From a virus: a DNA stretch of 42,447 nucleotides. Of the stretch, positions 1 through 42,447 are shown piece by piece. The stretch's first letter is position 1. Every line of letters starts with the position of its first letter. Position numbers and translations under genes: made by a program. Location: IMG/VR virus record IMGVR_UViG_3300044707_000425, positions 1-42,447 of that record; one strand, 5' to 3'. The notes under the pieces were generated by a model that saw only the letters and a program-made list of their open reading frames with translations, did not search any database and was not told where the DNA came from.

Positions 1-2721
1 GCGCTGGCGCCGTTCAATAGGGCGCTGATCGAAACCGCCGGGGCGGGCTACCTGGCGCTGCGCAAGGGGCAGATCGAGGATGGCTACTACGACGAGCTGA
101 AGAACCAGCGTGCCAAGGGCATGCTCTCGCTGCAGGTGCAGGCCGAGACCGGCGCGGCCAATGCCGCCAGCCAGATCGGGCAGCTGCAGAAGGTCGATCC
201 GGTGGCGGCATCGCTGCTGAATGAGGCCAACCCGTGGAAGCTGATCGGCCGGCGGCGAGCTGTTGCGCAGCTGGCGGGCCCTGCGATTGAGAACGCCCTC
301 AAGGACGACCTGACCACCAACGCGGGGCTTCTGAGCAGCCTGCCGCCCGAAAGCCCGGAGGTGGAAAAGCGACGGGTGCAGCTCACCGCCCAGGTGCTTG
401 ATCGTTTTGGCCTCACCGGTGACGAGCCGGAGGTGCAGTTCTATGTGGCGCCCAAGGTCAATCAGGCCTGGGAGTCCTATCGGGAGAAGCAGCGGAAGTT
501 CTACGACGATGCGGTGGAGGAATCCACCAAGGGGCTGACGGTTTCAGCCATGGCCGCAACGGTGGAGCAGATGCTCACCCAAGGCGTGACCATCCAAGGG
601 GTGCTCTACAAGCCCGGAACGCCGGAGTGGATTCAATACGGGGCCGCAACTCTGACCTACGGGTTGGATCAGCAACTGCGGGTAGCAACGCCGGATGCCC
701 GCAAGCGGACGGTGCAGTTCCTGCGCGAGCAGATCATCGGCACCTTTGGCGGCGACCCGATGGCCGCGGCCCTGCTGCAGAACGTGCGGGCCGGAGATCC
801 GTCGATGCCCTACGAGAAGCGGCCGACATGGGGGGCCATGGCACCGCTCGAAACCATGGAGCTGCAGGTGCGTGGCCAGGAGGCGAAGCAGAAGACCTAC
901 GACCTGGCGCAGAAAAGCGTTGAGCAGAAGCTGGATGGGCTTTGGTACAGCGGCCCTGGCCAGCTGGATCCTGGCGATCCTGCCTATCCAGCGGCGTTGC
1001 TGGAGTTCCGCAACCAGGCCCTGGGGATGGGCTACCTCACGCCGGAGGAGTACATCTCCCGTCGTGCAAAGGACCAAAGCGAGTTCACCCAGGTGGTGCG
1101 CCCGCCCGATCCATTCGCGGTGGAGGACTTCATCGTGCAGATCGGGCAGGTGCCGCTCAATGCCTGGACCGATGACCCCAACACCTACCCAAACGCATTG
1201 CGAGAGGCCCGGCAGCGAGCCGACCTGAACCCCACGCCCGAGGGGAAGCGAGAGGACTACCAGCAGATGGTGGCCGCCATCAACAAGAGGCGGGATGCGG
1301 CCGGCGAGTTTGAGCCTGGCGTGAAGGACAAGGTGACCTCAGCGGTGCTGCAAGACCTCGACAGCCAGGCGGTGCGCGAGATCAAAGGCCAACAGAAGGT
1401 CAATGGCAAAAGCGGCGATGCCCTGGCGCAGGCCCTGGCGCAGAGCGTGGCGGGCGGGGCCTCAGCAACCCAGGCCGTCTCAGCGGCCTACCAGAACACC
1501 AAGCTGACGGCCGCGGCCAACCGGCTGACAGCGCTCTACGAGCGGGCCCTTTCAAAGGGGCTTCGTGACTGGCAGGCTGAGCGCCCTGACCAGAAGATGA
1601 GCGAAACGGCCCGCAGCGTGGTGATGAGCGAGGCCGAGGCGGCCGTGCGCAAATCGCCCGAGTGGGCGCAGGTGATGAAGGAGCTCACCGGCCGCAACCC
1701 TGGCGAGGTGGGGCCCAGGACCGTTGGCACCAATCCTCAGGATGCCCGGGGCGTGCCCAAGGCTGGAGCCAAGTCGCTGTCGGATCAGACCATCCGCACT
1801 TACCAAAGCCGCCCGGTGATGGATGGCCGTTGGGTATGGGATGAGCTCAACAGGCTGCGGGACAACAAGCCAGTCAGCGGCGAGCTCTACAACCTGGCCA
1901 AACGTGCCAACACGAGCACCTTCCGCTACCTGCTTGAGCAGCTCAGGATTTACCCGGATCTCGATAAAAGCGGAGAGGCCAAGCGCTGGCTTGAGGAGAA
2001 GGTCAAGCAGCAGCGGGCCAACAACACGGTGTCCAGCAGCCAGCTGCCTTCGATGCAGGGCAGTGGGTTCGGAATGGTGCCGGTCGGATACAACCCGTTT
2101 CGAGCTGGTGGCTGGCTGATGCGGATGTTCACCCCCCCCGCAGCGGCGGCAACGCTCCCGCCGCCATACATGCAGCGGCCCGGCGGCCAGGCACCCATTT
2201 CTTCTGGAGGACGTGGCATGAACGGACTTTTGGCAATGATCCGCAGCGGGGAGGGTGGTTGGGACTCCGTGAATTTCGGCACGGTGAACAACACCGGCAG
2301 GGGGATTGGCACTGTCACCAACCGCTCGATTGGTTCGCTTGAGGCGATGCAGGCCAAGGGTCAGGTGTTTGCCGTTGGGGCCTACCAGTTCACCCCTGGG
2401 GTGCTCGCCCGAGCCCGCCGCGAATCGGGCCTTCCCCCCAGCGCACCTTTCACGCCAGAGAACCAAAACCGGATGGCAATGGCGCTGATTACTGGCAGCA
2501 AACGGCCAGCCTTGGCTGCTTACATCACCGGTCGCAGCAACAACATCGACAAGGCTCATTGGGACATCGCCAGCGAGTGGGCGGCGCTGCAGGCCCCCAA
2601 CGGCCGAGGGGTTTACGACGGTGACAAAGCCGGCAACAGAGCAAGTATCCCGGCCAGCCGGGTGAGAGCAATGCTCGAACAGGCCCGACGCGAATACCTA
2701 TCTCAACAGCGGAGGAACTGA
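1..2721 (+). CDS. Ejection protein with C-terminal lysozyme-like domain (3' part; starts at 42123)
   Basis: The reading frame is open from base 1 and continues from the ATG at 42123 across the circular join, giving 972 aa. The position after a gp14-like gene and before two giant proteins matches T7 gp15/gp16, the proteins ejected to span the envelope. Most of the chain is helical and Gln/Ala-rich. The last ~165 residues (from about Met806) look like a phage lysozyme/transglycosylase fold: 'SGEGGWDSVN', with Glu817 as candidate catalytic acid, then 'VGAYQFTP'. T7 puts its transglycosylase at the N-terminus of gp16, so placement here differs. A good SD (GGAGG, 2206-2210) precedes an in-frame ATG at 2218, so a free lysozyme may also be made. 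The fold call comes from motif reading only. Confidence 0.85.
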   Translation, partial: ALAPFNRALIETAGAGYLALRKGQIEDGYYDELKNQRAKGMLSLQVQAETGAANAASQIGQLQKVDPVAASLLNEANPWKLIGRRRAVAQLAGPAIENALKDDLTTNAGLLSSLPPESPEVEKRRVQLTAQVLDRFGLTGDEPEVQFYVAPKVNQAWESYREKQRKFYDDAVEESTKGLTVSAMAATVEQMLTQGVTIQGVLYKPGTPEWIQYGAATLTYGLDQQLRVATPDARKRTVQFLREQIIGTFGGDPMAAALLQNVRAGDPSMPYEKRPTWGAMAPLETMELQVRGQEAKQKTYDLAQKSVEQKLDGLWYSGPGQLDPGDPAYPAALLEFRNQALGMGYLTPEEYISRRAKDQSEFTQVVRPPDPFAVEDFIVQIGQVPLNAWTDDPNTYPNALREARQRADLNPTPEGKREDYQQMVAAINKRRDAAGEFEPGVKDKVTSAVLQDLDSQAVREIKGQQKVNGKSGDALAQALAQSVAGGASATQAVSAAYQNTKLTAAANRLTALYERALSKGLRDWQAERPDQKMSETARSVVMSEAEAAVRKSPEWAQVMKELTGRNPGEVGPRTVGTNPQDARGVPKAGAKSLSDQTIRTYQSRPVMDGRWVWDELNRLRDNKPVSGELYNLAKRANTSTFRYLLEQLRIYPDLDKSGEAKRWLEEKVKQQRANNTVSSSQLPSMQGSGFGMVPVGYNPFRAGGWLMRMFTPPAAAATLPPPYMQRPGGQAPISSGGRGMNGLLAMIRSGEGGWDSVNFGTVNNTGRGIGTVTNRSIGSLEAMQAKGQVFAVGAYQFTPGVLARARRESGLPPSAPFTPENQNRMAMALITGSKRPALAAYITGRSNNIDKAHWDIASEWAALQAPNGRGVYDGDKAGNRASIPASRVRAMLEQARREYLSQQRRN
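2218..2721 (+). other. Possible internal translation start giving a free lysozyme domain
   Basis: Inside the ejection-protein gene an in-frame ATG at 2218 is preceded by GGAGG (2206-2210) with a 7-nt spacer. The product would be a 167-aa protein that is just the lysozyme-like domain, starting MNGLLAMIRSGEGG. The spacing is better than that of many true starts in this window. Dual use is inferred; no transcript or protein evidence is available. Confidence 0.35.
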
Positions 2722-2724
2722 CCC

Positions 2725-5700
2725 ATGCCCGCGTTCAACCTGGCCCCAATCGAAGACGAGTCGGCGTTTGAGCCGGTGGTGCCCACTGCGCCAGCGGCGG
2801 GAGGTGGCGGCGGTGGCGCTGCGGCACCGGCGAAGAAGCCCAAGCCCACCAAGGCCCAGATGAACCAGCGGCTGGAGAGCGCTGCGGGCCCCCTGAAGCC
2901 TCTGGCTCAGTTCATGAACGCCCTGGGATCGCCGGACGTGAAGGCCGGGATTGTGACAGGCCCGATCAATGCGATCAGCAAGCTGGGCAATGCGATCGGC
3001 GACCTGGTGCAGGGCAAGCCATTCAGAAATGGCCGCAACCTATCCAATGCCGATTGGAGTGCAATCGACGCCAACGATGCGTGGAAGATCCCCGACGCCA
3101 CCGCCAGGGCGCTCAACCCATTCCGCATCGGCCCCAACTACGGGGAGGTCACCCCAGCCGACCAGGCCGGGATGCAGCTGGGCGGGGCGATCGGCGGCGA
3201 GATCGTCGGGGCAGTGACGGGCACCAGCGTGGTGCGGCGGCTGGGGCAGCTGTCCCAGGTGAAGCGTGCTGCCGATGCCATCAAGGCCACCCGTGCGGTG
3301 CGGGGCCTGGCGGTGGCTCAGCGGGCCAACCCTGCCCTGCGCACCGGGGTCAGCGTCACCCAGAACGTGGGGCAGGCCCTGCTGGGCACCACCGCAGCGG
3401 TGCCGTTCATCGACATGGATCAGAACCTTGCCAACCTTGGCGATGCGTTTGGGCTGCGGCTGCCAGGGCGGGCCGAGGACGACGACAACTACCTCACCCG
3501 CGTGGGCAAGGGCCTTCTGGTGGAGGGGCTCGCTGCCCCGTTGAGCGTGATCGGTGCCGCCAGCTTTGTGCCGGCGCTGCGCAAAGCGATGTTTGGCGGG
3601 CCCACCTTCCTTGACGACCTGGCCGACGCCGAGCTGGAGCCCTACATGTACCGGGGCACCGATGCCCCCCCACTGCCGCCTGGTGCCGGTGTGCCCCAGC
3701 TGCCGAGCACCCAGATGCAGGCCGCTGCCGGCGGCGGGCCGATCACACCGGTGCGAATCGAAGTGGATGCCCCAGGCGGCCCCCTGCCTGGCACTCCTCC
3801 CGATGCCCCGGCCCTGCCCACCTATCAGCCGGGCGGGGCAATGGTGCCGACCACCCCCAACGGCAGCGCAATCGAGCGCTACCTGGATGAGGCCACCCAG
3901 ATCCGCCAGGTGGAGAGCCAGCGCCAGCGCCTGCAAAGCATGGGGCTGATTGAGCAGGGCGAAGCCGGCCAGTTGGGCCTGAGGGTGGCCACCGGCAACC
4001 CTGAAGCCCGTGCCCAGATCGAGCAGCTGGCAACCCAGCGCGGCCAGCTGCTGGCCCAGGTGCCGAATGTGGACGAGGCCACCGCCAAGCAGCTGCTCGA
4101 TCAGATCGACCAGATCGACCAGGAAGTGGCCGACCTCAACCTGTCGGGCACCACCGAGGAGTTCCTGGCCCCGCGTGGCAGCCGCCAGGGCGAACTGGAC
4201 CTCGACACCCGGCCCGAGCTCGACACCTTCCTGGCGCAGCTTGATGAGCTGGATGACAGCCAGCTGCGGGAGATCCATTCCCGTGTGCTGCGGCAGGCCG
4301 GCGAGGCCCGCAACGCCCAGGAGCTGACGGCCACCCAGGCCCAGATCGAAGGGCTGAATCAGAAGCTGGCCGAGATTGAAGCCCGGCAGGCTGCCGGCGA
4401 GATCACCCCGCGGGGGGCGAAGGGTCAGCTCACCCGGGTGCAACGCGAGCTGGCCATGGCCGAGCAGCAGCTGCAGGCGGTGCAGCAGCGGCTGGCCGCA
4501 CCGGAGACGCTGGTGGGTGATCAGCTGGAGATGACCCTGCCGCAGCAGCTGGGGCTGAACCTGGCGCCAGAGATTGAACTGCCGCCGATGGCGATGGTGG
4601 CCCGTGGCCCTGGGGAGTACGGCTACCGCACCCCCGACGATTACCGCTCGGCGCTGGAGGGGTGGCCCCGCGACCTGCTGCGCCGGCTGGCGATGCCCGA
4701 TTCCTCCCCCGAGGTGGCGGCCCTGGTGAAGGCCCGCACCGGCCGGCGGGTGTGGAGCGCCAAGAGGTCGGACATCATCGACGCGCTGGTGGAGCTCAGC
4801 CAACGCCGCGGCATGTATCTGCCGCCGACCGCTGAGCAGCTGACTGCCCCGCTGACCACCAACATGGCCGGCGCTGCGGATGCACCGCTGCTGGATGTGC
4901 CGGCAGACCTCAGCACCAGCTCGCCGATGGGCCGGGTGATGGATGCCGATGGCAACGAGGTGCCGGTGCCGATGGCGGAGTTTCAGCCCAGGGGAATGGA
5001 TGCCGCCACCCGTGAGCAGCTGAAGGCCGAGATCCTGCGTCGCGCAATCGACAACGGTGAGGTGCAGGCACCGGTGACACCGATCCCGAATCGACCCGAG
5101 GCCCCGGACTACTTCCAGCAGTCCACCTTTGTGGATGACCTGTTCAGCGATGAAACCGGCCAGCTGGCGATGGCGTTCAACGCCGATGCGCTGCCCCCCT
5201 ACAAGGCCGGCGGCAAGAACGCCGATGCCCTGCTGGATGAGATGCGGCTGCGCTTCGAGTACAACCTGCTCGATGCCAAGGCGATGCAGGCCAAGAAGGA
5301 TGCCTGGATGGCCGCCAACGGCTGGGATCGCCTCAGCTGGGAGGAGCAGAAGCGGCTGGGGCTGATGGGCCGCGGCATGTTCCGCATGAGCGCCGACGAT
5401 CTGCCCAGCCCTATGGATGTGGTGCGGCCACCGACGCCAGGCTTCGAGCCAGAGCTACCGGTGGCTGGTGCGCGGGCGCCGCAGCCGTATCGCGGCGATG
5501 GTGTCGAGACTCCGCAGTTCACCCCAGAACTGCAGCCCAAGCCCGAGCGGAAGCCGGCTGTCTACGACACCAAGAGCGTCTACGTGAGCATCAACGGTGA
5601 GGCCGTGGTGATGCCCAAGGAGGCGGTGCCCACCACCCCAGCGCCCAAGGGCAAGGGGAAAGGCAAGGCGAAGGCCGCCACCACCGCCGAGGCCCAGGCC

Positions 5701-5796
5701 GCCAAACAGGCTCTGGCCGACATCCCCAAGGCGCGAGCTGAGCTCGCCAAGCAGCTGGAGGAGCTGCGCAAAAAATCCCAAGGAGGCTCCTGCTGA
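2725..5796 (+). CDS. Large internal virion/ejection protein (gp15/gp16-like), 1023 aa
   Basis: Starts 3 nt after the previous stop with an SD (GGAGG) ahead of the ATG, and ends in a TGATG overlap with the next gene, so translation is probably coupled. The N-terminus is Pro/Gly/Ala-rich and low complexity. Residues ~60-300 hold several amphipathic or hydrophobic Gly/Ala helices, residues ~380-620 a long Gln/Glu coiled coil, and the C-terminus is Lys-rich. No enzyme motif was seen. By position and size it belongs to the T7-type set of proteins ejected with the DNA. Assigning it to gp15 or gp16 specifically is inference. Confidence 0.8.
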   Translation: MPAFNLAPIEDESAFEPVVPTAPAAGGGGGGAAAPAKKPKPTKAQMNQRLESAAGPLKPLAQFMNALGSPDVKAGIVTGPINAISKLGNAIGDLVQGKPFRNGRNLSNADWSAIDANDAWKIPDATARALNPFRIGPNYGEVTPADQAGMQLGGAIGGEIVGAVTGTSVVRRLGQLSQVKRAADAIKATRAVRGLAVAQRANPALRTGVSVTQNVGQALLGTTAAVPFIDMDQNLANLGDAFGLRLPGRAEDDDNYLTRVGKGLLVEGLAAPLSVIGAASFVPALRKAMFGGPTFLDDLADAELEPYMYRGTDAPPLPPGAGVPQLPSTQMQAAAGGGPITPVRIEVDAPGGPLPGTPPDAPALPTYQPGGAMVPTTPNGSAIERYLDEATQIRQVESQRQRLQSMGLIEQGEAGQLGLRVATGNPEARAQIEQLATQRGQLLAQVPNVDEATAKQLLDQIDQIDQEVADLNLSGTTEEFLAPRGSRQGELDLDTRPELDTFLAQLDELDDSQLREIHSRVLRQAGEARNAQELTATQAQIEGLNQKLAEIEARQAAGEITPRGAKGQLTRVQRELAMAEQQLQAVQQRLAAPETLVGDQLEMTLPQQLGLNLAPEIELPPMAMVARGPGEYGYRTPDDYRSALEGWPRDLLRRLAMPDSSPEVAALVKARTGRRVWSAKRSDIIDALVELSQRRGMYLPPTAEQLTAPLTTNMAGAADAPLLDVPADLSTSSPMGRVMDADGNEVPVPMAEFQPRGMDAATREQLKAEILRRAIDNGEVQAPVTPIPNRPEAPDYFQQSTFVDDLFSDETGQLAMAFNADALPPYKAGGKNADALLDEMRLRFEYNLLDAKAMQAKKDAWMAANGWDRLSWEEQKRLGLMGRGMFRMSADDLPSPMDVVRPPTPGFEPELPVAGARAPQPYRGDGVETPQFTPELQPKPERKPAVYDTKSVYVSINGEAVVMPKEAVPTTPAPKGKGKGKAKAATTAEAQAAKQALADIPKARAELAKQLEELRKKSQGGSC

Positions 5797-8700
5797 TGGC
5801 TGACTGCAACAACCTCGCCCAACAGATCGACGAGATCGAGGCGAAGCTCAAGCAACTCGATGAGATGGAGGCCACGGCCAGGGCGATCCTGGAGGTGGAG
5901 GAGCTGCCGGCGGCGGGCAAGAGCGTGGCCCGGCTGCGCACCTACACCGGCGACGACGTGGGGGTTTCCAACGAGGCCTGGATCAAACAGGGCGAAACCG
6001 ATCTGATCGCCAAGGGCAGCAGGGCGGTGCAGGACCTGGTGGAGATGGGCTTCCGCAACAACGAGGGGCCCCGCGGCAGCAGCGGGCGGATGCAGAACTA
6101 CCGGCAGTACGGAGTCGATTACAGCGAGCTGCCGCCGGAGGAGGAGAACATTGCCTCTCTGCTGGAGGTGCTGGGCCTCAAGCGAGCCAACACGCCCAAG
6201 GGCGTTGAGCTGAAGCGACCCTTCAGCGAGTCGGTGGCGATGGCCAGCCTGATGCGCATGGCCCGCGAGCGTGGCGGCGACGTGCGCGAGGTGGCGGCGG
6301 CCCTGAGCCGGCGGTTCAAGAACATCGATACCCTGCCCGGTGCAGTGGTTCAGGTGGCAAAGGCAAGGTGGGATTCCGTCAGCCAGTACGCCGACAAGCT
6401 GGAGGAGGTGGCCAACGCCATGGAGGTGGGGGCACTGACCGACGAGCTGCGGCTGCAGCTGGGCAATGCTGCTCAGTGGGCCCACTTCTTTGAGAACCTG
6501 GACGCGGCAGTGCGGCGGCGGATCGGCCAATCCCTCCGTGGCCTGCAGTTTGACTTCCGTGGCACGGAGATCGACCTGATCAGCCCTGATGCGGACTGGG
6601 CCAACCTGACCATGGCCGACATCAAAGGCGAGACCCTGCTGGGCCAGACCCTTGAGCATGTGGAGAAAGGGGACTTCCTGAAGCTGAAGCAGCTGGCGGC
6701 CATGGCCCGCACGAACAACCTCACACGCACAAGCATGAACGGCTGGAGGATCTGGCCGCAGATCCACCTGCTTAACAACTTCCGGCGCAACAACATGCTG
6801 CTGTCGCCTGGCACCTGGCTGGCCCGCAACCCGGTCAGCGGCGCACTGGTCGCCTTTCACCACGGCCTCGAGGATGTGGTCGAAGGCGGGCTGCGCATTG
6901 GCGCGATGGATGGGCTACGAGCTGCGGCGTTTGCCAACCGGGCCACCCTCGACGCCTGGCAAATGGCCTGGAAGAACGCTGCCACCTATTTGGGCACTGG
7001 CAAAGCACGGATGGGCCTCGACAACGCCATGGAGATCGCGCCCGATCTGATCCAGAACGAGAAGCAGAAGATTGTCGCGGCCCTCACCACTGGCCTTGAT
7101 CTGCTGGGGGACTGGAGCTACTGGCGGAACACCGTTGGTGCCGGGCCAGCCGTGACGCTGATGAATGTGCTCAACGCCGCCAACAGCATGGTGCTCGGGA
7201 AGCTGGGGGAGAAGTTCCTGGGCTGGGACGGCGGCTATCTCCCCGCCTTCCGCCTGCTGGGCGCCGGTGACGAGGCAATCCGCACCATGGCCTATGCCTG
7301 GAAGGTGAACCATGAGGCGTACCTGCGCTCCTTTGATGAGCTGGGTGGGGCCAAGGCCGGCACCGAGGCAGTGACTCGCCGCGCTGAAGAGATGGCCGAG
7401 GGCTCGCTCTTCAGCGGCTACATGAGCCAGGAGGATCTGGTGAAGTTCCGCCGCGAGCGGGGCATCCCGATGGGCGACGAGCTGCCGGATGACGAGCTGC
7501 GGTTGATGGCCTTCAACGAGCTCAAGGGCGTCCCCCGGGCCGACACCGAGCTGGGGGCGATCGGCCTGGATCGTGCAGCCGGTGTCACCTTCACCAACAC
7601 GATCAAGGATCCGATCATCCAGGGCTTGGGGCTGACCCGGCAAAACGCCTTGGTGGCGTGGCAACTGCCGTTCTTCAAGACCCCTCTCAACTCCCTGCTG
7701 TGGAGCATCGACCGCACGATTGTGCCCTCTGTGGTGAAAGCCTTGGGCGCCCAGATGGAGAACGCATCACCGGAGGTGCTGGCCCAGGCCCGGGCCCAGG
7801 CAATCGTGTCGCTGGGCTTTCTGACAGCCAGCAGCGCCATGATCGCCAGCGGCGGTTTCGTGGGCGGCGGCCCCTCCGATCCCGAGGAATATGCCCGCTG
7901 GCGCCGGCTTAACACGCCCTACAGCTTCCAGCTCAACGGCAAGGTGATTCCTGCAGCTCGGTTCCGCTTTGGCGGCATCGACCCCATCGACATCATGGGG
8001 CTCTATGCCGACCTGCAGCAGCTGTTCTGGGAAGAGGGCATCACCGAAGGCGACTTCATGAAAGCCACCACGGGCCTGGCGACGGCCATGGCTCGGATGA
8101 TGAACAACAAGGCCAGCCTGCTCAACACCACCACGATCCTGAACGCCATGACTCAGCCGGATCGGGCGGACACGGCCGACATCCTGGGCACGCAGATGGG
8201 GGGCATTCTGCCGCTATTCGCCGGGGGCACAGGCCTGATGTCGATGGTGGCCCGTGCTGGCCGCGAGCCACTTGAAGCCACCGACAAGCGCCGGTTCATC
8301 ACGGCCGACGAGAAGAAGGCCCTGGAGATGGATCCGATCTACGCCGACCATGTGGCACCGGTGGTTGAGTTTTTTCAGAAGGTGGGCGAGAAGTGGGCCC
8401 GGCCCGTGCCTGGCCTCAACCAGGTGCTCAAGGCGCCTGAGCGTCTCGACTGGCTGATGAGCGAAGTCAAAAGGCCCTTTGGCATCCCGGCTGAGGCGGT
8501 GATCCCCTTTGCGCCGGTGATCCAGCCCCAGGACAGCCTCTACCAGTGGCTGTCCGATGCAGGGGTGACGACCAAACCCAGGCCTGACGGCAAGGTGGCG
8601 CTGCCCAGCCCCGGCGGCGAGGGTGACGTGGGGCTCACCATGACCAACGACGAGGAGACGTTCTACCGGATGCAGATGGGGACACTCAAAGCTGAGGTCC

Positions 8701-9074
8701 CCGCTGCCGCCATGCTCGGCCGCGAGACCTACATCCCGATCGACGGCTTCATCCAGGGCCGGGACATGCGCAGTGCGCTGCGGGCGCTCAAGAACAACCC
8801 TGGCTATCAGAAACTGCTGGCCAGCGACCCGATGGGACCTGATCAGCGGGTGAACCCAGCCAAGTTCTCGGTGCGCAAGGAGAGCGAGCTCTACCGCCCC
8901 ATCCAGGACATCATCGACTACTACGACCGGATGGCGCTGATTCAGCTGCTGACCAACGAAGACCCGGTGGCCCAGGGCTTTGCCAAGCGCTATGGGGCAA
9001 TGGTGAAGTACCGGTCCAACCAGCTGCGCACACGGATGGAAGGGCTCACCGGCCTTGGGGTTGGTCGCCAGTAG
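5796..9074 (+). CDS. Large internal virion/ejection protein (gp16-like), 1092 aa
   Basis: The ATG overlaps the upstream stop (TGATG). This is the last and longest of three giant virion genes before the tail fibre, the position of T7 gene 16 (1318 aa). The middle has a segment like those of large phage polyvalent/ejection proteins ('ALVAWQLPFFKTPLNSLLWS', ~residues 620-640), followed by hydrophobic stretches. There is an N-terminal coiled coil. No lytic motif is present here; that domain sits at the end of the first ejection protein. The likely role is to form the channel through which the genome enters the cell. Family membership comes from context more than from diagnostic residues. Confidence 0.8.
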   Translation: MADCNNLAQQIDEIEAKLKQLDEMEATARAILEVEELPAAGKSVARLRTYTGDDVGVSNEAWIKQGETDLIAKGSRAVQDLVEMGFRNNEGPRGSSGRMQNYRQYGVDYSELPPEEENIASLLEVLGLKRANTPKGVELKRPFSESVAMASLMRMARERGGDVREVAAALSRRFKNIDTLPGAVVQVAKARWDSVSQYADKLEEVANAMEVGALTDELRLQLGNAAQWAHFFENLDAAVRRRIGQSLRGLQFDFRGTEIDLISPDADWANLTMADIKGETLLGQTLEHVEKGDFLKLKQLAAMARTNNLTRTSMNGWRIWPQIHLLNNFRRNNMLLSPGTWLARNPVSGALVAFHHGLEDVVEGGLRIGAMDGLRAAAFANRATLDAWQMAWKNAATYLGTGKARMGLDNAMEIAPDLIQNEKQKIVAALTTGLDLLGDWSYWRNTVGAGPAVTLMNVLNAANSMVLGKLGEKFLGWDGGYLPAFRLLGAGDEAIRTMAYAWKVNHEAYLRSFDELGGAKAGTEAVTRRAEEMAEGSLFSGYMSQEDLVKFRRERGIPMGDELPDDELRLMAFNELKGVPRADTELGAIGLDRAAGVTFTNTIKDPIIQGLGLTRQNALVAWQLPFFKTPLNSLLWSIDRTIVPSVVKALGAQMENASPEVLAQARAQAIVSLGFLTASSAMIASGGFVGGGPSDPEEYARWRRLNTPYSFQLNGKVIPAARFRFGGIDPIDIMGLYADLQQLFWEEGITEGDFMKATTGLATAMARMMNNKASLLNTTTILNAMTQPDRADTADILGTQMGGILPLFAGGTGLMSMVARAGREPLEATDKRRFITADEKKALEMDPIYADHVAPVVEFFQKVGEKWARPVPGLNQVLKAPERLDWLMSEVKRPFGIPAEAVIPFAPVIQPQDSLYQWLSDAGVTTKPRPDGKVALPSPGGEGDVGLTMTNDEETFYRMQMGTLKAEVPAAAMLGRETYIPIDGFIQGRDMRSALRALKNNPGYQKLLASDPMGPDQRVNPAKFSVRKESELYRPIQDIIDYYDRMALIQLLTNEDPVAQGFAKRYGAMVKYRSNQLRTRMEGLTGLGVGRQ

Positions 9075-9094
9075 ATGGGCCCATAACATGAGGG

Positions 9095-9108
9095 CTGCAC
9101 CAGTGCAG
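9095..9108. promoter_or_regulatory. Palindrome A before tail fibre
   Basis: CTGCAC-CA-GTGCAG, a perfect 6+6 palindrome ending 7 nt before the GTG start of the tail fibre gene. CATGAG lies 2 nt upstream of it (9087-9092), as in copy B. There is no SD between it and the start. T7 has promoter phi-17 at this position. Confidence 0.6.
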
Positions 9109-9115
9109 ACCTCTC

Positions 9116-9862
9116 GTGCCCTTCTCCTACGCGCAGTACGCGGGCAATGGGTCCACGCCGACCCTGTCGGTCCCGTTCCCGTATCTGCTGAAGGCGCACG
9201 TCAAGCTCTACACGGGCTACGACATCCTTGATGGCACCTTCGCCACCCAGCTGGCGGATGGCGTCGGCTTCAACTGGACCAGCGGCACGCAGGTGCAGCT
9301 CACTGGGCCCCTGGCCACCGGCGTGCAGCTGACGATCAAGCGCGAGACGCCCGACGCATCCCAGGCGGTGACGTGGCAGGACGGCTCCAATCTGATTTCC
9401 GACGACCAGAACACGGCTGACCTGCAGAACCTCTATGTGGTGCAGGAGCAGCAGGACAGGAACGATGCTGCCATCACAAGGCTGGACAGCAGCGCATCTG
9501 CGGCGCAATCCGCCGCCACGTCTGCCGCAGCCTCTGCCGCAGCCGCTCAGTCTCAAGCCACTGCTGCAATCAGCGCCGCCAATGCGGCCACTGCAGCGGC
9601 AAATGCTGTCACCACGACATCAAATGCTGCCGCTGCTGCGGCTAACTCAGCAGTGCAAATTGCCACGGCCGCGGCGGTGCCTCAAAGCGCCATCCAAGTC
9701 CTGGAACCGCTTGAGATTTTGCGCAACGCTTCAATCGGCATCGGCGTGCCGGGCTGCATCCCATTCGGGGTAGGCCCGGCCCTGCCAGCAGGGTCTGTCA
9801 TTTCTGGCGTCAGCCAGAGGGATTACTACCCCATTCACCTTCCTTCCGGGAGCTTCATCTGA
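9116..9862 (+). CDS. Tail fibre protein, T7 gp17 N-terminal type, 248 aa
   Basis: The N-terminal ~120 residues match the tail-fibre attachment domain of T7-like phages in pattern: 'VPFPYLLKAHVKLYTG', 'LTGPLATGVQLTIKRETP', then 'DQNTADLQNLYVVQEQQDR'. An Ala/Ser-rich coiled coil follows (~residues 125-190). The last ~45 residues carry a module, FGVGP-x-LPAG ... HLPSGSFI, that recurs in the next proteins. It is far shorter than T7 gp17 (553 aa), so distal receptor binding is probably done by the downstream proteins. The start is GTG without SD, 7 nt after a palindrome. It ends in TGATG with the next gene. Confidence 0.85.
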   Translation: MPFSYAQYAGNGSTPTLSVPFPYLLKAHVKLYTGYDILDGTFATQLADGVGFNWTSGTQVQLTGPLATGVQLTIKRETPDASQAVTWQDGSNLISDDQNTADLQNLYVVQEQQDRNDAAITRLDSSASAAQSAATSAAASAAAAQSQATAAISAANAATAAANAVTTTSNAAAAAANSAVQIATAAAVPQSAIQVLEPLEILRNASIGIGVPGCIPFGVGPALPAGSVISGVSQRDYYPIHLPSGSFI

Positions 9863-10056
9863 TGAGCAGCATCTTTGGACCAACAATCCCCGGCCTTGCA
9901 ATTCCTGAGCACAACCGCATTGAGTTCAGTAACTATTCGGGGGGCAACCCTGGAATGATTGTTTTCAAGCAAGGCGGCCAAGCTGGCACCGTTGTTACAA
10001 CTTTAGTCCTCACATACGACGGCAGCGGCAACCTCCTCACCGTCGATAGCATTTAA
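9862..10056 (+). CDS. Small tail-region protein of unknown function, 64 aa
   Basis: Translationally coupled to the tail fibre (TGATG). Gly/Thr/Val-rich, with a predicted beta-strand pattern ('TVVTTLVLTYDGSGNLLTV') typical of small fibre-associated or chaperone-like proteins. It has no recognisable domain. The base composition is noticeably less GC-rich than the ejection genes. The location between fibre genes suggests a distal tail component, but this is inference. Confidence 0.6.
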   Translation: MSSIFGPTIPGLAIPEHNRIEFSNYSGGNPGMIVFKQGGQAGTVVTTLVLTYDGSGNLLTVDSI

Positions 10057-10059
10057 GCC

Positions 10060-10293
10060 ATGCCATACGCGTTCAACCCCTTTTCTGGTGGACTTACTCC
10101 AGTTCAACCCGGCCCAGCGGGCCTCACGGGCTCACCCGGATTCGCTGGCCCGCAAGCAGTGCCGGGCTCAATCGGCATTGCCGGCCAGCTGCTTTTTGGC
10201 GTGGGTCCGATCGTCCCTGCCGGGGCGACGTTCTACCCGTTGTTTGCTCAGCTCTACGACCCCGTTCACCTTCCCTCCGGGAGCTTCATGTGA
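10060..10293 (+). CDS. Short fibre-like protein with Gly/Pro repeats, 77 aa
   Basis: It has a short collagen-like Gly-Pro segment (residues ~15-38, GPAGLTGSPGFAGP) followed by the module FGVGP-x-VPAG ... YDPVHLPSGSFM, which also ends the tail fibre protein. At DNA level the end of this gene and the end of the fibre gene are near-identical over about 20 bases (cttcc-t/c-tccgggagcttcat), pointing to duplication. It is probably a short distal fibre or adaptor that shares a docking domain with the main fibre. Function is inferred from the shared module only. Confidence 0.65.
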   Translation: MPYAFNPFSGGLTPVQPGPAGLTGSPGFAGPQAVPGSIGIAGQLLFGVGPIVPAGATFYPLFAQLYDPVHLPSGSFM

Positions 10294-10562
10294 TGGATTT
10301 GCGTTTCTTCAAGGCCGTGCCAGAGGCCAGTATTCAGTTCCCCGTTGCGCCGATGGACCGTGAGCCCAGTTTCACGGTGATTGTCCTGGAGCGCACGAAT
10401 GACCCAGACGCGCTGAATCACACCGGCTTCGACTATCTCGGGGCCTGTGGCACTGGATCTGCGATTGACGCCTGGGCCGCCGGCCAGCCGGTCACGGCGG
10501 TGCCCAAAAGCGAGCTACCCAACCCGCTCACCTTCTTCCCCGCGATTTTCAACGAGGCCTGA
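10293..10562 (+). CDS. Hypothetical tail-region protein, 89 aa
   Basis: The ATG at 10293 overlaps the upstream stop codon by one base. There is no recognised domain; the sequence is mixed ('FFKAVPEASIQFPVAP', 'NHTGFDYLGACGTGSAIDAW') with no membrane segment. It lies 2 nt before the receptor-binding protein gene in a tightly packed fibre operon. A role in fibre assembly or as a small structural subunit is plausible but not shown. A GTG 3 nt upstream is an alternative start. Confidence 0.6.
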   Translation: MDLRFFKAVPEASIQFPVAPMDREPSFTVIVLERTNDPDALNHTGFDYLGACGTGSAIDAWAAGQPVTAVPKSELPNPLTFFPAIFNEA

Positions 10563-10564
10563 AC

Positions 10565-12109
10565 ATGACAACCATCACGCCCCTGCTCCGGGTGAAGGAG
10601 CGCATTGTGGGCCCCTCGGGGATCTACAACATCCAGAACGAATGGTATGGCTACGCCGACGAGTTCAAGTACACGATCGGCCTGGCTGGCCTGATGGGCT
10701 TCGGTGTGGGCTGTTGCCCACCTGAGCTACTACCCGCCGACATGGCGCTACTGCCGGGCACGGAGGATCGCTTCAGCCCCAATTACGGCAACTACATCCA
10801 CCTGCCGAGCGCCTCGATCCAGTGCTTTATTCCGGCGCACCACATCGACATCCAGTCCCCCGGCAACACCGACGCGCCAACCTACGGCAGCCGCGTGGTG
10901 ATCAGCGCTGGCGCCACCGGATCATCGGTGCTGGCTCGGCCGTTCCGTGACGACGGCAGCAACCTGGCCGGGGTGTTCATCGACAAGTACCAGGGCAGCA
11001 ACTGCCGGGCTGACGGCAGCGGCCTGCCAAACCACACCAACGGCCCTGGCGGCACGCCACTGACCGGCGGCATCTTCGCCAGCCGGCCCCTGCAGTGGCC
11101 GGTCAGCCCTATCGGCAAAAACAACGGTGGCACGGACTGGAACAGCCCCTTCAGCCTTTGCAACAGCACGGCGCTGAACGGTGCGGCCACCAGCCCAGCC
11201 GACAATTTCGGCGGCGTGTGGGCGCTGTGCAGAACCCGCGGCGCAGATTTCCTGCCCTGCCCGATCTGGACCTACGCCCAAGTCGCTTACCTGGCGCTGG
11301 CCCATGCCCAGGCGCTGCTCGACAACACCGGCGCCGCAATCAGTGGTGCCACTAACAACGCTGCCTGGATGGACGTAGCGCCCTTTGCGCCCAAGGGAAA
11401 CAACAACAATTTGGGCGCCGATATCAACAAGACGAGCCTGCAGTTTGCTCGCACCGACCTGGCTGGGCACAACGGCTCAGGCTGGGCCGGCCGCGCCAGT
11501 CGCGCCTTTACCGGCTCGGCCCAGATCAGCGGTGCGTCGGCGGTCGAGCACACCACTCACAACGGCCAGCTCAGCGGCATCGTTGACGTCAATGGCAACC
11601 AGTTGAGCATCGCCCCGGGCCTGACTTCGGTGACCGCCAGCATGAGCGCTGCCGGCTACCGGATCCTGCCGAACTCGGTGGCCTGGAGCACGATCGCCAG
11701 CAACATCAACATCCGCGCAGCTGCGGGCGTGATCTCTCTGGCGGCCGAAAGCGCGGCTGCGGCCGACAACGGCATCTGGCACACCGCCGCCAACGCCTGG
11801 ACCTACCTGCAGGCGGCGACCGGTGGCACGTTCCACCCCACCACCACCTGGGCGGCCAACGCCACCCGGCGGGCCATGGCGGAGTGCGGCATCCCCCGCG
11901 AGCTGGGCACCAACACCACCCAGGCCGGCACCAGCCACTTTGGCGGCGACGGCTTCTACCGCTCGCTGACCACAGATTGCGTTCCAGTCGCTGGGGGGCA
12001 TTGGGCTGATGGCGACAATGCGGGCGTGTTTCGTCGCGCTCTCAACTTGACAGCGAGCGGCACGGATCAATTATCTGGCGCTCGGGCCGTGCGCCTTCTG
12101 TCCGCGTGA
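10565..12109 (+). CDS. Receptor-binding tail protein with C-type-lectin-like C-terminus, 514 aa
   Basis: The C-terminal half carries two hallmarks of C-type lectin/FGE-like folds seen in phage tropism determinants: 'HNGQLSGIVDVNGNQ' (~residues 334-350, compare 'SGVxDLNGNVWE') and the closing block 'GGHWADGDNAGVFRRALN' (~residues 477-494) ending in 'GARAVRLL'. That closing block is where diversity-generating retroelements (DGRs) act in related proteins. No reverse transcriptase or template repeat was seen here. The N-terminus contains a third copy of the FGVG ... HLPS module (residues ~43-85). It probably binds the host surface. A GC-rich hairpin follows the gene. Confidence 0.75.
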   Translation: MTTITPLLRVKERIVGPSGIYNIQNEWYGYADEFKYTIGLAGLMGFGVGCCPPELLPADMALLPGTEDRFSPNYGNYIHLPSASIQCFIPAHHIDIQSPGNTDAPTYGSRVVISAGATGSSVLARPFRDDGSNLAGVFIDKYQGSNCRADGSGLPNHTNGPGGTPLTGGIFASRPLQWPVSPIGKNNGGTDWNSPFSLCNSTALNGAATSPADNFGGVWALCRTRGADFLPCPIWTYAQVAYLALAHAQALLDNTGAAISGATNNAAWMDVAPFAPKGNNNNLGADINKTSLQFARTDLAGHNGSGWAGRASRAFTGSAQISGASAVEHTTHNGQLSGIVDVNGNQLSIAPGLTSVTASMSAAGYRILPNSVAWSTIASNINIRAAAGVISLAAESAAAADNGIWHTAANAWTYLQAATGGTFHPTTTWAANATRRAMAECGIPRELGTNTTQAGTSHFGGDGFYRSLTTDCVPVAGGHWADGDNAGVFRRALNLTASGTDQLSGARAVRLLSA

Positions 12110-12119
12110 GCGGAATTGT

Positions 12120-12143
12120 GGGGGAGGATCCGACAGCCTCCCC
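12120..12143 (+). terminator. GC-rich hairpin after receptor-binding gene
   Basis: GGGGAGG and CCTCCCC form a 7-bp stem with a 9-nt loop, 10 nt after the stop codon. No T-run follows, so it may be an RNA-processing or 3'-end stabilising hairpin rather than an intrinsic terminator. Confidence 0.45.
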
Positions 12144-12177
12144 TGTGGCGATTGCCCCCGAGGTTTGCTCCGTTACG

Positions 12178-12191
12178 CTGCACAGGTGCAG
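12178..12191. promoter_or_regulatory. Palindrome D before holin candidate
   Basis: CTGCAC-AG-GTGCAG, perfect 6+6 palindrome. It ends 12 nt before the preferred GTG start of the small membrane protein. It lies between the hairpin after the receptor-binding gene and the lysis genes. Confidence 0.55.
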
Positions 12192-12203
12192 CTATTGCGG
12201 CCT

Positions 12204-12383
12204 GTGGATCCAGCCTCGATCATCGCCCTGCTGGCTCTCGGCGGCAGCGGAGTAGCTGGGATCTGGAAGATCGCCAACGGCCTGGGCAAGTTTGAGGCCA
12301 AGACCACAACAATCCTCGGCGCCATGCAGGTGATGCTTGAGGACCACGAGGACCGACTCCGCACGATCGAACGCAACCTCTGA
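12204..12383 (+). CDS. Single-TM small membrane protein, holin candidate, 59 aa
   Basis: One hydrophobic segment (residues ~4-20, 'SIIALLALGGSGVAGIWK') is followed by a charged helix that ends in a short coiled coil ('LEDHEDRLRTIERNL'). This topology is common in phage holins and haemolysin XhlA-like lysis proteins. It sits directly before a second TM protein and near a cell-wall peptidase. Other starts are possible in frame: TTG 12165, GTG 12186, TTG 12195. The GTG at 12204 was chosen because it falls just after palindrome D. No SD is present. The lysis role is inferred. Confidence 0.55.
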   Translation: MDPASIIALLALGGSGVAGIWKIANGLGKFEAKTTTILGAMQVMLEDHEDRLRTIERNL

Positions 12384-12384
12384 C

Positions 12385-12570
12385 ATGGAAAAGCTCACCG
12401 AATACATCTCCCTGGCGGTCGCCATTCATGGCGTTGCCCTGGTGGTGGTCAACCTCACCCCCACCCCGAAGGACAACGAGGCGCTCGACAACTACAGCCG
12501 GCTGGTGGTGAAGGCCTACCGGGCGGTCGAGATCCTCGCCGGCATCTGGGGGCCCAGGGTCAAGCGCTAA
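12385..12570 (+). CDS. Small membrane protein, second holin candidate, 61 aa
   Basis: The N-terminal hydrophobic segment (residues ~7-24, 'YISLAVAIHGVALVVVNL') is followed by 'TPTPKDNEALDNYSRLVVK', a pattern I associate with small phage proteins near lysis genes. It starts 1 nt after the previous stop. Its TAA overlaps the stop codon of the convergent endolysin gene. With the preceding protein it may form the pore or pinholin for lysis. Which of the two is the actual holin cannot be told from sequence. Confidence 0.6.
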   Translation: MEKLTEYISLAVAIHGVALVVVNLTPTPKDNEALDNYSRLVVKAYRAVEILAGIWGPRVKR

Positions 12571-13274
12571 GGCCGACAGGTCAGATACCAGCCCCCGGAT
12601 CCCCCCGGCATCCAGCGGGGGTTCCAGTTCTTGCGGCTGTAGACCACCCCTGCCCCCTTGGTGTTCTTGGTGTAGCCGCCCTGAATGAGCAGCGCTTCAC
12701 CGTTGGGGTCGTTGTGGATCCAGTCCGCGGCGGTGTAGCCAATCACCACCGACCAATGCCCGCCGCCCCTGGGGGCGCCCACAGGGCCGTGGTGAAGCCA
12801 GCCGACAGCCACGGGGCGGCCGGCGTCAATCTCTCGCTCCAGGGCCGCCGGGGTGCCGCTGGTGTGGAAGTCAGCCCTGAGCCCCAGGGACCGCAACGCT
12901 GCCAGCTGAGCCTGGGCCGAGGTGGTGTCCCCGTACTTGGCCCGGATCGCGTTGTAGGTGTCGTCGCTGGCGGTCTTGCCCCAGAACATGGCGAGCATCG
13001 CGCAGGAGCTGGAGAAGCACTCCCGGTAGCCGGCGCCGCTCTTGTTGTCGAGCTGGCTCTGCCACTTCACCGGCAGCGGGTTGCGTGCCAGCGCCTCTTG
13101 CTGCTGTGCCTTAAAGCCCTCTGCCCAGTCAGCGCTCTCCGTGAGCAGGCAGGCATCGGCCTGCTTGATCTGACGGCCGAGCTTGATGATGCTCGTTCTC
13201 TGGTGATCGAGGCCCTTGTAGTTCTCCCAGAAATCGAGCCAGCGCTCGTCACTGAACTGGACATCCTGGATCAT
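12567..13274 (-). CDS. C39/papain-like cysteine peptidase, endolysin candidate, 235 aa
   Basis: The C-terminal ~160 residues have the C39-like peptidase layout: 'YRECFSSSCAMLAMFWG' with candidate nucleophile Cys91, 'GGHWSVVIGY' with His173, and 'WIHNDP' with Asn188 completing the triad. The N-terminus ('FWENYKGLDHQ') resembles a cyanophage-type leader region. It most likely cleaves peptidoglycan cross-bridges. It lies on the strand opposite the holin candidates, converging on them. Start is ambiguous: ATG 13274 leaves palindrome E between divergent genes, whereas ATG 13304 has a better SD (GAGG) and adds 10 residues but overlaps terS. Confidence 0.75.
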   Translation of the reverse strand: MIQDVQFSDERWLDFWENYKGLDHQRTSIIKLGRQIKQADACLLTESADWAEGFKAQQQEALARNPLPVKWQSQLDNKSGAGYRECFSSSCAMLAMFWGKTASDDTYNAIRAKYGDTTSAQAQLAALRSLGLRADFHTSGTPAALEREIDAGRPVAVGWLHHGPVGAPRGGGHWSVVIGYTAADWIHNDPNGEALLIQGGYTKNTKGAGVVYSRKNWNPRWMPGGSGGWYLTCRP

Positions 13275-13286
13275 GGGATGAAAGCT

Positions 13287-13300
13287 CTGCACTGGTGCAA
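13287..13300. promoter_or_regulatory. Palindrome E between endolysin and terS
   Basis: CTGCAC-TG-GTGCAA, ending 2 nt before the terS ATG. If the endolysin starts at 13274, this is the centre of a 28-bp divergent promoter region and could serve both strands. Confidence 0.55.
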
Positions 13301-13302
13301 TC

Positions 13303-13596
13303 ATGGCCGACCTCGCCAAGGAACTCGAAGAACTCCATGCCTCCGTGGTGCGCACCGTCCGCGAGCGCATTGACGAAGGCGGCTACGACGACGAGGGCAA
13401 CCCCAAGCCCACCAGCAACGACGATCTGAGGGTGGCCCTGCAGCTGCTCAAGCAGAACAGCATCACCGCCACCCTCAGCCAGGACGACACGGCGGCCCTG
13501 CGCTCAAGGATGGCCAGCAAGCTGGACTTCTCCGCCCTGAAGGACAAGCCCAACGTGGTGCCGATGGTGCGGCCGAATGACGCGGCTACCGCCTGA
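13303..13596 (+). CDS. terS: Small terminase subunit (T7 gp18-like), 97 aa
   Basis: Short helical acidic protein with 'DLAKELEELHASVVRTVRER' at the N-terminus and 'NDDLRVALQLLKQNSITA' in the middle, the pattern of T7-like small terminases. It would bind the packaging site and the large subunit. Unusually, the large subunit is on the opposite strand and the two genes overlap tail-to-tail by 11 bp (13586-13596). The ATG is 2 nt after palindrome E and has no SD. Confidence 0.75.
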   Translation: MADLAKELEELHASVVRTVRERIDEGGYDDEGNPKPTSNDDLRVALQLLKQNSITATLSQDDTAALRSRMASKLDFSALKDKPNVVPMVRPNDAATA

Positions 13597-15394
13597 CCCC
13601 CCCGTGGGCCATCGCCCTCGGCTTTGGTTTCCACCCCAAGGCGAGGGCATCAATGCTGGAGCCGGTTTCATCGAACCACGCTTGCCGCATCGCGTCCTCG
13701 AGCTCGTCCTGACGGCTGGCCTTGGCCTTCTCCTGGTCCTGGGCGGCGGCATCGGTGAAAAACTTGACCCCCAGGGCCAGCGCGTCGATCCGGTCGTCAA
13801 AGGTCAGTGACCCCCGCTCGATCGTGATCCGGCTGAGCTGATACATCAGCGAGCGCTGGTGACCCGTCTCCGGGTCACGCTCGGCATCGTGGTAGTCGCG
13901 GCGGATCAGCTCACTGCTCACCACCAGCCGGTGCTGCTGCACCAGCGGCGCCAGGGTGTCCACGATGCGGCGTTCCTTCTGGCCGCTTACGCGCACCTCC
14001 TCGATCGCGCAGGGATACAGTTTCTGCATTACCGGTGACAGCAGGGCGGTGAACATGCCATCGCCCATGTTGCTCTCGTTCACTATTTCGGTGACCCTCC
14101 AGCGCAAAGCGCACTTAGCCAGCAGCAGAAGCACCTCCGGTTCATAGCCCCGGGTGGTGCCGCCGCTCTCGAGCAGGAACATGTTGCCGTTCAGCTCGGC
14201 GACCACGGCCCAGGCGAGTTCATCACTGCCGCGGCCAGAGGGGTCGATTGCGAGCACGCAGCGCCAGGTCTCGTCCTGCGGCACCCAGCCATTCACCACC
14301 GCCGGCCGGTGGTAGAAGCGATCGGCGCCCATGCCCACGCACAGCAGGTCCTGGATGCGCTGATCAGGGCTGGAGGCCCACACCACCACCTCGGGTAGGG
14401 CCTTGCCATCCAGATCCATCACCAGCAGGTCACCCAGGCGGATCGGGTAGCGATCCAGGGTGGAGAGCCGGCAGTTCAGCTGGTACTGCAGCTGAACCGC
14501 TGAGCGGGTCATGCGGGTTTCGCGCTTCAGCAGCTCGTGGTGCCCAAAGCGCTCGGGGTCTGTTGGCTCCCCTTTGAGTGCCGGGGTGGCCTGCACCGCC
14601 TCGGCAATGTCCGGCGCGAGGAAACCCTCATAGCAATCCCACTGGTCCGAGTCGCCGGGGTCGGGGAACCGCGCCGGCCAGAACCGAATGGAATAGTTCC
14701 GCTCGCGCACCAGGCGCAGGTAGAGCGAGCTCTCGAGGTGCGGGGTGCCCAGGTAGCGGATCTGCCGCGGGAAGATTTGCCGGATCCCCCCTTGGGTGTA
14801 ATCCCTGAGGGCATCGGGATCAAACCCCGGATCGTCCGGTTTGATGATCGCCTCCAGCTCGGTCACGGCCTGGGCCAGCCGTTCCTGCTTGAGCGGTGTG
14901 ATCGAGTTGTTGAGGGTCTCGATGTCGTCCGGCAGCGCCAGGGTGCAGCGCTTGCCGGTGAGCGACGGGCTCAGGATTCCCACAGTGCGGACACTCGGGC
15001 TCTGGTCGATCACGGCCGGGCCCACATCGAAGGCCTTGATCGAGGACCGGCCATCAGGCCGCGGCTCAAGGCAGCGGAGGATGTCCACGTCGCGGATGCA
15101 CCGGGCCATGAAGGTGGCCACCTCCTCGGCCTTCTCGGCGGTGGCCGCCGGGATCAGCACCTTCTCGGTGAACGGGTCATGGCGCAGCCGCCACAGGGCA
15201 TAGCCACCGGATGCGAACGATTTGCCCAGCCCTCGATAGGCGGTGGTGATGTTGCGATCGGGGCCGTTCTCCATCCAGTCGGCAACGGACAGCTGCCGGA
15301 CGGTGGGGGTGTCGGCCAGGTTGAGCTCCCGCAGCAGGTAGCAGAGGAAGTGGGGGAAAGGCCACAGCTCGGGGGGCAGCGGTTCCCATCTCAT
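13586..15394 (-). CDS. terL: Large terminase subunit (T7 gp19-like), 602 aa
   Basis: DNA-packaging ATPase and nuclease. The Walker A region is 'AYRGLGKSFA' (Arg54-Ser59), very like T7 gp19. The Walker B/catalytic acid block is 'LALPDDIETLNNS' (Asp156-Asp157). The nuclease domain has 'LAIDPSGRGSDE' (Asp384, Asp391) and a late Asp in 'DDRIDALALG'. The start at 15394 has a strong SD (GGGAGGG, 8-nt spacing); an upstream ATG at 15439 lacks one. The gene is on the minus strand, opposite the other virion genes and terS, unlike T7. A 9-bp inverted repeat covers part of the SD. Confidence 0.95.
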   Translation of the reverse strand: MRWEPLPPELWPFPHFLCYLLRELNLADTPTVRQLSVADWMENGPDRNITTAYRGLGKSFASGGYALWRLRHDPFTEKVLIPAATAEKAEEVATFMARCIRDVDILRCLEPRPDGRSSIKAFDVGPAVIDQSPSVRTVGILSPSLTGKRCTLALPDDIETLNNSITPLKQERLAQAVTELEAIIKPDDPGFDPDALRDYTQGGIRQIFPRQIRYLGTPHLESSLYLRLVRERNYSIRFWPARFPDPGDSDQWDCYEGFLAPDIAEAVQATPALKGEPTDPERFGHHELLKRETRMTRSAVQLQYQLNCRLSTLDRYPIRLGDLLVMDLDGKALPEVVVWASSPDQRIQDLLCVGMGADRFYHRPAVVNGWVPQDETWRCVLAIDPSGRGSDELAWAVVAELNGNMFLLESGGTTRGYEPEVLLLLAKCALRWRVTEIVNESNMGDGMFTALLSPVMQKLYPCAIEEVRVSGQKERRIVDTLAPLVQQHRLVVSSELIRRDYHDAERDPETGHQRSLMYQLSRITIERGSLTFDDRIDALALGVKFFTDAAAQDQEKAKASRQDELEDAMRQAWFDETGSSIDALALGWKPKPRAMAHGGVRR

Positions 15395-15397
15395 GAA

Positions 15398-15432
15398 GAG
15401 AGCCCTCCCACCACAAAGGCAGAAGGGCTCTC
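15398..15432 (-). promoter_or_regulatory. Hairpin covering the terL ribosome-binding site
   Basis: GAGAGCCCT (15398-15406) and AGGGCTCTC (15424-15432) are perfect 9-bp arms with a 17-nt loop. On the terL transcript the hairpin takes in half of the SD (complement of 15403-15409), so it could lower or control terL translation. Confidence 0.4.
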
Positions 15433-15520
15433 CCAACAACCACCATCACCGAGCAGACGGTGAACGTCGCGCTGCGGCTCAGGTGAGCCCCCCAGCACCA
15501 CCTGGGTTGGCATCCAGACC

Positions 15521-15727
15521 TTAGCCGGCAATGAATGCTTCATTCACATCCGGGGTGTCGAGGTCATCGCCCTGGTACTCACCCTTCTTGGTGCGAGCGC
15601 GGGTCTTGGGTGCCGGCTTCACCGGTTCAGCCAAGGCCGCTTCAGCGGCGGCCACCACCTCGTCAGGAACATCAGATCCGTAGTGCTGGAGGCCCAGGCG
15701 GATCCGGTCGCTGTTGCTGACGTACAC
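15521..15727 (-). CDS. Hypothetical small acidic/basic protein, 68 aa
   Basis: It lies between the RepL-like gene and terL on the same strand. The N-terminal part is helical ('DRIRLGLQHYG', 'DEVVAAAEAALAEP'), followed by a basic patch 'KPAPKTRARTKKG' and an acidic tail 'DDLDTPDVNEAF'. Phage proteins of this make-up can be internal or DNA-packaging associated, but I do not recognise the family. The start would be GTG 15727 without an SD. There is no in-frame ATG. Confidence 0.5.
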   Translation of the reverse strand: MYVSNSDRIRLGLQHYGSDVPDEVVAAAEAALAEPVKPAPKTRARTKKGEYQGDDLDTPDVNEAFIAG

Positions 15728-15769
15728 AGGTGGAGAGCAGATGGCTCAAGGCTACCCAGGCCGCGGCGG

Positions 15770-16147
15770 TCATTCCAGGGAGTCCTGGAACTGCTGCCAG
15801 AGATGGCCGCGGCGGCTGGGGCCCCCCACGGCCGCCAGGTAGGGGTTGATGAGGAAGTAGGCCTCACCGGTGATGCGGTCGATGACGCGGGAGATGATCA
15901 GCTGCTTGCGCAGCCGGCTGATGGATGCCCGGCAGTTGCTGTCCAGGATCCCCAGCTGCTTGGCCAGACCACTGGGTGTGATCTGTGCTCGACCGCTGCG
16001 CCAGTTGACGTTGCCCAGCAGTGCCATGAGCACAGCCAGGTCACGGGGCTGCAGCTCTTTGTTCCTGACGCCGAGCACAACCCTCTCGCAGAGCTCTTCG
16101 GGGAAGACCATCACGAAGTTCTCAGATCCGTTTTGCCTAGGCTTCAA
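15770..16147 (-). CDS. RepL/MarR-like winged-helix protein, 125 aa
   Basis: The helix-turn-helix pattern 'ITPSGLAKQLGI' plus 'NCRASISRLRKQLIISRV' is followed by the wing 'RITGEAYFLINPYLAAVGG', which strongly recalls RepL-type plasmid replication initiators (a 'YxINP' strand after the recognition helix). It could therefore initiate replication or act as a regulator. The ORF opens at TTG 16147. ATG 16111 is an alternative, which would leave all nearby CCTAGG sites upstream of the gene. It is first in the minus-strand cluster with terL. CCTAGG repeats lie directly upstream, as expected for autoregulation or iterons. Confidence 0.65.
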   Translation of the reverse strand: MKPRQNGSENFVMVFPEELCERVVLGVRNKELQPRDLAVLMALLGNVNWRSGRAQITPSGLAKQLGILDSNCRASISRLRKQLIISRVIDRITGEAYFLINPYLAAVGGPSRRGHLWQQFQDSLE

Positions 16148-16212
16148 AGGTCAGTACCTGCTTGCTGACGGCCCCGCGACTCCTAGGTGTCACTCCTAGG
16201 TGTCAAGACACC
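16136..16212. promoter_or_regulatory. CCTAGG repeat cluster upstream of RepL-like gene
   Basis: CCTAGG occurs at 16136, 16182 and 16195. The last two lie in a 13-bp tandem repeat of ACTCCTAGGTGTC (16179-16204). GGTGTC-AA-GACACC (16199-16212) is an overlapping inverted repeat. These are operator-like or iteron-like sites for the adjacent winged-helix protein. Confidence 0.5.
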
Positions 16213-16602
16213 CCCTCTGGTTGCGACCCAGTGGGGGCAAGGGGTCTTGCCTTGCCATTTAAGCAGTTTTCCATACATAGGTGGAGAGCAACCCCCTTCC
16301 CCACTGCCAAACCTGAAACGCTCTCTGATCTCTCTTCTGGAGGGAGAAGGCAATCCAGGGACACGGGACAGCCACACCTAGACCTGCACCCACCTTCCCA
16401 ACCCCAACCCCCTCCCGCAACCACCTGCCCGCCTGCTCGTCATTCCCAGTTTTGGGTCGCGTGATGTGGTGGTGCCCCCAACGCGGCGTGGCCGGCGTTC
16501 CCCCCGTGGCCCCCTGCTTTGCCCTGCGTGGCCCTGGGGGCTGTTGAGCGAGGCAAGAGGTGTCAGAGCATCCAGGGCGGGCTAGGGCAGCTTGTGGGCC
16601 CT

Positions 16603-16725
16603 GCTGGGGTGCAGCTGCTGCAGCTGGTGGCCTGCCACGCGGTGAGCGCTGGCCATGGCTGGGGTTCTTGCGGATTGCTGATCCGTTGCGCTGCTGGGGT
16701 GCCGGTGCTGGGGTGCAGCTGCTGC
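16603..16725. repeat. 19-bp direct repeats (GCTGGGGTGC type)
   Basis: GCTGGGGTGCAGCTGCTGC occurs at 16603-16621 and again at 16707-16725. Partial copies occur at 16692 (GCTGGGGTGCCGGTGCTG) and 16759. The repeats are GC-rich, non-coding and close to a RepL-like gene, so iterons are possible. Confidence 0.5.
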
Positions 16726-16735
16726 CTTTCTTCTT

Positions 16736-16750
16736 TGAGAATGATTCCCA
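16736..16750. promoter_or_regulatory. Fur-family-like 7-1-7 inverted repeat
   Basis: TGAGAAT-G-ATTCCCA resembles the Fur-type consensus TGATAAT-N-ATTATCA, with only a few mismatches. It stands out in a GC-rich non-coding region about 50 nt before the AT-rich promoter-like patch. It may be coincidence. Confidence 0.25.
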
Positions 16751-16798
16751 TTCCCACTGCTGGGGCTGGCCTGGTGCCGGTGCTGGCCCTGCTGCCCT

Positions 16799-16823
16799 TT
16801 GTAAAGTTTTATTACAGATAATG
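16799..16823 (+). promoter_or_regulatory. AT-rich candidate host promoter for the early genes
   Basis: The only strongly AT-rich patch in this region, with a -10-like GATAAT (16817-16822) and an inverted repeat TGTAA-N7-TTACA overlapping it (16800-16816). The -35 element is poor, which suggests an activator-dependent promoter or one controlled through the inverted repeat. It is positioned to drive the plus-strand early genes. Confidence 0.35.
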
Positions 16824-16903
16824 ACTGGTGCGAGGCCTGCAACTCTCCGCCCATGGAGAGCAACTGCTAAAACAGCTGCACTGCTCACCACCAGTGGAGG
16901 GCA

Positions 16904-16929
16904 GCCAACAATCACCAACCACCAGAACA
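16904..16929 (+). promoter_or_regulatory. CA-rich leader 1
   Basis: CAACAATCACCAACCACCAG followed by 'aacaATG'. There is no SD before the start at 16930. First of five similar leaders on early genes. Confidence 0.5.
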
Positions 16930-17094
16930 ATGAGCTACTCACACTGGGCCGCAGTCAGTACACCGCCACCGGTGAGGGCGTATTGGCGGATCGTTTCGCC
17001 TACGGGTGAACAATCCCGCCCCTACCGGACGCAAGCAGCAGCTAAAGCACAGCTCAAGCGCTGGCCAGCTGGCAGTACAACTCAGCAGGGCTAA
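16930..17094 (+). CDS. Small early protein, 54 aa
   Basis: MSYSHWAAVSTPPPVRAYWR... is a basic, Trp/Arg-rich small protein ('YWRIVSPTGEQSRPYRTQAA', 'AQLKRWPAG'). It resembles small nucleic-acid or host-enzyme binding early proteins, but there is no family match I can name. The ATG was chosen because it directly follows the CA-rich leader shared with four other early genes; a longer frame upstream lacks any leader. It is the first plus-strand gene after the non-coding region, so probably expressed at once on infection. Confidence 0.5.
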   Translation: MSYSHWAAVSTPPPVRAYWRIVSPTGEQSRPYRTQAAAKAQLKRWPAGSTTQQG

Positions 17095-17098
17095 TCCC

Positions 17099-17131
17099 CA
17101 CAACCAACCACCACCACCAACCACCGAGACC
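17099..17131 (+). promoter_or_regulatory. CA-rich leader 2
   Basis: CAACCAACCACCACC then ACCAACCACC, ending at 'gagaccATG'. No SD precedes the clamp-like gene at 17132. Confidence 0.55.
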
Positions 17132-17860
17132 ATGGCAACCACTACCCAACTCACTCAAGCCAGTGCCGAGACCCTGGCCTTACTGCAGCTGCAGCAGGAT
17201 TCAGCCACTTGTGCGGGTGTGCTGCCTTACTGGCCCATTTGGGCGGCTGCACAGTTCGTCAGTACCGATGAAATGAAACAGATACTGCAGTTCGTGCATA
17301 TCTGGCGTGATGGGGACGCGTATCAGATCGAGTCCACCGATGGCCACCGCTTGTTTCGCTACCGGTTCCCTGCAGTGGGCACCGATGGCATGCCCACGCT
17401 CTGGCGTGTGCCCGATCAGGGTCTGTTGCTGCATGCCAAACCACTGCGCAAGGCTGTAGGTCACAGCAAGTTGCTGACGGTCACCCACGAGATGCGGGCC
17501 GTGTTCCACGGTGGGGCAAAGCAAGCGCTGCTCGAGCTGTCATCCGTCAACCTTGCCGGCCAATTCGGGGTGCATACGGCTGATGACTGCAGCAAGGTCG
17601 GCACCTTTCCGAACGTCAACCAACTGTTCCCTGACAGCTTCAGTAACAACCCCGGCAAGAAGTTTGCTTTTGATGCTCGCTACGTCCGGGAATGGTGCGC
17701 AGTGGTTGAGAAGTTGTCAGACAACGACGCAACACATTGTGAATGCAACAGCCCTACAACTCCGTTCCTTTGGTCTTGCAACTATCAGCCGCGCATTGGC
17801 CAGCACGGCAAGAACCCACGGCTCGAGCTGCTGATCATGCCTGTGCAGATCCGCAACTAG
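17132..17860 (+). CDS. Sliding-clamp (DnaN-like) fold protein, 242 aa
   Basis: Patterns match DNA polymerase III beta clamps: 'IESTDGHRLFRYRFP' (compare 'ATDGHRLA'), 'GTFPNVNQLFPDSF' (compare the 'FPDYxxLxP' block) and the C-terminal strand 'LELLIMPVQIRN' (compare 'YxIMPxRL'). At 242 aa it is shorter than a three-domain clamp (~370 aa), so it may be a two-domain or degenerate form. It could tether a host polymerase to phage DNA, or mimic the clamp to bind host factors. It is preceded by a CA-rich leader and followed by a hairpin. The fold call is moderately sure, the function is inference. Confidence 0.6.
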   Translation: MATTTQLTQASAETLALLQLQQDSATCAGVLPYWPIWAAAQFVSTDEMKQILQFVHIWRDGDAYQIESTDGHRLFRYRFPAVGTDGMPTLWRVPDQGLLLHAKPLRKAVGHSKLLTVTHEMRAVFHGGAKQALLELSSVNLAGQFGVHTADDCSKVGTFPNVNQLFPDSFSNNPGKKFAFDARYVREWCAVVEKLSDNDATHCECNSPTTPFLWSCNYQPRIGQHGKNPRLELLIMPVQIRN

Positions 17861-17869
17861 GCCTGATAT

Positions 17870-17899
17870 CTGCACTGGGCCCTACGGGGCCCTTTGCAG
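17870..17899 (+). terminator. Hairpin with TACG tetraloop after clamp-like gene
   Basis: CTGCA-ct-GGGCCC-TACG-GGGCCC-tt-TGCAG: two stacked stems with a stable UNCG-type loop, 9 nt after the stop codon. Only TTT follows the inner stem, so it may be an attenuator or processing site. Confidence 0.5.
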
Positions 17900-17911
17900 C
17901 TCTCAAGGCTG

Positions 17912-17939
17912 CCAACCAACAACCACCACCACCAGACCG
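17912..17939 (+). promoter_or_regulatory. CA-rich leader 3
   Basis: CCAACCAACAACCACCACCA followed by 'ccagaccgATG'. No SD before ardC at 17940. Confidence 0.55.
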
Positions 17940-18890
17940 ATGACAACCACTACCAGGGCCCGCAAAGCTCGCAAGCCATACGACGGCCCCAGTCCAGAAG
18001 AAAAGCTCTGTTCTGCACTGGTGCAGCTACTTGAGCAGGGCACCAACCCTTGGCGCCGTGAGTGGGCCGTTTCCGGTGCCCAAGGCCATCACCGCAACTT
18101 GCTGACCGGTGCGGCCTACCGGGGCTCTAACCCTGCAGTCCTCGAAATGTGGGCCGCATGCCGTGGCTACTCCCTGCCGCTGTGGCTGGGCGTGGCACAG
18201 GCCAAGGCCCAGGGCTGGTATCCGCGCAAAGGCTCGCAGGGCTGTTACGTGGTGCGGCCACAGCTCAACAATCGGGAACAGCAAGACGAGCAGGGCAAGC
18301 CGGTGACCGGGCCCGATGGCACCCCGCTGATCAGTGCATGGATCAGTTACAAACCCGCTTGCGTGTTCAACGTGCAGGACCTCCAGGGGGAAGGCCTTGA
18401 TGCTGCGATTGCCGCGGCCGTGGGCACCATCACCGTTAAGCCTGAGCCTGAGAGGTTGGCAGCGGCTGAGGCCGTGCTTGGGGCCTGGGAGGTGCCCACC
18501 GTGTGGGCTGGCGATCGGGCTTTCTACCGGCCCTCCGTTGATCAGATCACGATGCCCACCCGGGCCCAGTTCGCCACTGCTGAGGGGCTCTATGCGACCT
18601 GGGCCCACGAGCAAGCCCACAGCACCGGCCACAGCAGCCGGCTTAACCGTGAGATGGGCAGCACCCATGGCAGCGATGCCTACGCCAGAGAGGAACTGGT
18701 CGCCGAGCTCGCCGCCTTCCTGATCTGTAGCCGGCTGGAGATCAGCAGCAGCACCGAAAACCACGCGGCCTATCTGAGGCACTGGGCCCGGGTGCTCAAG
18801 GAGGGGCCCAAGGTGCTGTTTAAGGCCTTGGGGCAGGCATCGGCCGCGGCAAACGCCATCTGTGGGCCCGACGTGATCGAGGAGGCCTGA
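17940..18890 (+). CDS. ardC: ArdC-like antirestriction protein, 316 aa
   Basis: The N-terminal domain (~residues 15-150) matches the ArdC ssDNA-binding domain: 'LLEQGTNPWRREW', 'NLLTGAAYRGSNP', 'GWYPRKGSQGCYVV' and 'VFNVQDLQGE'. The C-terminal domain is a zincin metallopeptidase with HEQAH at residues 223-227 and 'AREELVAELAAFLI' after it. ArdC proteins inhibit host restriction and bind incoming ssDNA. Location among the first genes fits protection of entering DNA. A copy of the palindrome (18013-18026) lies inside its 5' end. The next small gene is read from an SD at the end of this one. Confidence 0.85.
   Translation: MTTTTRARKARKPYDGPSPEEKLCSALVQLLEQGTNPWRREWAVSGAQGHHRNLLTGAAYRGSNPAVLEMWAACRGYSLPLWLGVAQAKAQGWYPRKGSQGCYVVRPQLNNREQQDEQGKPVTGPDGTPLISAWISYKPACVFNVQDLQGEGLDAAIAAAVGTITVKPEPERLAAAEAVLGAWEVPTVWAGDRAFYRPSVDQITMPTRAQFATAEGLYATWAHEQAHSTGHSSRLNREMGSTHGSDAYAREELVAELAAFLICSRLEISSSTENHAAYLRHWARVLKEGPKVLFKALGQASAAANAICGPDVIEEA
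18013..18026. promoter_or_regulatory. Palindrome H inside ardC
   Basis: CTGCAC-TG-GTGCAG, perfect 6+6 palindrome within the coding frame. TGTTCT precedes it, as at copies F and G. This could be a chance product of CTG/CAG codons. Confidence 0.3.
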
Positions 18891-18893
18891 GCT

Positions 18894-19049
18894 ATGGACA
18901 TGAGCGAGCAACGCGAGGCAATGCGCAGCCTGGTTGATCTGTGGGTCCGGCTGGAAACGATCACCAGAGAGCAGATGCCTGAGGCCAGCGAAGCAGAACG
19001 CGCAAGCGTCGTGGCAGCGGCAGCCGGGCGAATCCTGCGCTTGCACTGA
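18894..19049 (+). CDS. Small helical protein, 51 aa
   Basis: It opens 3 nt after the ardC stop with a good SD (GGAGG, 8-nt spacing). Predicted all-helical and charged: 'MSEQREAMRSLVDLWVRLET' then 'EQMPEASEAERASVV'. No family is recognised. It is coupled to ardC and followed directly by a strong hairpin, so the ardC transcript may end here. Confidence 0.55.
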   Translation: MDMSEQREAMRSLVDLWVRLETITREQMPEASEAERASVVAAAAGRILRLH

Positions 19050-19050
19050 C

Positions 19051-19098
19051 GCCTGCCCGGGCACCTCCCGGCGCCTTGCCGGTGGTGCCCCTGCAGGC
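19051..19098 (+). terminator. Long stacked hairpin after the ardC unit
   Basis: GCCTGC-cc-GGGCACC-tc-CCGGC-gcctt-GCCGG-t-GGTGCCC-ct-GCAGGC: an 18-bp stem with small internal loops starting 1 nt after a stop codon. There is no T-run. It may be a structured-RNA boundary, or a terminator that does not need a T-tract. Confidence 0.55.
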
Positions 19099-19110
19099 CT
19101 CAGCCCTGCT

Positions 19111-19130
19111 CAACAACCACCACCCGACCT
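19111..19130 (+). promoter_or_regulatory. CA-rich leader 4
   Basis: CAACAACCACCACCCGACCT immediately followed by the ATG at 19131. No SD. Confidence 0.5.
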
Positions 19131-19331
19131 ATGGCAACCATTCACAGCTACACCCTGCAAGGCAACGACGTTGACCTAGTGCGCGCAATCCTGCGCAGCG
19201 AGTACAAGCGGATCTTCAGGGAATCGCCCGCAGCCTTTGAGGAGGCCTCGCCCAATTCATGGATCACCCGCGTTGCCGACCTTTGCCGAGAGCTCGACTG
19301 CGTTCCGGCTCACAGCCGCGCCGAGGTCTGA
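19131..19331 (+). CDS. Small hypothetical early protein, 66 aa
   Basis: A helical, Arg/Glu-rich protein: 'DVDLVRAILRSEYKRIFRES' and 'WITRVADLCRELDCVP'. It has no recognised domain. Its start is fixed by the CA-rich leader shared with other early genes, and its stop is 3 nt before the next ATG, so it begins a run of four closely spaced genes leading to the winged-helix proteins. Function unknown. Confidence 0.55.
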   Translation: MATIHSYTLQGNDVDLVRAILRSEYKRIFRESPAAFEEASPNSWITRVADLCRELDCVPAHSRAEV

Positions 19332-19334
19332 GCC

Positions 19335-19517
19335 ATGCGCAGCACTGCATCCGCCCTGGCAGCCACGGCCCTCACCCTCTGGGCCCTGGGGGCCGTCGCT
19401 GATCGGCAGCCACCGCCGCGGCCAACACCGCAGACCATGCCCACCCCCAGCAGCGCAACGCCTGACAGGTGGCGCCTGCCCGATCCCCGCACCATCTCCC
19501 GTTTCCCTGGCCCCTGA
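19335..19517 (+). CDS. Small secreted or membrane-anchored protein candidate, 60 aa
   Basis: The N-terminus looks like a signal/anchor segment (residues 1-22, 'STASALAATALTLWALGAVA'). A Pro/Arg-rich tail follows ('PPPRPTPQT', 'RWRLPDP'). Start ATG is 3 nt after the previous stop and the gene ends 3 nt before the next. Small early exported proteins often modify the envelope (superinfection exclusion), but nothing here shows that. No SD is evident. Confidence 0.4.
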   Translation: MRSTASALAATALTLWALGAVADRQPPPRPTPQTMPTPSSATPDRWRLPDPRTISRFPGP

Positions 19518-19520
19518 CCC

Positions 19521-19784
19521 ATGCCACTGATCCCCAAGACCCTCCACGTCAACCGACCAACCCAACCCGTCGCCATCACGGCAGATGAGGCTGCCCTGCT
19601 GGTGGCCTTGCTCAGGCCCCGGGCCAATCTGCTGATCGAGCTGCTCGACGTGCAGATTCAGGCCTGCCCCGTGGGGGACGAAAGCTGGGGCGACACCGCC
19701 GACGCCCTGGCCACAGCCAATGGCGTGATGATCAAGCTGCGCAATGCCCAGCTGACCCTCGAGGGAGGCCCGGGCCATGGCTGA
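19521..19784 (+). CDS. Hypothetical protein, 87 aa
   Basis: The middle is a helical pair with 'ITADEAALLVALLRPRANLL' and 'DALATANGVMIKLRNAQLTL'. No family is recognised. It overlaps the next gene by 8 bp, so the two are likely co-translated. It is in the run of small genes before the winged-helix proteins. Confidence 0.5.
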   Translation: MPLIPKTLHVNRPTQPVAITADEAALLVALLRPRANLLIELLDVQIQACPVGDESWGDTADALATANGVMIKLRNAQLTLEGGPGHG

Positions 19785-20178
19785 TCCGATCGCTGTTGCT
19801 CGGTTCCTTGGCGCCTTGCGCCAGAAAAATCGGGCCGTGCCCATGAATGCAGCTGAGGCCCTGCTGCTGGTTGCCGCTGGGGTGGACAACATCCCTGACC
19901 TACAGCGGGCCATGCAAGATCCGCATGGAAAGGTATTGCCGGCCGCCACAATCAGCCGGTTGGTGTCCCTGCTGCGCGGTCGGGCCTGTTACAGACAGGG
20001 CACCTGGGTAGAGAGTCCCTATGGGCTGCTCGAGGTGAGACCTCACCCGCATCGACGGGGTTTGCAGCTGCAGCTGAGTGCAGCAGGGGCGCAGCTGATT
20101 GACGCCTGCTTTGGGGCAAATAAATGCAATAGCCTCCTAGTAGATCAGCAATCCACCTGCGACAAGAAAAGCCAGTGA
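19777..20178 (+). CDS. Winged-helix (MarR-like) protein 1, 133 aa
   Basis: The helical core 'MNAAEALLLVAAGVDNIPDL' is followed by 'ATISRLVSLLRGRACY' as a candidate recognition helix and a wing 'LLEVRPHPHRRGLQLQLSAA', the layout of MarR-type regulators. The closing 'GAQLIDACF' parallels the 'GKALLRQLE' end of the second winged-helix gene. The start overlaps the upstream gene and has SD GGGAGG. The pair is positioned before the integrase, so a role in the lysis-lysogeny choice is plausible. Confidence 0.55.
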   Translation: MADPIAVARFLGALRQKNRAVPMNAAEALLLVAAGVDNIPDLQRAMQDPHGKVLPAATISRLVSLLRGRACYRQGTWVESPYGLLEVRPHPHRRGLQLQLSAAGAQLIDACFGANKCNSLLVDQQSTCDKKSQ

Positions 20179-20290
20179 GGGTCTACCTAATCGCCTCCAT
20201 TGAGATACCCGTCGGGCAGTGGTGGAGAGGGTTCAACCTGTACCTAGAGGCCCTTGGGCGGCGCAAGCGCCTCTCTCTCCACCCCTGTCA

Positions 20291-20304
20291 GACTCCTAGG
20301 AGTC
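20291..20304. promoter_or_regulatory. Perfect CCTAGG-centred palindrome before second winged-helix gene
   Basis: GACTCCTAGGAGTC is a perfect 14-bp palindrome ending 16 nt before the ATG at 20321. It shares its ACTCCTAGG half-site with the tandem repeats at 16179-16204. Operator-like. Confidence 0.6.
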
Positions 20305-20320
20305 ACAAGCGCTACGGGCC

Positions 20321-20638
20321 ATGGATCTACGTGAGTTGGAACGGGCTTTGGCGGCTTTTGCCGTGCTCTCCCCGACCTCGTTACCCCTGCACCACGCCCA
20401 GGTCTTCCTCTATGTGGCTCGGCATGGCCCATGCAGTTACGAGGCCCTGGAGGAGGCCCTAGCGCTGTCCAACTCGACTGTCTCCCGCACCGTCCACGCC
20501 CTCGGTGATCAACACCGCAAGGGATACGACGGTCACGGCCTGCTTGAGCTGGCCCGCGACCCTACAGAGGGGCGCCGCTACATCGTCAGACTCACCGCCA
20601 GGGGCAAAGCCCTGCTCAGGCAACTCGAAGGGCTTTGA
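20321..20638 (+). CDS. Winged-helix MarR-like regulator 2, 105 aa
   Basis: Typical MarR/winged-helix layout: 'LHHAQVFLYVARHGPCSYEA' (helix 2), 'LALSNSTVSRTVHALG' (turn and recognition helix) and the wing 'DPTEGRRYIVRLTARGKALL' with the usual 'L-T-x-x-G' ending. It probably represses or activates phage genes. The nearest site is the perfect CCTAGG palindrome just upstream, which suggests autoregulation. It lies directly before the integrase. A candidate for the phage's lysogeny regulator, although no CI/Cro-type protein was seen to compare with it. Confidence 0.7.
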   Translation: MDLRELERALAAFAVLSPTSLPLHHAQVFLYVARHGPCSYEALEEALALSNSTVSRTVHALGDQHRKGYDGHGLLELARDPTEGRRYIVRLTARGKALLRQLEGL

Positions 20639-20687
20639 CCCCCAACTTGCCTCCCAACCACCACCACCACCCCCAACTTGCCTCCCA
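20639..20687 (+). repeat. 18-bp direct repeat flanking CA-rich leader 5 before int
   Basis: CCCCCAACTTGCCTCCCA occurs at 20639-20656 and again at 20670-20687, separated by CCACCACC units (CAACCACCACCACCAC starts at 20655). It may be a regulator or integrase arm site, or a simple duplication of the leader. Confidence 0.6.
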
Positions 20688-21685
20688 TGACAGGCTCTGT
20701 CCGCAAAGCTGCTGATGGCAGCTGGGTTGCTGATGTCACCATCAACGGCACCCGAAGAACTGGCAAATGCAAAACCCGTAGTGAGGCCCTGGCCCGCAAG
20801 CGTGAGCTGCTCGAGCTGCTGATGCAGCGCGAGGCCAGGCCCGCTGCCAGGCCGGTGTTCACCATGAAGGAATCCCGGGCTCTCTCGATGCGGATCCGCT
20901 GGGCTGGGCTGGCCTACGAGCGCACCGCTGCCATCTACAGCGCTGAGGCCGTGGCCTACTTCGGCGATCACATGCCCATCAGCGAGATCACGGCGGCCCT
21001 GGTGGATGGCTGGCGGCAGGTGCTGCTGGCCAAGGGCAACCGCCCCAGCACCGTCAACCGGAAGGTGTCAGCCATCCGGGCCATGCTCGCTGATGCCCAT
21101 CTCCACGGTCACCTGCAAGAGGTGCCCCGCATGCCGCAGCAGCTGCGCATGGTCAACACCAAGGACAGGGTGATCAGCGACCACGAGCGCGATGGGTTCT
21201 GCGCCTACTTCCGCCAGGTGGGCGAACCCGCCGCGGCCGATCTGCTGGTGTTCCTGCTGGAGACCGCTTGCCGGTGGGGCGAGGCCGAGCGCCTCAAGGG
21301 TCAGGACGTGGACCTGGCCAAGGGCAGGGTGACCTTCTGGACCACCAAGAACGGCAAACCCCGATCGGTGCCGCTGACCCGCCGAGCGATCGAGGCCCTG
21401 CAGCCTCACTTGCCGGCGATCCCCACCCATCGGGTCTGGCCCTTCAAATACACCCGCTACCAGCACCTGTTCAACACCGCCAAGGCCATGCACGGGCTGG
21501 CTGATGATCGGGCCCTGTCGATCCACACCACCCGCCACACCTGCGCCTCGAAGCTGGCCAGCCGGGGGATCCCGCTGCACCAGTTGATGGCCTACGGGGG
21601 ATGGACCAGCCTGGCCTCAGTGCAGCGCTACCTGCACCTGCACACCGATGCGCTGGCCGCCTGCGTCAACGCCCTGGAGGATTGA
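20687..21685 (+). CDS. int: Tyrosine-family integrase, 332 aa
   Basis: All catalytic positions are visible: Arg196 in 'ACRWGEAERLKG', Lys221 in 'TKNGKPRSVPL', His280-x-x-Arg283 in 'HTTRHTCASKL', Trp306 in 'YGGWTS' (in the place of His) and the nucleophile Tyr315 in 'VQRYLHL'. The N-terminus has an arm-binding-like beta region ('GSWVADVTINGTRRTGKCKT') and a SAM-like core. It would integrate the phage at a host site, most likely the tRNA-Leu(UAA) fragment at 22469. ATG 20687 was chosen over TTG 20678. No excisionase was recognised. Confidence 0.95.
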   Translation: MTGSVRKAADGSWVADVTINGTRRTGKCKTRSEALARKRELLELLMQREARPAARPVFTMKESRALSMRIRWAGLAYERTAAIYSAEAVAYFGDHMPISEITAALVDGWRQVLLAKGNRPSTVNRKVSAIRAMLADAHLHGHLQEVPRMPQQLRMVNTKDRVISDHERDGFCAYFRQVGEPAAADLLVFLLETACRWGEAERLKGQDVDLAKGRVTFWTTKNGKPRSVPLTRRAIEALQPHLPAIPTHRVWPFKYTRYQHLFNTAKAMHGLADDRALSIHTTRHTCASKLASRGIPLHQLMAYGGWTSLASVQRYLHLHTDALAACVNALED

Positions 21686-21688
21686 GCG

Positions 21689-21946
21689 ATGAAGGAATTT
21701 ACAAAAGGCCTCTTCTTCGGCCGCATGGGTGGGCCCACCGGCAGTACTTGCATCGTAAAAACGATGACCGTGGGCGAGCTGCAGGATTTCCTGAACGCTT
21801 ACCCCAAGGACATGCCGGTAATGGCGACCTGGGAAGGGGTTGCAGCCATGATCGAGCCCGAGAACTTCTCGGTTGTGAGCGGCTTCCACAAAGGATTCGA
21901 GGAGGAAGCCTGTGATTGCTTGGTTGTTGACGTGGAGGGTTACTGA
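21689..21946 (+). CDS. Small conserved-type phage protein, 85 aa
   Basis: The ATG has SD GGAGG (from the int 3' end). It contains 'KTMTVGELQDFLNAYPKDMP', a pattern common in small bacterial and phage proteins of unknown role, and an acidic C-terminus ('CDCLVVDVEGY'). It is coupled to int upstream (3 nt) and to a membrane protein downstream (TGATG). Less GC-rich than its neighbours. Not identified further. Confidence 0.6.
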   Translation: MKEFTKGLFFGRMGGPTGSTCIVKTMTVGELQDFLNAYPKDMPVMATWEGVAAMIEPENFSVVSGFHKGFEEEACDCLVVDVEGY

Positions 21947-22134
21947 TGCAAGACCAAGCACCCAAGCCGCGGCCGGTGAAGCCCCTTGAGGTGGCCGGCT
22001 ACCTCGCCGCGGCCACCACCATCTCAGGGCTGGGGTTGCTGGCCCTGCCCTTCGTGATCACTGTCCTGGGGGTTGCCGCCCCTGTCTGGGTGGTGGGATT
22101 CTTCCTTCACCGTCTCTGGGTGGCAAACCGATGA
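21946..22134 (+). CDS. Small two-helix membrane protein, 62 aa
   Basis: Two hydrophobic segments (residues ~16-36 'VAGYLAAATTISGLGLLALP' and ~37-57 'FVITVLGVAAPVWVVGFFLH') with a short basic start and end. It is coupled by TGATG upstream and ATGA downstream. Position next to int suggests an early or lysogeny-stage membrane function such as superinfection exclusion; a second holin is another option. Neither is shown. Confidence 0.55.
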   Translation: MQDQAPKPRPVKPLEVAGYLAAATTISGLGLLALPFVITVLGVAAPVWVVGFFLHRLWVANR

Positions 22135-22346
22135 TCGAGCTGATGCTGCTGGCCCAGCTGTCCGGCCCGGCCTGCGGGTGGAACTCCGGCATGGAGATCA
22201 CCCCCGACAACATGCCGCTGACCGGCTGCACCGTGCCGACCAAGGGCAACCCCTACGGCACCCGCCTGCGCATGGATCCGTTCGCCCCTGGCGGTGTCAG
22301 AGCTGAGCCTGCCGGCCCGGCCCCGCTGCCCGTCTACGGTCAGTGA
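22131..22346 (+). CDS. Small hypothetical protein, 71 aa
   Basis: The hydrophobic start 'MIELMLLAQLSGPACGW' may be a signal segment. The rest is Pro/Gly-rich ('MPLTGCTVPTKGNPYGTRLR', 'PAGPAPLPVYG') with two cysteines. The ATG overlaps the upstream stop (ATGA). It is the last gene before the att-like region. Not identified. Confidence 0.5.
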   Translation: MIELMLLAQLSGPACGWNSGMEITPDNMPLTGCTVPTKGNPYGTRLRMDPFAPGGVRAEPAGPAPLPVYGQ

Positions 22347-22468
22347 TCAGGCCTTGTTGTGGACGCATCCACTGCCCCCGAAAAACTGCGTCGGCAGCCA
22401 AGCAGACTGCTTGAAGCAGACCCCGACGCAGACCCTCAAATCCCCGAGATGCCCTATGGTTACTGAGC

Positions 22469-22515
22469 GGGGGCATGGCGGAATGGGAGACGCAGCGGAC
22501 TTAAAAACCGCTGGC
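22469..22515 (+). other. Candidate attP: 5' half of tRNA-Leu(UAA)
   Basis: The sequence reads as the first half of a bacterial tRNA-Leu: acceptor GGGGGCA, TG, D-stem GCG with loop GAATGGGAGA and CGC, anticodon stem GCGGA, loop CTTAAAA (anticodon TAA), then ACCGC. The last stem pair is A-A. Variable arm, T arm and 3' acceptor are missing, so this is not a working tRNA. It lies about 780 bp downstream of int. Marine P-SSP7 is reported to carry a tRNA-Leu match near its integrase. Strong attP candidate. Confidence 0.7.
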
Positions 22516-22522
22516 ACTATTT

Positions 22523-22587
22523 CCACCCCTGCAGAGCAATCGTTTTCCCTTGCTGCAGCACGTTGCTAGCCAGCTCTGCAGGGGTGG
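22523..22587. repeat. 15-bp perfect inverted repeat next to attP
   Basis: CCACCCCTGCAGAGC (22523-22537) and GCTCTGCAGGGGTGG (22573-22587), 35 bp apart, beginning 8 bp after the tRNA fragment. It may be an integrase/excision factor arm-site pair, or a large RNA hairpin before the RNA polymerase gene. Confidence 0.6.
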
Positions 22588-22623
22588 GGTGGAATTACTG
22601 CTGAAAGCACCTGTAACTGCTGG

Positions 22624-25035
22624 GTGAAAACCGAAATCTCCGCGTCCACCCCTGCCCACGAGCGCCAGAAGCAGACGGAATCGCGGGAGAAAGAGCGGGC
22701 CAAATGGGATGCGATCAACGCCCGGGCCAGGCTCAAAGCCCAGGGCAGGGAGAGCGTCACCGAGTACGGCCGAGCCCTGTTCCAGCAGCACGCCGAGACC
22801 GTGACGGTGGCCTTGGGCCTGCTGCTGGAGGAGCTGCTGGCCAACCCGCACAAGCCCGGCCCGCATTTCGCCGCCTGGCCCCTGCTCTTGGGCGTCACCA
22901 ACCGGGGCCCCCGATCGCTGGCGGCCATCGCCCTGGGGGTGGTGATCGACCAGATCAGCCAGAAGCCTGAGCAGCGCAGGCTGGCCGGCGCCATCGGCTC
23001 GGCCCTCCATAGCGAGCTCAAGGCCGGGCGGGTGGAGAAGATCAGCCCCGATCTGCTGCGGCTGATCAAGAAGCGGCGTGGTGCCCGCGCCCTGAGCAAC
23101 AGCAAGCTGCTCGCCCAGCTGCGCCTCGATGCCAGCGGCTGGACACCCCTTGAGCGGGTGGAGGTGGGCCAGCTGTTGCTGCAGGTGATCCTGGCCAACA
23201 CCGATCTGCTGGAGGTGGTGACCACCACCCGGAACGGGCGGCCACGGCATGTGGTGCGGCCCACCCCAGCGGCCCTCGAGGTGGTGCAGACCAACCCACC
23301 CCGGCCGATGCCGGCCCGGCGCCTGCCGATGCTCGTGCCGCCCCGGCCCTGGGAGGGAATGCACGGCGGCGGGCACCTCGACAACAAACAGCCGCTGGTG
23401 CGCAGCCGGGCCAGCCTGGACCTGGCACACCTGAATGCCAAGGCCCTGGCCCCGGTGCTGGCGGCCGTCAACATCCTGCAGCGGCAGGAGCTGCGGGTGG
23501 ATCCAGGGATGGTCGAGCTGCAGCGCTGCGCCTGGGATCACAACATCCGCGGGCTGTTCCCGGTGATGCGCGACCCGATACCGGAACCGCCGCGGCCGAC
23601 CGAGCTGATCGGGCCCGAGGCCTACAAGGCATGGCAGCAGCAGCGCCTCAAGGCCCAGCACGACCGCTGCAGCGGCGCCCGTGAGCGCACCCGGATCGAG
23701 CAGGCCCTGCGGCAGTGCGAGGAAGTGGCTGGGCTGCCGGTGTGGTTTGCCTACTGCTCAGACTTCCGCGGGCGGATCTACACCAGCAACCGCTACGCCA
23801 CCCACCAGGGCCCCGACTGGGAGAAGGCTGCGATCACATTTGCCCATGGCGAGCAGTGCTCGGTGGAGGCGTTCGAGTGGCTGCTGAAGGCGGCGGCCGG
23901 GCATTACGGGGTGCGGGGCAACTGGGAGGGACGGGCCGCCTGGGGCCGGCAGCACCTGACCGAGATGTGCGCCGCGGCCGAGGCCCCGCTGGATCGGCTT
24001 GAGCTGTGGCGTGATGCGAAAGACCCGTGGCAATTCCTGCAGCTGTGCCGGGCCATCGCCCACCAGGTGGCTGAGCCCAACAGCCGCTGCACCACACCGG
24101 TGCGGCTGGATCAGACCTGCAGCGGGATCGGGATTGCCTCTGCCCTGCTGCGGGATCGGCGCCTGGCACGGCTCACCAACATCACAGGCAAAAGCCACAA
24201 GGATCTCTATGGCCACATCGCCGAGGAGATGCAGCGCCTGCTGCGGCTGGACCTGAGCAACGGGCTTGAGCGTGAGCAGAAGCAGGCCGAGTTCTGGCTG
24301 CAGTTCGGCATCGACCGCAGCCTGTGCAAGGCCCCGGTGATGACCACCATCTACGGCGCCCAGTTCCTGGGCGTCGTTGATGGGCTGGTGGCTGTGCTGG
24401 AAGAACGCCAGGCCGGGCTGCACATCAGCCAATGGTCGAGCGGCTACCTGGCCCCGGCCCGCTACCTGGCTCGCAAGTTCGGGGTGCTGCTGGGCAGCGA
24501 GCTTAAGAGCTGCCTCGACTTGCAGGCCTGGCTGCGCACGATCAGCCGGAAGGTGCTGGCCGCCGGCCACCGGCTGCAGTGGACCAGCCCGATGGGCATG
24601 CCGATCTGGCTGGGCGACCAGCTGGATCCGCGCAGCACCGTGGCCACCCTCACCCATGGCAGCCGCCGCTGGCAGACATGGAAGGACGAGGCCCAGGACG
24701 GCGAGTTGTCGGCCCGCACCACCAACCGGGCGATCACGGCAAACGTTGTCCACTCGTTCGATGCGGCGCTCTGTCAGCTGTTGATCTCCAGATGTGGGGA
24801 GCAAGGGATAGGGCTACTACCCAATCACGACTGTTTTGCGACGATTCCAGCACACGCCGGCTGGCTGCATCACACCCTGCATGACGAGCTGCGCGGGCTC
24901 TATGCCACCGACTGGCTGGCCGAGATGGCGGAGGAGATCCGTTCTGCTGCAAGGCTTAAGCAGTTGCCAGCCCCGCCGAGCGTGGGGGACCTGCGCCACG
25001 GGGAGATCGGCCAGAACCCGCACTGCTTTTCCTGA
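22624..25035 (+). CDS. T7-type single-subunit RNA polymerase, 803 aa
   Basis: Catalytic motifs align with T7 RNAP: motif A 'VRLDQTCSGIGIASALLRD' with Asp496, motif B 'RSLCKAPVMTTIYG' with Lys569 and Tyr577 at the T7 spacing, and motif C 'NHDCFATIPA' with Asp736. 'SDFRGRIYTSNRYATHQG' is also typical. It would transcribe the phage middle and late genes from its own promoters; the palindrome family is the best promoter candidate in the window. T7 RNAP has 883 aa, so this is slightly compact. Start GTG 22624 has no SD and is the only start upstream of the conserved part. Confidence 0.97.
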   Translation: MKTEISASTPAHERQKQTESREKERAKWDAINARARLKAQGRESVTEYGRALFQQHAETVTVALGLLLEELLANPHKPGPHFAAWPLLLGVTNRGPRSLAAIALGVVIDQISQKPEQRRLAGAIGSALHSELKAGRVEKISPDLLRLIKKRRGARALSNSKLLAQLRLDASGWTPLERVEVGQLLLQVILANTDLLEVVTTTRNGRPRHVVRPTPAALEVVQTNPPRPMPARRLPMLVPPRPWEGMHGGGHLDNKQPLVRSRASLDLAHLNAKALAPVLAAVNILQRQELRVDPGMVELQRCAWDHNIRGLFPVMRDPIPEPPRPTELIGPEAYKAWQQQRLKAQHDRCSGARERTRIEQALRQCEEVAGLPVWFAYCSDFRGRIYTSNRYATHQGPDWEKAAITFAHGEQCSVEAFEWLLKAAAGHYGVRGNWEGRAAWGRQHLTEMCAAAEAPLDRLELWRDAKDPWQFLQLCRAIAHQVAEPNSRCTTPVRLDQTCSGIGIASALLRDRRLARLTNITGKSHKDLYGHIAEEMQRLLRLDLSNGLEREQKQAEFWLQFGIDRSLCKAPVMTTIYGAQFLGVVDGLVAVLEERQAGLHISQWSSGYLAPARYLARKFGVLLGSELKSCLDLQAWLRTISRKVLAAGHRLQWTSPMGMPIWLGDQLDPRSTVATLTHGSRRWQTWKDEAQDGELSARTTNRAITANVVHSFDAALCQLLISRCGEQGIGLLPNHDCFATIPAHAGWLHHTLHDELRGLYATDWLAEMAEEIRSAARLKQLPAPPSVGDLRHGEIGQNPHCFS

Positions 25036-25040
25036 GTGTT

Positions 25041-25071
25041 CCCTAGGTGCCTTGCCAAAGCACACCTAGGG
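25041..25071. promoter_or_regulatory. CCTAGG inverted repeat after RNA polymerase
   Basis: CCCTAGGTG (25041-25049) and CACCTAGGG (25063-25071) form perfect 9-bp arms with a 13-nt loop, 5 nt after the RNAP stop. It could be a terminator stem or two half-sites for the CCTAGG-binding regulator. No T-run follows. Confidence 0.5.
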
Positions 25072-25089
25072 GCGTACTGTCTTTCTGTT

Positions 25090-25103
25090 CTCCACATGTG
25101 GCG
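25090..25103. promoter_or_regulatory. Palindrome G before ssb
   Basis: CTCCAC-AT-GTGGCG with perfect core CCACATGTGG (25092-25101), 5 nt before the ssb ATG, no SD. T7 has phi-2.5 at the matching place. Confidence 0.5.
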
Positions 25104-25108
25104 CACAA

Positions 25109-25807
25109 ATGCCGCGACAGCTGCACGTTTCACCACTGGGCGATGCCTGGTGGGCCAAGGTCTTGGAGCCTGCCGATGGCTACGAGGAGGGGGACCCCCG
25201 GGCGTGGTCGATCGAGCTGGCCCTGGACCCAGGCGACCCCGAGACCATCTCCTTCATCGAGAAGCTCGAAGCGTTGTTCGAGGAGCTCCATGGAGCCGGG
25301 GCCAAGCAGGCCAAGAACTGCTGGCCGTTTGCCGATCACACCGATCGGGAAGGCAAATCCACTGGCTTGCTGCGGTTCCGGTTCAAGCGCACCGAGACCA
25401 GCGCCAAGGGGAATCTGATGAAACCCCCGGTGATTGTTGATGCCAAGAAGAATCCCTGGCCAGCTGATTGCCTGATCGGCAACGGCTCAAAGGTCAAGGT
25501 GGCGTTTACCCATTGGGGCTGGACCGAGAAGCGCAGCGGCGCCAAGGGGATCAGCCTCACGCTCGAATCGCTGCAGGTGCTGGACCTGGTGCCTTACGAG
25601 CGGGTGGATGCCAGCTCTGTCTTCGGCGAGGAGGAGGGCTATGTGGCCGAGACACCTGCAGCCCAGACCCCGTTTGCGGCAGAGCCCGAGGCGCCGCAGC
25701 GGCCGTTGAGCATGGCTGAGCAGATCAGGGCCCGTGCTGCCCAGGTGCGAGCCGAAGCGCCTGGGGTGCTGGCTGCGGCCGACGCTGAGGAGGTGCCGTT
25801 CTCATGA
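25109..25807 (+). CDS. ssb: Single-stranded DNA-binding protein (T7 gp2.5-like), 232 aa
   Basis: 'PVIVDAKKNPWPADCLIGNG' with 'SKVKVAFTHWGW' is the signature block of T7-type gp2.5 OB-fold proteins. The position right after the RNA polymerase also matches. The chain ends 'DAEEVPFS', close to the bacterial SSB tip (acidic residues then P-F), which recruits host replication and repair enzymes. It would coat ssDNA during replication and recombination. The start at 25109 is 5 nt after palindrome G; no SD. It ends in an ATGA overlap. Confidence 0.88.
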   Translation: MPRQLHVSPLGDAWWAKVLEPADGYEEGDPRAWSIELALDPGDPETISFIEKLEALFEELHGAGAKQAKNCWPFADHTDREGKSTGLLRFRFKRTETSAKGNLMKPPVIVDAKKNPWPADCLIGNGSKVKVAFTHWGWTEKRSGAKGISLTLESLQVLDLVPYERVDASSVFGEEEGYVAETPAAQTPFAAEPEAPQRPLSMAEQIRARAAQVRAEAPGVLAAADAEEVPFS

Positions 25808-26130
25808 AGCAATTCCAGCTCTTTCGACTTATCGGACAAGGCGAAATTGTCCCGTCCTGGTATGGGTTGGCCTGGCAAGACTGGACAGTAAATGGATACT
25901 GGGCAGCTCCCATTATCCTGGCCTTACCTATCGGTGTCGCTCGCTGGCTCTGGGCTGGGTTGCGAACAGGCAGCCACGCGGTAGCAACAGATCCCAGGGT
26001 TGCGTATCTGGACGGGATCCAGCAGGGGATTCTCATTGCACGGAAGGACCCATCGCTGCTGCATAGACCATTTGTGGTGACAGCTGGCAATCGGGCGACG
26101 ACTATCAACACCGACAAGGCGCTTTTCTGA
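25804..26130 (+). CDS. Small membrane protein, 108 aa
   Basis: One clear hydrophobic segment at residues ~33-53 ('WAAPIILALPIGVARWLWAGL'), flanked by soluble parts. ATGA overlap with ssb and TGATG with the next gene place it in the replication operon. Base composition is lower in GC than ssb. No family is recognised; it may anchor a complex to the membrane or modify the host envelope. Confidence 0.55.
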   Translation: MKQFQLFRLIGQGEIVPSWYGLAWQDWTVNGYWAAPIILALPIGVARWLWAGLRTGSHAVATDPRVAYLDGIQQGILIARKDPSLLHRPFVVTAGNRATTINTDKALF

Positions 26131-26435
26131 TGACAAACACCAGAACCACCGTTGAAATCAACGGCGTGGATGTGACCGATGGCTTTAATCTTCTGACGCT
26201 TCAAGAGCGGGAGATGGATAAGGCCTTGGAGTCGCTGCAGTATTTGCTCAAGGAACACTTTGACCGCGCCAGCGAGACCAGCATCGCCGGCAAGTTCGCC
26301 CTCGGCTTTTCTCTCACCTTTGATCGACTGGCCGGCAGAACATCCATCAAGGCCAAGGTTTCCTATTCCTATTCAAGGAAGTTCACCGACGAGGTGGAAG
26401 CGTTTGCCCAGCTCGGCCAGCAGGGCGATTTTTGA
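26130..26435 (+). CDS. Hypothetical protein, 101 aa
   Basis: A small alpha/beta protein with 'TTVEINGVDVTDGFNLLTL' and a beta-rich end 'FALGFSLTFDRLAGRTSIKA', 'KVSYSYSRKFTDE'. It is coupled to its upstream neighbour (TGATG) and directly precedes rusA, so recombination or single-strand DNA handling is possible but not shown. Not identified. Confidence 0.55.
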   Translation: MTNTRTTVEINGVDVTDGFNLLTLQEREMDKALESLQYLLKEHFDRASETSIAGKFALGFSLTFDRLAGRTSIKAKVSYSYSRKFTDEVEAFAQLGQQGDF

Positions 26436-26447
26436 TGAGGACCTCTG

Positions 26448-26831
26448 ATGGGGATGCGCACCGCCGACTTCGTTCTACCGGTGCCGCTGCAGCCGAAGGC
26501 TAGGCCTCGCTTTTCCGGGCGTGTGGCCTACACGGACAACAAATACAGGGCCTGGATACAAAACGTTCGGGCCATCCTTTCCGAGTGGTGGACGATCCCA
26601 CCGCTCAAGAAAGGCCAGGTGTCTGCCCTGCATCTGACGTTCGCCGGCCCCGGCACATCCGACCTCGACAACCTCTCCGGCGCCGTAATGGATGCAGGAA
26701 ACGGGATTGTCTGGGCTGATGACCGCGTGACGGTGCTGCAGCGCATCGAAGCCCAGTGGCAGCAGAGCCCCAAAAACCAACAAAGCATTCACCTGAAGGT
26801 GATCTGGAATGACACTGACCCCAACCCATGA
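26448..26831 (+). CDS. rusA: RusA-like Holliday junction resolvase, 127 aa
   Basis: The RusA pattern is clear: 'LPVPLQPKARPRFSGRVAYTD' at the N-terminus, then 'GTSDLDNLSGAVMDAGNG' and 'IVWADDRVTVLQ', containing the metal-binding aspartates of the family. It would cut branched DNA before packaging, the job done by endonuclease I (gp3) in T7. Its 3' end overlaps the next gene by 23 bp in another frame. Confidence 0.85.
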   Translation: MGMRTADFVLPVPLQPKARPRFSGRVAYTDNKYRAWIQNVRAILSEWWTIPPLKKGQVSALHLTFAGPGTSDLDNLSGAVMDAGNGIVWADDRVTVLQRIEAQWQQSPKNQQSIHLKVIWNDTDPNP

Positions 26832-27837
26832 GCCAATAGTTATCACGCAGTACCAGGTGCTGCTGGATGACATCGAACAGGCCAAGAAGGAGCAGATCGC
26901 TACCTTTGCCTATGAAACAAAAGAAGGCGACAAGGCTGCCCGCAGCTACCTGTTTCACCTGAGGAAACTGCGGGCGCGGATTGAATCAGCACGCAAGGAC
27001 GCCAAGGCCTACGCGCTGGCCTATGGCAAGCAGGTGGACAACCAGGCCAAGGAGCTGAGCTCCCAGGTCGATGAGCTGATCCAGCCCCACCAGGAACAGC
27101 TGGAGGCCATCGCCCGCCGCGAGGCTGAGCGGGTGCAGGCGCACCGGAATGTGCTCCAACAGATCAGGGATCTGGCTCAGGTGCCGTTTGGGTCTGGCGC
27201 AAACCAAATCGCAGTGGACCTGGCAGGCGCCAAGGATCTCGACATCGACGGACTGGAGGAGTTCAAGGAGAAGGCTGCCGCTGCCCTGCTGGAAACGATC
27301 CGCACCCTCGAAGCCGCCCACGCCAAGGCCCTGGCCGACGAGGCCGCCGCTGCCGAGCTGGAGCAGCTGCGCGAGCAGCAGCGGATCCAGCAAGAGAAGG
27401 AAGCCGAGGACGCACGCATCAAGGCGCAGCAAGAAGCCATCGCCGAAGCGGCCCGTAAGGCTCAGGAGGAGGCCGATGCTGCAGCGCTGCTGGCGATCCA
27501 GGAGGCCGAGCAGAAGGTGGCCGAGGCCGAGGCCAGGGCTGCAGCGGCGGAGGCCAGGGCCGCCGACTCCGAGGCGGTGGCCGCCCTGCTGGAGGGGGAG
27601 GCCCTGCTGGCGATCACTCCGGCGGAGGTGCCGGTGGCGGTGGAACAAGAGCACGGCACGTTTGTTGTTGAGATTGGTGGCCCCTTGGTCTGCGGTGCCT
27701 CGGAGGCCGCCAAGAAGAGGCTGACCCATCAGCTGTTGCACGACATAAGAGGCATGGATCGTGTCGAAGTGGTCAGCGCCATCGTCAACGGCCACCTCCA
27801 CCCCGCGCTGCAGATCAACTGGGGGGCAGTCCAGTGA
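26809..27837 (+). CDS. Coiled-coil phage protein of unknown function, 342 aa
   Basis: Residues ~50-110 read 'RARIESARKDAKAYALAYGK' and on into a long Glu/Ala/Gln coiled coil (~residues 90-270). A small folded C-terminal domain follows ('HGTFVVEIGGPLVCG'). This arrangement is common in phage genes near recombination functions, with no known activity. It overlaps rusA by 23 bp and is itself overlapped by the zinc-binding protein gene (GTGA). It may scaffold recombination proteins; that is inference. Confidence 0.65.
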   Translation: MTLTPTHEPIVITQYQVLLDDIEQAKKEQIATFAYETKEGDKAARSYLFHLRKLRARIESARKDAKAYALAYGKQVDNQAKELSSQVDELIQPHQEQLEAIARREAERVQAHRNVLQQIRDLAQVPFGSGANQIAVDLAGAKDLDIDGLEEFKEKAAAALLETIRTLEAAHAKALADEAAAAELEQLREQQRIQQEKEAEDARIKAQQEAIAEAARKAQEEADAAALLAIQEAEQKVAEAEARAAAAEARAADSEAVAALLEGEALLAITPAEVPVAVEQEHGTFVVEIGGPLVCGASEAAKKRLTHQLLHDIRGMDRVEVVSAIVNGHLHPALQINWGAVQ

Positions 27838-28019
27838 GAACGGTCAGCCCCTTCCCCCCAGTCAAGGAGCAGTTCTGCCTCAACTGCATGTATCTGCGCG
27901 ATGGCGAGTGCCGATGCACATCACCCACTCCCTCCCCAGAAAGCGGCAACGCCATCTGGCCAACCGTCAACCCCGGCCATTGGTGCGGCGAATGGGTGGC
28001 CGTGGAGGAGGGGTTATGA
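27834..28019 (+). CDS. Small cysteine-rich (zinc-binding) protein A, 61 aa
   Basis: The pattern C-x2-C-M-Y ... C-x-C ... P-x-V-x4-WCGEW holds four or more candidate zinc ligands. A second protein at 35346 has the same plan (C-x2-C-M-W ... C ... P-x-V-x4-WCGDH), so the two are paralogues. The GTG start overlaps the upstream stop. It probably folds around one zinc ion. Its partner and role are unknown. Confidence 0.6.
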   Translation: MRTVSPFPPVKEQFCLNCMYLRDGECRCTSPTPSPESGNAIWPTVNPGHWCGEWVAVEEGL

Positions 28020-28594
28020 ACTGCCCCCATTGCAACCACGACAAGAGCCGGGTCACCGAAACCCGGGCCGGCGCTGAAGCTGACCGCCGCATTCGCTTCT
28101 GCCAAGGGTGCGGCAAAACCTTCCAAACTCTCGAGCGGGTGTGCGTCTATGCCGGCCGCGCTGCTGGCTACATCGACGCAGCCCCTCCCCCTCCCCCGAT
28201 CCTGGAGGTGGTGCCCGACCATATTCCTGCCGCCACGAAAAAGGTGGCGGCCACCGCCCGGCATCAGGCCAGCCTTGAAGAGGAGTTTCTCTGGTCCGTC
28301 ACACCCGAGGCCCGACCGCTGCTGGTCCAGTGGTGGAACGAGAGCCGCAGAAGCAAGCACGGCGCCAAGGCCACCTGGACCCTTGCCGCCTGGCAGGCCA
28401 GCGTGCAGCGGGTTGCCAACCTGCCGAACAATCTGCAGCTGGCCCTCTGCCAGGCCGGTGTTGAGCACGGGTGGCAGGCCCTGAAGCTCGAATACATCAG
28501 AGACGAGCTGGCCAAGCCCACTGCTGCCGGGCGGCCGATGCCCAGGGACCCCTCGATGCGTGCTGCGCTGGAGTCATGGCCCACACCAGCCTGA
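28016..28594 (+). CDS. NrdR-like zinc ribbon fused to a replication-organiser-like region, 192 aa
   Basis: Residues 1-40 copy the NrdR zinc ribbon plan: C3-x2-C6 ... C29-x2-C32 followed by 'KTFQTLERV' (compare 'KRFTTYERVE'). There is no ATP-cone, so this is not NrdR itself. The C-terminal part ('LLVQWWNESRRSKHGAKATW', 'LALCQAGVEHGWQALKLEYI') recalls C-terminal pieces of phage replication proteins. It may load or organise the host replisome. ATG 28016 overlaps the upstream stop (ATGA); a longer upstream frame is not needed. Confidence 0.55.
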   Translation: MNCPHCNHDKSRVTETRAGAEADRRIRFCQGCGKTFQTLERVCVYAGRAAGYIDAAPPPPPILEVVPDHIPAATKKVAATARHQASLEEEFLWSVTPEARPLLVQWWNESRRSKHGAKATWTLAAWQASVQRVANLPNNLQLALCQAGVEHGWQALKLEYIRDELAKPTAAGRPMPRDPSMRAALESWPTPA

Positions 28595-29166
28595 CGCCCG
28601 AGACCTTCTTGGCCGTGGCCGAGATGATCGCCGCCCACCTCCGCATCAAGGAGGCGGATCGCTGGAGCCCGCACATCTGCCGGCTCAAGTTCCACTCGTT
28701 CACCAGCGAGTTCCCCGAGATCAGCGAGCCCCAATTCATGTGGGCCGCTGAGCAGTGGGTGCAGGACACCGAGGCCGGCGCCTTCCTGCGCTACCCCACC
28801 TGGGGTGAGCTGATGGCACCGCTCTACCGGTCCGAGGGTGGCCGGGCCAACCGCAGCTGGGGGCCCCGGCCGGAGCTCCCTGGCTTCGTGCGGTTCAAGC
28901 CCGAGCAGCTGGCCATGCTGCCCTCCACCCCCCGATCGCTGGCGGCTGTCCCCGACCAGCAGAACCTGGCCGCCTACCAAACGGTGGGCCGGGCAGGGGA
29001 GGCTGAGGCCCAGGGGCTGGCGCTGACGCCGGTTGAGGAGCCGCAGCGGCTGCTGGCCGGCAGCGGGCTCAGCGATGAGGAGTGGCAGGCCTACCTCGTC
29101 CGTGTGGAGGAGGAGGAGAAGGCCCACCTCGACCGACTGAAGGAGGAGGCGGAATGCAACCTTTGA
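28576..29166 (+). CDS. Hypothetical protein in replication region, 196 aa
   Basis: It starts inside the 3' end of the zinc-ribbon gene (19-bp overlap). It has a helical N-terminus and a block 'EPQFMWAAEQWVQDTEAGAF' with 'RYPTWGELMAPLYRSEGG', loosely like the middle of lambda P-type helicase-loader proteins, plus a charged C-terminal helix ('EEWQAYLVRVEEEEKAHLDR'). A helicase-loader role would fit the lack of a phage helicase, but the similarity is weak. A good SD for the next gene lies in its 3' end. Confidence 0.5.
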   Translation: MAHTSLTPETFLAVAEMIAAHLRIKEADRWSPHICRLKFHSFTSEFPEISEPQFMWAAEQWVQDTEAGAFLRYPTWGELMAPLYRSEGGRANRSWGPRPELPGFVRFKPEQLAMLPSTPRSLAAVPDQQNLAAYQTVGRAGEAEAQGLALTPVEEPQRLLAGSGLSDEEWQAYLVRVEEEEKAHLDRLKEEAECNL

Positions 29167-29372
29167 TCAGCGGCAAGGAGCTGCAGCAGATCCTGGAACG
29201 CGGCTTGGTTGGTGGGATGTGGTCTATCGACCAGTTCAACAAGACCAGCGCCCGGGGCGAACCGGTGCTGCCCAGCCCTGGGTTCCTCACCGAGCACCCG
29301 CAGTTCTTCGACAAGGCCTTTCGCGACATGGAAGCGTTCGGCAATGGCGTGGGCGTGAGGGCCCCGTGGTGA
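29154..29372 (+). CDS. Small hypothetical protein, 72 aa
   Basis: The ATG at 29154 has a strong SD (AGGAGG) in the upstream gene's 3' end. The protein has 'LISGKELQQILERGLVGGMW' and 'HPQFFDKAFRDMEAFGNGVG', with no recognised domain. Longer frames starting at 29082 lack an SD. Unknown function. Confidence 0.5.
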   Translation: MQPLISGKELQQILERGLVGGMWSIDQFNKTSARGEPVLPSPGFLTEHPQFFDKAFRDMEAFGNGVGVRAPW

Positions 29373-29414
29373 GCACCTGGACTCAGTTCATTTTTCTATT
29401 ACCCATCTAAAGCC

Positions 29415-29468
29415 ATGGATCTGAAGCAACAACTGGAAACGGCTATGAGCGTTATGGAGAACGAGTGA
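29415..29468 (+). CDS. Possible 17-aa leader peptide
   Basis: ATG 29415 to TGA 29468 encodes MDLKQQLETAMSVMENE. Its stop overlaps the ATG of the next gene (TGATG), so it may serve for coupling. It is too short to be sure. Confidence 0.25.
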   Translation: MDLKQQLETAMSVMENE

Positions 29469-29695
29469 TGAGCTGGTCTAAACCAAAGCGCTACGCATTT
29501 GAAGGCCCTGAACCCAAGCTCGGCCCAGGCGTAAGCCGTCCCCTGCCTACCCAGGCCACACGCAACTACCGGGTGGAGGTGAAGCGCCCTGGTGCGCCGG
29601 CGATGCGGGTCACGATCCCAGCGCTGACCAAGGCCAAGGCGCTGATGTACTGCCGCAACCGCTGGCCTGATTGCGTTGCGGAGGTGATCAAATGA
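29468..29695 (+). CDS. Small basic hypothetical protein, 75 aa
   Basis: It is basic and contains 'RNYRVEVKRPGAPAMRVTIP' followed by a helix 'ALTKAKALMYCRNRWPDCVA'. No known domain. ATG 29468 overlaps the upstream mini-ORF stop. It ends in ATGA with a short ORF at 29692. Confidence 0.5.
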   Translation: MSWSKPKRYAFEGPEPKLGPGVSRPLPTQATRNYRVEVKRPGAPAMRVTIPALTKAKALMYCRNRWPDCVAEVIK

Positions 29696-29790
29696 AAGCA
29701 ACTGTTAGTACAGATGGATCCGCTGGCGCCGACGGCGGGCAGCAGCGGTGTCAGCAACATCCAACCCTGCATTTGAATCTGAAGCCATGA
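29692..29790 (+). pseudogene. Truncated copy of the 30798 gene, 32 aa
   Basis: The first 27 bp nearly repeat the start of the gene at 30798 (MKATVSTDG here, MKATISADG there; 25 of 27 bases). After that the frame diverges into an unrelated Gln/His-rich tail and stops inside the next gene start. Best explained as a remnant left by duplication or insertion of the segment between the two copies. Confidence 0.45.
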
Positions 29791-30476
29791 CCACTTACAC
29801 CACTGATCAGCTGCAAGAGATTTTGAAAGCGCACCAAAAAGGCGCAAGAGCCGATTTCAGCGACGCCGATCTCAGCGGCGCCAATCTCAGCGACGCCTAT
29901 CTCAACAACGCCAATCTCAGCGACGCCAATCTCAGCGGCGCCAATTTCAGCAACGCCTATCTCAGCGGCGCCAATCTCAGCGACGCCTATCTCAGCGGCG
30001 CCAATCTCAGCGACGCCAATTTCAGCGGCGCCAATCTCAGCGGCGCCATTCTCATCGGCGCCAATCTCAGCGGCGCCAATCTCAGCGGCGCCGATCTCAG
30101 CGGCGCCATTCTCAGCGACGCCTATCTCAGCGGCGCCAATCTCAGCGGCGGCGATCTCAGCGGCGCCGTGGGGCTCCCCATTGCAACCGATGCCCCGGCG
30201 CGATTGCTGGCCGTTGCTCAAGCTGCGCTTGCATCACATGATGCGCTGGCAATGGATAAATGGCACACATGCGAAACGACGCACTGCATTTGCGGGTGGG
30301 CCGAGCATCTCGGCGGCCCATTGGCCCGGCTAATTATTAAGTGCCATGGCAATGATACAGGAGGATTGATGCTGCTGGGCGTGGAAGCACACGCGCATTT
30401 TTACTCCAGCAATGAAAAGGCGCGTGCTTTTCTACAGTCGGTTATCGACAGGCCTGAAGCAGAGGTGCAGCCATGA
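29787..30476 (+). CDS. Pentapeptide-repeat protein, 229 aa
   Basis: Residues ~22-127 are about 21 tandem copies of A-(N/D/Y/I)-L-S-(G/D/N), the A(D/N)LxX fold that forms a right-handed beta helix. The N-terminus is 'MTTYTTDQLQEILKAHQKGA'. After the repeats there is a Cys-containing alpha-helical domain ('HTCETTHCICGWAEHLGG'). Some pentapeptide proteins mimic DNA and protect or inhibit gyrase. Here such a function is only a possibility. At DNA level the repeats are near-perfect 15-bp units, which suggests recent expansion. Confidence 0.75.
   Translation: MTTYTTDQLQEILKAHQKGARADFSDADLSGANLSDAYLNNANLSDANLSGANFSNAYLSGANLSDAYLSGANLSDANFSGANLSGAILIGANLSGANLSGADLSGAILSDAYLSGANLSGGDLSGAVGLPIATDAPARLLAVAQAALASHDALAMDKWHTCETTHCICGWAEHLGGPLARLIIKCHGNDTGGLMLLGVEAHAHFYSSNEKARAFLQSVIDRPEAEVQP
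29850..30168 (+). repeat. 15-bp tandem repeats within pentapeptide gene
   Basis: About 21 units of the type ctcagcggcgccaat, many identical. Such arrays can gain or lose units by slippage. Confidence 0.8.
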
Positions 30477-30793
30477 GTGAACAGCACAAGGCCACGCCCG
30501 AGCAGTGGGCCGATCAAGAAATGTGGGCGCCCAGCGACGGCGCCTCCTCCTGCCTCCTCCCTTACGACCAGCTATCGACTGCTACAAAAGCAGTGCTTGA
30601 CGCTGGGCTGCTTCATGCCGTCCACCGCTTTTCTATTGCTGCTGCCATTGAAGCGCTGGCGGATCAAGTGGCTTGCCAGATTCCAGACGAGTGCAGAGCC
30701 GACGTGTTCAACCGTCAGCTCAGGATCAGATCCGAAATCCTTGCTATCGCCGCCGAGCTGGCTGGTGACGCAACTGCAAACCAGGAGACTTAA
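30473..30793 (+). CDS. Hypothetical protein, 106 aa
   Basis: ATGA overlap with the pentapeptide gene. It is helical, with 'YDQLSTATKAVLDAGLLHAV' and a helix 'RSEILAIAAELAGDA' at the end. No family is recognised. It is located between two copies of the MKAT start segment and is less GC-rich than the core genes. Function unknown. Confidence 0.5.
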   Translation: MSEQHKATPEQWADQEMWAPSDGASSCLLPYDQLSTATKAVLDAGLLHAVHRFSIAAAIEALADQVACQIPDECRADVFNRQLRIRSEILAIAAELAGDATANQET

Positions 30794-30797
30794 ACAA

Positions 30798-30971
30798 ATG
30801 AAAGCAACTATTAGTGCAGATGGAGTGCTCAGCATTGCTCCAGAAAATTCAATCGAGCATTACGCGCTGTCTCAGTGGTGGCGCCACTATGACAATGGCG
30901 ACTTCAAAAGCGTGCTCGCGATTGAGCTGGATGGTGTCATTAGCGTCGTAACTACCCCCGATGAATCATGA
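30798..30971 (+). CDS. Small hypothetical protein, 57 aa
   Basis: MKATISADGVLSIAPENSIE... includes 'HYALSQWWRHYDNGDFKSVL' and a beta-rich end 'AIELDGVISVVTTPDES'. A small alpha/beta protein of a kind often found in phage accessory regions. It overlaps the next gene by ATGA. A truncated copy of its start lies at 29692. Confidence 0.5.
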   Translation: MKATISADGVLSIAPENSIEHYALSQWWRHYDNGDFKSVLAIELDGVISVVTTPDES

Positions 30972-31345
30972 GCACCCCAACCTCGCCCGACTTTCGAGCG
31001 CTGTGCGCTGAGCAACTCCCCGAGCTGCGCGGCATGTTTGAGCGCATTCTCTGCATCGCTCGATCATCCGACGCCCCTGCTATCGGCAATATCCAGCTAG
31101 CTGATCGACTGATTGCCGCCGTTGTGAGCTGGTCTGAAACCTGCCTATCCCAGTCCGAGCCGGTGGCGCCGACGGATGAGCAGACGTTTGAGCTGGCCGA
31201 CAATCTCGGCATCATTCGGGGCCACGGTGGCAATCTGCACGTGTCTCTGCTCGACTTGACTCCATTCGCTGAATCAGTCCTCACCCGCTGGGGCACACCC
31301 ACCATCGAGCCGCTGCCGGTGCCGCAGCAGGAGGCAGGGCAATGA
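30968..31345 (+). CDS. Hypothetical phage accessory protein, 125 aa
   Basis: Helical N-terminus ('FRALCAEQLPELRGMFERI'), a middle segment 'LADRLIAAVVSWSETCL' and a C-terminus with 'PFAESVLTRWGTPTIEPLPV', the sort of ending seen in small phage accessory proteins. It is coupled on both sides (ATGA). Its stop overlaps the exonuclease start. Unknown. Confidence 0.5.
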   Translation: MSTPTSPDFRALCAEQLPELRGMFERILCIARSSDAPAIGNIQLADRLIAAVVSWSETCLSQSEPVAPTDEQTFELADNLGIIRGHGGNLHVSLLDLTPFAESVLTRWGTPTIEPLPVPQQEAGQ

Positions 31346-32082
31346 AGGCTCTGATCGACACCGAGGTGTATCTCTACCGGGCCGCCGCGGCCTGCGAGTT
31401 TGAGGTCGAATGGGCGCCGGATGATTGGACCTACCTCTGCCGCCACGGCGATGCGCAGGCCCTGTTCCAGGACGCCATCGGCGAGATCCGCGACACCCTC
31501 CCCGACCACGACCCTGTGCTGGTGTTCAGCGATCGGGTGTCCTTCCGCTATGGCGTGTGGCCCCAGTACAAGGCCAACCGCAAGAAGTACCGCAAACCCG
31601 CCGGCTACCAGCAGCTGGTCGAGTGGGTGGCTAAGGCCGGCCCCGCCCGCGGCTGGGAGGTGGTGCGGCTGCCGGACGTGGAGGGCGACGACGTGCTCGG
31701 GATCCTCTACGAGCAGGGCGACGTGATCGCCTCGGTGGACAAGGACATGCTCACCCTGCCCGGCCTGCATCTGCGCGATGGCCAGGTGCAGGAGGTGAGC
31801 CGGCTGCAGGCTGATCTGGCCTTCTACGGCCAGGTGCTCACCGGTGACGCCAGCGACAACTACCCCGGTTGCCCTGGCGTCGGCCCGGTTGGCGCTGAGA
31901 AGCTGCTGGCTGGTTGCACTGCAGAGGTGGAGATGTGGCAGCAGGTGCTCGGCGCCTTCGCGAAGAAGGGCTTTGGCGAGGCCTGTGTGATCGCTCAAGC
32001 CCGCTGCGCACGCATCCTCAGGGCCGGTGAGTACGACCACCAGGCCGGCACTCCCCTGCTGTGGAGTCCCCCGGTAGCCTGA
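31342..32082 (+). CDS. 5'-3' exonuclease (T7 gp6-like, FEN family), 246 aa
   Basis: FEN motifs: 'ALIDTEVYLYRAA' (Asp6), 'LVFSDRVSFRYGVWPQYKAN', 'DVEGDDVLGILYEQG', 'VIASVDKDMLTLPG' and 'LTGDASDNYPGCPGVGPVGA' with the helix-hairpin-helix region. It degrades 5' ends, removing primers and making 3' tails for recombination and host DNA breakdown. It is directly before the head genes as in T7. It overlaps its upstream neighbour by ATGA; palindrome C follows 8 bp after the stop. Confidence 0.9.
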   Translation: MKALIDTEVYLYRAAAACEFEVEWAPDDWTYLCRHGDAQALFQDAIGEIRDTLPDHDPVLVFSDRVSFRYGVWPQYKANRKKYRKPAGYQQLVEWVAKAGPARGWEVVRLPDVEGDDVLGILYEQGDVIASVDKDMLTLPGLHLRDGQVQEVSRLQADLAFYGQVLTGDASDNYPGCPGVGPVGAEKLLAGCTAEVEMWQQVLGAFAKKGFGEACVIAQARCARILRAGEYDHQAGTPLLWSPPVA

Positions 32083-32089
32083 GGCTGAT

Positions 32090-32103
32090 CTGCACATCTG
32101 CAG
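32090..32103. promoter_or_regulatory. Palindrome C before head genes
   Basis: CTGCAC-AT-CTGCAG, 2 nt before the GTG at 32106. T7 has phi-6.5 at the matching place. Confidence 0.55.
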
Positions 32104-32105
32104 AA

Positions 32106-32291
32106 GTGCTACAGCCGATTGTCACCGACGAGCTGATTGCCAAATTGCGCCAGGTCTTTCCTGACGTTCCCAGTCGGTCGATGTCCCATCGGGAGATGGA
32201 CCACTGGATTGGCAACCAGGAAGTTCTCAACTACCTGGTGAAGCTGCGCGAGGAGCAGCAATCGGACCCGCTCAACTTGGAGGCCCTCTGA
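32106..32291 (+). CDS. Small conserved-type protein before head genes, 61 aa
   Basis: Helical protein with 'LIAKLRQVFPDVPSRSMSHR' and 'EMDHWIGNQEVLNYLVKLRE', the type of small protein found before the portal gene in cyanopodoviruses. The start is GTG 32106 directly after palindrome C, without SD. A longer frame from 32061 would run across the palindrome. It ends in TGATG with the next gene. Role unknown. Confidence 0.55.
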   Translation: MLQPIVTDELIAKLRQVFPDVPSRSMSHREMDHWIGNQEVLNYLVKLREEQQSDPLNLEAL

Positions 32292-32689
32292 TGTGCTCAG
32301 GGGGCAGCCCGGCGACCATCACCATGCCGGACACCGGGGCCTATGACCGGATGGCGCAGATGCAGATGGATGCCATGCGCCAGCAGCAGCAGGGCGCTGC
32401 AACCCTGCAGCAGGCCGAACTCAACTCGGCCATCCGCAACCAGCAGTCGGCGCTCACCGAGCTGCGCGACTTCAGCCTGCAGCGGGCGAATGACACCGCC
32501 GCCAATGCCGCACGGCTGGCAGCGCTGATCGGCACGCCGCCACCGGAGAAGACCGCCAAGGCGCCGGTGGTGGGCAGCGATCGCGCCGGCATGAGCAGGC
32601 CGAAGGGCAAGGCCGGGCTGCGCATCGACCGGCCCACCGCCACCAGCCAGGCCTCGGGCGCTGGCCTCAACATCACCGCCGCGAGTTGA
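32291..32689 (+). CDS. gp7.3-like virion protein 1, 132 aa
   Basis: Starts M-C-S-G-G-S and ends with 'GLRIDRP ... SGAGLNITAAS'. The L-(R/K)-I ... G-x-GLNI tail recurs in the next two proteins. From memory T7 gp7.3, a small head/tail protein ejected first, ends in a similar GxGxNI motif. The middle is a Gln-rich coiled coil ('MQMDAMRQQQQGAATLQQAE'). First of three tandem paralogues before the portal gene. Probably a minor virion or adsorption protein. Confidence 0.6.
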   Translation: MCSGGSPATITMPDTGAYDRMAQMQMDAMRQQQQGAATLQQAELNSAIRNQQSALTELRDFSLQRANDTAANAARLAALIGTPPPEKTAKAPVVGSDRAGMSRPKGKAGLRIDRPTATSQASGAGLNITAAS

Positions 32690-32691
32690 CC

Positions 32692-33084
32692 ATGTGCTTC
32701 GGAGGAACCAGCGCCCCCCAGATCGTCTACTCCGGCCCGAGCGCCGCTGACATCGAGGCGCAAAGCCAGCAGCTGCAGCAGTACAAGCAGCAGTCAGCTG
32801 CCCAGCAGGAGCAGTTCGCTGCAGGGTTGCGCCAGCAGATCGCGCAGACCAACGCCCAGGCCGAGAGCCAACGGCAGCAACTGGAGCGCGAGCGCGCGGC
32901 CGCCGCTGCTGACATGGCTGCGCAGCAGCAGGCCGCCTACTCGGTGACGACAGCCGATGCCGATCCGGTGCTGGCCCAGACAACGCAGGCGAGCGCACCG
33001 AAGAAGAAGCCTCAGTCCTCGCTCAAGATTTCGGCCGGCTCAGTGGCGACCACTGCAGGCAGCGGCCTGAACATCGGAGTCTGA
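32692..33084 (+). CDS. gp7.3-like virion protein 2, 130 aa
   Basis: Starts M-C-F-G-G-T and ends 'SLKISAGSVATTAGSGLNIG'. Gln-rich coiled-coil middle ('SQQLQQYKQQSAAQQEQFAA'). Same plan as the flanking genes, so a tandem duplication. ATG 32692 (not TTG 32686, which overlaps the upstream stop). Confidence 0.6.
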   Translation: MCFGGTSAPQIVYSGPSAADIEAQSQQLQQYKQQSAAQQEQFAAGLRQQIAQTNAQAESQRQQLERERAAAAADMAAQQQAAYSVTTADADPVLAQTTQASAPKKKPQSSLKISAGSVATTAGSGLNIGV

Positions 33085-33086
33085 CC

Positions 33087-33716
33087 ATGTGCAGCGGTGC
33101 TGGCGATGCGAGCAGTGGTGGCCAGGACTGGTATCAAACCCGGTCCGAAGAGGAGTTGCTGGCATACCAGCGGCCAGTGAACAGGCCCGTCTACGACGGA
33201 GATGGCAATCATGCGTTCTACATAAGCGAATCCGGCGAAACGGTTTATCGCTACGAGGACAACCCGGACTACGGCGTTCAGCTGCAGGAATACGAAGCAG
33301 CGCAGATTGAGCTTCAACGCAGAGCCCTTGTCAAGGAGCGCGAGGCCGCGGCTGCATCCAGGCAAGCGCAGCTCGTGGATGCGCAGCAGCGACAGCAGGC
33401 CGAGCTGCAGCGCCAGGCAACGATGCAGCAGCAGGCGGAGCAGGCCCGCCTTGCCCAGGAGCAGCAGATCGGCCAGGAGCGTGTTGCCACCCAGGCCATG
33501 TCGCAGTCGATGCGGGTGCTCGGCACCAGCACCCAGGCCATGTCGCAGTCGATGCAGGTGCTCGGCACCAGCACCAAGAGCAGCAAGGCACCCACGGCTC
33601 AGATGACCAAGGGCGGCCGGTCCAGATCGCAGGTCCGGCCCACGGCCGGCAGCCAAAGCCTGCGCATTGGATCTTCCGTCGCCGCTTCGGGCGCCGGCCT
33701 GAACATCGGAGGTTGA
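33087..33716 (+). CDS. gp7.3-like virion protein 3, 209 aa
   Basis: Starts M-C-S-G-A-G and ends 'SLRIGSSVAASGAGLNIGG'. Longer than its two paralogues: it has an extra N-terminal domain ('YQRPVNRPVYDGDGNHAFYI', 'SGETVYRYEDNP'), a Gln coiled coil, and a 14-aa direct duplication 'TQAMSQSM(R/Q)VLGTS' coming from a 42-bp repeat. It precedes the portal gene by 4 nt. Likely a head or tail-associated protein. Confidence 0.65.
   Translation: MCSGAGDASSGGQDWYQTRSEEELLAYQRPVNRPVYDGDGNHAFYISESGETVYRYEDNPDYGVQLQEYEAAQIELQRRALVKEREAAAASRQAQLVDAQQRQQAELQRQATMQQQAEQARLAQEQQIGQERVATQAMSQSMRVLGTSTQAMSQSMQVLGTSTKSSKAPTAQMTKGGRSRSQVRPTAGSQSLRIGSSVAASGAGLNIGG
33489..33572 (+). repeat. Tandem 42-bp duplication in gp7.3-like gene 3
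   Basis: Bases 33489-33530 are repeated at 33531-33572 with one mismatch, giving a 14-residue duplication in the protein. Confidence 0.85.
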
Positions 33717-33720
33717 TCAG

Positions 33721-35349
33721 ATGAGCTGTGCCAAGCGCTATCGGGCTCTCGAATCCGACCGCAACTACTACCTGGAGAGGGCCCGCAGTTCGGCGCGGCT
33801 CACTCTGCCCTACCTGATCCCGCTGAGCGATGAGCCCACGGCGATGGAGAACCAGACCTGGCCATTGCCATGGAATGGGATCGGCGCCCGTGGCGTCCAC
33901 AACCTGGCCAGCCGGCTGCTGCTGGCCCTGCTGCCACCAACCGAGACGTTCTTCCGCTTCACGATCGACGAGATCGAGATGGGCAAGCAGGAGGCCGAGG
34001 TGGCCGCTGCCGGCGGCACCCCGGAAGAGATGGGCCGCCAACGATCCGAGTTCGATCTGGCGCTGGCCCGGCTGGAGCGTGCGGTGCTGCGCAGCATCGA
34101 GACCTCGAACGACCGGGTGGCAGTTCACGAGATGCTGCTGCACCTGGTGATCGCCGGGAACGTGCTGATGTACGTCTCCGAAGACGGACTCAAGGCGTTT
34201 CACCTGAACCGCTATGTCTGCCGGCGGGACCCGATGGGCAACCCGCTGGAGGCAATCGTCTGCGAGGTGCTTTCTGTCGAGGCCCTGCCCGAGAGCGCCA
34301 GGGAGCTGCTGGATGCTGAAGACGGAGAGGTGGCGGGGATCGTTGACGACGACCACACCCCCGAATACGAGCGCACCGTCCGCGTTTACACCCACATCCA
34401 GTGGGAGGAGGAGACGGTCAAGTGGTATCAGGAGCTGAAGGACCAGGAGATCCCCAACTCCAGCGGCACCGCCAGCCTCAGCGAGTCGCCCTGGCTGCCG
34501 CTGCGCATGTACCGGATCGACGGCCAGGGCTACTCCCCCGGCTACGTGGAAGCCGCGTGCATCGCCGATCTGCAGACCGCTGAGGCGCTGAGCCAGGCCA
34601 TTGCCGAGGGGTCGCTGGTGTCGGCCCAGGTCAAGCACCTGGTGAAACCCAGCGGCATCGCCAACGCCAAGCAGCTGGCCGACGCCCCCAACGGCGCCTA
34701 CTTGCCGGGCAACCCTGATGACGTCTTCACCATCCAGGTGAACAAGGCGGCCGATCTGAACGTGGCGGCCCAGGGCCTGGCGCGGATCGAGGCCCGGCTG
34801 GCACAGGCCTTCATGCTCGCCGATGTGCGCGACAGCGAGCGGACCACCGCTGAGGAGGTGCGGCTGCAGGCACTGCAGATCGAGAACAGTCTCGGCTCCA
34901 TCTACGCGATCCTCACCACCGAGTTTCAGCAGCCCTATGTGGCGCGGAAGCTGGCGATCCTCACCCGCAAGGGCAAGCTGCCCAAGCTGCCGGAAGACCT
35001 GGTGCAGCCGGTGGTGAGCGTGGGCCTGGCGGCAGTGGGCCGGGGCAACGACCTGGAGAAAACGGCCCGGTTCATGACCATCCTCCAGCAGTCGCTGGGC
35101 CCGGAAGGGATCGCCACCTACGTCAACCCGTCAGAGCTGATCCGCCGGCTGGCCGGTGCCATGGGGATGGACATCATCGGCCTGGTCAAGACCGAGGAGC
35201 AGCTGGCCGCCGAGCAGCAGCAGGCCCAGCAGATGGCGATGGCACAGCAGGCAATGCAGGCCGGCATGGCCGACCCGCAGAAGCTGGCCAACGCCGCTGC
35301 CGTCAGCCAGCAGATGGCTGAACCCCTACCCCCCGAACAACCGACATGA
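33721..35349 (+). CDS. Portal protein (T7 gp8-like head-tail connector), 542 aa
   Basis: 'RARSSARLTLPYLIPLSDEP', 'WNGIGARGVHNLASRLLLAL' and 'PPTETFFRFTIDEIE' match T7-like portal proteins closely in pattern and position (upstream of scaffold and capsid). It forms the dodecameric ring for DNA entry and exit. T7 gp8 has 536 aa, so length fits. The C-terminus is Gln/Ala-rich. Its stop overlaps the next start (ATGA). Confidence 0.95.
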   Translation: MSCAKRYRALESDRNYYLERARSSARLTLPYLIPLSDEPTAMENQTWPLPWNGIGARGVHNLASRLLLALLPPTETFFRFTIDEIEMGKQEAEVAAAGGTPEEMGRQRSEFDLALARLERAVLRSIETSNDRVAVHEMLLHLVIAGNVLMYVSEDGLKAFHLNRYVCRRDPMGNPLEAIVCEVLSVEALPESARELLDAEDGEVAGIVDDDHTPEYERTVRVYTHIQWEEETVKWYQELKDQEIPNSSGTASLSESPWLPLRMYRIDGQGYSPGYVEAACIADLQTAEALSQAIAEGSLVSAQVKHLVKPSGIANAKQLADAPNGAYLPGNPDDVFTIQVNKAADLNVAAQGLARIEARLAQAFMLADVRDSERTTAEEVRLQALQIENSLGSIYAILTTEFQQPYVARKLAILTRKGKLPKLPEDLVQPVVSVGLAAVGRGNDLEKTARFMTILQQSLGPEGIATYVNPSELIRRLAGAMGMDIIGLVKTEEQLAAEQQQAQQMAMAQQAMQAGMADPQKLANAAAVSQQMAEPLPPEQPT

Positions 35350-35576
35350 ACCTAACTCCACCCCCGAACGCGTCCAGCGGCGACCCCTGGGCCCACCGCT
35401 CTGAAGGCATGCGCTGCAAGTCCTGCATGTGGTTTGCGCCCAAACAGAGGCAGGACGGCATCACCGATCTAGGCCGCTGCCGTCGCCATGCCCCAACCAT
35501 GAACGGCTATCCCGTCGTTTTCGTGAACGACTGGTGCGGCGACCACAAGCTCAACGAAAACTATCCAACCCCCTGA
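35346..35576 (+). CDS. Small cysteine-rich (zinc-binding) protein B, 76 aa
   Basis: Between portal and scaffold. C-x2-C-M-W ... G-R-C-R-R-H ... P-V-V-F-V-N-D-WCGDH: a candidate one-zinc fold. Paralogue of the 27834 protein (C-x2-C-M-Y ... WCGEW). Coupled to the portal gene. I know of no T7 counterpart at this position. Unknown role. Confidence 0.6.
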   Translation: MNLTPPPNASSGDPWAHRSEGMRCKSCMWFAPKQRQDGITDLGRCRRHAPTMNGYPVVFVNDWCGDHKLNENYPTP

Positions 35577-35588
35577 ACAGGCCCCGCA

Positions 35589-36464
35589 ATGACGATGACC
35601 CCCGCCCCAGAGCTACAGGACATGCTGGCCCCTGGCCAGGAGGACATGATCGACGGCTTCCTTGCGGAGCTGGAGGAGGAACAGGCCCAGCTGGATGGAG
35701 CCGCCCCGCAGGAGGGCGAGCAACAGCAGCTGCTGGCCGGCAAGTTCAAGAGCGTCGAGGAGATGGAACGCGCCTACTTGGAGGCGCAGAAGCTGATCAG
35801 CAGCCGCGGCCAGCAACCGCCTGAACCGCCCGCCGAGGACCCGGCACCCACCCCCGAGCAGTACACCCCCGAGCTGGGTAAGCAGCTCTACGGCGACACC
35901 GTGGCCACGGCGATCGAGGCGGCGCAGATCAACCCGCTGGAGATGGCCCAGAAGGTGAAGGCCGGTGAGGACGTCAGCAGCTATGTCGATGCGCTGGTGA
36001 ACCAGGGCGGCCTGCCCCGCGAGGTGGTGGAGACCTACCTGCAGGGGGTGAAGCCCGCAGCGGCCCCGGCCCAGCCGCAGGGCGAGGGCCTCACCGAGGC
36101 TGACGCGGCCGAGCTGAAGGCCATGGTCGGCGGCGACCAGCGGTTTCAGGAGCTGAGCCAGTGGGCCGTGGCCAACCTGGAGCGCCAGGAGCTGGCCGAC
36201 TACAACGCGGCGGTGGACAGCGGCAACAAGGCCGTTGCAAGGTTCGCGCTCAAGCAGCTGCAGGCCCGGGCCGGTGGCAGCCAAGGCGAGCCGAAGCTGA
36301 TCAGCGGCGGCGGCCCGGTCACAGGCGACGTCTTCAACAGCGACCAGCAGGCAGTGGACGCCCGTGGCAAGCGCGACAAGAACGGCCGCTACCTGTACGA
36401 CACCGATCCCAAATATCGGCAGTGGTACGAGAAGACCCTTTCCAGGTCGAATGTATTTCTGTAA
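35589..36464 (+). CDS. Scaffolding protein (T7 gp9-like), 291 aa
   Basis: Acidic, Glu/Gln-rich and helical, with a 'GKFKSVEEMERAYLEAQKLI' segment typical of podovirus scaffolds and a charged C-terminus ('KRDKNGRYLYDTDPKYRQWY'). It sits directly before the capsid gene. It shapes the procapsid and is then lost. Sequence is low in diagnostic residues, so the call rests on the segment and position. Confidence 0.85.
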   Translation: MTMTPAPELQDMLAPGQEDMIDGFLAELEEEQAQLDGAAPQEGEQQQLLAGKFKSVEEMERAYLEAQKLISSRGQQPPEPPAEDPAPTPEQYTPELGKQLYGDTVATAIEAAQINPLEMAQKVKAGEDVSSYVDALVNQGGLPREVVETYLQGVKPAAAPAQPQGEGLTEADAAELKAMVGGDQRFQELSQWAVANLERQELADYNAAVDSGNKAVARFALKQLQARAGGSQGEPKLISGGGPVTGDVFNSDQQAVDARGKRDKNGRYLYDTDPKYRQWYEKTLSRSNVFL

Positions 36465-36483
36465 GGTTTGCGCATGAGTTGTT

Positions 36484-36497
36484 CTGCACATGTGGAA
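36484..36497. promoter_or_regulatory. Palindrome F before capsid gene
   Basis: CTGCAC-AT-GTGGAA with core CACATGTG, preceded by CATGAG (36473-36478). It lies 75 nt before the capsid ATG. TTAGGGAGAC follows at 36512-36521 and resembles the start of T7 phi-10 transcripts. Confidence 0.5.
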
Positions 36498-36572
36498 CTG
36501 AACGGGCCTCCTTAGGGAGACACCCCGATTTGGTGAAGCAAGGGAGTAGGAGCTCGCAATCCCTTTTGGCCA

Positions 36573-37580
36573 ATGGCCAATGCTTCTCTCGACCGTCTTG
36601 GTCAAATCAAAGGTACAGGTGCAGTTGATGCCCTGTTCCTCAAACTCGGCATTGCCGAGCTGCTGAGCGCCTTCGACCGCACCTGCGTGTTCAAAGGCAA
36701 AGTCAAAGAGCGCAACATCAAAGGCGGGAAATCCGCAGCGTTTCCCGTTTCGGGTCGCGCTGTTGCGGCTTACCACGTCCCGGGCACCCCGATTCTCGGA
36801 GCAACCAACAGCCCTGGCGACCGCAACGAGGAGATCATCAACCTCGACGGTCTGATGATTGCCGATGAGGTCATCTATGACCTCGACGAGATGATGAACT
36901 TCTACGACGTCCGCCAGGACGCCACTCATCAACTCGGCCAAGCCCTTGCGCGTGAGTGGGATCGGCGCGCTGCCCGCGTGCTCTATGCCGCTGCCAAGCG
37001 CACCACCGAACCCCTGGCCAACGCCAACAACGCCGGCCGCACTGGCCAGAGCCAAACCTTATCGGCGGGCTATGCCGCCGCCTCGGCTACTGCCAAAGGC
37101 GACGAACTGGCCAATCGGATTGGTGCCATCAAGGTGGCCATGAAGAAGAAGGACGTTCCCACGGAAGACCTCGTTTGCGTGGTCGGCCCTGATGAGTACG
37201 ACTTTCTGCTCGACTCCACCCGTGCGATCAACACGGACTTCAACGGAGGCGGCGGCGAGAACGGGTCTTTTGCCAGCGGCCGTGTGCTGCGGGTGAAGGG
37301 CATTCCGATCATCGAGTCGAACCACGTCACCCAGGCGGCCTACACCAACACCGCCTACGACAAGAACACTGCCTATCAGCAGGATCTGTCGAAGTGCCGG
37401 GGCATCATCTTCCACCGTGATGCCATCGGTGTGCTGACGCTGCGCAGCCCCAGCCTGCAGGTCACGCCCCAGGGAGGGGATTTCAACATCATGTACCAGG
37501 CAAGCCTGATGGTCGCCCGCATGGCGGTCGGCATGGGCGTGCTGCGTGCTGAATGCGCAGGCGTGATCGAAGTCCCGTAG
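36573..37580 (+). CDS. Major capsid protein (T7 gp10-like), 335 aa
   Basis: 'AFDRTCVFKGKVKERNIKGG' and 'SAAFPVSGRAVAAYHVPGTP' followed by 'NLDGLMIADEVIYDLDEMMN' are the N-terminal arm and strand pattern of T7-like HK97-fold capsids. 335 aa is close to T7 gp10A (345 aa). It follows scaffold and precedes an intrinsic terminator and gp11, as in T7. No slippery frameshift product was evident. Confidence 0.95.
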   Translation: MANASLDRLGQIKGTGAVDALFLKLGIAELLSAFDRTCVFKGKVKERNIKGGKSAAFPVSGRAVAAYHVPGTPILGATNSPGDRNEEIINLDGLMIADEVIYDLDEMMNFYDVRQDATHQLGQALAREWDRRAARVLYAAAKRTTEPLANANNAGRTGQSQTLSAGYAAASATAKGDELANRIGAIKVAMKKKDVPTEDLVCVVGPDEYDFLLDSTRAINTDFNGGGGENGSFASGRVLRVKGIPIIESNHVTQAAYTNTAYDKNTAYQQDLSKCRGIIFHRDAIGVLTLRSPSLQVTPQGGDFNIMYQASLMVARMAVGMGVLRAECAGVIEVP

Positions 37581-37610
37581 ACTTCCTGCGGAGCGGCTTG
37601 AAGACAGAAC

Positions 37611-37643
37611 GGCCCTCCTGTGTGGAAGCAGGGGGGCTTTTTT
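37611..37643 (+). terminator. Intrinsic terminator after capsid gene (T-phi position)
   Basis: GCCCTCCTG (37612-37620) pairs with CAGGGGGGC (37629-37637, one G-U) over an 8-nt loop, followed by TTTTTT. It sits just after the capsid gene, the place of T-phi in T7. Best terminator in the window. Confidence 0.88.
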
Positions 37644-37665
37644 GTGTCCACCGATAGCATGAGCA

Positions 37666-37679
37666 CTGCACCTCTGCAG
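37666..37679. promoter_or_regulatory. Palindrome B before gp11
   Basis: CTGCAC-CT-CTGCAG with CATGAG 2 nt upstream (37658-37663), 7 nt before the gp11 ATG. It lies just after the terminator, as expected for a promoter restarting transcription of the tail genes. Confidence 0.6.
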
Positions 37680-37686
37680 AGCTGGG

Positions 37687-38346
37687 ATGGGTCTCGCCAA
37701 CCAGGGAGCCACGCCAGGGCGCACCACCCTGCTGGAGGCGGTGAACATCTGCCTGCAGAACATCGGCGAGCAGCCGGTCAACAGCCTGGAGAACCAGCAG
37801 ATCGTTGAGGCCTCGATGGCCGAGCGCACGATCCTGGAGTTCCACAAGGAGGGCCAGGTCCGGGGCTGGAGCTGGAACACCGAGCAGGGCTACGAGTTCA
37901 TGAAGGACTCGAACACCAACCAGATCACGGTGCCGGCCAATGTGGTGTCGTTTGCGCCGGATGCCTACCAGTGGGCTGGGCGCTTTCAGCTGCGCGGCCA
38001 GCGGGTCTACGACAAGGAGAAGCGCACCTACGCCCTGGGGACGGACATCCCCAGCCTGGAGGCGGATGTGGTGTGGCTGCTGCCCTGGGACGAGTGCCCG
38101 GAGGCGTTCAACCGCTGGACCACGATCCGCTCGGCGCGGGTGTTCAGCGCCCGGGTGCTGGGCTCGGATTCGACCTTCAAGTACACGGCGCTCGATGAGC
38201 AGATGGCGCTGGTGGAGCTGCAGCGAGTGGAGATCGAGCAGGCCCAGCCCAACAGCCTCACTGGCGGCCCAGGCCTGAGGCCCTTCCCCACCTACTCACC
38301 AGGACTGGGACTGCTGGGCCGGAACGGGGGCTATCTCCGTGGCTAA
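37687..38346 (+). CDS. Tail tubular protein A (T7 gp11-like), 219 aa
   Basis: 'LLEAVNICLQNIGEQPVNSL' and 'QGYEFMKDSNTNQITVPANV' with 'VYDKEKRTYALG' are typical of T7-like gp11 proteins that extend the portal. T7 gp11 has 196 aa. It begins the tail operon after palindrome B. Its stop overlaps the gp12 start. Confidence 0.92.
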   Translation: MGLANQGATPGRTTLLEAVNICLQNIGEQPVNSLENQQIVEASMAERTILEFHKEGQVRGWSWNTEQGYEFMKDSNTNQITVPANVVSFAPDAYQWAGRFQLRGQRVYDKEKRTYALGTDIPSLEADVVWLLPWDECPEAFNRWTTIRSARVFSARVLGSDSTFKYTALDEQMALVELQRVEIEQAQPNSLTGGPGLRPFPTYSPGLGLLGRNGGYLRG

Positions 38347-40843
38347 CCTCGTCAGCTACACGATCCCGAGCCTGATCCAGGGGATCAGCCAGCAGCCGGA
38401 CGCGCAGCGCGAGCCGAGCCAGGGGGAGATCCAGATCAATGGGATGAGCTCCCTGGCCGAGGGCCTGCGCAAGCGGGAGGGGTCCCAGGCCATCGCTCGG
38501 GTGAGCACCACCAGCTTCGGGGACGTCTACTTCCATCAGGTCCTGCGGGATTCGGCCGAGAAGTACCTGGTGGTGATCGGCAAGACCGCCATCAAGGTCT
38601 TCGATCTGGATGGCATCCAGAAGACGGTGAGTGCGCCCTACGGCTACGGCTACCTGTCGTCGGTGGTCAGCGCCAAGAGCGACCTTCGCGCCGCCTCGAT
38701 CGCCGACTACACCTTCATCAGCAACACCAGGGCGACCCCCGCGATGGACACGGCCGTGGCGCCGGCCACCGCCAGGCCCGCCGCCCACGAGGCGCTGGTG
38801 TGGGTGAAGGCCGCCAACTACGGCCAGACCTACCGGGTCAACGTCAACGGCACCCTGGCAACGGTGACGACGCCGGTGGCACCGGTGGTGGTGAGCGGCT
38901 CAACCACCACGGAGAACCGGATCAGCACGGAAACCATTGCGGCTGATCTGCAGACAGCACTGGCCGGGGTAACGGCGGTGGCGATCACGCGGGGGGGGAG
39001 CGTGCTGCACCTGAGATCGGCCAGCGCGATCACGGTTGCGGCGCTCGATGCGCGGGCCAACGCCGACATCACGGCGATCACCAGCTCGGTGCAGGCGTTC
39101 ACGGAGCTGCCGACGATCGCGCCCCAGGGCTATCAGGTCGAGATCCTGGGCGACCCGGGCAACAAGTTCGACGGCTACTACGTGGAGTTCGTGACCCGGG
39201 GCGGCGCCGGCACGTTCGGGGAGGGGGCCTGGCAGGAGACGGTGAGCCCTGGGGTGGAGTACCGGATCAACGCCAGCTCGATGCCGCATCTGCTGGTGCG
39301 GCTGCCGGATGGCACCTTCTATTTCGGCCCGGCCAACGGCAGCACCCAGGGGGGAATCGCGATCCCGAGCTGGGGGCAGCGCACGGCCGGCGATTACGAC
39401 ACGGCGCCGGATCCCAGCTTCATCGGCTACCCGATCCAGGACGTGTTCATCTACAAGAACCGACTGGGCTTCCTGGTGGATGAGAACGTCATCCTCTCGA
39501 GGACGCGGTACTTCTTCGACTTCTTCCCCGAGACGGTCACAACGGGGCTCGACACCGACCCGATCGACCTGACGGCCAGCAACAATCGGGTGTCGGTTCT
39601 GCGCTACGCCATCCCCTACCAGGATGAGCTGATCATCTTCAGCGACCAGATCCAGTTCCGCTTCAACGCTGCTGAGGCCGTGCTGACGTCGGTGACGGCA
39701 GAGATCACGGTGCTCACGCAGTATGAGATCGACCCGGACTGCCGGCCCCTGCCCGTCCAGGGCACGATCATTTTCTGCCAGGCCAACGGGCAGTGGAGCC
39801 AGTTCCGCGAGTTCAGTGTCCGCGGTGCGGGAACTGCGTTGGTCGCCGATGCTTCAGACCTGACCGGCTACGTCAGCAGCTATGTGCCGGCGGACGTGTT
39901 CAAGCTGACGGCCAACGACACCGGCAACGCCTGGTTCGCCATCTCCGAGAAGGCCGGCTACCAGGATCGGATCTACGTCTTCAAGTATTTCTACCGGAAC
40001 AGCGGCAACGGGGTCGAGCGGGCGCAGAGCAGCTGGAGCTACTGGCAGCTGAATGGCGCCGACAAGATCCTGCAGATCCTGTGCGTGCAGGAGGTGATGT
40101 ACCTGCTGGTGGAGTACGGCACGGAGGTGTGGCTGGAGAAGATGCCGGTGGCGGATCGGCTCAGCGATGCCACCCCGGCGCCCTACCCGATGCTGCTGGA
40201 TCGGCAGGTGTCCACCACAACGGCAACGCCATCGGCGATCCGGGTGGCTGCCGGCGTCTACAACGCCACCCTCAAGACAACGACCTGGACCCTGCCCTAC
40301 ACGATCAGGGCCCTCACCCAGGCCTGGTCTGGATTCTCGGCCACCACCAACGGCGGGGTGCTGCTGGGCTCAGCGAGCAGCGGCAACCAGATCACAGCCA
40401 GGGGCAACTGGTCGGCGGCCCCGGTGTTCTTCGGCGAGGCCTATGACTTCACCTACCGCTTCACCCGGTTCAAGCTCTACAAGGAGATTGGTGGCGGCAA
40501 GGTCTCGGCCAATGTCGAGCGCACCCAGGTTCGCCACGCCAAGCTCCGGTATCACGAGACCTCGTTCTTTGAGGTGCATGTGATGGCTGAGCGCCGTGAT
40601 CTGGCGCTCTACAAGTTCGACGGCACGGTGCTCGGCAGCCGCAACTCAACGATCGGCAGCGCCATGCCAGGTGGGTTCGACCCGGAGAGCAAGCGCTACT
40701 TCGAGGGGGTGTTCCGAATCCCGATCGCCAGCAAGGGGGAGAACTGCATCGTGGAGCTCCACAACGACACGATCCACCCGTGCAAGTTCAGCACTTGCGA
40801 ATGGGTGGGCCTGCTGAGCAGCCAAGCGAGGAGCCTGCAATGA
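38339..40843 (+). CDS. Tail tubular protein B (T7 gp12-like nozzle), 834 aa
   Basis: 'SYTIPSLIQGISQQPDAQRE' at the N-terminus is the classic gp12 start in T7-like phages; 'VFIYKNRLGFLVDENVILSR' and 'YAIPYQDELIIFSDQIQFRF' follow. T7 gp12 has 794 aa. It forms the tail nozzle. The GTG start overlaps gp11 by 8 bp. Its end overlaps the gp13-like gene by ATGA. Confidence 0.95.
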   Translation: MANLVSYTIPSLIQGISQQPDAQREPSQGEIQINGMSSLAEGLRKREGSQAIARVSTTSFGDVYFHQVLRDSAEKYLVVIGKTAIKVFDLDGIQKTVSAPYGYGYLSSVVSAKSDLRAASIADYTFISNTRATPAMDTAVAPATARPAAHEALVWVKAANYGQTYRVNVNGTLATVTTPVAPVVVSGSTTTENRISTETIAADLQTALAGVTAVAITRGGSVLHLRSASAITVAALDARANADITAITSSVQAFTELPTIAPQGYQVEILGDPGNKFDGYYVEFVTRGGAGTFGEGAWQETVSPGVEYRINASSMPHLLVRLPDGTFYFGPANGSTQGGIAIPSWGQRTAGDYDTAPDPSFIGYPIQDVFIYKNRLGFLVDENVILSRTRYFFDFFPETVTTGLDTDPIDLTASNNRVSVLRYAIPYQDELIIFSDQIQFRFNAAEAVLTSVTAEITVLTQYEIDPDCRPLPVQGTIIFCQANGQWSQFREFSVRGAGTALVADASDLTGYVSSYVPADVFKLTANDTGNAWFAISEKAGYQDRIYVFKYFYRNSGNGVERAQSSWSYWQLNGADKILQILCVQEVMYLLVEYGTEVWLEKMPVADRLSDATPAPYPMLLDRQVSTTTATPSAIRVAAGVYNATLKTTTWTLPYTIRALTQAWSGFSATTNGGVLLGSASSGNQITARGNWSAAPVFFGEAYDFTYRFTRFKLYKEIGGGKVSANVERTQVRHAKLRYHETSFFEVHVMAERRDLALYKFDGTVLGSRNSTIGSAMPGGFDPESKRYFEGVFRIPIASKGENCIVELHNDTIHPCKFSTCEWVGLLSSQARSLQ

Positions 40844-41289
40844 ACTGGTCGCCTGCCGTTGAATGGCGCGTGGCGCACATCGCAACGCACCTGCGGGCTC
40901 AGGATGCTGCAGAGGTGTTCTACAGCCATGCAGCACAGCCCGAGGAAGCGGTCTATGACAGCTGGAAAAACAGCCCAGACTGTCGTTGCATAGATGGAGA
41001 CGACGGCACCCCAGTGGGCATTTGCGGCGTGGCTCCTGGAGGGGTGATCTGGTTGCTGGGCACCGAGGAGCTGCTGGCGACCGCGAGCCACCGGCGGCAG
41101 TTCATCAGAGGTGCAAGGAAATGGATAGATGGCTTGCTGAATGAGGGCGCCGGGCCACTGCACAACTGGGTGTTTGCGTCCAACCGGGACTCGGTGCGGT
41201 GGCTGAAGCAGCTGGGCTTCCATGTCTGGCCGGCTGAGCCCTATGGCCCCTGCGGCCAGCTGTTCCGCTATTTCGAGAGGTCGATCTGA
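40840..41289 (+). CDS. T7 gp13-like protein (GNAT-like fold), 149 aa
   Basis: It carries a GNAT-like layout ('VGICGVAPGGVIWLLGTEEL', 'GAGPLHNWVFASNRDSVRWL', 'KQLGFHVW', closing 'GQLFRYFERS'), the layout I associate with T7 gp13, a protein needed for virion assembly. Position between gp12 and gp14 is also as in T7. ATG 40840 overlaps the gp12 stop. A longer frame from 40780 lies inside gp12 and is not needed. Confidence 0.75.
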   Translation: MNWSPAVEWRVAHIATHLRAQDAAEVFYSHAAQPEEAVYDSWKNSPDCRCIDGDDGTPVGICGVAPGGVIWLLGTEELLATASHRRQFIRGARKWIDGLLNEGAGPLHNWVFASNRDSVRWLKQLGFHVWPAEPYGPCGQLFRYFERSI

Positions 41290-42119
41290 TGGTTCTTCCG
41301 GTCATCCTTGGCGCGGCCCAGGCCGGCATGGGGATCCTGGGCGCCGTCTCCGGCTACCAGGCCCAGAAGCAGGACTACCTCAACCAGAAGGCATTTCAGG
41401 ACGCCAACGGGCGCTTCGCCCAATGGCAGGCGAGCTTCAACGCACGCATCACCGATGCCAATGCCCAGCACAAGTATTGGGCCGAGACGGTCAACTACAA
41501 CCAGCAGAAGGCCTATACCAACTCGCTGCGCAATTTCGAGCTGATCAAGAGCATCCGCCAGGCGGAGATGGTTGGGCAGACCCGTGCGGCGGCCGGCGGT
41601 GCGTTTGTCCAGGACAGCGATGCAGTCAGCCAGGCCTACCAGGAGGCCTCGATGCAGGAGGCGGTGGCAATGCAGCAGTACCGCTGGCGGGCGCTGCAGG
41701 CGCGGGCATCGGTGCAGGCGATGAATCAGGAGGGCAAGTCCGTGGATCGGATCGTCAACGACTACGCCCGCCAGGAGGGCGATTACGCGACGTTGATGGA
41801 GATCAACCAGAAGCTGCGCACCCGGCAATACACCCGCGAGCAGGCCGGCCAGGTGGCGCAATACCTGAACCGGTGGAACAGCCAGCAGTTCTACGAGGAG
41901 CAGCCCTACATCGACCCGATCCCGCCGTTTGCACCGCTGCCGACGCTGCTCACCCCGCCGCCGCCGTCGATGACCGGCTCAGGGCCCAGCGCTGGCGCCC
42001 TTGGGCTGAACATCGGCACCTCGATTCTCGGGGGGATCCAAACCGGCATGTCGATGGGCGCCCAGCTCAAGGGACTCAAGACCCCATCAAGCTCAACCGG
42101 CCCCGGCACTCCACGCTGA
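41289..42119 (+). CDS. Internal virion protein B (T7 gp14-like), 276 aa
   Basis: The N-terminus 'LGAAQAGMGILGAVSGYQAQ' is a hydrophobic Gly/Ala helix followed by a Gln-rich helical body, typical of gp14-type ejection proteins that insert in the outer membrane. The C-terminus contains 'GALGLNIGTSILGG', which echoes the GLNI tails of the 32291-33716 paralogues. Coupled to the gp13-like gene (TGATG). Confidence 0.85.
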   Translation: MVLPVILGAAQAGMGILGAVSGYQAQKQDYLNQKAFQDANGRFAQWQASFNARITDANAQHKYWAETVNYNQQKAYTNSLRNFELIKSIRQAEMVGQTRAAAGGAFVQDSDAVSQAYQEASMQEAVAMQQYRWRALQARASVQAMNQEGKSVDRIVNDYARQEGDYATLMEINQKLRTRQYTREQAGQVAQYLNRWNSQQFYEEQPYIDPIPPFAPLPTLLTPPPPSMTGSGPSAGALGLNIGTSILGGIQTGMSMGAQLKGLKTPSSSTGPGTPR

Positions 42120-42122
42120 TCC

Positions 42123-42447
42123 ATGGCAGACCGCAACCTTCCTCCTGGCCAGATCACTCCGGTTGCCCGGCCGATCGGCGCTTTTGTGCAGGCAGCCCAG
42201 TCGCAGCCGGCGGCCCCGGCCCGGCCGGTGCGGCTCGACAGCCCCACCGGGATCAGCACGATCCAGATCCAGAGCCGCGGCAACGTAGCTGGCTACAACC
42301 AGTTTGAGCAGCTGGCATCTGCGCTGGCGCCGTTCAATAGGGCGCTGATCGAAACCGCCGGGGCGGGCTACCTGGCGCTGCGCAAGGGGCAGATCGAGGA
42401 TGGCTACTACGACGAGCTGAAGAACCAGCGTGCCAAGGGCATGCTCT
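42123..42447 (+). CDS. Ejection protein with C-terminal lysozyme-like domain (5' part; continues at 1)
   Basis: ATG 42123 opens the frame that continues at base 1. The last 127 bases repeat the first 127, so bases 42321-42447 and 1-127 are the same residues. The N-terminus is Pro/Ala-rich ('PPGQITPVARPIGAFVQAAQ'). The gene opens 3 nt after the gp14-like stop. The whole product has 972 aa; see the entry at 1 for the domains. Confidence 0.85.
   Translation, partial: MADRNLPPGQITPVARPIGAFVQAAQSQPAAPARPVRLDSPTGISTIQIQSRGNVAGYNQFEQLASALAPFNRALIETAGAGYLALRKGQIEDGYYDELKNQRAKGML
42321..42447. repeat. 127-bp end overlap identical to bases 1-127
   Basis: Exact copy of the start of the window. 127 is a usual maximum k-mer in short-read assembly, so this is most likely the mark of a circular contig (42,320 bp), not a biological terminal repeat located inside this gene. 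Confidence 0.9.

Follow-up and report, generated by a model that had tools for sequence, protein, structure and literature searches.

A partial tRNA-Leu gene between int and the RNA polymerase gene

The window analysed here is a phage record of 42,447 bases. It is a T7-like genome with a single-subunit RNA polymerase (RNAP) gene and a tyrosine integrase gene (int) upstream of it. Between these two genes, 3′ of int, lies a partial tRNA-Leu that corresponds to the first half of the gene, as in P-SSP7 (PMC8776855). The features of this region are listed below.

20321..20638, + strand: MarR-like winged-helix regulator, directly before int (Pfam MarR_2, 29 bits against a cut-off of 27; PHROG transcriptional regulator)
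20678..21685, + strand: tyrosine integrase (PF00589, 74 bits; PHROG integrase, E 1e-47)
22359..22372, no strand assigned: P-arm palindrome GTGGACGCATCCAC, candidate protein-binding site upstream of the half, conserved in most relatives
22399..22433, no strand assigned: three GCAGAC direct repeats in the P arm
22469..22506, + strand: 5′ half of tRNA-Leu(UAA), putative attP core, with acceptor strand, D arm, 5′ strand of the anticodon stem and loop
22469-22475, + strand: acceptor strand GGGGGCA, followed by T8 and G9
22478-22493, + strand: D arm with stem GCG/CGC, followed by A26
22495-22499, + strand: 5′ strand of the anticodon stem, GCGGA
22500-22506, + strand: anticodon loop CTTAAAA, anticodon UAA
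22507-22511, + strand: 3′ strand of the anticodon stem, ACCGC, with one A-A mismatch at 31-39; the tRNA ends after it
22495..22511, + strand: anticodon stem-loop, predicted crossover site with CTTAAAA as the 7-nt overlap; identity among relatives stops past here, and the stem is shared by the different targets
22523..22537, + strand: motif A, CCACCCCTGCAGAGC, conserved 5′ arm of the inverted repeat
22573..22587, − strand: motif B, inverted copy of motif A, 3′ arm
22624..25035, + strand: T7-like single-subunit RNAP gene, directly 3′ of the att region (PF00940, 164 bits)
22645..22655, + strand: third copy of the motif, direct, TCCACCCCTGC

Positions within the tRNA follow the general tRNA numbering. 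The integrase appears intact, as the catalytic R, K, HxxR, W, and Y residues are all visible in its translation. The nearest isolate is the freshwater Synechococcus phage S-SRP02 (MW822601), whose integrase and RNAP are 82% and 66% identical to those of the window; the window integrase is only 23% identical to that of P-SSP7. A MarR-family gene is annotated ahead of int in both S-SRP02 and P-SSP7. By analogy with S-SRP02, we infer the host and the habitat of the window phage. S-SRP02 carries the half tRNA and motifs A and B and differs from the window in the D loop and in the sequence past the core. A text search of the paper describing this isolate (PMC8790148) returned nothing for attP, att site, or prophage.

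The initial annotation had read this fragment as the 5′ half of a tRNA-Leu(UAA) with the loop CTTAAAA, located 3′ of int, and sequence, homology, and recurrence all confirm it. ARAGORN found no complete tRNA in the window. The Rfam tRNA model matches from position 22469 at 23 bits, under its cut-off of 29, as expected when only half a tRNA is present, and the half matches annotated cyanophage tRNA-Leu genes at E 9e-7. At the same position in relatives, its local-alignment score is 30–37, whereas other 450-nt stretches of the window phage score 9 at the median and 13 at the 95% point; judged by these comparisons, the half is far beyond chance. The D-loop variant of the window, AATGGGAGA, is one base shorter than that of the complete cyanophage tRNA-Leu genes in contigs L054 and L118. 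In both of these contigs, a tRNA-Thr(UGU) gene is adjacent to the complete tRNA-Leu(UAA) gene, and no relative of int or RNAP was detected. For attP sites of this class, a host match would consist of an exact identity of about 39–42 nt with a host tRNA gene. An exact scan of 84,980 genomes with the window's own D loop, a pattern that proved too narrow, matched only Thermosipho and Rokubacteria and no cyanobacterium. In other cyanobacteria, the tRNA-Leu(UAA) gene commonly carries a group I intron at the anticodon. As the putative attP core runs beyond the intron position, intronless host targets are suggested.

The half tRNA recurs at the same place in relatives

Relatives were found by int and by RNAP homology, which makes these searches independent of the tRNA. 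The same half was present at the same place, in the int–RNAP interval, in S-SRP02, in P-SSP7, and in dozens of IMG/VR contigs, among them contigs retrieved via int or RNAP. The IMG/VR contigs are fragments, and several of the loci share one contig. A pattern scan for the half returned 88 stretches, nearly all of which are halves followed by RNAP; because sets found by a pattern are biased by that pattern, conservation figures were taken from the int- and RNAP-found set. Sixteen distinct attP sites were extracted from these loci, with CATGGCG, CGC, and CTTAAAA required in the extraction, and in them the stretch from the acceptor strand to CTTAAAA is invariant except at acceptor position 4 and in the D loop. 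The D loops differ in length and at positions that vary among tRNAs, and they keep A14, A15, G18, G19, and A21. Directly past the loop, the sequences diverge. Conservation of the 5′ half together with divergence on the 3′ side is expected if the 5′ half is the only part that has to function in a rebuilt tRNA, with the host providing the 3′ half.

One could imagine that the fragment is the decayed remnant of a translation-aiding phage tRNA gene that lost its 3′ half, and complete tRNA-Leu(UAA) genes are indeed found in some cyanophage contigs (L054 and L118). However, decay would produce scattered breaks, whereas dozens of phages share one break point, exact to the base. The retained half, moreover, varies only at acceptor position 4 and at the variable D-loop positions, adjoins int in most genomes where int is present, and has been replaced in some relatives by halves of other tRNAs that share its stem (see below). 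We consider a decayed gene extremely improbable.

Two variant arrangements were seen among the relatives. In a subgroup with AGCGCT after the core (L090, L096, and relatives), the half still stands before RNAP, and int and the MarR gene are located 6–9 kb upstream in inverted orientation; the half and int therefore need not adjoin. Several relatives of this AGCGCT type have no int beside the half. In L017 (G011:C1:16711-17686), the integrase frame is broken by several TGA codons and the half tRNA is retained.

Conserved motifs flank the core

The 15-bp inverted repeat that the initial annotation placed after the half is real and perfect (22523-22537/22573-22587), with 35 nt between its arms. 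Among 42 distinct phages, motif A begins 16 nt past the loop in 37, and motif B is found 66 nt past the loop in 27 and 77 nt past it in 7, the extra 11 nt being about one helical turn. Pairing between motifs A and B is often broken, with 10.6/15 positions paired within a phage and 9.6/15 between phages. Two copies of a conserved protein-site motif account for the inverted repeat better than a repeat specific to att would, and the motifs on both sides of the core are probably binding sites for proteins of the recombination complex. An intrinsic terminator was rejected because there is no T run, an RNA hairpin because base pairing is not kept across relatives, and microRNA-like Rfam hits over the repeat as chance matches to a palindrome.

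Elements resembling the A/B motif are not confined to this site. A semi-palindromic element was matched 45 times in the window, compared with 19 matches expected, and 38 times in S-SRP02, compared with 18 expected. It reads about CTSCACNNGTGSAG, and several copies precede transcription units; copies are found at 9094, 12177, 18012, 25089, 36483, 37665, and other positions in the window and at 20, 1528, 6032, 27240, and 28435 in S-SRP02. This element may be a phage promoter, or it may serve as operator for a dimeric regulator, for which the MarR-like protein is one candidate. Motifs A and B could accordingly serve the RNAP gene as promoters or operators instead of being arm sites of the integrase, a reading to which we give somewhat less than an even chance. 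The similar elements elsewhere in the two genomes, several of them before transcription units, speak in its favor, whereas the fixed distances of motif A (16 nt from the loop in 37/42) and of motif B (66 or 77 nt in 34/42) fit a recombination complex. Both integrase arm sites and regulator or promoter sites are possible for A and B.

The position of the half also raises the possibility of a tRNA-like RNA element in the RNAP leader, in which the half tRNA and the hairpin would control RNAP expression. The half is always about 150–260 nt upstream of RNAP (of the RNAP match in relatives) on the coding strand, the region, folded as DNA, is more stable than shuffled versions of itself (z −2.9), and A–B pairing is slightly better within a phage than between phages. 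Against such an element, the pairing is often broken, the stem has no T run after it, and the fixed core spacing, together with a class that is one helical turn longer, points to DNA–protein geometry. In addition, the tRNA part is on the other strand in the phage with a tRNA-Tyr target (see below), so that no tRNA-like RNA would be made there. We find a leader element highly improbable.

Close relatives carry parts of other tRNAs

Loci found by int or RNAP that scored no Leu half were read for other targets. In six of them (L014, L029, L031, L032, L035, and L039), this place is occupied by the 5′ half of a CAU-anticodon tRNA, either methionine tRNA or lysidine-isoleucine tRNA. The loop of this type is CTCATAA, and its anticodon stem is the same as in the Leu type, with one or two changes in L035 and L039. 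At the same place again, L027 and L028 have a tRNA-Tyr(GUA) remnant in reverse orientation, comprising its 3′ part; in this type, seen in one phage, a complete tRNA-Thr accompanies the 3′ half of tRNA-Tyr, and the anticodon stem is the same. A second pattern scan returned 26 CAU-type stretches, some of them in a distant lineage (RNAP about 28% identical) that has both CAU-type and Leu-type members. The stem GCGGA/TCCGC is thus common to the Leu, CAU, and Tyr targets and the 7-nt loop differs, which would fit an Int that contacts the two halves of the stem and uses the loop as overlap.

The clearest case of exchange is the pair L133 (Leu) and L162 (CAU), which share 96.1% identity across 3,884 bp in the region of int, att, and RNAP. 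The two integrases are identical at 330/332 residues, yet the loci carry different tRNA halves, with 15/26 bases equal in the replaced part directly before the stem. A tree built from 68 integrases requires seven or more changes of target type. From these comparisons, this phage family seems to change its landing site by swapping a short tRNA core, and such retargeting may follow the anticodon stem that the targets share. Relatives with other targets, which the initial annotation would have counted against its reading, speak only against tRNA-Leu as the sole target of the family.

Retargeting by core exchange has precedents, both engineered and natural: changes in the attP core of Ms6 redirect its integration (PMC1762012), and related integrases of an actinobacteriophage phamily use several tRNA targets (PMC10865867). 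What we describe is therefore a variant and not a new principle. Those cases involve 3′ parts or short cores, whereas the exchanges described here concern 5′ halves and include one reversal of orientation. New here are the near-identical phages with exchanged halves and the CAU and Tyr targets beside Leu. Such pairs are naturally near-isogenic, differing in integration target and sharing the integrase, so that the att core alone suffices for studying target choice. The family around this site is in this respect more useful than the window's own site.

A contig with an integrated layout at tRNA-Tyr

Integrated relatives, which the initial annotation had proposed to look for, were not seen for the Leu type, as none of the Leu halves in the pattern scan extends to a complete tRNA beside int. 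A likely case is provided by the Tyr type, in contig 3300044621_001214 (G002; 41,324 bp). At its start are most of a tRNA-Thr(GGU) and a 3′ part of tRNA-Tyr that runs into the P′ arm and RNAP. The contig continues with phage genes in the order of the window, rotated and opened exactly at att, and ends with the MarR gene, int, the P arm, a complete tRNA-Thr, a complete tRNA-Tyr, and 38 more bases. The phage genes are enclosed by the two copies of an exact direct repeat of 126 bp. Judged from this arrangement, the contig is likely an integrated prophage in tRNA-Tyr with an attL…attR layout, although 126 equals k − 1 for k = 127 and the contig could be a chimeric join. The short contig of L027, from another sample, begins at nearly the same place. 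The phage of G002 supplies the 3′ part of tRNA-Tyr and the whole tRNA-Thr, which leaves the 5′ half of tRNA-Tyr and its upstream region host-derived.

A second contig considered as a prophage with host flanks (G014, 58.6 kb) was rejected, as it appears to be two related phages joined. The second of these (L197, G014:C1:56951-58115) encodes a distant integrase; after it, on the opposite strand, comes the 3′ part of a sequence resembling tRNA-Leu(UAA).

Comparison with known attP sites and proposed integration

Elements that carry the 5′ fragment of their target tRNA, instead of the 3′ part that the initial annotation had called usual, are a minority in Islander (159, compared with 3760 with a 3′ fragment; PMC4383910). 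Among marine T7-like cyanophages, the 5′ half is not unusual. All their attP sites described by Shitrit et al. (PMC8776855) match the first half of tRNA-Leu. In S-TIP37, PCR and deletion experiments showed that loss of int or attP abolishes integration at tRNA-Leu, and P-SSP7 also integrates there; in both phages integration is rare and transient, and no lysogens were found (PMC8776855). P-SSP7 has the same order as the window, namely MarR-like gene, int, 5′ half of tRNA-Leu, and RNAP. The window differs in belonging to a freshwater lineage with a distant integrase, and its relatives also use CAU tRNA and tRNA-Tyr, in contrast to the marine sites of that study, which were all tRNA-Leu. The window site is thus a further, freshwater member of a known marine kind of attP. 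The archaeal pTN3-like integrases (PMC8371274) offer a more remote parallel: the element carries the 5′ half of the tRNA, and the restored tRNA is expressed from the element side. These elements are unrelated, and their integrase promoter reportedly drives the tRNA, which could only be presumed for the window. tRNA-dependent lysogeny combines a short core that does not rebuild the tRNA with a complete cognate phage tRNA (PMC10865867), whereas the core here is a whole 5′ half in a genome that lacks a complete tRNA.

We are confident that, in this freshwater T7-like cyanophage from the S-SRP02 lineage, the fragment is the attP core of the neighboring tyrosine integrase. The attP-type site put forward in the initial annotation is supported by its position, its conservation, its synteny, and the clean core swaps, all of which are directly observed in the sequences, as is the integrated-layout contig at tRNA-Tyr. 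Int most likely recombines the anticodon stem-loop, at predicted crossover points, with the stem GCGGA/TCCGC forming two inverted core-binding sites and the 7-nt loop forming the overlap. In the window phage, the strand exchange would presumably involve a host tRNA-Leu(UAA) gene. On the integrase-proximal (P-arm) side, the copy carried by the phage runs from the first tRNA base to the anticodon loop. The int-side junction would then combine the phage P arm, the phage 5′ half, and the host 3′ half into a complete tRNA, and the RNAP-side junction would place the host promoter and the host 5′ half ahead of the P′ arm and the phage RNAP gene. Of the proposal that the phage provides the start, and perhaps the promoter, of the restored tRNA, the first part is supported and the second is conjectural: no host-type promoter was found upstream of the half on the + strand of the window, and the relatives have no common −10 box there. 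With no recognizable host-type promoter before the half, the restored tRNA would depend on phage transcription. We hypothesize that this dependence could make integration costly and transient.

The initial annotation had argued from int and the winged-helix regulators for a temperate lifestyle. This does not follow, as the marine relatives, among them P-SSP7 with the same set of genes, integrate transiently without forming lysogens. A classical temperate phage, with stable lysogeny at tRNA-Leu under a repressor such as the MarR-like protein bound to palindromic elements close to transcription units, would agree with the presence of int, the MarR-like gene, the enriched semi-palindromic element, and the prophage-like contig of a relative. 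However, stable lysogens do not arise in marine relatives that share this layout (PMC8776855), S-SRP02 was grown as an infecting isolate whose latent period is about 24 h (PMC8790148), the MarR-like gene is also found in P-SSP7, and integration would put RNAP 3′ of the host tRNA promoter. Stable lysogeny at tRNA-Leu thus appears unlikely.

A more speculative view, which we put forward with little confidence, is that the 5′-half orientation acts as a promoter swap. Transcription from the host tRNA-Leu promoter would pass through the displaced 5′ half and reach RNAP; integration would thereby start the lytic program and destabilize the lysogen, and the essential tRNA would rely on transcription from the int side. 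In the reverse, Tyr-type orientation, with the 3′ half and tRNA-Thr on the phage, the host promoter would stay on the tRNA and stable prophages could result. The att core would then be a cassette that switches the state of the phage with the integrase unchanged. If true, the promoter swap would explain why T7-like cyanophages integrate without lysogenizing. How the tRNA is oriented with respect to the RNAP gene offers a testable reason for this behavior, and G002 is a candidate integrated relative for testing it.

Two other genes of the window were noted. At 17940-18890, upstream of the MarR–int block, lies a gene for an ArdC-like protein of the anti-restriction type, with ArdcN and zincin-like metallopeptidase domains. 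At 29748-30476, the window encodes a pentapeptide-repeat-like protein with many A(N/D)LS repeats, which is unusual for a T7-like phage.
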